Positions 1 to 39,710 of a stretch of 39,710 bases of DNA are shown here, one piece after another. A model generated the notes under the pieces. The model ran no database searches. It was given only the letters and a program-made list of their open reading frames with translations, and was not told where the DNA came from. Position 1 is the first letter of the stretch, and each line of letters begins with the position of its first letter. This DNA comes from Alphaproteobacteria bacterium (GTDB lineage: Bacteria; Pseudomonadota; Alphaproteobacteria; Rickettsiales; VGDC01). The stretch is taken from the NCBI GenBank assembly GCA_022450665.1, contig JAKUPQ010000012.1, positions 1-39,710 of the forward strand, written 5' to 3'. The position numbers and the translations under genes are program-made.

Positions 1-1
1 T

Positions 2-2914
2 GGGTTGTGGTGTTCAGGAGGTAAAGCACGGGGATCTGTAACTGGATTTAGTCCTATTTTAGATGCAGCGCAAACGCCTTCTACCGCCACATGGTATCAT
101 TATGCATATACTTTCGACGATGCAACAAATACGCAGAATCTATATATTAATGGTACACTAGCGCAAACTGGCACAACTAATAGTTCAATTGATTATAACA
201 ATTCACCTTTATCTCTAGGCGTAGAGTTTGAACAGCCCGGCGGCGCAAACCCCCAATATCATTTAAATGGTCTAATGGACGATGTGCGCATTTACGATAA
301 TGCCTTAACTGCTACAAATATTTCTGAGCTTTACGGAAACTTTTTCACCGTTGCAGGCATAGAAAAAATGTCGACAACTGCTGATGTGGCTATTCAGGCA
401 ACGAATTCAATTACGCTGGATTTACAAGGCGATACCTTGGATATGGCAAACGACCGTAATCTTAGCCTCACTACGACCAGTGGCGATATTTTAACGGCCT
501 CTGCCGGTAAAATCACCACCAACCGCACAGGTACGGGCGGCAATGTGACCTTTGATGCGGGGCGGGATATTTTGTTTAATCACGCGATTGATATCGAAGC
601 GCAAAATGGCGGAGATGTCAGCTTTAAAGCCAATCGCCATATTGTGATGGGCGCTGGCGGTACTATTGAAAGTTTGAGTAACCCTTTAAATACTGTGTTT
701 TGGAGCGATGCCGATGCAGATAATGAAGGCGCCATCAGACTTGTGGGCAACACAATTAATTCCCTAGGTGGTGACGTAATCATGGGCGGCGGATTAGATG
801 ATGGTGCGAATAGCGGTACCGCCAGCGATGGCCGACCCGATAATTTTGCGCAGGCCACAAATGTCGAGCAAAAAGGCATTTTCTTAGATGCCACTACAGT
901 ACAATCGCAGGCAGGCGATATTTTGCTGCGAGGCAATGCTGCGTATGATGTGGCCTTAGGTGAAGGCTATTATGGGATTCGCACATTTAATAATTCGGTG
1001 CTTGAGTCTACCTCTGGAGATATCAGCCTTATCGGGAAAACCATTGGTAAGCGCGTAATTTGGGGTATGGAAATAAGAGATACTACAATAGAGAGTCAGA
1101 CTGGCGATATTTTATTTGATGGCGATGCTCAAGGTACAGCAGACAAGGTTGTTGGGGTGGATTTCTTCTCTTCGGACGTGGAATCTACTGGCATAGGTGC
1201 AAATGCAGGAAATATTACCTTAACTGGTAACTCTGTTGGTTCGCAAGACGGGGCAGGTGTTCGATTCTGGCAACAAAATACTTACCTTATGACTACAGAT
1301 GGTGATATTTCAATTACCGGTACTTCTGATACGGGCGATGGAGTGCATCTAGCGCGCAGTAGATTAGCATCTTACGGAACAGGTGCGAATGCTGGGAATA
1401 TTAGCGTTACTGGTACTGGTGGAGCCTTAGGAGTAGGCATTTACAGCTTCGGTGGAATTCCTTTTCAAATTTTTAATAAAGATGGTGATGTTACCATTAA
1501 CGGCACATCTACTGCTACATCAGGCGATGGTAATTATGGTGTGGCATTAAATGACTACCGTATATATATGGAAGGCACGGGTAGTGGCCCGGATGCCGGA
1601 ACAATTTCTATTACAGGAACCGGCGGCGCAGGGGTGAATAACAACCACGGCGTATATATGTTCTTTGATAAGTTTTCATATTACGACCTGCTAGACAATG
1701 ACTTAATTGTTAATGGTACAGGCGGCGGTGACGGTACAGGTACTAATAACCATGGTATATATGTAAGAACCCCATTCGACATTGAAAGCACTGGAACAGG
1801 TGCTAATGCAGGAAATATTACCTTTACCGGAACGGGCGGCACAGGCACGACGGATAACTACGGCGTAAAGCTGGAAAATGGCGTAATGAAAACTGCCGAT
1901 AGTAATATTACCATTACTGGCACCGGAGGTACTGGCACCAGCAATAACCATGGGATAGCACTGATTAATTCTGCAGAATTAACCACCACAAATGGCGATA
2001 TTTCACTTACAGGTAATGCTGCTTCTGGCACAGGGTTATACTCTCTCACAGGTGCCAATGTAATAGGTGACGCAGCGATGACAGGAGATATTACTCTGTC
2101 TGGCACCTCTACAGACCTGCGCGACATCGCTATCACCAGCCTTGCCAATATTACTATGACGGCCACCAATGCCATGGAATTTACAGCGGCAAACATTAAT
2201 GCCAATACGCTGTCTATGACTTCTACCGCAGGTGCAATTACTCATAATTCAGGTATGCTTACCGCACCTACGCTCAATTTTGACGCCGCAGGGATTGTTA
2301 CTGCTAACCTAACCAGTAATACCGTTGATATGGGAGCGAATGCTACAGGATCTGTACTAACAGGCTTGGTTAATGGTGCCACAGATCAGGCAGCGGCTGA
2401 TAGCATCCTTGGCGGTCCTGGTAACGACCCAGCCTATACATTTGAAGGGCTAACCATTCGTTATGCAGCGCCCGCACCTGCGGGAACACCGTGCGTAACC
2501 CGTCCACCTTTGCCAGAAACTCCTGCACCAGAAACTCCAGTGTTGCCTCCGGTAACGCCCACACCTAAGCCTACAACGCCGGTAAGCCCTAAGCCGAATC
2601 CAACCCCAGTGATTGCGACACCGCTTACGCTTCCTAATACCGTGGTGTATGTATCGCAGCACCCACATGTAGGTATTTCTACTACAGAACCCGGCAGCAC
2701 AAACCCTGTAAAAGAAATAGGAAGAACTACCTTGCCCGCTTCACCTAATGCTGCTCCTGAAAGCAATACAGATAATGCTACAGACAAAGAAGAAGAAACC
2801 GCAGTTAAGATTAAAAGCAATAAAAATAAGCTGTCCGGGCTTACGAGCGGGTTGCTGAGGTTAAGTCCTAAACTCGCTAAGATTCTTGGCTATAGTAAAG
2901 GTGAAGTATTCTAA
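2..2914 (+). CDS. Large repetitive surface/secreted protein, LamG plus hemagglutinin-like repeats (5' end missing)
   Basis: The reading frame is open to the left edge, so the N-terminus (signal and any secretion domain) lies outside the window; about 970 residues are visible. Residues 1-115 look like a LamG/concanavalin-A-like jelly-roll domain, with features such as WYHYAYTFDD, LYINGTL and MDDVRIYDNALT. From about residue 120 to 830 come beta-helix-type repeats rich in Gly, Thr, Asn and Asp (GDILFDG, GANAGNITLTG, TITGTGG), as in filamentous-hemagglutinin-like exoproteins. Then comes a Pro/Thr-rich linker (PETPAPETPVLPPVTP) and a basic C-terminal tail. There is no C-terminal autotransporter barrel, so two-partner secretion or type I export is more likely; that is inference. 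The probable role is adhesion or an extracellular matrix protein. Family level is fairly sure; ligand and exporter are unknown. Confidence 0.75.
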   Translation, partial: GLWCSGGKARGSVTGFSPILDAAQTPSTATWYHYAYTFDDATNTQNLYINGTLAQTGTTNSSIDYNNSPLSLGVEFEQPGGANPQYHLNGLMDDVRIYDNALTATNISELYGNFFTVAGIEKMSTTADVAIQATNSITLDLQGDTLDMANDRNLSLTTTSGDILTASAGKITTNRTGTGGNVTFDAGRDILFNHAIDIEAQNGGDVSFKANRHIVMGAGGTIESLSNPLNTVFWSDADADNEGAIRLVGNTINSLGGDVIMGGGLDDGANSGTASDGRPDNFAQATNVEQKGIFLDATTVQSQAGDILLRGNAAYDVALGEGYYGIRTFNNSVLESTSGDISLIGKTIGKRVIWGMEIRDTTIESQTGDILFDGDAQGTADKVVGVDFFSSDVESTGIGANAGNITLTGNSVGSQDGAGVRFWQQNTYLMTTDGDISITGTSDTGDGVHLARSRLASYGTGANAGNISVTGTGGALGVGIYSFGGIPFQIFNKDGDVTINGTSTATSGDGNYGVALNDYRIYMEGTGSGPDAGTISITGTGGAGVNNNHGVYMFFDKFSYYDLLDNDLIVNGTGGGDGTGTNNHGIYVRTPFDIESTGTGANAGNITFTGTGGTGTTDNYGVKLENGVMKTADSNITITGTGGTGTSNNHGIALINSAELTTTNGDISLTGNAASGTGLYSLTGANVIGDAAMTGDITLSGTSTDLRDIAITSLANITMTATNAMEFTAANINANTLSMTSTAGAITHNSGMLTAPTLNFDAAGIVTANLTSNTVDMGANATGSVLTGLVNGATDQAAADSILGGPGNDPAYTFEGLTIRYAAPAPAGTPCVTRPPLPETPAPETPVLPPVTPTPKPTTPVSPKPNPTPVIATPLTLPNTVVYVSQHPHVGISTTEPGSTNPVKEIGRTTLPASPNAAPESNTDNATDKEEETAVKIKSNKNKLSGLTSGLLRLSPKLAKILGYSKGEVF
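1191..1995 (+). repeat. Degenerate Gly/Thr/Asn repeat block inside the adhesin gene
   Basis: The coding sequence carries several diverged copies of a unit encoding roughly S-T-G-x-G-A-N-A-G-N-I-x-x-T-G-T-G-G, followed by a short N-N-H-G-[VI] segment. Copies start near 1188, 1371, 1569, 1791 and, in shortened form, near 1717 and 1894. At DNA level the phrase ggtgcnaatgcnggnaatatt recurs at three sites. The copies are diverged, so this is old intragenic duplication rather than a recently expanded satellite. Confidence 0.65.
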
Positions 2915-2966
2915 TTCCAGAACTACGCTTCGCCAAAGCAGTCTCATCAGAAAAATGATTTTATAA

Positions 2967-3000
2967 AGCGCTTAGCATATAGCTATGCGCTAATATTTTT
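2967..3000 (+). terminator. Rho-independent terminator after the adhesin gene
   Basis: Arms agcgc/gcgct (2967-2971 and 2987-2991) and tagc/gcta (2973-2976 and 2982-2985) form a nine-pair stem with one T-T mismatch and a five-base loop (atata). The stem is followed by aatattttta. It sits 53 bases after the adhesin stop codon and before the convergent tRNA gene, where a terminator is expected. Confidence 0.65.
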
Positions 3001-3030
3001 ATTGGGATGCGATAATATTCGGAAGGAAAA

Positions 3031-3105
3031 TGGTGCCGGTTGTCGGATTTGAACTGACGACCTACCGCTTACAAGGCGGTTGCTCTACCCCTGAGCTAAA
3101 CCGGC
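3031..3105 (-). tRNA. tRNA-Thr (anticodon TGT), CCA encoded
   Basis: On the minus strand the gene begins gccggtttagctcag and ends aaccggcacca. The acceptor stem gccggtt/aaccggc is fully paired, the discriminator is A and the CCA end is encoded. The anticodon arm ccgcc-ttgtaa-ggcgg gives anticodon TGT, which reads ACA (Thr). The D-loop (agctcaggggtagagc) and T-loop (gttcaaatc) are canonical. Length is 75 nt. It faces the adhesin gene tail to tail. Confidence 0.95.
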
Positions 3106-3143
3106 ACATTTTAAAGGCTGGTGGCGAAAATACTCATATTTGT

Positions 3144-3162
3144 AAAAAACCGCAAGTTTTTT
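3144..3162 (-). terminator. Possible AT-rich terminator hairpin after the EAL gene
   Basis: Arms aaaaaac (3144-3150) and gtttttt (3156-3162) can pair over a five-base loop just after the stop codon of the EAL-domain gene. The T-run is inside the stem and the stem is A-T only. The tRNA-Thr gene starts 39 bases further on in the same direction, so partial read-through into the tRNA is possible. Confidence 0.35.
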
Positions 3163-3172
3163 GTGTGGCATA

Positions 3173-5011
3173 TTATTCGGGTTGGTATTCGCCTTCGTCC
3201 AGCCATGGGCGATAATTCAGTGGTTGGCTGAAATAGAAGCCCTGCATATATTCCACGCCCATATCCATAAGTACCTTGGCGACTTCGCCAGTTTCGACAA
3301 ATTCTGCCACGGTATGCAAACCATAGCCCTTGGTGAAATCCAGCAAGGTTTTCACAAAAAAGCGGTTGTCGTTGTTATCCGTAATATCTTTAATGAAAGC
3401 GCCATCAATTTTTAGCATGTCCACAGAAAGTGCCTTAAGTTGACGGAATGAGGTGTAGCCTGAGCCAAAATCATCAAGCGATACCTGACAGCCGAGTGCT
3501 TGCACCGAGGCTACAAAATAGGCGGTTTCTCTTAAGTCGCGTTGAGCGGCTGTTTCGGTAATTTCTACTATCATACGTGAGGCAACGCTCAAATCATCTT
3601 GCAGCAACATGGCCAAATAGCGCACCCATTCCGGATTGCCCGTGGTGACGCTGGATATATTAAAGGCCAGTTCGACAGTGGGGTGGTTACGCAATTCTTC
3701 TACAACTTTTTCTACCACCAAGCGGTCAATAATTTCAATCAGCCCCATGCGTTCGGCTATTGGAATAAGAGGTCCAGCGGTAGTGATTTTTCCTTCTTTA
3801 TCAACAATGCGCAGTAAAGATTCATAATGTCCCACTGTGCCGGTTTGCGCCCGTATAATCGGTTGATAGGCTAAGCGCAGCCGGTTTTCCACAATGGCGT
3901 CGTGCAGATAGTTTGCCAAGGCCATTTGTTGCCGACTTTTTTCGCCATCATAACTGGTTTCTTCAAACGAGTTGAACACCATATTATTGTTATTATTTAG
4001 CGCTATATAGGCCTTATCGAGGGCATCTGCCACGGTGGCGGCAGGTTCTGGAAAGCACACACTGCCAATAGAGCATGTGACATGCAATGCGCCCACCTTA
4101 TGTTGCAGTGAAAGCATCTGAATCAATGTTTTAAATTCTAAAGCGCGTTTTTCGGCACATTTTCTATCGCAATCTGCAAGCACCACCCCCATCTGGTCGC
4201 GGTGAATCCGCTCTACGCAATCATGCGCGCCAAGGGATCCTGCAATCACTTGCTTAATATCGCTGAGAATGCCCTCGGATGTTTCAAAACCATAGCCATT
4301 AATAATCATCGCCAGATTGTTTACAGCAATGAGCATAAATACCCCGCACTCGTTGCTTTTGGCGCTATGCGTAATGGCTTTGTGTAAGTGCTTCATGAAT
4401 GCAGGGGGATAATGATAGCCACGACGGTCGTTAACCCGCCTGTCTGGAACATCTTGCGTTAAATATGCCAGTACATCTTCTTTATCCAGATTACCATCGA
4501 GATGCGACACTGTTAACGTGCTGACCAAAGCGGTTGGTTCGTTACTAGCATCGCGCACGATGCGCCCCATTTGACGTATGCGCAAATGCGGCAGGCCTTC
4601 ATCGTTATTGATGCCATATTCCATATCGACCTCGCGGCCATGGCGCGGCAGGGAGTTTTTTAGCAATGTATAGCGGCGCTGGTCTTCCTCAGACATGCGC
4701 GCAATCCATGCATCAATACTGGTAGGCAGGGATGTGGGAGAATCCAGCAAATCCTGTGCGTTTGCTGCCCATGTAAGGCTATCCGTCGTCAAATCCCAAT
4801 TACATACCGTGCTGTTACCTAAGGCAAGGTTCTGACGTAATAAATCTAGCTCGTCTTGAGGAGAAAGCATGGGGCTGGAGTCTTCTTTCACCGTAAGATT
4901 ATCAGACGCCCCAATAGAAGCAGCATCTGAGGGTTTATCAGTTGCCACTTCGGATGCAGTACCTTGCAGCGTACTACGTGTAGTGGCGGCGGGGTTGCTA
5001 TTTGCAGTCAT
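3173..5011 (-). CDS. EAL-domain c-di-GMP phosphodiesterase with PAS-like and degenerate GGDEF domains
   Basis: A 612-aa cytoplasmic signalling protein with no membrane segment. A disordered N-terminus (1-50) is followed by a PAS-like region (about 55-165; VCNWDLTTDSLTWAA), a GGDEF-fold region (about 200-350) and an EAL domain (about 370-605). In the GGDEF domain the signature loop reads RIHRDQMGVVLAD, so the catalytic GGDEF residues are absent and cyclase activity is unlikely. The EAL domain keeps its catalytic signatures: ESLLR near 395, DDFGSG near 512, KIDG, and the later VAEFVE. I infer an active phosphodiesterase with a regulatory pseudo-GGDEF. The start is supported by aaggac upstream. 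It lies 161 bases downstream of ubiA and is probably transcribed separately. Confidence 0.9.
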   Translation of the reverse strand: MTANSNPAATTRSTLQGTASEVATDKPSDAASIGASDNLTVKEDSSPMLSPQDELDLLRQNLALGNSTVCNWDLTTDSLTWAANAQDLLDSPTSLPTSIDAWIARMSEEDQRRYTLLKNSLPRHGREVDMEYGINNDEGLPHLRIRQMGRIVRDASNEPTALVSTLTVSHLDGNLDKEDVLAYLTQDVPDRRVNDRRGYHYPPAFMKHLHKAITHSAKSNECGVFMLIAVNNLAMIINGYGFETSEGILSDIKQVIAGSLGAHDCVERIHRDQMGVVLADCDRKCAEKRALEFKTLIQMLSLQHKVGALHVTCSIGSVCFPEPAATVADALDKAYIALNNNNNMVFNSFEETSYDGEKSRQQMALANYLHDAIVENRLRLAYQPIIRAQTGTVGHYESLLRIVDKEGKITTAGPLIPIAERMGLIEIIDRLVVEKVVEELRNHPTVELAFNISSVTTGNPEWVRYLAMLLQDDLSVASRMIVEITETAAQRDLRETAYFVASVQALGCQVSLDDFGSGYTSFRQLKALSVDMLKIDGAFIKDITDNNDNRFFVKTLLDFTKGYGLHTVAEFVETGEVAKVLMDMGVEYMQGFYFSQPLNYRPWLDEGEYQPE

Positions 5012-5145
5012 AAAAACTGTCCTTACGGGCTACATGCCCAGGATTATTACTGTGCGAAACGCATACTAACAAATGAAACTTACCGCATTCATTCCATCTG
5101 TAATGGTATTCAAGTTTTATCATGGCAGGTAAATATTAACGATTT

Positions 5146-5170
5146 ACTAAAATATGGGGGGTATTTTAGT
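5146..5170. repeat. Perfect 9-bp inverted repeat with G6 loop downstream of ubiA
   Basis: Arms actaaaata (5146-5154) and tattttagt (5162-5170) are perfectly complementary around the loop tgggggg. The structure begins three bases after the ubiA stop codon. No T-run follows on the ubiA-sense strand, so it is not a classical terminator. It could be an mRNA 3'-end stabiliser or a protein-binding palindrome between ubiA and the EAL gene. Confidence 0.5.
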
Positions 5171-5172
5171 TA

Positions 5173-6072
5173 TTAGAGATACAAAATGGCAATGAACCAT
5201 AAAAATAACAGTTCTCCTAAAGTGACATTGCTTTTAAATATTTTCATGCAATTCAACGGGTTATCAGGATTCCACCGTAATAATTGCACGCAGGAGTGAG
5301 CAAAAATTATGGCGACAGCACCAATAATAAATATAGGGGAGAGGGGAATTAAAAGACAAGATAATCCTATGCATAGTGCCATAGCGGAATAAAAGCCACC
5401 TATCCAAAGCTTGCCATGTGTTTCTAAATGGCGCGAGGTGGATTTTATGCCAATCTTTTCATCGTCTTTTTTGTCTTGATGTCCGTAAATGGTGTCGTAG
5501 CCCAGCGTCCAGAAAAAACAAGCCGCATAAAGCATGGTAGTTGATAGGGTGAACGTCCCTGCCACGGCCATCCAGCTTATCAATACCCCCCAATTAAATG
5601 TAATTCCAAAAAACGCTTGCGGCCACCATGTAATGCGTTTCATGAACGGATACGCAATAATAAGCGCGATGACGGGTAGGGTGGTAATAAGCAAGTGCTG
5701 AGGGGCGATGTGGCCGGGCAAGTATTCTATTAATATTATAAGCAACCCAGAAGCCACCGAAAAAAGCAATGCCAACGCTTTAAATGCGTCGATAGGTTGA
5801 AGCTCACCGCTGGCGAGTGGGCGCATTTTCGTGCGCTCCACATGCTTATCCAACTCGCGGTCGGCAAGATCGTTAATAATGCACCCCGCGCTTCGCATGA
5901 CAATGGCAGCAAGAAAAAAAAGCGCCAAGTAAAGAATTACTAAAAGCGTAGGAAAATCAGGATTTTGCTTTGCGGCCAACAGTACCGCCCACGCGCAAGG
6001 CCAATATACCAGCCAGATGCCCACAGGTTGATGCAGGCGCATGAGACGGAGGTAAGCATGTAAATTTTGCAT
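5173..6072 (-). CDS. ubiA: 4-hydroxybenzoate polyprenyltransferase UbiA
   Basis: A 299-aa integral membrane prenyltransferase that attaches the polyprenyl tail to 4-hydroxybenzoate in ubiquinone synthesis. The first Asp-rich motif NDLADRELD is at residues 67-75 and the second (YDTIYGHQDKKDDEKIGIKS) lies near 190-210; both bind the Mg-diphosphate of the prenyl donor. About eight to nine hydrophobic helices are visible, and the N-terminal RLMRLHQPVGIWLVYWPCAW is typical of UbiA. Length matches the family. The ATG at 6072 was chosen because it begins directly before the conserved N-terminus. It diverges from rsmE. Ubiquinone made here would feed the respiratory chain that ends in the aa3 oxidase encoded further right. 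Confidence 0.95.
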   Translation of the reverse strand: MQNLHAYLRLMRLHQPVGIWLVYWPCAWAVLLAAKQNPDFPTLLVILYLALFFLAAIVMRSAGCIINDLADRELDKHVERTKMRPLASGELQPIDAFKALALLFSVASGLLIILIEYLPGHIAPQHLLITTLPVIALIIAYPFMKRITWWPQAFFGITFNWGVLISWMAVAGTFTLSTTMLYAACFFWTLGYDTIYGHQDKKDDEKIGIKSTSRHLETHGKLWIGGFYSAMALCIGLSCLLIPLSPIFIIGAVAIIFAHSCVQLLRWNPDNPLNCMKIFKSNVTLGELLFLWFIAILYL

Positions 6073-6159
6073 AGGGGATCGGGCAGAGCGGTTATATTTG
6101 GTTGTTTACATTCGCGGGGCGTGGCTCTAGTTTTTGCATATAGCTATGAAAGAGTCACC

Positions 6160-6927
6160 GTGACGTCACCCTATCCTAAAATTCGCTTATTTGTCGAGTC
6201 GTCTTTATTGGCGGGTGCTACCTTTGCATTGAAAGATGGCCAAGCGCATTACCTGATGAATGTAATGCGCTTAAATGCTCAAGAGCCAGTTGCTGTATTT
6301 AATGGACGCGATGGCGAATGGTCGGCAATGCTGCGCCCTGTATCAAAAAAGAAGGCAGATTTGCAAGTAATGGAACGCTTAAAGCCACAAGTATCAGCAC
6401 CTGATATATGGTTGGCTTTTGCACCGATTAAGCACGGACGCATTGACTTTCTGGCCGAGAAAGCTACGGAACTTGGTGTGTCTGCCTTGCAGCCGGTAAT
6501 GACAGCGCGAACGATTGTTAGCCGTGTGAATACTGAGCGGCTCTATGCGAATGCCATAGAAGCTGCCGAACAATGCGAGCGTATGGATGTGCCATTGGTG
6601 CAGCCTCCGGTTAAATTAAATCAGCTGTTATCTCAATGGCCGCAAGAGCGTGTGCTGATATATGGTGATGAAACCGGCCACGGCTCAAGCCCACAGGGGT
6701 TGTTTGCGCAATTGCCGACACAGGTGAGGCAATGGGCAGTTTTAGTGGGGCCAGAGGGTGGGTTTACCCCGCAGGAGCTGGAGCAGTTACATACTGCCAG
6801 TTTTGCACATGGTATTAGTTTGGGGCCACGTATCTTGCGGGCAGATACGGCGGCACTTACCGCGCTAAGCTGTGTGATGGCATGGCGTGGCGATTGGAAT
6901 AATAAGCCAAGATTTGAAGGGGCTTAA
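6160..6927 (+). CDS. rsmE: 16S rRNA (uracil-1498-N3)-methyltransferase RsmE
   Basis: A SPOUT-family methyltransferase that makes m3U1498 in 16S rRNA. I place the start at the GTG at 6160 (protein MTSPYPKIRLFV...), with gaaagag at 6148-6154 as a weak ribosome site, giving 255 aa, the usual length. The same frame runs back to a TTG at 6067, but those extra 31 residues resemble no RsmE N-terminus and overlap the start of ubiA. An N-terminal PUA-like part (RLFV, HYLMNVMRL) is followed by the knotted SAM-binding region: VGPEGGFTPQE near residue 195 and LGPRILRADTAA near 225. The stop is two bases before the gshA start, so the two genes are likely co-transcribed and coupled. Confidence 0.93.
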   Translation: MTSPYPKIRLFVESSLLAGATFALKDGQAHYLMNVMRLNAQEPVAVFNGRDGEWSAMLRPVSKKKADLQVMERLKPQVSAPDIWLAFAPIKHGRIDFLAEKATELGVSALQPVMTARTIVSRVNTERLYANAIEAAEQCERMDVPLVQPPVKLNQLLSQWPQERVLIYGDETGHGSSPQGLFAQLPTQVRQWAVLVGPEGGFTPQELEQLHTASFAHGISLGPRILRADTAALTALSCVMAWRGDWNNKPRFEGA

Positions 6928-6929
6928 GC

Positions 6930-8168
6930 ATGGAAATTATATCGCATCTGGATCAGTTGCTGAAAAGCAAGCAAGAGGAAGTGCAGCTATGGCTGGCAGA
7001 TTATGCACAGCATGTTCCGCCATATATATATGGGTCGGTGGATTTGCGCCACTCAGGCGCTAAAATCGCACCGGTGGATACCAATTTATATCCCGGGGGT
7101 TTTAATAATATTTCACAAGCAGCGGCACATCGAGCAGCGAAGGCGGTGAAGCGCTACATCGATACCCATTCTCCGCAGGCGAATAAGCTATTGATCGTTC
7201 CGGAAAATCATACACGAAACTTGCATTATCTTGAAAATGTGGCGTGCTTGAGAGATATTTTAATTGAAGCAGGTTATGAAACAGTGGTTGGAACATTGAT
7301 GCCGGAGGTGAATACGCCTTTGCAGCTAGAAACCAGCAAAGGCCGTGCCTTGGTGGAATATCCGCTGGAGCGTAAAGGCAATGTGTTGCAAACCCGTGAA
7401 GGATTTGTGCCTGATGCGGTGGTGATAAATAATGATTTCACACCTGGCGTGCCAGATATCATCAAAAACATTGCGCAACCCACATGGCCGCCGGTGACCA
7501 TGGGGTGGTATCGCCGGCGTAAGCGTGAGCATTTTGCGGCTTATGATGCGGTGGTACGTGATTTTGCCGAGGCATTTGATATTGATCATTGGCTTATTTC
7601 TGCCTATCACCGCAATTGTGGCATGGTCGATTTTCGCGCTCGTGAAGGCATGGAATGCGTTGCCACTAACATCGATTTGGTGCTGGACATATTGCGGGTG
7701 AAATATGCGGAATATGGGGTGAAAGACGACCCCTATGTATTTATTAAAGCCGACAGCGGTACGTATGGAATGGGTGTGATGACAGCACGAAGCGGCGAGG
7801 AAGTATTATCGCTCAACAAAAAATTCCGCCAGAAAATCGATGTTATTAAAGAAGGATTCCATTATACCGAAGTAGTGATTCAGGAAGGTGTGCCGTCGAT
7901 AGATAAGGTCGATGGATTTATTGCCGAGCCGATGATTTATGTGGTGGATGCCACGGCGGTGGGCGGCGCGTTTCGTGTAAACGATAAGAGCGATGCTTAT
8001 GGCAACTTAAATGCGCCGGGGATGAGCTTTTATGGTATGTGCGATCAGGAAGAAGGCGAAAAAGACGACCCTGAATTCCTGCGCAAGCGCGTGACGCATT
8101 GCAATTTTGGAGTTTATGCGCTAATTGCGCGACTGGCAACCTTGGCTGCTGCCCGTGAAGAATATTAA
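6930..8168 (+). CDS. gshA: Glutamate--cysteine ligase, proteobacterial (Acidithiobacillus ferrooxidans-type) GshA
   Basis: A 412-aa protein matching the glutamate-cysteine ligase family first described from Acidithiobacillus (Pfam GshA / TIGR02049 by recollection), unrelated to the E. coli enzyme. It would perform the first, ATP-dependent step of glutathione synthesis. Recognisable stretches are GSVDLRHSGAKIAPVDTNLY with PGGFNNIS near residues 35-60, YRRRKREHF, FIKADSGTYGMGVMT near 270, and a conserved end (ESEFLRKRV-like, here DPEFLRKRVTHCNFGVY). Length fits the family. It starts two bases after rsmE stops. The next gene is convergent, so gshB is not in this operon within the window. Confidence 0.9.
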   Translation: MEIISHLDQLLKSKQEEVQLWLADYAQHVPPYIYGSVDLRHSGAKIAPVDTNLYPGGFNNISQAAAHRAAKAVKRYIDTHSPQANKLLIVPENHTRNLHYLENVACLRDILIEAGYETVVGTLMPEVNTPLQLETSKGRALVEYPLERKGNVLQTREGFVPDAVVINNDFTPGVPDIIKNIAQPTWPPVTMGWYRRRKREHFAAYDAVVRDFAEAFDIDHWLISAYHRNCGMVDFRAREGMECVATNIDLVLDILRVKYAEYGVKDDPYVFIKADSGTYGMGVMTARSGEEVLSLNKKFRQKIDVIKEGFHYTEVVIQEGVPSIDKVDGFIAEPMIYVVDATAVGGAFRVNDKSDAYGNLNAPGMSFYGMCDQEEGEKDDPEFLRKRVTHCNFGVYALIARLATLAAAREEY

Positions 8169-8198
8169 ATATGTGAAAATGGCTGCGCCAAGCACAAC

Positions 8199-8546
8199 TT
8201 AGCCATAGCCGCCGGAGCCAGAGAGTTTTTTGTCTGGAAGGGATTTAGGCTTGAAATACAGCATAAATTCAGGTGTGCCGAGTTCTTCGCGTACTTCTTC
8301 GCTTGGAACGCCGCGCCCTGCCGCTAGCACCTGCCCATAATGGGCTGGCACAAAATTTTCGCCGGAGGAAATGCGTTCTTTCACTTCATCTATACGTTGC
8401 ATAGGGAGCGTCATGTATGTATAGATTTCATCGCCGAACGTATTTCGGCCAAGAATCAGAAGGGTTGCCATTTTATTCTGCACGCTGGACAAATCCTCTA
8501 TTGCTTGGGTCTTTCCTAAAATTTTTGATACCCAGTTGCCATCCAT
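8199..8546 (-). CDS. Conserved-looking hypothetical protein, 115 aa
   Basis: I do not recognise the family. The start is the ATG at 8546 (MDGNWVSKILG), ten bases after the ribosome site aggtgg; the frame extends six bases further to a TTG that is unlikely to be used. The protein is soluble, with a mixed alpha/beta pattern (KMATLLILGRNTFGDEIYTYMTLP, then RIDEVKERISSGENFVPAHYG), an acidic helix (PSEEVREELGTPEFMLYF) and a short Gly/Ser tail. There is no signal peptide or membrane segment. It converges on gshA with 30 bases between stops. Codon pattern and a good ribosome site argue that it is real. Confidence 0.65.
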   Translation of the reverse strand: MDGNWVSKILGKTQAIEDLSSVQNKMATLLILGRNTFGDEIYTYMTLPMQRIDEVKERISSGENFVPAHYGQVLAAGRGVPSEEVREELGTPEFMLYFKPKSLPDKKLSGSGGYG

Positions 8547-8633
8547 AGGCAAAACACCACCTATCGGTTGTTGTGTATATTAATATGTACTGTTTTGCGC
8601 GGGCAATTGCAATGATCTAATGAGATATAACGC

Positions 8634-8658
8634 AAAAAAGCACCGCAAAAGGGCGCTT
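8634..8658 (-). terminator. Rho-independent terminator after the 135-aa hypothetical gene
   Basis: Read on the minus strand: stem aagcgcc/ggtgctt (seven pairs, one G-U) over the loop cttttgc, followed directly by a T-run (tttttt overlapping the stem end). It lies 36 bases past the stop at 8694 and upstream of the 115-aa gene, so the two small genes are probably separate transcripts. Confidence 0.6.
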
Positions 8659-8693
8659 GATTGCAAATTATAGGTAGAATCTCACGGGCTGGC

Positions 8694-9101
8694 TTATCTG
8701 CTTATGCCGCCTTTATCAGGGCCTTTAGCAGGTGGAGATGATAGGTCGGGAGCTTCCTTCATACCGCTTCTTTTCAATACTTTAGCAACCTGAGATGCTT
8801 GAGCTTGTGCTGCTTGCTGATCTGGAGTGTTTGGCTGTGAAGCACTTCTTGCCTTAGCTACATCTTCCAATGCTTGCTTTACTGCACCATAACCACTAGC
8901 AACTTCGAGCTGCTCATCTTTGCCTAAACGAAATGTTTCGTCAGCGCCCGGTGCGGCTTTAGGAGCTGTTGCTCTTTCATGAGGGGTTTTGGAGGCAGCG
9001 GAGAATTTATCCAGCAATTCATTTACATTGCCCTCGGCTAATTCTACAACGGCGCCTTTGGGCAATTGAATGTTTGGTTCAGCTGTGGTCAGATTGCTCA
9101 T
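8694..9101 (-). CDS. Hypothetical Ala/Gln-rich soluble protein, 135 aa
   Basis: Family not recognised. I choose the ATG at 9101 (MSNLTTAEPNIQL) because aaaggga lies six bases upstream; an in-frame ATG at 9140 would add 13 residues without a ribosome site. The protein is low in hydrophobics and rich in Ala, Lys, Gln and Pro. A short folded-looking segment (LPKGAVVELAEGNVNELLDKFSAA) is followed by a predicted helical stretch (YGAVKQALEDVAKARSA, QQAAQAQASQVAKVLKRSG) and a disordered Pro/Gly tail. There is no signal peptide. A terminator follows. It may be a small, largely disordered cytoplasmic protein. Confidence 0.6.
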   Translation of the reverse strand: MSNLTTAEPNIQLPKGAVVELAEGNVNELLDKFSAASKTPHERATAPKAAPGADETFRLGKDEQLEVASGYGAVKQALEDVAKARSASQPNTPDQQAAQAQASQVAKVLKRSGMKEAPDLSSPPAKGPDKGGISR

Positions 9102-9261
9102 ACCTATCCCTTTATGTCTATGCTCTATAGATTGTTTCATCTACAGCCGCTTGTTTATCAGCGGCAAATTGCGGGGGTTTCCCTTAAACTATGCCTATTT
9201 CCAGCACTTGTATATATACTACCTTATATAGCCATGCCTATCAACCGCCGAATCGGTGTGT

Positions 9262-9293
9262 AACAAAACTTTAACATTTCGTAAAGTGTTAAA
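9262..9293 (-). terminator. Rho-independent terminator after tldD
   Basis: On the minus strand the stem tttaaca/tgttaaa (seven perfect pairs; plus-strand arms 9270-9276 and 9287-9293) is followed by gttttgtt. It starts about 17 bases past the tldD stop codon. The stem is AT-rich, so strength is uncertain, but position and T-rich tail fit. Confidence 0.6.
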
Positions 9294-9309
9294 TAGTGCG
9301 AGTTACGAC

Positions 9310-10749
9310 TTAAAGTTCGGTGCCGCCTACAGTCATTTCGCTAATTAACATCGAAGGCTGTCCTACTCCCACGGGTACGCCTTGTCCGGCTTTTCCGCAG
9401 GTGCCAATGCCGTCATCCAGCGCGGCATCGTTACCAATACCGGTGACTTTAGTTAAAGCATCAGGCCCATTGCCAATAAGCGTGGCGCCTTTTACGGGGT
9501 ATAGAATTTTACCGTTTTCAACCATATATGCTTCGGTAACGGCAAAAACAAACTTGCCTGAGGTAATGTCAACCTGACCGCCCCCTAATGTTTTGGCGTA
9601 TAGCCCACGTTTGATTTGCGAAACCAGCTCTTGTGGCTCTTGGTCGCCACCCAGCATATAAGTGTTTGTCATGCGCGGCATGGGCTGGTGTGCATAGGAT
9701 TCGCGCCGCCCATTGCCGGTGGCTTTAACATTCATGAGCCGCGCATTGAGCCGGTCTTGCATAAAGCCTTTTAATATCCCGTCTTCTATCAATACCGTGT
9801 TTGATGTAGGCGTACCTTCATCGTCGATGGTGAGGGAGCCGCGCCGGTTTTTTAATGTGCCGTCATCTACAATTGTTACGCCTTTGCTGGCCACACGCTC
9901 GCCTAGAAGGCCGCTAAATGCAGAGGTTTCCTTGCGATTAAAATCGCCTTCTAACCCGTGGCCAATAGCTTCGTGGAGCAGCACGCCGCACCACCCATTG
10001 CCCAACACAACTGGCATTTCTCCGGCAGGGGCGGGTTTAGCATCCAGGTTTACCAACGCTTGGCGCAAGGCTTCATCGGCCTGTTTTTTCCAATTTTCGG
10101 GTTGCAGGTATTCGCTATAGGATGTGCGCGCTCCTGCGCCGTTGCTTCCGGTTTCCATTGTGTCGCCTTGCTCTACCGCAGCGGTTACATTCAGGCGCAC
10201 CAAGGGGCGGATGTCGCTGGCTACGCGGCCATCGGCTTTCATGATATGCACTACCTGCCACTCACCAGCGATGGAGGCAGAAACCTGACGCACCCGCGCA
10301 TCTTTTTTGCGTAGATAGGCATCAATTTCTTCCAGTACTTTCACTTTGGCAGAAAACTCAATTTCTCCTAAAGGATTGATTGCGCTATATAGTGACTGGT
10401 TGCTGCCAAAAGGGGCAGGAGACAAATCTACGCTGCCATCCTGTCCGAAATTTACGGCGCGTACGGTGTTTGCCGCTCGTGCAATGGCTGCCTCGCTCAG
10501 TTCTGAAGAATGAGCATAGCCTGTGGTTTCGCCCAAAACCGAACGCAGACCAAAACCTTGAGTGGTATCAAAATTAGCGTTACGTAAGCGGCCATCGTCA
10601 AAACTCAGCGATTCAGATTGGCAGAATTCTAAATATAATTCTCCATCATCCATAGAATGCAGTGCATTTTCGATTTGCTTCTGCACACGGGTGGAATCCA
10701 TCTCCGTTTGTGTGAAAAACAACGCTTCTGCTGTGCTGCGATCTTGCAT
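9310..10749 (-). CDS. tldD: Metalloprotease TldD (PmbA/TldD family)
   Basis: A 479-aa zinc metalloprotease subunit that with TldE/PmbA degrades unfolded peptides and matures some modified peptides. The active-site HEAIGHGLEGD is near residue 258, preceded by the usual GNGWCGVLLHEAIGHG context. Other family landmarks are GRLRNANFDTTQGFGLR, a TSNTVLIEDGILKGFMQDR-like strand, RMTNTYM, and the C-terminal GTCGKAGQGVPVGVGQPSM. The frame is open to 10947, but the ATG at 10749 has a strong aggag eight bases upstream and gives the normal family length. It diverges from ctaC, the arrangement seen in many alphaproteobacteria. TldE is not in this window. Confidence 0.96.
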   Translation of the reverse strand: MQDRSTAEALFFTQTEMDSTRVQKQIENALHSMDDGELYLEFCQSESLSFDDGRLRNANFDTTQGFGLRSVLGETTGYAHSSELSEAAIARAANTVRAVNFGQDGSVDLSPAPFGSNQSLYSAINPLGEIEFSAKVKVLEEIDAYLRKKDARVRQVSASIAGEWQVVHIMKADGRVASDIRPLVRLNVTAAVEQGDTMETGSNGAGARTSYSEYLQPENWKKQADEALRQALVNLDAKPAPAGEMPVVLGNGWCGVLLHEAIGHGLEGDFNRKETSAFSGLLGERVASKGVTIVDDGTLKNRRGSLTIDDEGTPTSNTVLIEDGILKGFMQDRLNARLMNVKATGNGRRESYAHQPMPRMTNTYMLGGDQEPQELVSQIKRGLYAKTLGGGQVDITSGKFVFAVTEAYMVENGKILYPVKGATLIGNGPDALTKVTGIGNDAALDDGIGTCGKAGQGVPVGVGQPSMLISEMTVGGTEL

Positions 10750-10949
10750 AATGCTTTCTCCTGTGGGGGCTTTTCCGTAGATTTTACGGTGTTTTGCAAC
10801 AATGATGGAGGCCAGTGTTACACAGTTATGGGCTTTTGCCAAATAAATCTGTTGTTTTGGAGGGCTTATCGCAGTAATATCCGCCTGAATTTCCACCCAA
10901 GCGACTTGGGTGGCCTCTAGCCTTTCTGAAGATATATTAGGGTACACGC

Positions 10950-11936
10950 ATGATGTTTTCTCAGCTTATCCATAAGCTTACTGCTGTAATAGCATTGGTT
11001 TTCTGCTTGGGTGTTATGTCAACACATGACGCATATGCGCAGGTTGAGCCAGTGAATGAAGGCACGCCCGAAGAAGTGACGGCACCTGCGTCGCCAATAG
11101 AAGCGGCGACGCCGGATACAATGCTGGTTCCTGCCGATAACAGCGCCGTAACCGAGGCAATGCGAGCCCAGCCGTGGCAGCTTGGCATGCGACCCGCCGC
11201 CAGCCCTGTGCAGGAACGCATTTTTGAATTTCACCACTATATGCTTATTCTGATTACTGTAGTGTCGGTATTTGTATTGGCGCTGATGATATATGTGTGT
11301 GTGCGCTTCAGCGAAAAAGCCAACCCCAATCCTAGCCGTGTTAGCCATAACACCGTGATAGAAGTGGTGTGGACAATATTGCCTGTGCTGATTTTGGTAG
11401 CGGTGTCCATTCCTTCGCTCCGCCATTTATATTATATGGATAAATCCGAGATTGAAGGCAAAGCTGACCTGACGATTAAAATTATAGGTTACCAGTGGTA
11501 CTGGAATTACGAATATCCTGATGCGGGAATAAAATTCGACAGCTATATGGTGCAGGAAGCCGACTTAAAACCTGGGCAACCACGCTTGCTTACGGTGGAT
11601 AATCCCATTTATGTGCCCGTAGGCAAAAAAGTGCGCATTCAGATGACTGGCGGCGATGTGATTCATAGCTGGGCCATGCCAAATTTTGGGGTAAAAATGG
11701 ATGCAGTGCCCGGCCACCTGAACGAAACATGGTTTCAAGCCGATATCGAAGGCACGTATTATGGCCAGTGTTCAGAGCTTTGTGGTGTGAATCACGGGTT
11801 TATGCCCATTATGGTGCATGTGGTTTCGCAAGAAGTTTATGATGCGTGGATCGAAGGCGCGAAAGAAGAGTTTGCCGCCGATAATTCACAATATTTCCCA
11901 CATTATTCCACACAGCAATTTGCTGCCATCCGCTAA
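10950..11936 (+). CDS. ctaC: Cytochrome c oxidase subunit II (CtaC/CoxB)
   Basis: A 328-aa subunit II of the aa3-type oxidase, which accepts electrons from cytochrome c at the dinuclear CuA site. An N-terminal signal sequence (about 1-30, ending AYAQ) precedes an Ala/Pro/Glu-rich linker, two membrane helices (about 92-114 and 135-155) and a periplasmic cupredoxin domain. CuA ligands are visible: H239 (IHSWAMP), C274, E276, C278, H282 and M285 (CSELCGVNHGFM). The aromatic electron-entry patch is QWYWNYEYP. The start has aggg seven bases upstream. It is the first gene of the oxidase operon; the 200-base gap to tldD should hold divergent promoters, which I cannot define with confidence. Confidence 0.97.
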   Translation: MMFSQLIHKLTAVIALVFCLGVMSTHDAYAQVEPVNEGTPEEVTAPASPIEAATPDTMLVPADNSAVTEAMRAQPWQLGMRPAASPVQERIFEFHHYMLILITVVSVFVLALMIYVCVRFSEKANPNPSRVSHNTVIEVVWTILPVLILVAVSIPSLRHLYYMDKSEIEGKADLTIKIIGYQWYWNYEYPDAGIKFDSYMVQEADLKPGQPRLLTVDNPIYVPVGKKVRIQMTGGDVIHSWAMPNFGVKMDAVPGHLNETWFQADIEGTYYGQCSELCGVNHGFMPIMVHVVSQEVYDAWIEGAKEEFAADNSQYFPHYSTQQFAAIR

Positions 11937-11977
11937 TTAATTTTACGCCTAAGCGACTTAGTACTTAAGAGGTTAAC

Positions 11978-13573
11978 ATGAGTCACGACGCCACAACAGC
12001 CCATCACGACGATCACCATGCCCCTACCGGCATACGTCGCTGGTTGTTTTCAACCAACCACAAAGATATTGGTACGCTCTATCTTATCTATGCCGTGTTA
12101 GCCGGGCTTGTTGGCCTGACATTCTCGGTTATTATTCGTGCAGAATTGATGATGCCAGGCGACCAGATTTTTGGCGGCAACTATCAAATGTATAATGTGA
12201 TGGTAACCGCACATGCATTGTTCATGGTGTTCTTCTTGATTATGCCTGCGCTTATTGGCGGCTTTGGTAATTGGTTTGTACCCATTATGATTGGTGCGCC
12301 GGATATGGCGTTCCCGCGCTTGAACAACCTCAGTTTCTGGCTGCTGGTTCCGGCTTTCCTACTGGTATTAGGCTCGGCATTTGTTGGCGAAGGTCCCGGC
12401 ACAGGCTGGACGTTGTATCCCCCGCTATCTACCAAAGGCTCTCATCCCTCCATGGCGGTGGATATGGGTATTTTTGCTCTTCACCTTGCAGGGATTTCCT
12501 CGATTTTGGGCGCGATTAATTTCATTGTTACTATTTTTAACATGCGTACCCCGGGTATGACATTGTTCAAAATGCCTTTATTCGTATGGTCGATGTTGGT
12601 AACCACCTTCTTGCTGCTATTGGCAGTGCCAGTATTAGGCGGCGCGATTACCATGTTGCTGACAGACCGGAATTTTGGTTCCACCTTCTTTAGCCCCGCT
12701 GGCGGCGGCGATCCGGTGTTGTTCCAGCATTTATTCTGGTTCTTTGGCCATCCTGAAGTATATATTTTGATTCTGCCCGCATTCGGTATTGTATCCGAAG
12801 TGGTGTCTACCTTCTCCCGCAAACCGATATTTGGTTATCTTGGTATGGTGGGCGCTATGGTAGCCATTGGATTCCTTGGGTTTGTGGTGTGGGCACACCA
12901 TATGTTCACTGTGGGTATGGGTGTGAATGTACGCGCCTATTTCATGATTGCCACTATGGTAATTGCAGTGCCAACCGGTATTAAAATCTTTAGCTGGATC
13001 GCCACAATGTGGGGCGGCTCCATACGCTTTACGGTGCCAATGATGTATGCGTTAGGATTTATTTTCCTCTTCACCGTGGGCGGTGTAACTGGCGTAGTGC
13101 TGGCAAACAACCCGATTGACGTTTATATGCACGACACCTATTACGTCGTGGCGCATTTCCATTATGCAATGTCCTTAGGGGCGCTGTTTGGAGTGTTTAC
13201 CGGATTTTATTACTGGTTTGGCAAAATGTCTGGCTATAAATATCCTGTGGGACTGGCAAAGCTACAATTCTGGCTGTTATTTATTGGTACAAACCTGACA
13301 TTCTTCCCGCAGCACTTTCTGGGATTAGCGGGTATGCCCCGCCGTATACCGGATTATCCTGATGTATATGCCGGTTGGAACTATTGGTCATCCATTGGTT
13401 CTTATATGGGCGCTGCCTCTGCTGTATTGTTTTTGGTAGTGGTATTTGTGGCATTTACCCGCAAAGTTCCTGCTGGCATGAACGAATGGGGTGAATGCGA
13501 GAAAACACTGGAATGGACGGTGCCGTCTCCACCTGATTTCCATACATTTGATGAGCTGCCTAAGCTGCCATGA
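11978..13573 (+). CDS. ctaD: Cytochrome c oxidase subunit I (CtaD/CoxA), aa3 type
   Basis: The 531-aa catalytic subunit with about 12 membrane helices, reducing oxygen at the heme a3-CuB centre. All metal ligands can be read: H79 (TAHALFM, heme a), H258 ([10 protein letters not shown], CuB), H307-H308 (WAHHMFTVG, CuB), H393 (heme a3) and H395 (heme a) in [11 protein letters not shown]260 and Y262 of the HPEVY segment are present; the tyrosine is the one cross-linked to CuB histidine in A-type oxidases. Conserved K-channel and D-channel surroundings indicate an A1-type proton-pumping enzyme. Ribosome site aagagg is five bases upstream. It follows ctaC by 41 bases. Confidence 0.98.
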
Positions 13574-13591
13574 ATTTTTCCTAACACATAT

Positions 13592-13627
13592 AACCCCCAT
13601 AATTGGATTATACCGGTTGTGGGGGTT
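13592..13627 (+). repeat. Hairpin-forming inverted repeat between ctaD and ctaB
   Basis: Arms aaccccca (13592-13599) and tgggggtt (13620-13627) are perfectly complementary over a 20-base loop. It lies between the ctaD stop and the ctaB start, 17 bases before the latter. There is no long T-run, so it may modulate expression of the downstream assembly genes relative to the structural subunits (attenuation or mRNA processing) rather than end the transcript. Confidence 0.45.
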
Positions 13628-13644
13628 GCTTTAATGGATTTTGC

Positions 13645-14610
13645 ATGAGCTACCCTTTAGCCGATGGAAAAATAGCTGTCGCTCCTGTAGATACGTTGTT
13701 AACCGGTAACGAAGGCGAGTTTGCATCCGGTTCGACCGTTCGCGATTATATTACCCTGCTGAAACCCGGCGTTATGATGCTGGTTGTATTTACCGGCTTT
13801 GTGGGCATGTATCTTGCCCCCGCTACGATGCACCCACTATTACAAATCATGACAGTATTATGCATTGCTATAGGTTCAGGGGCAGGCGGCGCAATAAATA
13901 TGTGGTTCGACCGCGATATAGATGCCCATATGTTGCGCACAGCAGATCGCCCCATTCCCGCAGGCAGGGTTGCTCCTGACGATGCGCTGGTTTATGGGTT
14001 GTTCCTTTCCATTGCATCCGTATCGCTGTTGGGATTGGCGGTAAACTGGTTGGCCGCTGCTTATCTGGCAGGCGCGATCGGGTTTTATGTATTTATTTAC
14101 ACTGTGTGGCTCAAGCGGCGCACCCCGCAAAACATCGTGATAGGCGGTGCGGCAGGCGCTTTCCCGCCGGTTATTGGCTGGGTTGCTGCCACAGGTGAGG
14201 CCTCTATTGATGCATGGATATTGTTTGGCATTATCTTTTTATGGACACCACCGCATTTTTGGGCGTTGGCACTTTATCGCAACAGCGATTATACCCGCGT
14301 TGGAGTGCCGATGCTGCCGGTGGTTGCAGGAAAGCCAGCGACAAAAAAACAAATGCTTATTTATACGCTGATTTTATTACCTGTGACACTTTTGCCATGC
14401 GCTACTGGTTTGAGCGGATGGGTATATGCGGCATGTGCCACGGTCTTGTCGCTACAATTCTGTCGCCACGCATGGAAAGTGATGCATAGCGAAGACGATG
14501 CTACAGCACGCGCCATGTTCGGATATTCCATTTTGTATCTTTTCGCAATATTTCTTGCGCTGATTATAGATAAAGTGATTGACAGATTTGGTCTTTTTGC
14601 GTTTCTCTAG
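13645..14610 (+). CDS. ctaB: Protoheme IX farnesyltransferase (heme O synthase) CtaB
   Basis: A 321-aa UbiA-superfamily membrane enzyme that transfers a farnesyl group to heme B, giving heme O, the precursor of heme A for the oxidase encoded beside it. The prenyl-diphosphate motif NMWFDRDIDAHM is near residue 85, followed by RTADRPIPAGR, a CtaB hallmark, and the YTVWLKRRTPQNIVIGGAAG segment and FLWTPPHFWALAL. Eight to nine membrane helices are apparent. The frame is open to a TTG at 13603; I use the ATG at 13645 because the upstream codons run through an intergenic hairpin and resemble no CtaB N-terminus. The ribosome site is weak. Confidence 0.95.
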   Translation: MSYPLADGKIAVAPVDTLLTGNEGEFASGSTVRDYITLLKPGVMMLVVFTGFVGMYLAPATMHPLLQIMTVLCIAIGSGAGGAINMWFDRDIDAHMLRTADRPIPAGRVAPDDALVYGLFLSIASVSLLGLAVNWLAAAYLAGAIGFYVFIYTVWLKRRTPQNIVIGGAAGAFPPVIGWVAATGEASIDAWILFGIIFLWTPPHFWALALYRNSDYTRVGVPMLPVVAGKPATKKQMLIYTLILLPVTLLPCATGLSGWVYAACATVLSLQFCRHAWKVMHSEDDATARAMFGYSILYLFAIFLALIIDKVIDRFGLFAFL

Positions 14611-14620
14611 TAAGAGAGTT

Positions 14621-14632
14621 CCTGATATCAGG
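14621..14632. repeat. 12-bp perfect palindrome after ctaB
   Basis: The sequence cctgatatcagg reads the same on both strands and lies 11 bases after the ctaB stop and 25 bases before the next small gene. It could be chance or a protein-binding site; no terminator tail follows. Confidence 0.25.
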
Positions 14633-14656
14633 ATAATCAGACATTAGGAGATGTAT

Positions 14657-14809
14657 ATGGGTGATCTGGAAATTATGCGTGCTTGCGGTGAAGCATCGGT
14701 AATGATAATGGGTATGAGCTTTGTAGTTGGTAGCCTGACCACCGTGTTTATCTTGGTATTGCTTGATTTATACCGCAGCCGTGGCGCCCAAGACGTCCAT
14801 AAAGAATAA
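14657..14809 (+). CDS. 50-aa single-pass membrane protein in the oxidase operon, function unknown
   Basis: A small gene between ctaB and the coxF-like ORF. Of two in-frame ATGs (14651 and 14657) only the second has correct spacing from taggag (14645-14650), so the protein is MGDLEIMRACGEAS... with 50 residues. A hydrophobic stretch (about residues 15-38, VMIMGMSFVVGSLTTVFILVLL) is followed by a charged tail (DLYRSRGAQDVHKE), suggesting one membrane helix. I do not recognise the family. The position suggests a small oxidase subunit or assembly factor, comparable in size to the tiny subunit IV of bacterial aa3 oxidases, but that is only inference. Confidence 0.6.
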   Translation: MGDLEIMRACGEASVMIMGMSFVVGSLTTVFILVLLDLYRSRGAQDVHKE

Positions 14810-14894
14810 TATTTCTTACGATTATGCATGCAGCCTGACCTCATGAGCGATGTCGGGCGTGTATGTGCGATTGAATTTACAAGGTGGGTTTGTT

Positions 14895-15017
14895 ATGCCC
14901 CTAAGCCAGCGCCATAAAACACAAAAAGCCAAAAATTTTACAGTAATGTTAGTGCTGTTGGGCATTTGCGCCATATTATTTGCTTTAACCACGCTCAAAA
15001 TCTCTGGGGCAATTTAG
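14895..15017 (+). CDS. CoxF-like small membrane protein of the oxidase operon
   Basis: A 40-aa ORF directly upstream of ctaG: a basic N-terminus (MPLSQRHKTQKAKNF), one membrane helix (TVMLVLLGICAILFALTT) and a short end. Many alphaproteobacterial oxidase operons carry a 40-60-aa ORF of this design, called CoxF, at this place; the match here is by layout and general composition, not by a motif. The ribosome site aaggtgg is seven bases upstream of the ATG. Its role in the family is not well defined. Confidence 0.6.
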   Translation: MPLSQRHKTQKAKNFTVMLVLLGICAILFALTTLKISGAI

Positions 15018-15036
15018 CCTGCGCAAAGGGCTGTTA

Positions 15037-15633
15037 ATGGTGACTCAAAATTCAAAAAAACAAAGCAACACCTCGCTTACACTAAGCCTTGTAGCAATTG
15101 TTCTGGGCATGACAATGCTGACCGCCTCGGCGGTGCCACTATATAATATGTTCTGCCGCATTACCGGCTATGGTGGCACAACGCAAGTAGCAGAAATCGC
15201 GCCCGATGCGGTGACATCCCGCAAAATGGAAGTGCGTTTTAATACCGATGTGCAAAAAGATATGCCGTGGCACTTCAGAGCCGATCAAGGAACAGTCACG
15301 GTAAATATTGGCGAGGAGCGGCTTATAAGCTTTTCTGCCCGCAATGATGGCGATGTGCCGGTGTGGGGAACCGCGATTTATAATGTTACCCCCCACAGTG
15401 CGGCAGAGTATTTCAGTAAAATACAGTGCTTCTGCTTTGACTCGCAACGCTTGGATCCGGGGCAGGAAATGCACATGCCCGTATCATTTTTTATCGATCC
15501 GCAAATTATGGATGACCCTTATTTGCAGGATTTAGAAACTGTAACCTTGTCATATACGTTTTTTTTGAGTAAAAACCAAAGTGATGAAACTAGCGGCTCG
15601 CTGGGGCAACCCTCAGAAAAAGCCGATTCTTAA
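15037..15633 (+). CDS. ctaG: Cytochrome c oxidase assembly protein CtaG (Cox11 family)
   Basis: A 198-aa copper chaperone that delivers copper to the CuB site of subunit I. It has an N-terminal membrane anchor (about 16-37) and then a periplasmic immunoglobulin-like domain. Landmarks are PLYNMFCRITGYGGTTQ, IGEERLISFSARN and the copper-binding KIQCFCF, followed by the family-typical PVSFFIDP and TLSYTFF. The ATG at 15037 has aaaggg seven bases upstream. It begins 19 bases after the coxF-like ORF and ends 21 bases before ctaE. Confidence 0.96.
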   Translation: MVTQNSKKQSNTSLTLSLVAIVLGMTMLTASAVPLYNMFCRITGYGGTTQVAEIAPDAVTSRKMEVRFNTDVQKDMPWHFRADQGTVTVNIGEERLISFSARNDGDVPVWGTAIYNVTPHSAAEYFSKIQCFCFDSQRLDPGQEMHMPVSFFIDPQIMDDPYLQDLETVTLSYTFFLSKNQSDETSGSLGQPSEKADS

Positions 15634-15654
15634 GATTGTTAAGGAGTGACGTAA

Positions 15655-16479
15655 ATGTCAAATGCCCATGAGCAGAAACATCCCTTTCACCTCGTAGACC
15701 CAAGCCCATGGCCGCTTGTAACCTCGATGGTATTGCTGTTGTTGGTTAGCGGCGGATTGTTGTTTATGCACCAAAAGCCAGGCGGCGCTGTAATGCTTGG
15801 CCTTGGCTTCATCGGCGTGTTGGGCGTAATGTTTGGCTGGTGGCGCGCCGTGATTCGCGAAGGTTTATACGACCATGCCCATACTGGTGCAGTACGCCAT
15901 GGTTTGCGTTGGGGCATGGCCTTGTTTATCACCTCTGAAGTAATGTTTTTTGTGGCGTTTTTCTGGGCGTTTTTCAATGCCGCGCTCTTTCCAACAATAC
16001 CTCTTGAAGGAGCATGGCCCACATGGGATGGTGCCGTATGGCCACCGGCAGCGGTAGAAACATTCAATGCGTGGGATCTGCCCTTAATGAATACGCTGAT
16101 TCTCCTTCTATCCGGCACCACGGTATCATGGGCGCACCATGCGTTGCTGCAAGGTAAGCGCGATGAAGTGATTAAAGCGCTGACCATTACAGTGGCACTG
16201 GGTTTTATATTCACCTGCCTGCAAGCAGTGGAGTATCATCACGCAGCCTTTGGCTTTAAAGATGGCATTTATCCTTCTACCTTTTATATGGCGACAGGGT
16301 TTCATGGATTCCATGTGATTGTCGGAACAATTTTTCTGGCAGTATGCTTAGTGCGCGCCCGCAATAATACCCTGACCGTAGAAGGGCATTTGGGCTTTGA
16401 ATTCGCTGCATGGTACTGGCACTTTGTAGATGCGGTATGGCTGTTTTTGTTCGTATGCATCTATTGGTGGGGCAGTTGA
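15655..16479 (+). CDS. ctaE: Cytochrome c oxidase subunit III (CtaE/CoxC)
   Basis: A 274-aa subunit III with seven membrane helices, which stabilises proton uptake by subunit I. Typical stretches are KHPFHLVDPSPWPL at the N-terminus, GMALFITSEVMFFVAFFWAFF, WAHHALLQG, the ATGFHGFHVIVGT helix and the final WHFVDAVWLFLFVCIYWWGS. Ribosome site aaggag is eight bases upstream. It is the last structural subunit of the operon; surf1 follows after a 175-base gap carrying a strong hairpin. Confidence 0.97.
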   Translation: MSNAHEQKHPFHLVDPSPWPLVTSMVLLLLVSGGLLFMHQKPGGAVMLGLGFIGVLGVMFGWWRAVIREGLYDHAHTGAVRHGLRWGMALFITSEVMFFVAFFWAFFNAALFPTIPLEGAWPTWDGAVWPPAAVETFNAWDLPLMNTLILLLSGTTVSWAHHALLQGKRDEVIKALTITVALGFIFTCLQAVEYHHAAFGFKDGIYPSTFYMATGFHGFHVIVGTIFLAVCLVRARNNTLTVEGHLGFEFAAWYWHFVDAVWLFLFVCIYWWGS

Positions 16480-16514
16480 GTAACCCCCTCGCAATAACAT
16501 TATCACATATCACT

Positions 16515-16536
16515 CCGCCACCCCTCGAGGTGGCGG
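16515..16536 (+). terminator. Strong hairpin after ctaE (possible terminator or attenuator)
   Basis: Arms ccgccacc (16515-16522) and ggtggcgg (16529-16536) form an eight-pair GC-rich stem with a six-base loop, 35 bases after the ctaE stop. The following bases (tgctgtttgc) are only partly T-rich. It may end part of the structural-subunit transcript before surf1. The 16480-16654 gap otherwise shows no gene. Confidence 0.45.
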
Positions 16537-16654
16537 TGCTGTTTGCCCGATATGCACAAACTTTGCACAAATTTGCTGGCCATATGCTTGTATCTGAGGC
16601 AGAGCAAGAGTATTATCATCGTTGAAAGTATAATTTCTATAATGCGGAATATCT

Positions 16655-17437
16655 ATGACAAAACCCTCCACGCCTAGCGATGACGCTCGCCCCACGGTGG
16701 AAATAGGCGTATTTACGTTTTATAAGCCCACCAAAGGCCCTATCCTGATTACTATTTTGTTGGTGGGTTTGTGTCTGGTATTGGGAATCTGGCAGATTCA
16801 GCGATTGCAGTGGAAGCAAGGGTTGATTGCTGAAATGCAGGCCGCTACGCAAGAGCGTATTATAAAAGATACGCTGCCAAAAGATTTGAACAGCTTGCAA
16901 CAAAATAACTTTTACGCGATTGTTTTGCCCGGCGAATTTATGCACGAACATGAAATGCACATGATTGGTCGCAGCATCAATGGCCAACCAGGATATAACG
17001 TGCTAACCCCATTTCGTATTGCCGATGACGGACGAATGATTCTGGTGAACCGTGGCTGGATTCCGCAAGATAAGAAAAAGCCCGAAGACCGTCCGGAAGA
17101 TGTGCGTTTCGGCGGCATTGTTTTCGCTAGCGGATTTGTGAGTGTGCCGCAGGGGGGCAGCATGTTTTTGCCGGATCACGATGTGGCCGGTAATGTTTGG
17201 TTTTGGCCTGATATTGCCCGCATTAATAAAGAAAAAAATCTCGATCTTCCGCCAGTAGTAATCGAATCTGTGAATGCCAACCCTGTCCCCGATACGTTGC
17301 CTATTGCGCGTACGGGTGTGAATGTTGAGCTACGCAACGACCATTTGAACTATGCGCTGATGTGGTTTAGCCTGAGCTTTGCAGGATTGGTGATTTTCTT
17401 TATCTACCACCTGAAATCTGTCAAGGGTGAAGAGTAA
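16655..17437 (+). CDS. SURF1-family oxidase assembly protein
   Basis: A 260-aa inner-membrane protein of the SURF1/Shy1 family, which helps insert heme a/a3 into subunit I. Two membrane helices flank a periplasmic domain: the first (about 30-48, ILITILLVGLCLVLGIWQIQR) carries the family pattern GxWQxxR, and the second is near the C-terminus (YALMWFSLSFAGLVIFFIYH). Inside are GYNVLTPFRIADDGRMILVNRGW, the core family signature, and GVNVELRNDHLNYALMW. Length is normal. The start has only a weak ribosome site (ggaa). The family's common neighbour DUF983 is absent between ctaE and this gene. Confidence 0.93.
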   Translation: MTKPSTPSDDARPTVEIGVFTFYKPTKGPILITILLVGLCLVLGIWQIQRLQWKQGLIAEMQAATQERIIKDTLPKDLNSLQQNNFYAIVLPGEFMHEHEMHMIGRSINGQPGYNVLTPFRIADDGRMILVNRGWIPQDKKKPEDRPEDVRFGGIVFASGFVSVPQGGSMFLPDHDVAGNVWFWPDIARINKEKNLDLPPVVIESVNANPVPDTLPIARTGVNVELRNDHLNYALMWFSLSFAGLVIFFIYHLKSVKGEE

Positions 17438-17468
17438 TAACAATAACGACAAAATACAGGATGTTTAT

Positions 17469-18995
17469 ATGGCCGATGCAGCCTTGTTAACTCAGAAACA
17501 AACCGATACTACCACGGCTTATGCCCGATTAGAGGCGCATTTCGGAATGCTAAATGCGCTATCTGGCGTGGGCAGTATATTGCATTGGGATGCCGCGGTT
17601 ATTATGCCAGAAACCGCAGCCGAGGTGCGCGGCGAGCAGTTGGCTGCATTGCGGCAGGTAATGCACGAGAAAACCGTTGCCCCGCAAATTGAAGATTGGA
17701 TTAATGCCGCCGAAGCGGAGCAATCCTCGCTGGAAAGTTGGCAACAGGCTAATCTGCGGGAAATGCGCCGCGCCTATACCCATGCAACTGCTCTCGACAG
17801 TGCGCTGGTGCGTGAATTGGCATTGGCATCCTCGCAAAGCGAAGCAGCATGGCGTAGTGCGCGACGCGACAACGATTTTGTCGGGTTCTTGCCCTATTTC
17901 AAACGCGTGGTTGCCGCTGCGCGCAACGAAGCACAGGCCAAAGCGGATGCATTGTCTCTTGCACCTTATGACGCATTGATGGATGGCTACGATCCGGATA
18001 CCCGCATGGAAGAGGTAGATGTTTTATTTGCACGGCTAAACGATTTTTTACCGGATTTCCGCGAAAAAGTCATGACGCATCAGCAAAAGAACCTTGATGC
18101 CAAGCTTATTACTGGTAGCTACCCAACCGAAAAACAACGCCAACTTAGCGAAACTTTCATGCATGCATTAGGTTTCAAAGGGCGGCTGGATGTCAGTACC
18201 CATCCGTTTTGCGGTGGTGTGCCGGGGGATGTGCGTATTACCACCCGCTATAACGAAAAAGATTTTGTGGATGCATTGCAAGGTGTGCTGCACGAAACCG
18301 GCCATGCCCTATATGAGCAAAACCTGCCTGACATATGGCGCAACCAACCGGTGGGACATGCGCGAGGGATGAGCGCCCATGAAAGCCAATCGTTATTGGT
18401 AGAAATGCAACTTTGCCGTAGCCGCGAATTTTTACGCTATGCCGCACCTTACATAAACGAAGCACTTGGCGAAGGCAGCCCAGATGATTTGTCTGCCGAA
18501 AATCTATATCGTGTGGGTGTGCGGGTAAAGCCAGATTACATACGTGTTCGCGCAGATGAAGTGACCTATCCCTCGCATGTGATTATGCGCTATGAATTGG
18601 AAAAAGACATCATTAACGGCGCGTTGGATGTTGCAGACTTACCCGAAGCCTGGAATGCAAAAATGCAGGAGAAGCTGGGCATAACCCCTCCCTCCGATAC
18701 GCTGGGATGCATGCAGGATATCCACTGGCCGAGCGGATCATTTGGGTATTTTCCCACATACACCATTGGGGCGATGATGGCTGCCCAATGGTTTGCTGCC
18801 TTAAAGCGCGATATACCCGAATGGGGCGCGCAGGTAGAAAAAGGCGACTTTGCGCAGATCAGCCACTGGTTAAAACGCAACATACATGAAAAAGCCTCGT
18901 CCGTCAGCCGTCAGCAAATGCTGGTGGAAGGCACCGGCGAAGCGCTGAATGTAGATATTTATTTGCAACATCTGCATGATCGCTATATGAGCTAG
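17469..18995 (+). CDS. M32-family carboxypeptidase (carboxypeptidase Taq type)
   Basis: A 508-aa cytosolic zinc carboxypeptidase of the M32 family. The active site HETGH is at residues 275-279 (VLHETGHALYEQN). Other family features are the near-N-terminal ILHWDAAVIMPE, the RITTRYNEKDF segment and a C-terminal block GSFGYFPTYTIGAMMAAQ, all typical. The start ATG at 17469 has agga seven bases upstream; a GTG at 17427 in the same frame would overlap surf1 by 11 bases and adds a low-complexity Asn stretch. It lies between surf1 and thrC with only seven bases to the latter, so it is probably in the same operon. No link to oxidase function is apparent. Confidence 0.93.
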   Translation: MADAALLTQKQTDTTTAYARLEAHFGMLNALSGVGSILHWDAAVIMPETAAEVRGEQLAALRQVMHEKTVAPQIEDWINAAEAEQSSLESWQQANLREMRRAYTHATALDSALVRELALASSQSEAAWRSARRDNDFVGFLPYFKRVVAAARNEAQAKADALSLAPYDALMDGYDPDTRMEEVDVLFARLNDFLPDFREKVMTHQQKNLDAKLITGSYPTEKQRQLSETFMHALGFKGRLDVSTHPFCGGVPGDVRITTRYNEKDFVDALQGVLHETGHALYEQNLPDIWRNQPVGHARGMSAHESQSLLVEMQLCRSREFLRYAAPYINEALGEGSPDDLSAENLYRVGVRVKPDYIRVRADEVTYPSHVIMRYELEKDIINGALDVADLPEAWNAKMQEKLGITPPSDTLGCMQDIHWPSGSFGYFPTYTIGAMMAAQWFAALKRDIPEWGAQVEKGDFAQISHWLKRNIHEKASSVSRQQMLVEGTGEALNVDIYLQHLHDRYMS

Positions 18996-19002
18996 GAGTA
19001 AT

Positions 19003-20412
19003 ATGACCACCTATATCAGCACACGAGGCGAAGCCCCGGAACTCGGATTTGAAGATGTTGTGTTAACTGGCCTAGCCAGCGATGGCGGGTTATATGTGCC
19101 AAAAACACTGCCGCACATAACGCCGGATGTTCTTATAGAATGGAGCCGTTTAAGTTATCCAGAATTGGCCTTTCGAGTGATGCAGCCTTTTGTGGGCGAT
19201 GCTATGCCACCGGAAGATCTGCAGCAGATGGCGCATGATACCTATGCCGAATTTCGCCATAATGCCGTAGCACCTCTCGTCCAAATTGGCCATAACCACT
19301 ATATTCTCGAACTTTTTCATGGGCCAACACTGGCCTTTAAAGATTTTGCGCTGCAATTTCTAGGGCGGTTTCTGGATTATTTTCTATCCCGCCGTGGTGA
19401 GCATATTACCATAGTCGGCGCAACGTCTGGCGATACTGGGTCTGCTGCCATAGCCGGTTGTCGTGGGCGCGATAACATGGATATTTTCATTTTCCATCCG
19501 CATGGGCGCGTATCCGAAGTGCAGCGCCGCCAAATGACCACCATTGCCGATAAAAATGTGCATAATATTGCGCTTAGCGGTACATTTGATGATTGTCAGG
19601 ATATGGTAAAAGCGCTGTTTGCTAATGCAGCATTTCGAGAGCAACAAAAACTGGTTGCCGTAAATTCCATTAACTGGGCGCGTATTCTGGCGCAGGTGGT
19701 ATATTATTTTTATGCCGCACTGGCCTTGGGCGCGCCGGCACGTGCCGTAAGCTTTTCGGTGCCTACGGGCAATTTTGGCGATATATATGCAGGCTATATT
19801 GCTAAACAAATGGGGCTGCCCATAGATCAACTTATCATTGCCACCAATAAAAACGATATTCTTACCCGTTGCTTAAATAATGGCGAATATCGCATGCAAG
19901 GGGTGGCGCCAACGCTTAGCCCCAGCATGGATATTCAGATTTCCAGCAATTTTGAGAGGCTTTTATTCGACCTATATAAGCGGGACAGCGCAGCGCTAAG
20001 CACTTTGATGACAGACTTGCGCAATACCAAAGGCTTTGCGTTAGCCACACCGCAGTGGAATGCATTAAAACGGTTGTTTGATAGTGCCAGTGTGGACGAT
20101 GCCGCAACCAAAGCTACGATTAAAAAACTTTATGCAGAATGCGAATATCTGGCAGATCCGCATACGGCGGTAGGCGTGGCGGCGGCAGAGCAATGCGCCC
20201 GTTCAGGCAGTGCTGCTCCTGTGGTTGTGCTTTCCACCGCTCATCCGGCAAAATTTCCTGATGCAGCCGAACTGGCATGCGGCATCACCCCCACACTTCC
20301 TCCCCATATGATAGGGCTGATGGAAGCACAAGAACGCTGCACAGTGCTTAATGCCGGAGATAGCGAGCGCATTATGGCATTCATACGTGAGAATCAGGGA
20401 GTGTCTGTATGA
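19003..20412 (+). CDS. thrC: Threonine synthase ThrC
   Basis: A 469-aa PLP enzyme converting O-phosphohomoserine to threonine, the last step of threonine synthesis. The PLP lysine is K113 in LAFKDFALQFLGRF. The phosphate-binding region VGATSGDTGSAAI follows near 139, with SFSVPTGNFGDIYAGY near 245. The N-terminus (YISTRGEAPELGFEDVVLTG) and length indicate the long, proteobacterial/fungal class. Start is supported by aggag. The stop codon overlaps the start of the M16 gene (ATGA), which implies translational coupling. Adjacency of thrC and an M16 peptidase downstream of the oxidase genes is common in alphaproteobacteria. Confidence 0.96.
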   Translation: MTTYISTRGEAPELGFEDVVLTGLASDGGLYVPKTLPHITPDVLIEWSRLSYPELAFRVMQPFVGDAMPPEDLQQMAHDTYAEFRHNAVAPLVQIGHNHYILELFHGPTLAFKDFALQFLGRFLDYFLSRRGEHITIVGATSGDTGSAAIAGCRGRDNMDIFIFHPHGRVSEVQRRQMTTIADKNVHNIALSGTFDDCQDMVKALFANAAFREQQKLVAVNSINWARILAQVVYYFYAALALGAPARAVSFSVPTGNFGDIYAGYIAKQMGLPIDQLIIATNKNDILTRCLNNGEYRMQGVAPTLSPSMDIQISSNFERLLFDLYKRDSAALSTLMTDLRNTKGFALATPQWNALKRLFDSASVDDAATKATIKKLYAECEYLADPHTAVGVAAAEQCARSGSAAPVVVLSTAHPAKFPDAAELACGITPTLPPHMIGLMEAQERCTVLNAGDSERIMAFIRENQGVSV

Positions 20413-21713
20413 CGAACACAACGCCATTGAGTTGGCAAGGTTACGAAGAAACACGATTGCCTAATGGGTTGCGGGTGGCTACTGAAGCTATGCCGGGTGC
20501 TCACAGCATAGCCCTTGCAATTTCTGTTGATGTAGGGTCGCGCTATGAGCAAAGCCGTGAAAACGGGCTGTCGCATTTTTTGGAGCATATGGCATTTAAG
20601 GGCACTGCCAAGCGCAATGCCCGAGAAATTGCCGAAGCATTTGACGATGTAGGTGCAAGCCTGAATGCTTATACTTCCAGCGAACACACCGTATATTATG
20701 CGCGGGTATTGCCGAAAGATTTACGTTTGGCTGTTGAGGTGCTATCGGATATTTTGCAGCATTCTACTTTTAGCGAAGAAGAGCTAGAGCGCGAGCGTAA
20801 TGTTATTTTGCAAGAAATTGCCATGCACCACGATGCACCGGAAGATATGGTGTTTGATTTATTTCATGAGGCGGTGTATCCCGACCAGCCGGTAGGGCGC
20901 TCTATTTTAGGAACACCGGAATTAGTAGAGTGTTTTACATCCGACAGTTTGCGTCGCTATATGGGCAAACATTACAACCCCGCACGTATGGTTATTTCAG
21001 CGGCGGGAGCAGTCGATCATGGAGAGCTTGCCAGTCTCATACAGGAGCATTTTGATTATCCATCTGCCGGTATCGTATTGGCGCCGGAAAAAGCATTATA
21101 TGTCGGTGGAGATAAGCGTAAAAATGATGATTTCGAGCAAATGCATCTGGTGTTGGGACTGCCCGGACTTGCTTATGACGATCCGGAATATTATGCTGCG
21201 CAACTGATGGCCACAGCCCTTGGCGGGGGAATGTCGTCGCGCTTATTCCAAGAGGTGCGCGAGCATCGCGGATTGGCATATAATGTGTATGCCTTTTTAT
21301 CGAGCTACAAAGATGGTGGTATTTTTGGCATGTATGCCGCTGCCAGCGAGAAAAGTGCCAAAGATTTAGCGCCGGTTTTGTGCGATGAAGTATTGCGTAT
21401 GGCTGAAGATGGCGTAAGCAGCGCCGAGCTGGAGCGGGCGCGCAACCAACATACCGCCGGATTGTTGATGCTACGCGAAAATGTTTCGAGCGTGGCCGAA
21501 TGGATAGCACGGCATTTGTTATGCTATAATAAATATCGTAACACTGCAGAACTTTGCGCCGAATACGATAAAGTCACTCGCGAAGATGTCTCTCATGTAC
21601 TGCGCCGCCTGATATCAGAAGGCGAGCTTACCTGTACCGCGCTTGGCCCGCAAAAAGGGCTGCCTCATTATGACACATTAAATGCACGTTTCTCTCATGC
21701 CCGCGCCGCCTGA
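20409..21713 (+). CDS. M16-family zinc peptidase (mitochondrial-processing-peptidase-like)
   Basis: A 434-aa pitrilysin-type peptidase of the group related to the mitochondrial processing peptidase beta subunit. The inverted zinc motif H56-F-L-E59-H60 and the third ligand E136 (VILQEIAMHH), 76 residues beyond H60, are all present, so it should be active. The glycine-rich region ALGGGMSSRLFQEVREHRGLAY, conserved in MPP-like members, lies near residue 272. There is no signal peptide, so it is probably cytosolic. It overlaps thrC by four bases and its 3' end overlaps the TusA-like gene. Confidence 0.94.
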   Translation: MTNTTPLSWQGYEETRLPNGLRVATEAMPGAHSIALAISVDVGSRYEQSRENGLSHFLEHMAFKGTAKRNAREIAEAFDDVGASLNAYTSSEHTVYYARVLPKDLRLAVEVLSDILQHSTFSEEELERERNVILQEIAMHHDAPEDMVFDLFHEAVYPDQPVGRSILGTPELVECFTSDSLRRYMGKHYNPARMVISAAGAVDHGELASLIQEHFDYPSAGIVLAPEKALYVGGDKRKNDDFEQMHLVLGLPGLAYDDPEYYAAQLMATALGGGMSSRLFQEVREHRGLAYNVYAFLSSYKDGGIFGMYAAASEKSAKDLAPVLCDEVLRMAEDGVSSAELERARNQHTAGLLMLRENVSSVAEWIARHLLCYNKYRNTAELCAEYDKVTREDVSHVLRRLISEGELTCTALGPQKGLPHYDTLNARFSHARAA

Positions 21714-21942
21714 TTACGACGTTATGCTGGATGCCAGTGGGCTGCGTTGTCCCATGCCAGTATTACGCGCACAAAAGCTATTGCGCGGGATGGAGACAGG
21801 GCAGGTATTAAAAATACTTTCCACCGATCGTGTGTCATGGGCTGAGTTCCCTGCTTTTTGCGAACAGACAGGCCATGCGTTAGTGCTCAAAACACAGCAA
21901 TCACCAGAGCTGTGGCATTACTATGTGCGTAAAACCATATGA
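21697..21942 (+). CDS. TusA/SirA-family sulfur carrier protein
   Basis: A small protein of about 81 aa with the TusA fold. The signature DASGLRCPMPVLRAQKLL contains the catalytic Cys in the CPxP motif, followed by KILSTDRVSW and PAFCEQTGHALV. TusA homologues carry persulfide sulfur for tRNA thiolation, molybdenum cofactor or other sulfur transfers; which partner is used here is unknown. The start is ambiguous: ATG at 21682, 21697 or 21724, none with a good ribosome site. I chose 21697. In all cases except the last it overlaps the M16 gene, which suggests re-initiation. The second Cys in PAFCEQ is common in the family. Confidence 0.85.
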   Translation: MPAPPDYDVMLDASGLRCPMPVLRAQKLLRGMETGQVLKILSTDRVSWAEFPAFCEQTGHALVLKTQQSPELWHYYVRKTI

Positions 21943-21944
21943 TT

Positions 21945-23993
21945 TTATAGTCCTTTAAACAAAGTTTTCACTTCATCGCGAAGGCCTCGAACATTGGTTT
22001 CAATATTCTTGAGTGTGCCTTTTGGATCCTCGATCGCATCTTCAACTAACGCTTTGGCATTAGGCGTAAATTTAAGCGCATCGAAATTTCCGGTGACATG
22101 GATAGGTATGGTCACGCCCTGCGTGGAGCTTTCTTCACGCGATTGGCCTTCTAATGTACCTATGATGGTGGGGCGCAGGTTATAATCTACCGTTTTTTCA
22201 GGAATATTTACAGTGCCGCTGCCAGTAACATTAAGCAGTGGAGCTTTTAAACGAAAATCTGGATTCGTGGCTACACCTTTTGTGAGGGTAAAGCTGCCAT
22301 TTAAGCTTGAAAAATCGGTTTGGACGGTTTGGGGTTTATCTCCCATTTGCGCGGTGATGGCATCGTTTTTAATGGTTTTTACCAGCGTTTTGGCCTCGCG
22401 TACAATTTTTACCAGATCAAATCCGGTAATTGCACCGTCTTTTAAAGCAAAGTTGCCGTTGCCACGCAAACTGTTCACATAGTCATGCAGGGAGGCGCCT
22501 TCCATGCTTAATGCCAATTCAAGCTGGCCATGGCCTTTTAAACGATCAAACCCATAGGCATCGCGCAGAAAATCGCCAATATTGGCGTTGGAAATCTGTG
22601 CGTTTTTTTGCACCCGTAAGGCGGTTTTTCCGGTAGGTTCTAACGAAAAGTTGCTGGTAGCTTTGCCGCCATAAAAATCGAAGCTGGGAATGGATACTGT
22701 TAGCACTCCATTGTTTAAGCGGCTATTAATCTGCATTTCACCCAGTGTCACTTTATTGGCTTTTACGCCACCAATATGCACATCAATATCAGCATCCACA
22801 GCTTTGAGTATTGCGGTGTCGTTGATAAGCACATCCGTACTCCATTGGCTCTCCGGCTGCTCGATGGGTAATGGGGTGTTGGCATTCGCTTGTGGCCCTG
22901 TAATAGAGGGTTTGCCGCGGTTAATAACGCTGTCTAGTTTCAACACATCTTGCGTAGAAAGCTCGGCGGTTATGGTGGGGCGTTTACCGCTAAAACTCAC
23001 ATCGCCCCGACCACTCACCGTCATATCATCCAGTGTCAGGCTGGTGCCTTGTAAGCTTGCTTTGCCCTTGCTGTAGTTATACATGCTACGCACACTCAGT
23101 TTTGCTTTTCCGGGCGCGGTAGCAAACAGTGGCTTGCCTAATTTTGTGGAAAGCTCTTTTAGGGAGTCTACTGCTAAATGCCCTTCGCCCTTGATTTGAT
23201 TGGAATAGCCGTTGGTGCTGTTGGCAGGTGTAGCAGTCCCTTCAAGCGATAGTTCTCCCAACCCTTTTTCAGTGCTGAGGGTAATGGCATAGGCGGTGTC
23301 TTCTTTTTTCATCCACGATGCAAGGGTGTTAAGCTTTATATTCAGCTTTAGTGGTACTATATTATTCCAAAAAGTGTTGGCATCCACAGTAATCTGGTCA
23401 TCCAGCGAAGGCATTTTGATGGTGGCATGCAGTTGATTCAGGCTGATCGGTTCGCTTTTTATGGTCTCTTGATAAATGATGGTGCCGTTGATAATTTCTA
23501 AATTGGGGATGGAGTATTTATCCGCATCGGGGGCAGAGCTGCTATCTGTTTGGCTAGGGTCAAGCTCATTGGCTGCTTCCTTTGCGGTTTTAAATTCCCA
23601 GTTCGGACGGTTTTTTGCGTCCCGCCCCAGATAAATAACCGGATTATTCAGGTGTAACTTTTCGATGGCAATGCGACCTTGGAGCAATTCAAAAAGCCCC
23701 AAAGAAAGCTGCAGTTGTTGTAGAGCGATCATGTCTTTTTGATCGGGGTTTGCAAACCCTTCAGGATTGCTGAAATGCACATCGCCTAACTTTAATTGCA
23801 GGCTTGGAATGAAGCGTAAGCCAATATCACCGTTAATTTCTAAATTGCGGCCTGTGGCATCTTCGATCTTTGCAATTACCTCGTCTTTATACAGCTCTAC
23901 CGGAACAAAAAGCGGTGCCAAAACCAATAAAGAAATAATTAAAACGATGAAGGAAAGGGTATAAATGGTAATTTTACGCAGGCGGATGCCCAT
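21945..23993 (-). CDS. AsmA-family envelope protein
   Basis: A 682-aa protein anchored by one N-terminal membrane helix (about 8-30) with a large periplasmic part. The N-terminal AsmA signature is clear: VELYKDEVIAKIEDATGR, then NLEINGDIGLRFIPSLQLKLGDVHFSNPEGF in pieces. The C-terminal AsmA_2-like part includes LKGHGQLELALSMEGAS, LRGNGNFALKDGAITGFDLVKI and VDYNLRPTIIGTLEGQ. AsmA-like proteins belong to the VPS13-like bridge proteins thought to move phospholipids across the periplasm. Ribosome site aggag precedes the ATG. It follows aroC on the same strand after 51 bases, so it may share the fabI-aroC transcript. Confidence 0.92.
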   Translation of the reverse strand: MGIRLRKITIYTLSFIVLIISLLVLAPLFVPVELYKDEVIAKIEDATGRNLEINGDIGLRFIPSLQLKLGDVHFSNPEGFANPDQKDMIALQQLQLSLGLFELLQGRIAIEKLHLNNPVIYLGRDAKNRPNWEFKTAKEAANELDPSQTDSSSAPDADKYSIPNLEIINGTIIYQETIKSEPISLNQLHATIKMPSLDDQITVDANTFWNNIVPLKLNIKLNTLASWMKKEDTAYAITLSTEKGLGELSLEGTATPANSTNGYSNQIKGEGHLAVDSLKELSTKLGKPLFATAPGKAKLSVRSMYNYSKGKASLQGTSLTLDDMTVSGRGDVSFSGKRPTITAELSTQDVLKLDSVINRGKPSITGPQANANTPLPIEQPESQWSTDVLINDTAILKAVDADIDVHIGGVKANKVTLGEMQINSRLNNGVLTVSIPSFDFYGGKATSNFSLEPTGKTALRVQKNAQISNANIGDFLRDAYGFDRLKGHGQLELALSMEGASLHDYVNSLRGNGNFALKDGAITGFDLVKIVREAKTLVKTIKNDAITAQMGDKPQTVQTDFSSLNGSFTLTKGVATNPDFRLKAPLLNVTGSGTVNIPEKTVDYNLRPTIIGTLEGQSREESSTQGVTIPIHVTGNFDALKFTPNAKALVEDAIEDPKGTLKNIETNVRGLRDEVKTLFKGL

Positions 23994-24044
23994 AAGATTC
24001 TCCTAAGTTGCCACATTATACTTAGTTTTTATGTAAAGATGCTA

Positions 24045-25118
24045 TCAATCGTTGCTTTTGCTGCGCTGACGAAGTTTGTGGTCGGCCAATACGCAGGCCA
24101 TCATGGCTTCGCCAACAGGTACAGCGCGAATACCCACACAGGGATCGTGTCGCCCTTTAGTAATAATGGTGGTGTTGTTACCGTTTATATCCACCGTATT
24201 AACCGGATTGAGTATTGAGCTGGTGGGCTTGACCACAAAGCGCACTACTACGGGCTGGCCGCTGGAAATACCACCCAATATACCCCCCGCGTGGTTACTG
24301 GAAAAGGTGACATTGCCATTATCCATTGCCATTTCATCGGCGTTTGATTCGCCTTGTAATGCAGCGCTGGCGAAACCATCGCCAATTTCCACACCTTTAA
24401 CGGCATTAATGCTCATCATGGCCTTAGCCAAGTCGGAATCGAGTTTATCATAAACCGGCTCGCCCCATCCGGCGGGTACGCCTTCGGCCACCACTTCAAT
24501 CACCGCGCCTACCGAGGAGCCTTGTTTGCGAATGGTGGTTAGTTCGGTTTCCCATTGCTTGGCCATCACCGGATCGGGGCAGAAAAACGGGTTTTCATTT
24601 ACGGCATTCCAATCCCAGCGTGTGCGGTCTATTTTGCTTTCGCCCATTTGTACCATGGCACCACGAATCATTATTGCACTGCCCAACACTTTGCGTGCTA
24701 CGGCGCCAGCAGCAACGCGCATAGCGGTTTCGCGGGCGCTACTACGCCCTCCGCCACGATAGTCGCGTATACCATATTTTTTGAAATAGGTGTAATCCGC
24801 ATGTCCCGGGCGAAATTTCTGTGCAATATCGCCATAATCTTTTGAGCGCTGATCTTCGTTATAAATCACAAGAGAAATAGGTGTTCCGGTGGTTTTACCA
24901 TCAAAGACGCCTGAAAGGATATGAACGGTGTCGGATTCTTTGCGCTGCGTAGTAAATTTAGATTGTGCAGGACGGCGCTTATCCAGAAATTGCTGAATAA
25001 ACGCTTCATCCAATGGCAGTTGCGAAGGTACGCCATCGACCATACATCCTATAGCCGTACCGTGGCTTTCGCCCCATGTACTAAAGGAAAATGTATGTCC
25101 AAAGCGATTTCCGGTCAT
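24045..25118 (-). CDS. aroC: Chorismate synthase AroC
   Basis: A 357-aa enzyme that makes chorismate from 5-enolpyruvylshikimate-3-phosphate with reduced FMN, the last shikimate step. Signatures are [16 protein letters not shown] near the N-terminus, [21 protein letters not shown] near residue 118, [22 protein letters not shown] near 280, and the C-terminal [18 protein letters not shown]. Length is standard. Its ATG lies one base after the fabI stop codon, so the two are an operon and probably coupled. Confidence 0.97.
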
Positions 25119-25119
25119 A

Positions 25120-25959
25120 TTACACTACCGCGATGTCGGGCGCTTTGGGGTTCTTCATTCCCACTACATGATAGCCCGAATCTACGTGAAGAATTTCGCC
25201 GGTTGTACCGCTGCCCAGTTCGGAAAGCAAATACACCCCTGCGCCACCAACATCGGCCAAGGTGGTATTGCGGCCTAATGGCGCGTTATATTCGTTCCAT
25301 TTTAAAATGTAGCGGAAATCGCCAATGCCGGATGCGGCCAGTGTTTTTACGGGGCCGGCAGAAATACCATTAACGCGAACGTTAAATTCGCCCAAATCGG
25401 CGGCAAGATAGCGTACGCTGGCTTCTAATGCAGCTTTTGCCACGCCCATTACATTATAGTGCGGCATGACACGCTCGGCACCAAGATACGATAGAGTAAC
25501 TAAGCTGCCTCCTTGCTTCATCATAGGATATGCACGTTTTGCTACAGCGGTGAAAGAGTAGCAGGAAATGTTCATCGACAGCAGGAAGTTATCCAGCGAG
25601 GTATCGACATATTTGCCTTTCAGTTCGTTTTTATCGGCATAAGCAATGGCATGAACCACAAAGTCCAGTTCTCCCCATTCTTTTTCTAATGTGTCAAATA
25701 CGGCATCTACGCTGTCCATGTCGGTGACATCGCATGGTAAAACCAACGAGGAGCCAACGCTTTCAGCCAATGGCTTTACCCGTTTTTCTAATGCTTCACC
25801 CTGATAGGTAAAGGCCAATTCGGCGCCTTGTGCTGCCGCATAGCTGGCTATACCCCATGCGAGGGATTTGTTGTTAGCTACGCCCATCACCAAGCCGCGT
25901 TTTCCTTTAAGCAGGGTACCTTGTGGTGCGTTTTTATCGCCGGCGTTTTGTTCGCTCAT
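25120..25959 (-). CDS. fabI: Enoyl-[acyl-carrier-protein] reductase (NADH) FabI
   Basis: A 279-aa short-chain dehydrogenase that performs the last reduction in fatty-acid elongation. It shows the FabI-type cofactor site [13 protein letters not shown], the HAIAYADK region, and the active-site Tyr and Lys in [13 protein letters not shown] (Y-x6-K), with [16 protein letters not shown] before them. The ATG at 25959 (MSEQNAGD) is chosen, with aaagg upstream; the frame is open to 26007 but the added residues are not FabI-like. The N-terminal 20 residues are longer than in E. coli FabI. It is followed at one base by aroC. It would be the target of triclosan-type inhibitors if sensitive. Confidence 0.96.
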
Positions 25960-26049
25960 GTGACTGCCTTTATATTGTGTTTCACTAAAGAATAGGTTTA
26001 TGCGCACTGTGCCGCGCCGCTATTAGGAGGTTTAGCACATAAATTTAGA

Positions 26050-26087
26050 AAAAGAAAAGGGAGGCTTTGAAAATTTCCAAGCCTCCC
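26050..26087 (-). terminator. Rho-independent terminator after the glycine-zipper lipoprotein gene
   Basis: On the minus strand, gggaggctt (26087-26079) pairs perfectly with aagcctccc (26067-26059) over an 11-base loop, followed by ttttctttttc. It lies 26 bases after the lipoprotein stop codon and upstream of fabI, separating the two transcripts. Confidence 0.9.
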
Positions 26088-26112
26088 TGTTTTCTTATAC
26101 GGAAATGAAGAA

Positions 26113-26628
26113 TTACTCAACAATTCTCCACGAACCGTTTGGTTGGCGGCAAGCACGGCCATAGGCGCTTTCGTTGCGGCCACCCACATTGATGGTTTGG
26201 CTGTATTCACGGCAATATTGACCGGCATCGTTTTGGTATACGTTAACGGGGGTAATGGTGCCGTAGTTGCCACTATCAGGATTGTTCCACGCAACTTGCT
26301 GGCCGGAAGGCGCAGTTTCTAAAGTGCGTTGCGAGGTTTGGTTGTAGCGGGAAATATCTGCATTATCGAGAGATTGTCCTACATTGTTACCTAAAGCTGC
26401 ACCAAGCAAAGTACCTACAGCAATAGCGGCAATGTTGCCTTTACCTTTGCCTACATTGGAGCCAGCAATTGCGCCAGCAGCACCACCGGCAATAGTACCA
26501 ATGCCAGATTTACTTACGCCGCCATCGCTGCGTGTCATGAATCCGCCACCATTGCCATAACCAGAACCTTGCTGGGCGCATGCGGTCAAGAAAGAAGCCA
26601 TGATCAGGCCAATAAATATGCGCTTCAT
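26113..26628 (-). CDS. Glycine-zipper outer-membrane lipoprotein (Rickettsia 17-kDa-antigen-like)
   Basis: A 171-aa lipoprotein. The signal peptide ends in the lipobox LTAC with Cys17 as the lipidation site. Residues 42-90 form a glycine zipper (GTIAGGAAGAIAGSNVGKG and VGTLLGAALGNNVGQ), the element shared by Rickettsia 17-kDa surface antigens and other outer-membrane glycine-zipper lipoproteins. The C-terminal part (GQYCREYSQTINVGGR, then YGRACRQPNGSWRIVE) is the surface-antigen domain, with a conserved Cys pair. It is expected in the outer membrane facing the periplasm. A strong terminator follows. The upstream gap carries an inverted repeat shared with the divergent transporter. Confidence 0.92.
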   Translation of the reverse strand: MKRIFIGLIMASFLTACAQQGSGYGNGGGFMTRSDGGVSKSGIGTIAGGAAGAIAGSNVGKGKGNIAAIAVGTLLGAALGNNVGQSLDNADISRYNQTSQRTLETAPSGQQVAWNNPDSGNYGTITPVNVYQNDAGQYCREYSQTINVGGRNESAYGRACRQPNGSWRIVE

Positions 26629-26658
26629 ACTGTCATATCCTTATATAATTAATTTTTA

Positions 26659-26685
26659 GCGATTTGGGCAATATCCATAAATCGC
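26659..26685. promoter_or_regulatory. Inverted repeat in the divergent lipoprotein/transporter promoter region
   Basis: Arms gcgattt (26659-26665) and aaatcgc (26679-26685) are perfect complements with a 13-base spacer. It lies 31 bases before the lipoprotein start on one side and 160 bases before the transporter on the other. It could be a regulator-binding site or a 5'-UTR hairpin; no regulator is identified. The rest of this 218-base gap shows no gene. Confidence 0.35.
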
Positions 26686-26846
26686 ATACGGTTTATACTT
26701 TGTCGTTGGCATTATCCCTCGAGAGGCATCTGCGCATGGGAGTCAAAAATATTCACAGAATGTGTGGTACTGTTATTTCACATAATCTCGCCATTATCAA
26801 TAGCGCGCCACGCATAAATAGGCTATCAGCAATACAGGAGATAGCT

Positions 26847-27761
26847 ATGACCCCAACCAGCGGGAATAATTCGTTACAACAGATTCATGCCGAGGCTGCC
26901 GGCGAAAAAAGCCACATGATGAAGCGTGCAAGTTTGCTGACGCTCAGCGGCGTAAGCTTTCTGATTATTATCAAGTTAGTGGCATGGATTATGACGGGGT
27001 CGTTAAGCCTGCTATCTTCGCTGGTGGATTCTGCTATGGATTTATTGGCCAGCCTAAGCAATTATTTTGCTATTCGCTATGCGTTGGTGCCACCGGATAA
27101 CGAGCATCGCTTTGGCCACGGCAAGGTAGAATATATCGCCGGAATGGGGCAGGCGCTGTTTATTAGTATTACGGCGCTGATTGTGGCGGCTGAAGCAGTG
27201 CATCGTTTTTTTGCGCCGGTTCCGGTACATGAAAGCGAAGTGGGAATAGTTGTAATGCTTATTTCCATTGTGGTGACGTTGGGAATGGTGTTTTACCAGA
27301 AAAAAGCTATTGCCCATACCGACTCCACCGCAGTGAAAGCGGATTATGTACATTATGTTATGGATGTGCTGGCGAATGGAGCGGTGATCATCGCGTTGCT
27401 ATTGGTGTCTGGTTTTGGATGGATATGGGCTGACCCGCTCTTTGCACTAGCAATCGCGGTGTATATCCTTAAAGGCGCGTGGCAGGTAGGTGTGACCTCA
27501 TTTCAGAATTTAATGGATCATGAGTTCGATACCTGTGAGCGCGAACGTATTGCCGAGGTGGTGCTTGCCCACCCACAGGTAAAAGGGTTGCACGAGCTTA
27601 AAACCCGACGCTCTGGTTTGCTGGCATTTATTCAATTGCATATTGATGTGAGTGGCGATTTAAAACTTATTCAAGCGCATGCAATTACCGAGCAGGTAGA
27701 GGCCAATATTCGCCAGCTGCATCCAAATGCCGAGGTTTTAATTCATACGGATCCGGTATGA
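26847..27761 (+). CDS. Cation diffusion facilitator, FieF-like (Fe/Zn efflux)
   Basis: A 304-aa metal/proton antiporter. Six membrane helices are followed by a cytosolic metal-binding domain (about 220-304). Transport-site ligands D61 and D65 (DSAMD) and H169 and D173 (HYVMD) correspond to D45, D49, H153 and D157 of E. coli FieF with a constant offset of 16, giving the Zn/Fe-type DD-HD site. The motif HRFGHGKVEYIA between helices 2 and 3 is also typical. The ATG at 26847 has aggag six bases upstream; the frame is open to 26664 but upstream residues are not family-like. Its 3' end overlaps the convergent gene by 19 bases. Confidence 0.93.
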   Translation: MTPTSGNNSLQQIHAEAAGEKSHMMKRASLLTLSGVSFLIIIKLVAWIMTGSLSLLSSLVDSAMDLLASLSNYFAIRYALVPPDNEHRFGHGKVEYIAGMGQALFISITALIVAAEAVHRFFAPVPVHESEVGIVVMLISIVVTLGMVFYQKKAIAHTDSTAVKADYVHYVMDVLANGAVIIALLLVSGFGWIWADPLFALAIAVYILKGAWQVGVTSFQNLMDHEFDTCERERIAEVVLAHPQVKGLHELKTRRSGLLAFIQLHIDVSGDLKLIQAHAITEQVEANIRQLHPNAEVLIHTDPV

Positions 27762-29152
27762 GAGGTGTCTGTAGACTTCGATTTACGGCGAATAGCAATA
27801 ATTACCAGCACCACAAACATTGCGCCGCCGATTACCGCCAAACCACCGCCAACGCGCATGACCTGTAAGGCACTGTGCATGGCTTCGGGAGCAGAATCTG
27901 CCGCGCCCACAGCTTTGCGTTCTGCACCATACCCACCGGCAATGGCAAACCCCACGGCATGCAAAACCGACCCGCCGCCATAAAGCAAAGGCTGGATAAT
28001 GGCTGCGTTGGATCGCAGTGGTGAGGCATAGCCAAGGCGCGGAAGCAGCAGATAAATAACCCCCATAAATGCCACGGTGGTTCCCACTATCGAGCCGTGG
28101 TAATGGGCGGGAATAATGGTGTTGGTGCCGGAAATCATATAGCCGATTACACCGCCTACCAAAAACACAGCCATAGAAGTGACTAGGCATATCCATGGTA
28201 GCCGTTGTTCGCAATCAGGCTTGCCGGATTTTATCAAACGCCATGCGAGGTACAGTCCTAATAATATGGCAGCGCTTCCTCCGCCATGACGCATTTGCTG
28301 TGTATAAAACTCCAAATTATAAGGAGCGCTGTTGCCAACAAATCCCAACGGCGAAGTGAGGGCGATAAGCGGATAAATGCTGAATAGCCCCAATAATAAA
28401 CGTTTATTGATAGAGATATTCAATCCTGCCGCACTGCCTAGCCACAGCCACGCCACCAGCAATAGCTGTGTATAGGCAAGCTGCAAGATGTGACCGCCTG
28501 CCCAAAAGATTATTTCATAATAATTTTGGGCAGCGCCGGGGCTTAAACTAGCATCGGGCATGGGTAGACGTATATAGGCCCAACCAAAATGTGCTAAGGC
28601 CACCAATACAATAAATGCACTGCCTAAAATACCAAAATGCTGGGCGCTTTGTGCGTTAGAAAGCGCTATTGAGCCATTGCGCGATAAACGAATATCTAAA
28701 ATTCCGCAGAGCAGAGCAATTGCCATAAGCCCTAACCCAACCAAAAAAAGCGGTGAAGTGTACATAGGAATGTAATTGCTGAATAACGCGGTGCCATTAC
28801 CCATGAGGGGCGCGCCTGCCACACAGAGCATACCCATGGCAAAGCTGACAATGGCCGCTTCACGCAAGCCATAGATACGCGGATGACGGGGTTGGGTAAA
28901 GAGCGACCACATTAATAGCGCAATCGCCAGAAACCAGGCTACTGCTGATAAGTTAACATGCACTACTAATGCTTCGGCAAAGCTGGATTTGATAAAAGAT
29001 TTTTCGGCAAAGCGTGACGCCCTGCCAGCGAGAAGTATTAATGGCCCTAAGCCAGAAATAGCCAATGTAGCCACTGCCAGCCACAGCCAATAGCGGGTGG
29101 TGCTAGTGGTGTTTGATGAGGAAAATGGGAGAGAAAAATCTGGTTTTTCCAT
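27743..29152 (-). CDS. Heme-copper-oxidase subunit I-like membrane protein
   Basis: A 469-aa protein with about 12 hydrophobic helices. By eye it aligns with heme-copper oxidase subunit I: H65 (VVHVNLSAVAWF, low-spin heme ligand position), H221 (FWAGGHILQLAY, equivalent to FGHPEVYIL), H289 (MRHGGG, in place of the CuB His pair) and H350/H352 (IPAHYHGSIVG, equivalent to AHFHY). The cross-link Tyr and the E of HPEVY are missing and only one His stands where two CuB ligands are expected. No subunit II or III accompanies it. It diverges from ctaA and sits in a heme locus. It may be a NorB-like or redox-sensing relative or a heme-handling protein. Ribosome site ggag precedes the start. Confidence 0.75.
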   Translation of the reverse strand: MEKPDFSLPFSSSNTTSTTRYWLWLAVATLAISGLGPLILLAGRASRFAEKSFIKSSFAEALVVHVNLSAVAWFLAIALLMWSLFTQPRHPRIYGLREAAIVSFAMGMLCVAGAPLMGNGTALFSNYIPMYTSPLFLVGLGLMAIALLCGILDIRLSRNGSIALSNAQSAQHFGILGSAFIVLVALAHFGWAYIRLPMPDASLSPGAAQNYYEIIFWAGGHILQLAYTQLLLVAWLWLGSAAGLNISINKRLLLGLFSIYPLIALTSPLGFVGNSAPYNLEFYTQQMRHGGGSAAILLGLYLAWRLIKSGKPDCEQRLPWICLVTSMAVFLVGGVIGYMISGTNTIIPAHYHGSIVGTTVAFMGVIYLLLPRLGYASPLRSNAAIIQPLLYGGGSVLHAVGFAIAGGYGAERKAVGAADSAPEAMHSALQVMRVGGGLAVIGGAMFVVLVIIAIRRKSKSTDTSHTGSV

Positions 29153-29240
29153 GGGCGCTCCGCTATAGTATGCCTGATTTAAAGGCAGAGCTTAGAGCGT
29201 GGCCTTTTTTATTTCCACAAATTTATCAGATTTATCCGTT

Positions 29241-30347
29241 ATGCACGCGTCTTTACGCCGACAATTGGCTATCTGGCTGTTTTTGACAGCGGGATTTGTG
29301 TTTATCATGATTGTGGTGGGCGGACTTACGCGGCTTACCGAGTCTGGGCTTTCAATTGTAGAATGGAAGCCCGTTAGCGGCACGCTGCCGCCACTGTCCT
29401 CTGAAGCATGGCAAGAGGAGTTCTCGGCCTATCAGACCAGCCCCCAATATCAAAAAATTAACCACGGTATGACACTGGAGGAGTTTAAGGGAATTTTCTG
29501 GCTGGAATATTGGCATAGGGTAGGAGGGCGTTTGATAGGCATAATCTTTTTACTGCCTATGTTGTATTTTATGCTTCGCCACCGCTTGCCGCCGTGGGTA
29601 AAGTGGCGCGTAACGGGTATTTTTGCGCTGGGTGGGCTGCAAGGTGCCATTGGTTGGTACATGGTTAAAAGCGGATTGGTGGATATGCCTCACGTCAGCC
29701 CTTATCGCCTTTCTTTACATTTGGGCGTGGCGTTTTTAATTATGGCAGCTTGTATTTGGGTGGCGCGGGAAATTCTGGATAATCGCGCTGAAACTTCATG
29801 CGTGGCTTCGCCTAAAGCTGCATCGGCTCTGGCAGCGCTGGTATGCGGATTTACTTTTATTCAGGTGGTGCTGGGTGCATTGGTTGCAGGTCTGGATGCA
29901 GGGCTAACCTTTAACACCTTTCCTTTGATGGATGGCCGGTTTGTCCCGAAAGATGTGTATATGCTGGAGCCACTATGGCGTAATCATTTTGAAAATATTG
30001 CAATGGTGCAGTTTCAGCATCGTATAGGAGCGTATATTTTAACGGCGCTGATTGGTTTTTTTGTATTTATCGCATGGCGAAGTGCAAACAATACTAGAAT
30101 GAAAGTGCAGCTTGTGCTAATGGTAGCGCTCTTGCTGCTGCAAATTGTGCTTGGCATAAGCACCTTGTTACTGGTTGTGCCAATAGTACTCGCCTCTAAA
30201 CATCAGGCGGTGGCAGCTATACTTTTCGCCCTGACTGTATGGGTGTGGTATGACTTTAATCGCTTGACCAAGCAGGCGAAAAAAGATGGGAAGCCAGTTG
30301 CCGCTGGCATGGAAGCAAAATGGCAAACTGCTGCAACAAAAAATTGA
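29241..30347 (+). CDS. ctaA: Heme A synthase CtaA (COX15 type)
   Basis: A 368-aa membrane enzyme that oxidises the C8 methyl of heme O to give heme A. It has eight membrane helices in two four-helix halves. Landmarks are GGLTRLTESGLSIVEWKPVSG, FWLEYWHRVGGRLIG (heme-ligand His), LHLGVAFLI, and in the second half FNTFPLMDG, VQFQHRIGAYIL and the KHQAVAAILF helix. These mark the mitochondrial/alphaproteobacterial COX15 class. The start is uncertain: ATG at 29241 fits the family N-terminus but lacks a ribosome site; a GTG at 29199 would add 14 residues. hemA follows 53 bases downstream. Confidence 0.95.
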   Translation: MHASLRRQLAIWLFLTAGFVFIMIVVGGLTRLTESGLSIVEWKPVSGTLPPLSSEAWQEEFSAYQTSPQYQKINHGMTLEEFKGIFWLEYWHRVGGRLIGIIFLLPMLYFMLRHRLPPWVKWRVTGIFALGGLQGAIGWYMVKSGLVDMPHVSPYRLSLHLGVAFLIMAACIWVAREILDNRAETSCVASPKAASALAALVCGFTFIQVVLGALVAGLDAGLTFNTFPLMDGRFVPKDVYMLEPLWRNHFENIAMVQFQHRIGAYILTALIGFFVFIAWRSANNTRMKVQLVLMVALLLLQIVLGISTLLLVVPIVLASKHQAVAAILFALTVWVWYDFNRLTKQAKKDGKPVAAGMEAKWQTAATKN

Positions 30348-30400
30348 CCGCTTAAGCTACGGTCTATGCAGCGCTTGCCCAAAAGGCAGATACAGACGAC

Positions 30401-31615
30401 ATGAAATATGATTACGAAGCGCAGTTTCAGACCGCTATTAATGCACTGAAAAGAGAAGGCCGCTACCGTGTATTTATGGATCTAACCCGCCATGCGGGAA
30501 ATTTCCCTAATGCCACCGATGAGCGTAACGGCGAAGATATTACCATTTGGTGCAGCAATGATTATTTAGGCATGGGGCAACACGCCAAAGTGTTGGATGC
30601 AATGCATAGCACTATCGCCCGCATGGGCAGTGGCGCAGGTGGAACACGCAATATTTCCGGCAATCACCATAGCGTGGTGCAGCTTGAAAAGACACTGGCG
30701 CAGTTGCATCATAAGCAAGCAGCGCTGGTATTTACCAGTGGCTATGTAGCGAATGAAGCTTCCTTGAGCACACTTGGAAAAACCTTGCCAAACTGCGTTA
30801 TTTTTTCCGATGAATGTAATCACGCCTCTATGATTCACGGCATCCGTAATAGCGGTGCAGAAAAGCATGTGTTCCGCCATAATGACGTTGCGCATCTGGA
30901 ATCACTGCTGCAAAAAACCGACCCTTCGCGACCAAAAATTATTGCCTTCGAGTCGGTGTATTCCATGGATGGGGATATTGGGCATATCGAGAAATTTTGT
31001 GATCTGGCTGATAAATACGGAGCCATGACCTATCTGGATGAAGTGCATGCGGTGGGCATGTATGGCGAGCATGGTGCAGGTATCGCCGAGCGCGATGGGC
31101 TGATGGATCGTGTTACGCTCATTCAGGGAACTTTGGGCAAGGCGTTTGGGTTGATGGGAGGGTACATCACCGGCTCTGAGCGCATGATCGACATGATCCG
31201 TTCTTACGCGCCCGGATTTATATTTACCACAGCAATGCCCCCAGCGCTGGCGGCAGGTGCGCAAGCCAGTATCGAACATTTGATGCATAGCAATGCCGAA
31301 CGTGAAGGGCAGCGCCGCGCCGTGGCAGAAGTCAAGACACGTTTGCGCGATGCTGGTATTCCGATGCTGGAAACCGAAACCCATATTGTGCCTGTGATGA
31401 TTGGCGATCCGGTATTATGCAAACAGGCTTCGGATATGTTGCGCGAGCATTATAATATCTATGTGCAACCGATTAATTTCCCTACTGTGCCCCGTGGTAC
31501 AGAGCGGTTGCGCATTACGCCGTCACCTTTGCACAGCGCCGAACAAATCGATCAGTTGGTGAATGCGCTAATTGGGATTTTTGCCGAATTGCGGCTGGAG
31601 CGCATTGCGGCCTAG
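30401..31615 (+). CDS. hemA: 5-aminolevulinate synthase HemA (Shemin pathway)
   Basis: A 404-aa PLP enzyme that condenses glycine with succinyl-CoA to 5-aminolevulinate, the first heme step in alphaproteobacteria and mitochondria. It shows [49 protein letters not shown] and the PLP lysine K247 in [15 protein letters not shown]. The C-terminal [16 protein letters not shown] is also typical. Length matches the bacterial enzyme without the heme-regulatory leader of mitochondrial forms. It follows ctaA, so heme supply and heme A synthesis are linked here. Its presence is one of the best arguments for an alphaproteobacterial host. Confidence 0.97.
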
Positions 31616-31662
31616 CATAATTGTTCTTACGTTCACAATATTGTAATACTTTCATGGTATTG

Positions 31663-31725
31663 TTGCTGACTTGCTTAAAAGAATTAATAACAGGCGCGTG
31701 ACAGTTTGCTGACTTAGTAAACTGT
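31663..31725 (+). promoter_or_regulatory. Putative promoter and operator upstream of the metzincin operon
   Basis: A ten-base direct repeat ttgctgactt occurs at 31663-31672 and 31706-31715, 43 bases apart. The second copy lies inside a palindrome: acagtttgct (31701-31710) pairs with agtaaactgt (31716-31725) over five bases, nine Watson-Crick pairs and one G-T. A possible promoter is ttgctg (31663-31668), 17 bases, aataac (31686-31691), which would place transcription start at the palindrome. The palindrome ends one base before the ribosome-site region (agga) of the protease gene. It may be an operator or an mRNA hairpin controlling initiation. Confidence 0.4.
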
Positions 31726-31737
31726 TAGGAACAGCAA

Positions 31738-33618
31738 ATGATAAAAACACCAAAATGGTTGGAGCGACTTACTGCCGGCGGCATAGCTGCGTCGATAATT
31801 GGTGCCGGAACGAATGTTGCCGACCATTTGTTTAACCATTATGGCGATGCTGGCAAACCCGGCGCGGTAATGGATTTGAACGAAAATAATGGCATGCTGG
31901 TGCGTGACATTAGTGGCAAGCCTGCTTTCTCCAATTATTTTAAAAGCGATGATCCTTCGGATATGCGCATAAGCATAAGCATCGCTACCGATGAAGAAAT
32001 TCCCGAAAATTTTACAAATAAATGGGGGCAGCTCACAAAACTGCGTCAAAAAAATATTTCTTCCCGACTTCCTTCTGAAGACTTTCGGCCTATTTCTCCC
32101 CAACTTGCAGAAGTTATTGAAGATACATATGCGCAAATAACAAAGTTTACGAATATCAAATTTGATGTGCAGCACAATAATAATGATGCCGATATAATTG
32201 TTGGGGGCTACGCCACAGATACAACAATTACTGGATTCGCCAGTTTTCCGCAGGAGCTGTTGAAGGGGTTAACCCGTAAAAAAGATGAACAAGGCTTTTT
32301 GATTCTTAATGCGGCAGAAATGGATAGAAGAATTGATAGTGGCAATAAAGACGGTGCGATGCACACGATTGCCCATGAAATTGGTCACAATTTAGGTATA
32401 CTTCATCCATTTGATCGCCATGTAGATACCGCACTTACTGACCATCAGCAAGAAGCTATATCTACCATGGCGTATACAAGCTCCACACAAAATAGCATTG
32501 CTTCTACTGATATAAAATCTGGCTATGGCGCGTTGGATATTAATATCTTGCGCAAAGCAGTAGTAGAGCTAGGCGGCGAGGTGCCAAAGCTGAATGAGGA
32601 AAATAACACCTATTCTTTAGGCCAACTGGCTGAAGACCAGCAGAAGGATACAAAATCAACCTTTGGCGGAAGCGTATATTCGCTACCTGCTGCCACGGTA
32701 GTGGATAATGGTGGCGCCACCAATACACTCACGGGAACATCAGGCGATGACTTGCTGGTAACCGAAGCTGGAGATTGCGGGCTTATTAACCGTAACGATA
32801 AAAAAGCACGTATTGAGCGTGATGGGCAAGCCTATTGCCTTGTGGAGGGGGAGTTTTCGATCATTAAAAGCGGCTCTGGTGATGATCTGATTATTACTGC
32901 CGCAAACGAAGAACAAACCGTTTATACCCGAACGGGCAAGCAAGATGTTGCCGTATTTGAGACAGGTGACCTCACCCTTTCTGCCTCACCCCGTATAGAG
33001 GCATATGAAGATAAAAATATAGCGCAACAACTAACAAGTCTTTTCGCTGACCCTGTAACAGCAGGTGGCAATCGTGGAAAAGAAGACCTGACTTCCATAA
33101 CGCTGCATCATTCATTGTTTCAAGATGCGGATGCAATGGCGCATGAAGAAGGTAATGACATAAAAATTAATTTTACAGCAGAATCCGGACGTGACACAGG
33201 TTCCATTACAATCAAAAACCAAACATTAGATTTGCAGGGTGTGGATCAGCTACGTGTAATTAACGACGAAGGCGATGTGATTTCACAAATTGATAGCTTT
33301 GATTATAAAACCGCAGAACAATGGAATAGCGATGTGCTTGCACCAACCCAACAAGCGGTACTTGCATACCAACACCAATTGGATGCGAGTGAACAGGATC
33401 GCGACTCGGAAGATACAGTTCGAGGAGCAATGCAGAAATATGTTGGAGCTCAAGGGGTATGGACAAGAGTACCAACGAATAATGGCAATTCACATACAGC
33501 CGAAAGCGGCGCGCCTCCAATAAAGAAAGATGCGGATGCTGTGAATGAGCTTCCATTTGCCACAAGAATTACAAGACAAAAAAACGAGGAAAGAAATGGC
33601 TCAACAGTTTCAATTTAA
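31738..33618 (+). CDS. Metzincin-type zinc metalloprotease with RTX-like segment (serralysin-like)
   Basis: A 626-aa protein. The zinc site HEIGHNLGILH is at residues 213-223 (HExxHxxGxxH), with the Met-turn STMAYT at 242-247, so this is a catalytically plausible metzincin near M10/serralysin. A hydrophobic Gly/Ala stretch at residues 11-25 is not a classical signal peptide. Residues 325-400 contain two RTX-like half motifs (LTGTSGDDLLV and IKSGSGDDLIIT), separated by an insert bounded by C347 and C367. The rest (400-626) has no recognised fold; the end is charged. Ribosome site agga is seven bases upstream. The last 23 bases overlap the next gene, a paralogue. It is probably exported (inference from RTX-like motifs). 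Substrate unknown. Confidence 0.8.
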   Translation: MIKTPKWLERLTAGGIAASIIGAGTNVADHLFNHYGDAGKPGAVMDLNENNGMLVRDISGKPAFSNYFKSDDPSDMRISISIATDEEIPENFTNKWGQLTKLRQKNISSRLPSEDFRPISPQLAEVIEDTYAQITKFTNIKFDVQHNNNDADIIVGGYATDTTITGFASFPQELLKGLTRKKDEQGFLILNAAEMDRRIDSGNKDGAMHTIAHEIGHNLGILHPFDRHVDTALTDHQQEAISTMAYTSSTQNSIASTDIKSGYGALDINILRKAVVELGGEVPKLNEENNTYSLGQLAEDQQKDTKSTFGGSVYSLPAATVVDNGGATNTLTGTSGDDLLVTEAGDCGLINRNDKKARIERDGQAYCLVEGEFSIIKSGSGDDLIITAANEEQTVYTRTGKQDVAVFETGDLTLSASPRIEAYEDKNIAQQLTSLFADPVTAGGNRGKEDLTSITLHHSLFQDADAMAHEEGNDIKINFTAESGRDTGSITIKNQTLDLQGVDQLRVINDEGDVISQIDSFDYKTAEQWNSDVLAPTQQAVLAYQHQLDASEQDRDSEDTVRGAMQKYVGAQGVWTRVPTNNGNSHTAESGAPPIKKDADAVNELPFATRITRQKNEERNGSTVSI

Positions 33619-35302
33619 AAATAATAACTATGAATACCTTATTGCTAAAGCCAGTGGGCAAACGCACATATATCTTCCCGGTGGTGGTGGCGGTGGCGGC
33701 GGATCTGGCGGCGGTATAATGGCGGGTATTGCTGCCACTGTGGCAGCAGGGGCTGCAGCATTGGGTCTGGGCATTGCAGGACACGATCAGAATCAAGATC
33801 CCAGGGATATTGAAGAGCTTACCAAATTTGATAAAGGTGAAGAACCGTTGAAAGATTCCAATGGGGATCTTGCCTTTGCCAATTATTTTGAGGACGGCGT
33901 AGCCGATGAAGATAAGGTGCTCAAGGTAAGTCTTGCCACCAAGCTACCTCAGGAGTTTAACAATGGTACACAAATTGGCGATTACCTTGATTCGGTAGTA
34001 AATAATTCCCGCAGCCACACCACACGCGTAGAGCCATATTGGACAACGGTGTGCCACACCCGTGGCAGCGGAGAAACCACATATACTGAGTGCACCCCTG
34101 AGCTTCGCACACGTATTGTGACGGATCATCACCACTATAGTGAACGGTTGGATATAGATAGCGATTTTCGACCAACCACCGAGGCACAAAAAGAGCAACT
34201 CGAAAAATATTTTGAAGCATTTTCTGACCTTACCGGCATTAAAGTAGAGGTGGGAGAGAATTTAGAAGATGCAAATATATATATCGGTAATTTTTCTAAT
34301 CCACCCAACAACTATCGTGGCCGGTTGGATTATGTGGATCCATCGTTTGTGGCAAGCTACCCCGAAGGTTCAGTGACTGACAGAGGCCCGGGTTTCGAAC
34401 GCAATGTGCTTTTGCTCAATGATATGAACAGAGCCCACGATGAAGGGTTGGGCGAGCATATAGGACGCCCTTTAGGGTTTGAAAGCGGCAAAGTAAATGG
34501 TGTAACGCTGCGTGATTCACTTAAAAAGATGGGTTTCCCCGTTAAAGCTTTGGCAGTTGAAGACAATGTCTATGATGCGGAGAATATTCCTAACGTTAGC
34601 CCGGAATTGGTTGATAAAAATGTAGTGGCCGATGGTGGTGGTGTAAACAAGCTGATAGGGACCGATGGCAATGATGTTCTGGTGGTTGGTGAAGATGAGT
34701 GCGGCTATACCAAAATGCCGAAAAACAAGCTAACCAATATTGCATCAAATGGCAAAAAATACTGCATTGCAGAAGGAGACATAAGCGTTGTAAAGGGGGG
34801 TGAAGGTGACGACTTGCTTATAATTGATAAAGGCAGCGACACCACATTTGAAACCGGACCGGGCGATGATCGTATTACGCTGTATCGCAGCAATATAGGC
34901 AATGCCACAATTTTGTCTAACCCAGATGAAGATGGCAAAAATACGCTGTATCTCAGTGAAAGAAATGCCAGTCGGGGAGAAATCGTTGCCAATATACAAG
35001 AAGGCGAAATGGAGTTGAACTTTATCGAGAACAAGCATGTTGTCGGTACGGTTACCTTACCCCATCAAACCGAGGGCGGAGGAATTGATAAGATCGCCGT
35101 GGTAAAGGATAATGGAGATGAAATTTTCAAAACTGATGTAAAGAACATCACAACCGCGCAAGAGATGAACGAGAAAGTCTTGGAGCCAATGGCACAAGAA
35201 GTAAAAGCGCATATCGCAGAGCAAAATGCACAAGCTGCGCCTGGTAGATGGAGTATGAAAATACAAGATATAAAGGACATAGGCCCTAAAGTGCAGCTAT
35301 AA
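33596..35302 (+). CDS. Inactive paralogue of the upstream metzincin (pseudoprotease) with poly-Gly linker
   Basis: A 568-aa protein starting at the ATG at 33596, with gagga five bases upstream, inside the end of the protease gene. A poly-Gly tract (about residues 29-40) leads into a hydrophobic segment (IMAGIAATVAAGAAALGLGIAG) that could be a membrane helix. It shares with its neighbour the motif LAFANYFEDG (AFSNYFKSD there), a long middle region, and the paired RTX-like motifs LIGTDGNDVLVV and VKGGEGDDLLII around cysteines 369 and 390. Where the protease has HEIGHNLGILH this protein reads EHIGRPLGFES: all three His positions are changed and the Met-turn part is missing. It may be a partner, inhibitor or scaffold for the protease. 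Confidence 0.75.
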   Translation: MAQQFQFKNNNYEYLIAKASGQTHIYLPGGGGGGGGSGGGIMAGIAATVAAGAAALGLGIAGHDQNQDPRDIEELTKFDKGEEPLKDSNGDLAFANYFEDGVADEDKVLKVSLATKLPQEFNNGTQIGDYLDSVVNNSRSHTTRVEPYWTTVCHTRGSGETTYTECTPELRTRIVTDHHHYSERLDIDSDFRPTTEAQKEQLEKYFEAFSDLTGIKVEVGENLEDANIYIGNFSNPPNNYRGRLDYVDPSFVASYPEGSVTDRGPGFERNVLLLNDMNRAHDEGLGEHIGRPLGFESGKVNGVTLRDSLKKMGFPVKALAVEDNVYDAENIPNVSPELVDKNVVADGGGVNKLIGTDGNDVLVVGEDECGYTKMPKNKLTNIASNGKKYCIAEGDISVVKGGEGDDLLIIDKGSDTTFETGPGDDRITLYRSNIGNATILSNPDEDGKNTLYLSERNASRGEIVANIQEGEMELNFIENKHVVGTVTLPHQTEGGGIDKIAVVKDNGDEIFKTDVKNITTAQEMNEKVLEPMAQEVKAHIAEQNAQAAPGRWSMKIQDIKDIGPKVQL

Positions 35303-35329
35303 AAATCCAGCTTGTAATGTGAAGCAGTT

Positions 35330-35345
35330 GCGCTAAAAGCGTTTT
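35330..35345 (+). terminator. Possible short terminator after the pseudoprotease gene
   Basis: gcgct (35330-35334) pairs with agcgt (35338-35342; one G-T) over an aaa loop and runs into tttt. It lies 28 bases after the stop codon. The stem is only five pairs, so this is weak. Confidence 0.35.
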
Positions 35346-35411
35346 TGGTATTTTATAGAATGCCTAAATGCTATGTTAACTGCAATTGTGAACAAAGGGT
35401 GATGCAGAATT

Positions 35412-36044
35412 ATGCCAACGCTGGAAAAACTAATTGATGGATTTAAAGTCTACAAAGCTACTACCTATCAGAAAGATAGGGATTTAATAACCCATCAGCT
35501 CATGGCGAATATTCAGCCTAGCACCCTTGTGATTACCAGTAGTGATTTGCATATCGCCCCAGAGATGCTAACCGGATGTACCCCGGGAGACATGTATGTG
35601 ATTCGTCTTAAGGCGGGCATTGTGCCACCATTTGTACAAAGCAAAGTCAGCGGATTCACGGCTACGCTCGAATTTGGCGTCATGAATTTATCGGTAGAAA
35701 ATATTATTGTGCTAGGGCATAGCCATAATGATGGACTGCAAATGTTGCTCGATGGCGGCCATTACACTACCGATTCAGATCCGCTACGTGCGTGGCTGGG
35801 CCATGCGCATGATGTATATGAAGCGGTAAAAAAGGATATGGCAAGCCATAGCCGCGAACAACAGGAAAAGGCAATGGAGCTGGAAACTATTGTTATGAAT
35901 ATCCGCAATCTATTTACCTATCCGTGGATTAATGACCGCATTCAGGAAAATAAGCTGGAGATATATGGCTGGCACTTCGACATTGAAGATGGCACATTGC
36001 TTGGCTACATGCCCACTACAGGGCATTTTGAGGCGTTTGAATAA
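35412..36044 (+). CDS. Beta-carbonic-anhydrase homologue lacking the zinc cysteines
   Basis: A 210-aa protein with the overall beta-carbonic anhydrase layout: helix N-terminus, ITSSDLHIAPE (41-51) where the family has I-x-CSDSRV, PGDMYVIRLKAG for the GD-x-FVxRNAG segment, ATLEFGVMNLSVENIIVLGHSHNDG (83-108) ending where the family has GHSxCGG, and a C-terminal IYGWHFDIEDGTLLGYMPTTGHF. H103 is kept, but the zinc cysteines are Ser43 and Asn106; the catalytic Asp is kept (D45) and the Arg is His47. Canonical zinc binding is therefore unlikely. It may be a pseudoenzyme or use other ligands. The next gene is convergent. The start has only a distant aaaggg. Confidence 0.8.
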   Translation: MPTLEKLIDGFKVYKATTYQKDRDLITHQLMANIQPSTLVITSSDLHIAPEMLTGCTPGDMYVIRLKAGIVPPFVQSKVSGFTATLEFGVMNLSVENIIVLGHSHNDGLQMLLDGGHYTTDSDPLRAWLGHAHDVYEAVKKDMASHSREQQEKAMELETIVMNIRNLFTYPWINDRIQENKLEIYGWHFDIEDGTLLGYMPTTGHFEAFE

Positions 36045-36060
36045 CGTATTAAACGTTATT
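36040..36060. terminator. Palindromic hairpin shared by two convergent genes, stop codons within the arms
   Basis: Arms aataacg (36040-36046) and cgttatt (36054-36060) pair perfectly over seven bases (tattaaa). The TAA of the carbonic-anhydrase-like gene lies in the left arm and, on the minus strand, the TAA of the 107-aa gene lies in the right arm. The plus strand later has an attttt run (36070-36077). It could serve as a weak two-way terminator. Confidence 0.45.
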
Positions 36061-36379
36061 GTTCCCAAAAAATATTTTTCGGCTTAGCGGTTTCCACAAG
36101 AATCTTTTTGACAGATTCCATGTGCAATGCGCTTTGCGCAGGAATAAACATGCTCACCACCGATGTGTCTTTCATGGCTTCGCGCAGTTGCGCTACGGAT
36201 ATTACTGTAGGCAGGTTATAGGCCTTTTTAAGCTGGCGAATTTCCCACCCTTCTTTAATGCCATAAATATGTGTGCCCATCACTTCGGTTATCAGGCTGT
36301 TTTGGGTGAGCTGTATATACGCTTGCGCGGTAGCCAGCTTCTCCAGTTCTGCATCTGTGGCGGTTGCGTTATTTATCAT
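36056..36379 (-). CDS. Hypothetical 107-aa protein coupled to the MoxR-like ATPase
   Basis: Family not recognised. A soluble protein with an alpha-helical N-terminus (ELEKLATAQAYIQLTQNSLITEVMG) followed by a mixed region (IYGIKEGWEIRQLKKAYNLPTVISVAQLREAMKD, in pieces) and a strand-like SVVSMFIPAQS. Its ATG overlaps the TGA of the upstream AAA+ gene (ATGA), so translation is coupled and the product is probably needed in proportion to the ATPase. It may be an adaptor or regulator of the ATPase; that is inference from position only. Confidence 0.65.
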   Translation of the reverse strand: MINNATATDAELEKLATAQAYIQLTQNSLITEVMGTHIYGIKEGWEIRQLKKAYNLPTVISVAQLREAMKDTSVVSMFIPAQSALHMESVKKILVETAKPKNIFWEQ

Positions 36380-39222
36380 CTTATTGCCCCTTGCTCTGCT
36401 GCTTTGTCTGAGCCAGCCAAGGCACGTGCAGAGTTTTTGAACTCTTGTAGCGCATCGCTTTCTACTAGCATTACAGGTGTTCTAAACTCGGTTGCGGTTA
36501 GCTGATCTTTGTCGTTGCTTAGCACAGAAACCAAATTTTCTTTGTGCTTGGAATTATCTGATGGGAGCAAGCGATCTGCAATGCTTTCTTCATTTGGGTG
36601 CGGAAGGATGCTATCACGTTTATCATCTGCATTTAAACGTTTAACCATTAGCTCAACAATAGCAGAATGCACGTCCTCGGCTTTACCAGTGGGTGTATCC
36701 TTGTTCATATCGACATCACACAGCAGGCCGGAAAGCGCATCGCCAATGGTTTCTTTTGCTGTATCGCTGTTGCGGTTTACATAGGTAACTCCTGTAGATT
36801 CCAGCGCTTTTTTGAGCGGATCAGATATATCAACAGAGCCTGTAACCAAGGTTTGCCCACGGCCATTATCTGCATTAGCGTTATTGATTACATATAAAAA
36901 CTCATCGCGATCTTCGCCTTTGTCATCCTTGGTTTTTACATTCACCATAGTTGCGGCCACACCGGTTTTGGATGTGTTTGCGGAGATTATATGAGTGGGG
37001 GCATCAATATCTTCTTCTGTGGTGAGTGTATATTCGTTGAAAATACTATCTATTGCCTGTGATTTTAGTTGCGGAATGGCCAGCGAAATCAAATAGCTTT
37101 CGGCGTCGGCAAGCTTACCAGATGGCAGACTGGTAACATCTTCGAGCGGCTTTTCTTCTTGAATAATCTGCTGACGTTTTTGCGCGGCGGGGCTGCCATC
37201 TTTTAGATTAACTTCATTAGTATGGGTTTCTACACTAATGACGTCATGAAGTCCTACTTCTTCAGAATCGCTATAGGGTGTTGCAAGCTGCATTTCGGCG
37301 GTGCGCAAGGTGAGGCGGTCTACGCCTTTATCTTCTGATACACGTGTCAAAGCTAAGGCAAGGCCATTGGGGCTGACAATTTTATCATCGGGAGTATCGG
37401 GCGAAATATCGGGATTATTTTTGCGTATATATTCCACCAATAATTCTTGCGATGCTTTTAGGTTATCTGGCAGGTCAACCTGTTCTGATTTGTCTGCGTT
37501 CAGCAAATTAGCAATCAGATAATCTTCATTTAAATCGATCTCATGCTTGTTTTTTGGAACGGTAATGCCATGCTCGGCTGCCTGATGCAACAGATAGGCC
37601 TGTAATTTTGGTTTGCCTTCAGTTGTAGTGGATATTTCATTGGCAATAACATCTGCTAAGCGTTGACCATAATCGCGCGCTGCATGTTCATCTTCAACGG
37701 GATATTGCCTTTCAAGCGTGGTGAGGTCAAGATCGGGATCCATCTGCTCGCCCCCATCATCTTTGGTGGCTTTTGGCTTAACAACTAAGGCGTCATCCAT
37801 GTGTTTCATCATTTTGCGCATACCAATGGCGGTGCGTGCGGCATAGCTTGAATCTATTTCTGCAAGAATTCCGGCATCGTACGCCTCGTCGTCATGCGCC
37901 GCATACTCTTTATGCAAATCTGAGTTAGGATTTATGATTTGCGACCATTTGTCATAGAATCCGGCTAGCTGTCCGGATGCTTTATCCACATCCTGCCAGT
38001 TTTCAAGCATTTGCATTTGCAGTGCGGGTACGGCTTCTTTTTCTTCTTCAGTAAGGCCGCGCATACGATGGGAGGCCAACAAGCGTGAGAATTTATCAGG
38101 GTCTTCATCAATAGTATCTTTTTGCGATTGATACAGCGTTGATACGGGCAGCCCCGTGATTTTCTGACAAATACGTGCCTGTATATCCTGCTCCGTAGGC
38201 TTACCAATCACATGCGCGTGCATACGGTCATAATTAGACTTCGATAAATCATGGGTAGAATAACCATCCTCGGCTAAGTTGCCGGTAAGCGAAAGCATGA
38301 AATTATCGCCTAGTTCTGAATTTCTAACGGTTAATGATAAGCCACCTTTTGAAAGGGTGCATTCGCTTTTTCCTCCGTTTATTACCTCAAGTATAACTTG
38401 CAGTTTATCTTGCGTGCCAATTTGGGCCTTAGTGTATTCATCGCCAATTATGGGTCGATCTTCAATGATGGCGTTTGATAATGCACCAAACTGCAATTTA
38501 AGCCCTATGGGATTCTTATCGGTATCAATACCTTCTGCTTTTGCCACCTGATTAATTATAGATAGAATGTGTTCGTTATGCGCTTCAGCGGCGGCTTTAT
38601 CTTCCTTTGATGCATCGTCATCGGGAGTAATAAAACGAACATTTTCCCAATCTACCGAAGCTACACCATCGCTATTTGTACTATAAGCATTCCCCAACGC
38701 GTCTTTAAGTGACTTTCTTGAAACGCCGTTCAATCCGCCATCCGCCATTTTTTTATCAAGCTGGTCGTAAACACTTTTACTTTTATCCTGATCCAACACA
38801 GTTTCGAAAAGCAAGTCGCCTAAGTCACGACCGCTACAATCGGCAAATATTGCGCCATCTTTAGAGCGCAAATTTGCGTGATGCTGCGCCATAAAAGTTT
38901 TGCCGGATCCAGGCTCACCCAATATCAACTCTAATCTATTAATGGGCTTATTAGGGGTGACAGATTTGGGTTGGCGTTGTAAATGCCCCTCTTTATACAT
39001 CGCAAGCATACTAGGAGTAGGTAATTCACGGATTACTTTGCCAAAAACTACATTGGCATCTTGATCGGAATGAATCTCTATAAAACTTTTATTGCCTTTT
39101 AAAACGCCGACTTCAGCAGTTCTACCACTGGTCGCGTCTTTGGGGTCGAGCGTCATGGGTATAGGGGTGTTGGTGGTACCAATTTGAACAATATGACGTT
39201 TTGCTGTTTCAGTAGGCTTCAT
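36376..39222 (-). CDS. Large MoxR-like AAA+ ATPase (948 aa) with long uncharacterised C-terminal region
   Basis: The N-terminal part carries an AAA+ module of MoxR/AAA_5 type: Walker A GEPGSGKT near residue 106, Walker B RPIIGDEYTKAQIGTQDKL near 258 (compare MoxR DEINRAPPKTQ), sensor-1-like FMLSLTGNLAEDGYS near 305, then SNYDRMHAHVIGKP (compare the LDRF-GYP of MoxR). The C-terminal 550 residues are acidic, largely helical-looking and match nothing I recognise; this is far longer than usual MoxR proteins (about 320-350 aa). No membrane segment. Ribosome site atagga is upstream. The gene before it encodes a vWA domain, the classical MoxR partner, which supports the assignment. Role: probably a remodelling chaperone; substrate unknown. 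Confidence 0.75.
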   Translation of the reverse strand: MKPTETAKRHIVQIGTTNTPIPMTLDPKDATSGRTAEVGVLKGNKSFIEIHSDQDANVVFGKVIRELPTPSMLAMYKEGHLQRQPKSVTPNKPINRLELILGEPGSGKTFMAQHHANLRSKDGAIFADCSGRDLGDLLFETVLDQDKSKSVYDQLDKKMADGGLNGVSRKSLKDALGNAYSTNSDGVASVDWENVRFITPDDDASKEDKAAAEAHNEHILSIINQVAKAEGIDTDKNPIGLKLQFGALSNAIIEDRPIIGDEYTKAQIGTQDKLQVILEVINGGKSECTLSKGGLSLTVRNSELGDNFMLSLTGNLAEDGYSTHDLSKSNYDRMHAHVIGKPTEQDIQARICQKITGLPVSTLYQSQKDTIDEDPDKFSRLLASHRMRGLTEEEKEAVPALQMQMLENWQDVDKASGQLAGFYDKWSQIINPNSDLHKEYAAHDDEAYDAGILAEIDSSYAARTAIGMRKMMKHMDDALVVKPKATKDDGGEQMDPDLDLTTLERQYPVEDEHAARDYGQRLADVIANEISTTTEGKPKLQAYLLHQAAEHGITVPKNKHEIDLNEDYLIANLLNADKSEQVDLPDNLKASQELLVEYIRKNNPDISPDTPDDKIVSPNGLALALTRVSEDKGVDRLTLRTAEMQLATPYSDSEEVGLHDVISVETHTNEVNLKDGSPAAQKRQQIIQEEKPLEDVTSLPSGKLADAESYLISLAIPQLKSQAIDSIFNEYTLTTEEDIDAPTHIISANTSKTGVAATMVNVKTKDDKGEDRDEFLYVINNANADNGRGQTLVTGSVDISDPLKKALESTGVTYVNRNSDTAKETIGDALSGLLCDVDMNKDTPTGKAEDVHSAIVELMVKRLNADDKRDSILPHPNEESIADRLLPSDNSKHKENLVSVLSNDKDQLTATEFRTPVMLVESDALQEFKNSARALAGSDKAAEQGAIR

Positions 39223-39257
39223 GGTATTTTTCCTATTAAATATGCCGGTTCTGGTGG

Positions 39258-39710
39258 CTATCTTTCGTTTACTTCCAAGCCGCCTCTTTCTACAGAAAAC
39301 GCGGTCGTGAATCTATCATAATGGGTCATTTTTACGCCTTGTGGAATTGCAGGCGCCACAATGCTTTGTTGAATGCGGTTGGTAAGTTTGCTTAGCTTCA
39401 TTCTTTGGGCATCACCCGTGGTGGAGTTAGTGCCGGGGCATTCTTGTTCTTTGTTTGTTGCGACAGAAACGGAATTTCCATGGCGCTGCTCAAGGCCTTT
39501 TGCCATTATTTCCATATCGGTTACTTTTTTGTAATTAATTATGGCAAAGTCAAGGCTTGCATTGGGGCAGGTTTTTAAAAACTTGCTGAGAACTACTTTT
39601 GATTGCTCCGTGTCACCTAAATCTCCATCTGACACAACGGTAATATGCGTGTTGCCCACCATGGTATCACTGCTTGGGCCAGTATCCCGAAGCATGTCGA
39701 TAATGCTGGG
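39258..39710 (-). CDS. vWA-domain protein, C-terminal part (cut by window edge)
   Basis: The frame is open to the right edge, so only the last 150 codons are visible. The segment THITVVSDGDLGDTEQSK, followed by LDFAIINYKKVTDMEIMAKGL, matches the central and later strands of a von Willebrand A domain (hydrophobic strand, S-D-G-D, then a second strand). The metal-site DxSxS of such domains would be upstream, outside the window. The end is basic with a protein-interaction character. It is 35 bases upstream of the MoxR-like gene on the same strand. MoxR ATPases are commonly encoded beside vWA proteins and act together in complex maturation. Confidence 0.65.
   Translation of the reverse strand, partial: PSIIDMLRDTGPSSDTMVGNTHITVVSDGDLGDTEQSKVVLSKFLKTCPNASLDFAIINYKKVTDMEIMAKGLEQRHGNSVSVATNKEQECPGTNSTTGDAQRMKLSKLTNRIQQSIVAPAIPQGVKMTHYDRFTTAFSVERGGLEVNER

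What the first reader, a model, noticed from the sequence alone, without database searches (positions are those of the whole stretch)
27743..29152. Orphan heme-copper-oxidase-like subunit I beside heme A synthase
Histidines at five of six expected ligand positions are retained (H65, H221, H289, H350, H352), but the cross-link Tyr and one CuB His are absent, and no partner subunits are adjacent. It diverges from ctaA-hemA. It could be a heme-only sensor, a NorB-like enzyme or a heme-handling factor.
Basis: partly seen in the sequence, partly recalled or inferred. Interest (0 to 1): 0.55.

Follow-up and report, generated by a model that had tools for sequence, protein, structure and literature searches.

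The report
Copper-less oxidase look-alike beside ctaA
This gene makes a membrane protein built like the core of cytochrome oxidase that keeps its heme-holding histidines but has lost the copper site; it travels with real heme-A or heme-O oxidases and the genes that mature them, so it is more likely a helper of such enzymes than a respiratory enzyme in its own right.

Summary
The ORF at 27743-29152 (minus, 469 aa) is a real, conserved heme-copper-oxidase (HCO) subunit I homologue: AlphaFold model with 12 helices (pLDDT 89.4), Z about 30 to aa3 COX1. Four of six canonical ligands remain (H65, H221, H350, H352), not five; H289 is unconserved. Both His of the CuB pair and the polar catalytic position are lost across 122 family members. 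The family ("P") is present in 88 of 131 genomes of the window's order (Rickettsiales by record titles), 85 of which have an aa3-like COX1, and in 0 of 18 with only cbb3 or bo3. In Pseudomonadota, 28 of 29 genomes with an sNOR-like NO reductase carry P, often as last gene of norII-norI-cyoE-sco-cytb-fixH-P; elsewhere it sits in aa3 operons or beside ctaA. The window holds a complete coxBA-ctaB-ctaG-coxC-surf1 cluster 10 kb away. Best reading (0.45): a CuB-less HCO paralogue serving maturation of heme-A/O oxidases. Main rival (0.25): a heme-only NO-binding protein. No function was tested. My paper searches showed no description of the family, but the paper defining sNOR/gNOR/nNOR was not seen.

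The parts
27743..29152 (-). P gene: CuB-less HCO subunit I paralogue, 469 aa, 12 predicted helices
   Evidence: ORF; profile and fold matches to COX1; model
28958..28960 (-). codon of H65, low-spin heme ligand position (His in 122 of 122 relatives)
28481..28492 (-). codons of H221 to Q224: H221 is the one kept CuB-ligand position, Q224 is shared with sNOR; next residue (H+4, catalytic Tyr/Gln position) is Leu here, Phe in 108 of 122
28340..28345 (-). codons of G270-F271, columns of the lost CuB His-His pair
28097..28105 (-). codons of H350-Y351-H352: high-spin heme proximal and low-spin heme ligand positions (both His in 122 of 122)
27959..27961 (-). codon of H398, His in 115 of 122 P proteins and in none of the commonest states in the sNOR-like group
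27914..27919 (-). codons of R412-K413, aligned with the propionate-binding Arg-Arg of COX1 (role recalled)
29199..30347 (+). ctaA, heme A synthase, divergent from P; gap 46 bp from the GTG start (88 bp from the in-frame ATG)
   Evidence: Pfam COX15-CtaA E 3.4e-111; ORF
30401..31615 (+). hemA-like 5-aminolevulinate synthase (name recalled)
   Evidence: Pfam Aminotran_1_2 E 3.3e-71; conserved neighbour
10950..11936 (+). coxB, aa3 oxidase subunit II
11978..13573 (+). coxA, aa3 oxidase subunit I; the only Pfam COX1 match of this genome
13603..14610 (+). ctaB/cyoE, heme O synthase (UbiA family)
15037..15633 (+). ctaG/cox11, CuB assembly factor
15655..16479 (+). coxC, aa3 oxidase subunit III
16655..17437 (+). 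surf1, oxidase assembly factor

Best explanation
P is a paralogue of HCO subunit I that kept both heme sites (bis-His H65/H352, proximal H350, the Arg/Lys pair 412-413) but lost the CuB His pair and the polar catalytic residue, and now serves the maturation of heme-A/O-containing HCOs: the aa3 oxidase in Rickettsiales, the sNOR-like enzyme or an aa3-type oxidase elsewhere. Most likely it sits in the membrane with CtaA/CtaB and apo-subunit I and holds or passes heme O/A, or steadies a late assembly step. Shown: fold and kinship, ligand loss, family conservation, co-occurrence with aa3 or sNOR, gene linkage to ctaA, cyoE and SCO. Inferred: that it binds heme at all, that the heme is O or A, that it acts in biogenesis, and the order of steps.
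For: (1) 12-helix HCO fold: pLDDT 89.4, Z 30.8, 429 aligned residues. (2) H65, H221, Q224, H350, H352, R412, K413 in 122 of 122 P proteins; HH columns never HH; H+4 Phe in 108 of 122 where sNOR has Gln in 38 of 38: heme sites under selection, O2/NO-reducing centre gone. (3) Order: 85 of 88 P+ genomes have aa3-like COX1, 84 of 88 have CtaA; 10 aa3-like genomes lack P; 0 of 18 genomes with only cbb3 or only bo3 have P. (4) Of 84 genomes with both, P lies within 700 bp of ctaA in 44. (5) Outside Rickettsiales P shares operons with two different HCOs, sNOR-like and aa3-like; in 73 named loci of 6 kb or more, cyoE or ctaA is present in 63, SCO in 51, a second HCO-I in 38 (32 sNOR-like, 6 COX1-like). 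(6) L192: P2 lies in DUF420-P2-ctaB-coxB-coxA-ctaG-coxC; DUF420 is CtaM, an oxidase biogenesis factor in Firmicutes (PMC4958251, PMC9145763, PMC13344008, passages read). (7) The window genome has one PF00115 HCO, its aa3, and no sNOR match.
Against: P is not needed everywhere: 10 aa3-like genomes of the order lack P (2 of them, G002 and G056, at least 95% complete), and one Rickettsia-like genome (G034) has a broken P but keeps ctaA and COX1. Alphaproteobacterial sNOR-like genes mostly occur without P and the Defluviimonas plasmid operon has none within the stretch read. Of 58 P+ Pseudomonadota genomes, 9 showed neither sNOR nor an A-type COX1, three of them at least 96% complete (G418, G430, G516). 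SURF1 and CtaG already stand in the window for heme and CuB insertion. Co-occurrence can also mean that P only needs heme A as its own cofactor. Genomes in the tests are related, so the Fisher P value overstates the evidence. No biochemical datum exists.
Confidence: 0.45

Rival explanations
1. P is a heme-only HCO relative that binds NO (or CO/O2) at its high-spin heme: a scavenger, buffer or sensor that protects the neighbouring heme-A/O enzyme.
For: 28 of 29 sNOR-like genomes among 398 Pseudomonadota carry P; nirS within the stretch in 15 of 73 named loci; truncated hemoglobin directly beside P in L173 and hemerythrin in a related sNOR operon without P. Intracellular Rickettsiales meet host NO (general knowledge).
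Against: In the window's order P follows aa3 and ctaA and is absent from cbb3-only and bo3-only genomes, which NO also inhibits (inhibition recalled). The window genome has no sNOR match and no other PF00115 HCO. No sensor output domain in P.
Confidence: 0.25
2. P is a structural or electron-carrying extra subunit: its bis-His low-spin heme relays electrons (for example from the cytochrome b-ferredoxin protein of the operon) to sNOR or aa3.
For: H65/H352 invariant; operon with a cytochrome b-4Fe4S fusion.
Against: The cytochrome b-ferredoxin gene was not found near Rickettsiales P; aa3 structures of many bacteria have no such subunit (general knowledge); a second, high-spin heme site would not be needed.
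Confidence: 0.15
3. P is an independent enzyme that needs heme A or O, for example a heme-only reductase or peroxidase.
For: Heme sites kept; co-occurrence with ctaA (84 of 88) would follow from the cofactor need alone; H398, Y408, Q395 and M287 are P-specific and conserved.
Against: No own subunit II or cytochrome c partner in Rickettsiales neighbourhoods; the catalytic pocket residue at H+4 became Phe; P is tied to other HCOs in operons.
Confidence: 0.1
4. P is a functional terminal oxidase or NO reductase with an unusual metal site.
For: Same fold; one CuB His (H221) kept; Y at the second HH column in 93 of 122.
Against: Two of three CuB His missing in all 122 and no conserved replacement ligand trio; single subunit.
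Confidence: 0.05

Closest known systems
HCO subunit I, A/B family (aa3 COX1, Thermus ba3)
   Same: 12-helix fold, bis-His heme positions, proximal His, Arg-Arg/Arg-Lys pair
   Different: about 12-16% identity; no CuB His pair, no cross-link Tyr; shorter (469 against about 530-570 aa); not with its own subunit II
sNOR-like NO reductase subunit I (label from PMC8756737 table passage and by operon likeness; norSY-senC in PMC4940428)
   Same: closest HCO clade found; shares Q224, Y127-x-P129, T284; often in the same operon
   Different: sNOR keeps His-His (38 of 38) and Gln-Gln-x-Asn after the helix VI His; P has neither
CtaM / DUF420 oxidase biogenesis factor
   Same: genomic behaviour: co-occurs with aa3 and ctaA/ctaB, sits next to ctaB/ctaA, multi-spanning, conserved His; DUF420 stands directly beside P2 in L180 and L192
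   Different: CtaM has 4-5 helices and is another family; 0 of 80 order genomes tested have a DUF420 over the cut-off, so P does not depend on it
SURF1 and CtaA
   Same: heme A synthesis/insertion partners near P in the window and in many genomes
   Different: unrelated folds; both present in addition to P
NnrS and cNOR/NorB
   Same: membrane heme proteins of NO metabolism (recalled)
   Different: no Pfam, NCBIfam or PHROGs family at a useful E-value for P0001; best PDB sequence matches are ba3, not NorB

Membership tests
HCO superfamily subunit I | 12-helix COX1/NorB fold | tested here: met
HCO superfamily subunit I | low-spin heme bis-His (helices II and X) | tested here: met
   H65 and H352, 122 of 122; alignment to ba3
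HCO superfamily subunit I | proximal His of the high-spin heme | tested here: met
   H350, 122 of 122
HCO superfamily subunit I | three His for CuB/FeB | tested here: not met
   only H221; HH columns never HH in 122
HCO superfamily subunit I | actual heme binding | not testable with these tools
   needs purified protein
A/B-type oxygen reductase | cross-linked Tyr four residues after the helix VI His | tested here: not met
   Leu225 here; Phe 108, Tyr 5 of 122
sNOR (B-family NO reductase) | His-His pair plus Gln/Asn-type active-site residues | tested here: not met
   clade separate from the 9 sNOR-like rows, SH-aLRT 99 for that group
cNOR/qNOR (NorB) | Glu after the helix VI His and FeB His trio | tested here: not met
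   no Glu at H+4, no His pair
CtaM (DUF420) | Pfam DUF420 over cut-off, 4-5 helices | tested here: not met
   13.5 bits against a 30.5 cut-off; 12 helices
HCO biogenesis factor (as a function) | loss impairs holo-oxidase formation | not tested
   only co-occurrence and linkage

The most novel reading that the evidence does not exclude
A whole family of HCO subunit I paralogues gave up copper and catalysis and became a dedicated heme-O/A chaperone or assembly template for other HCOs, shared by aa3 oxidases and sNOR-type NO reductases and kept in reduced genomes of Rickettsiales.
Probability: 0.35. Interest if true: 0.78.

Novelty: new variant of a known kind. Interest (0 to 1): 0.6.

Why it matters
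How heme O and heme A get from CtaB/CtaA into subunit I is an open question; a 2022 review (PMC9145763, passages read) expects further, unidentified assembly proteins. A conserved, unnamed HCO-fold protein without CuB that tracks heme-A/O enzymes and touches ctaA is a concrete candidate, testable by gene removal in laboratory denitrifiers. It also warns annotation pipelines: 7 of 9 relatives scanned pass Pfam COX1 and could be counted as oxidases or NO reductases, which they cannot be without a metal pair.

Tried and rejected
Single-sequence searches gave nothing useful: Pfam best hit DUF2721 below cut-off, NCBIfam, PHROGs, PDB phmmer none, genome contigs with one sequence none; only profiles worked. 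Rejected: H289 as a ligand. Rejected: a CuB pair displaced in sequence: 10 of 122 have an HH in residues 250-292; the 8 I printed carry it about ten residues downstream of the CuB columns, and the other two (L108, L113) are not among the 12 sequences with His at column 271. Rejected: DUF420/CtaM as an obligate partner (0 of 80 over the cut-off, 2 weak matches). In one search the iterated norI and cox1 models also caught P itself, so their counts (72 and 35) are not used; one search recounts with single queries. In one search the presence lists and the sorting of COX1 hits into aa3-like, cbb3-like, cyoB-like and degenerate were typed by hand; G102 was put among cbb3-only although it shows two COX1 fragments (303.7 and 215.7 bits) that look like a split aa3 gene; it and G026 carry P and are left out of the '0 of 18'. 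G034's broken P is counted as present. From the 61 matches I dropped three before counting 58 P+: G532 (only the sNOR cross-match), G494 (fragment) and G722 (78.7 bits). The 80 named loci are the best matches only, so their context is not a random sample. The tree is a quick one with long branches (L050, L044). Paper searches that did not show this family; the original sNOR/gNOR/nNOR paper is not among the results, so I cannot say whether it mentions P. PMC10390337 passages do not mention it.

Full report
What is there. The ORF at 27743-29152 on the minus strand is intact and encodes 469 residues. Its 3' end overlaps a convergent cation-efflux gene (26664-27761) by 19 bp and its start lies 46 bp from the divergent ctaA ORF. 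Alone it matches nothing useful in Pfam, NCBIfam, PHROGs or the PDB by sequence. With relatives it becomes clear: a profile of 38 homologues finds Thermus ba3 subunit I in the PDB (E 6.6e-11), several relatives score above the Pfam COX1 cut-off (for G088 64.2 bits), and the AlphaFold model (62-row alignment of the window protein and named loci; pLDDT 89.4, pTM 0.92, twelve main helices) matches COX1 chains at Foldseek E 7e-7 and VIA Z 30.8 over 429 residues. So the protein is an HCO subunit I homologue by sequence profile and fold.

Ligands. In alignments with ba3 and with sNOR-like proteins, H65 and H352 fall on the low-spin heme ligands, H350 on the high-spin proximal ligand and H221 on the first CuB ligand (ligand roles in ba3 recalled). 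All four are invariant in 50 of 50 order homologues and 122 of 122 family members. The CuB His-His pair falls on columns 270-271: G-F in the window protein, His-His in 38 of 38 sNOR-like proteins, never His-His in P (12 of 122 have His at 271 alone). The position four residues after H221, Tyr in oxidases and Gln in sNOR-like proteins, is Phe in 108 of 122 and Leu here. P has its own conserved residues: W22, N126, M287, Y351, Q395, H398 (115 of 122), Y408, K413. Heme sites are thus kept under selection while the dinuclear centre is gone; that heme is bound is inferred.

Distribution in the order. The order is Rickettsiales by the titles of records that share contigs with G023, G076 and G102 (L097, L101, L156); the identification of family f12 as Rickettsiaceae is my inference from genome size and repeat inserts. 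P is found in 88 of 131 genomes, CtaA in 95 of 131, a COX1-family match in 117 of 131. Sorted by hand into aa3-like and other COX1 types: P+ with aa3-like 85, P+ without 3 (two drafts at 75-77% completeness and G102, whose COX1 looks split), P- with aa3-like 10, P- without 33; Fisher P 1e-18, overstated because genomes are related. Leaving out G026 and G102, 0 of 18 genomes with only cbb3 or only bo3 carry P. P with CtaA: 84, without 4; CtaA without P 11. Of the 84, P lies within 700 bp of ctaA in 44, within 5 kb in 5, farther in 18, on another contig in 17. The window genome has a single PF00115 match, its aa3 coxA.

Outside the order. A profile scan of named genomes returned 80 loci, mostly Beta- and Gammaproteobacteria, also Nitrospirae, Nitrospinota and Magnetococcales titles. 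In many of them P closes an operon: cupredoxin subunit II, sNOR-like subunit I, cyoE, SCO, cytochrome b-ferredoxin, a small membrane protein, P, with nirS nearby. In 73 loci of at least 6 kb: cyoE or ctaA in 63, SCO in 51, ctaA in 33 (27 within 1.5 kb), nirS in 15, DUF420 in 4; a second HCO subunit I inside the stretch in 38 (32 sNOR-like, 6 COX1-like), none seen in 35, many of which are cut by stretch ends. Among 398 Pseudomonadota genomes 29 have the sNOR-like protein at E up to 1e-60 and 28 of these have P; the exception, G532, is 69% complete. Of 58 P+ genomes, 28 have sNOR; G000 and G023 have aa3; of the other 28, 19 have an A-type-like COX1 of 530 aa or more and 9 show neither, three of them at least 96% complete (G418, G430, G516). 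In one gammaproteobacterial family P and ctaA overlap by a few bases (L174). In Alphaproteobacteria a divergent form (P2) stands in DUF420-P2-ctaB-coxB-coxA-ctaG-coxC (L192) or behind DUF420 (L180). Against a strict link: sNOR-like genes of other Alphaproteobacteria mostly occur without P.

Tree. In a quick tree of 52 rows the nine sNOR-like rows form one group (99) and all P one group (94); Rickettsiales P is one clade except L026, which groups with a Pseudomonadales P (L142, 99), a likely transfer. P therefore is an old paralogue near the sNOR branch, not a recent decay product of aa3 coxA. One Rickettsia-like genome, G034, has a broken copy (a frame change and missing middle) while ctaA and COX1 are intact, so P is dispensable there.

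Function. Two facts must be joined: P goes with two different catalysts (aa3 and sNOR) that share heme O/A and SCO-dependent copper, and P itself keeps heme sites but no copper. The simplest joint reading is a maturation role: holding or passing heme O/A, or acting as an assembly partner of subunit I, next to CtaA/CtaB. The published parallel is CtaM/DUF420, which co-occurs with aa3 and ctaA/ctaB in the same way and was first proposed as a heme chaperone, later as a late-assembly or copper-export factor (PMC4958251, PMC9145763, PMC13344008; passages read). The order genomes tested have no DUF420 over the cut-off (0 of 80). The rival that P binds NO rests on the sNOR/nirS context; it explains the Rickettsiales pattern less well but is not excluded. 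I give 0.45 to maturation, 0.25 to NO binding, 0.15 to an extra subunit, 0.10 to a separate enzyme, 0.05 to an unusual oxidase or NOR.

Known or new. The fold and superfamily are known; a CuB-less family of this breadth is not described in what I could search. sNOR as a label rests on a table passage in PMC8756737 and on norSY-senC operons in PMC4940428. I therefore file it as a new variant of a known kind.

Noticed in passing
L037, L040, L041, L035 (Rickettsia-like P genes; alignment A1): P proteins of the f12/g13 genomes carry in-frame loop inserts such as SFPRKRES...RGND, like Rickettsia palindromic elements (name recalled), up to three in one gene, with all heme ligands kept.
   Followed up: partly
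L043:3529-4750: Broken P gene in G034 (frame change, middle missing) while ctaA and COX1 remain intact.
   Followed up: partly
L026 / L070 (G041): A P of the order that groups with a Pseudomonadales P and lies next to ctaA, cox1 and cyoE: likely gene transfer.
   Followed up: partly
L192:470-7620 and L180:5643-7440: Divergent alphaproteobacterial P2 directly beside DUF420 (CtaM-like), in L192 inside a full aa3 operon.
   Followed up: partly
L126:3867-5486 and relatives: Cytochrome b fused to 4Fe-4S and FlpD-like domains as a constant member of the sNOR-like operon.
   Followed up: no
31738-35302: Two tandem, partly similar large proteins (shared motif NTLTGTSGDDLLV-like; the first with weak M10/M12 metallopeptidase matches) downstream of hemA.
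   Followed up: no

Follow-up and report, generated by a model that had tools for sequence, protein, structure and literature searches.

The window, by which we mean the whole stretch of DNA analysed, is the entire contig C12 (39,710 bp) of a 2.48-Mb, 99%-complete alphaproteobacterial assembly. An operon of three genes was found at one of its ends, and the features used in the analysis are as follows.

39258..39710, minus strand: 3′ end of a metallopeptidase-vWA partner gene (150 aa), a 5′-open frame covering the second half of the vWA domain and the tail
36376..39222, minus strand: AAA+ ATPase of 948 aa, by ORF, motifs and a midasin AAA profile match (E 1e-17)
AAA protein, residues about 50-340: AAA core, by motifs and profile
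AAA protein, residues 102-109: Walker A, GEPGSGKT
AAA protein, residues about 258-262: Walker B, IIGDE
AAA protein, N315 and R333: sensor-1 and the Arg beyond it
AAA protein, residues 340-948 (window 36376..38205): family-specific C-terminal region
36056..36379, minus strand: third gene, 107 aa, an ORF with homologues of 99-136 aa in 11 further loci
35412..36044, opposite strand to the operon: beta-carbonic anhydrase, downstream of the operon
31738..33618 and 33545..35302, plus strand: two overlapping paralogous genes of 626 and 585 aa, metzincin-like/RTX-like

The vWA frame sits 35 nt upstream of the AAA gene, which in turn overlaps the 107-aa gene by the 4 nt ATGA (36376..36379). Because the contig is exactly the window, the vWA gene is truncated at the contig end, and its missing 5′ part was not found on any other contig of the assembly. 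The three genes are not chance ORFs, since each has homologues or profile matches: the AAA protein is matched along its full length in other genomes (for instance 31% across some 800 aa, E 4e-96), the 107-aa protein is 33% identical to its counterpart in genome G001 (E 2e-17), and the 150-aa vWA fragment matches its family profile (E 3.4e-15) and shares 45% identity over 40 aa with a protein of genome G006. The three genes and their ATGA overlap had been called in a sequence-only reading, whose description of them proved exact; its assignment of the upstream gene to the vWA type also held. The complete partners in relatives carry a C-terminal MIDAS vWA. At the other contig end, a 5′-open 970-aa frame (window 2..2914) has a laminin-G-like lectin domain.

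Some 15 alphaproteobacterial genomes keep the partner, AAA and small genes together as a unit. The first homologues came from two related genomes, G001 and G006. With a two-row profile, the AAA gene was detected in 10 genomes out of 344 from the order, and in 5 further genomes of 385 sampled across the class with a 13-row profile, one of these matches being weak. A genome-collection scan with a four-row vWA alignment yielded 13 loci, partly coinciding with contigs already found in the genome searches and including REEB114, Micavibrio sp. UBA6147, and horse-gut, rumen and other alphaproteobacterial MAGs; a scan of the collection contigs with the single window protein gave no match. The neighbourhood survey that the sequence-only reading had proposed showed the three genes recurring together, also in Micavibrio and gut MAGs. 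Complete loci usually begin with a long vWA gene of 860-1105 aa, continue with an AAA gene of 860-1160 aa and end in a gene of 99-136 aa; at L038 to L040 the AAA gene comes first, before the vWA gene, and the small gene was not recognisable at L017, L022, L033 and L040.

Divergence of the AAA and vWA proteins was correlated across their identity matrices (r 0.83; reached in 0 of 5000 permutations), a correlation that owes part to common taxon history. The two trees agree with strong support on the pairs L017+L028, L018+L020 and L031+L032. The first two of these pairs each span different families, and genome G253 carries two distant copies of the operon, a pattern that fits transfer or old paralogy. 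The operon looks accessory.

The Walker A motif, the Walker B DE, the sensor-1 Asn and the Arg beyond it were kept in the AAA homologues covering these sites, with a family Walker A of GxPGxGK[ST] and GAPSIGK in some members. The AAA family profile matched midasin AAA modules at E 1e-17 and MoxR, represented by one reference sequence, at E 7e-6. The window protein scored 12 bits against Pfam AAA_5, below the cut-off of 22, and the family reached E 4e-4 at best, so that no curated Pfam cut-off (AAA_3 or AAA_5) was attained; single-sequence searches of Pfam, NCBIfam, PHROGs and PADLOC returned nothing beyond weak AAA matches to the ATPase. Motifs and profiles together support placing the ATPase with the MoxR/dynein-midasin kind of AAA+ proteins, in agreement with the MoxR-type core proposed earlier.

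An AAA C-terminus enlarged to some 600 aa was seen in this operon family only, and its conservation across the family marks it as a family trait, not a feature peculiar to the window protein. The sequence-only reading, which had called it huge and acidic, overstated the matter: residues 340-948 hold 112 D+E vs. 66 K+R, which is acidic, not extremely so. The structure prediction that it had called for was run with AlphaFold on these 609 residues (pLDDT 67, pTM 0.49), and the model gave no confident Foldseek fold match. Its best five matches were all CE-clan cysteine proteases (e.g., the Wolbachia CidB DUB and Legionella RavZ; E 0.12-0.38); as conserved Cys/His catalytic residues were not found in this region across the family, the similarity is a lead only. 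G006 (L028) has no small gene and an AAA gene of only 476 aa, which may mean that the C-terminus is not essential or that this copy is decaying. One in-frame TAG was observed in the AAA homologue of L043 (G345), which may reflect an assembly error or decay of this copy.

In relatives, the partner is a protein of 860-1105 aa in three parts, an N-terminal HExxH domain, a charged linker and a C-terminal MIDAS vWA. The N-terminal region spans about 420 aa, with the downstream E lying within FDEAEN or WNACEDN, and the H, E, H and downstream E were invariant in 12 of 12 aligned sequences. The linker (130-350 aa) is rich in G, Q, E and K, and the vWA carries D.SGSM and SDGD motifs, its MIDAS being intact in most family members with residues varying in some. 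AlphaFold modelled residues 16-430 of the L034 partner with confidence (pLDDT 90.7, pTM 0.87) as a sheet of three short strands followed by the HExxH helix, a zincin-like core. Foldseek matched parts of this model to a viral SprT peptidase (probability 0.92) and to the minimal metallopeptidase selecase (probability 0.85, rmsd 3.6), and no match to the whole domain reached E 0.001. DUF2201 (PF13203), a lead suggested by the HExxH motif, was not supported as the identity of the partner, with no PF13203 match in any of 7 members and none in G000. The truncated copy in the window does not include the 5′ half of the gene, so homology is the sole basis for assigning a metallopeptidase part to this genome. 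An invariant HExxH and E in a fast-diverging protein are as catalysis would predict, and the invariant HExxH is no proof of catalysis by the partner.

The small third protein, whose gene stands after the AAA gene in the 11 further loci, was likewise seen in this operon family only. Its family motif is Y.(x5)GW..., and the window protein terminates in KNIFWE. Searches of Pfam, NCBIfam, other databases and the PDB gave no match, and neither VMAP nor iSTAND was matched.

Ank or LRR repeat genes lie directly downstream of the operon in several loci and have segments in common; the positions of the encoded proteins are as follows.

L019, 13213-17377
L031, 16037-18853
L033, 16048-17508
L017, 5985-7562
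L025, 2248-4965

The segment common to these proteins reads '...LELA...G.L..VF.P.LW...M..LW..VP' and is helical-repeat-like without a clear family. A separate gene of 222-271 aa occurs in or near the operon at L018 (7562-8377) and L020 (1-666), 42% identical across two bacterial families; it has HEIAH (HDLAH in L020) and may encode a second metallopeptidase-like protein. In the window, the 626-aa paralogue contains HEIGHNLGILHPFDRH, which is metzincin-like, while the 585-aa paralogue seems to have no zinc motif and RTX-like remnants occur in both. The same pair adjoins the operon in G001 (L027), 37-38% identical, and is convergent to it in both genomes of the window's family; as regards an operon substrate or process, the two proteins are candidates only. 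No fixed metalloenzyme neighbour was seen across the loci, no obvious defence genes were found in the neighbourhoods read, and no structural phage genes were noticed next to the loci.

From the partner's N-terminal HExxH domain, linker and MIDAS vWA, we predict a unit that couples an AAA+ ATPase to a small protein and to a metallopeptidase-vWA protein, and we consider it somewhat probable that the three genes specify a machine which remodels proteins at the expense of ATP and carries its own protease. The ATPase would form a ring of the MoxR/midasin type, onto which the partner would dock through its C-terminal MIDAS vWA, and the long flexible charged linker would join the docked vWA to the N-terminal zinc-metallopeptidase-like domain with its HExxH and downstream Glu. 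The energy of ATP hydrolysis would serve to remodel a dedicated substrate, or to pull on it, so that the putative protease could clip it. Choice of this substrate may fall to the large AAA C-terminus and the third protein, joined in some loci by the Ank/LRR repeat proteins. The MoxR-vWA chaperone scheme put forward in the sequence-only reading was right in outline but missed the HExxH domain fused to the vWA in relatives; with this domain, the likely mechanism shifts from a pure chaperone to remodelling plus proteolysis.

A pure assembly chaperone, with an AAA-vWA pair acting on a target that forms a complex or holds a metal centre and an HExxH domain that binds metal or substrate with no cutting, would agree with the intact MIDAS of most members and with the characterised MoxR-vWA pairs of the papers found, which act as chaperones or metal inserters (e.g., PMC9976466, PMC13036017, PMC10585395). 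Yet no fixed metalloenzyme accompanies the loci, and the HExxH and E are strictly invariant despite fast divergence, and we hold this reading to be rather unlikely. Still less probable is a conflict or defence system, a MoxR-vWA ternary threshold switch with the metallopeptidase or a linked Ank/LRR protein as effector. Such systems are already known (PMC7159879), and the patchy distribution (10 genomes among 344 from the order), the sister copies in different families, the two distant copies in one genome and the variable repeat proteins downstream all point in this direction; against it, PADLOC gave no match, VMAP, caspase and trypsin components were not found, the neighbourhoods read showed no obvious defence genes, and the large N-terminal domain is conserved and not a swapped effector.

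The best structural and profile relatives of the operon proteins are phage CobT/CobS-like pairs, for which virion assembly has been suggested (PMC7824862), so a phage-derived module kept for assembling a virion-like or other large particle was weighed as well. The loci have no structural phage genes noticed beside them, and no sequence-level match was obtained in 50,697 phage records or in viral contigs, and this reading seems very improbable. A divergent cobaltochelatase CobS/CobT is hardly credible: the weak CobT matches are confined to the MIDAS region, with 16.7 bits against TIGR01651 CobT vs. a cut-off of 759, the AAA profile matched CobS just at E 0.05, and the genome has separate cobS and cobT genes, paired on C16, indicating that the operon is not the cobaltochelatase. 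The remodelling protease thus remains our preferred reading. More tentatively, and with doubt prevailing, it may represent a class of AAA+ protease not described before, present in alphaproteobacterial cells, with ATPase and zinc peptidase on separate chains joined via a MIDAS vWA arm, unlike Lon, FtsH and Clp, with a dedicated adaptor gene, with Ank/LRR proteins as exchangeable substrate adaptors, and of common ancestry with the phage 'CobST' annotated as cobaltochelatase.

No named family in PADLOC, PHROGs, NCBIfam or Pfam covers the operon, consistent with the earlier impression of an unrecognised three-gene form. Like midasin/Rea1, whose AAA modules the AAA profile matched, it pairs AAA with a MIDAS vWA, but it has a single AAA core per polypeptide, and the vWA lies on another chain that also bears a metallopeptidase-like domain. 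NorQ/NorD, CoxD/CoxE and RavA/ViaA also combine a MoxR-type AAA with a vWA partner in one operon, whereas their neighbourhoods differ and the 600-aa AAA C-terminus is absent from those pairs; none of them is known to have a metallopeptidase domain. RavA and ViaA were compared through Pfam models, and neither the RavA LARA domain nor the ViaA N-terminal domain matched in family members. Cobaltochelatase CobS/CobT resembles the operon in having an AAA and a vWA protein with an acidic linker, but the CobT N-terminus is without HExxH in the sequence read. MoxR-vWA ternary conflict systems (VMAP, iSTAND, FtsH, beta-propeller; PMC7159879) are likewise patchy and consist of MoxR, vWA and a third gene, while the third protein of the operon family is one of 100-110 aa without VMAP or iSTAND match and without a PADLOC match.

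The closest known kind is the phage pair of 'CobS' and 'peptidase/CobT' in jumbo phages and cyanophages, to which the fused HExxH domain links the operon. Jumbo phages of group 2.2 encode MoxR and N-terminal metallopeptidase-vWA pairs, with a proposed role in virion assembly (PMC7824862), while viral cobST has been read as cobaltochelatase and the peptidase annotation called mistaken (PMC8651126). In the phage proteins compared (cyanophages including P-SSM4, and Ochrobactrum phage OC), the partner combines HEVGH...N..ED.RIE (HE..H, ED.R(IE)) with a charged linker and, at the C-terminus, a MIDAS vWA bearing D[WY]SGSM (DWSGSM), and lies near a MoxR/CobS-like AAA+, as in the operon family. A phage CobT-like protein ranked first in Foldseek with the partner N-terminal model (probability 0.99, E 0.086, TMq 0.35), and hhalign, whose E-values are those of single comparisons, aligned the AAA family with phage CobS at E 6e-7 and the vWA family with phage CobT at E 2e-4, the reversed control being negative (E 0.64). 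Tblastn against 50,697 phage records and against plasmids gave no homologue, matches to phages at E 2-8 being noise, and neither did viral contig scans. In contrast to the phage pairs, the operon is cellular and shows no tblastn-level similarity to them; its AAA is larger (about 950 aa vs. 310-360 aa), as is its metallopeptidase domain, and it adds a small third gene and, in some loci, Ank/LRR genes. If active, it would be a bacterial ATP-dependent proteolytic machine with substrate docking via a midasin-like MIDAS arm. It would also bear on whether the widespread phage 'cobS/cobT' genes encode a cobaltochelatase (PMC8651126) or a metallopeptidase chaperone pair (PMC7824862), and the conserved HExxH...E with a predicted zincin-like core in a cellular family favours the latter.
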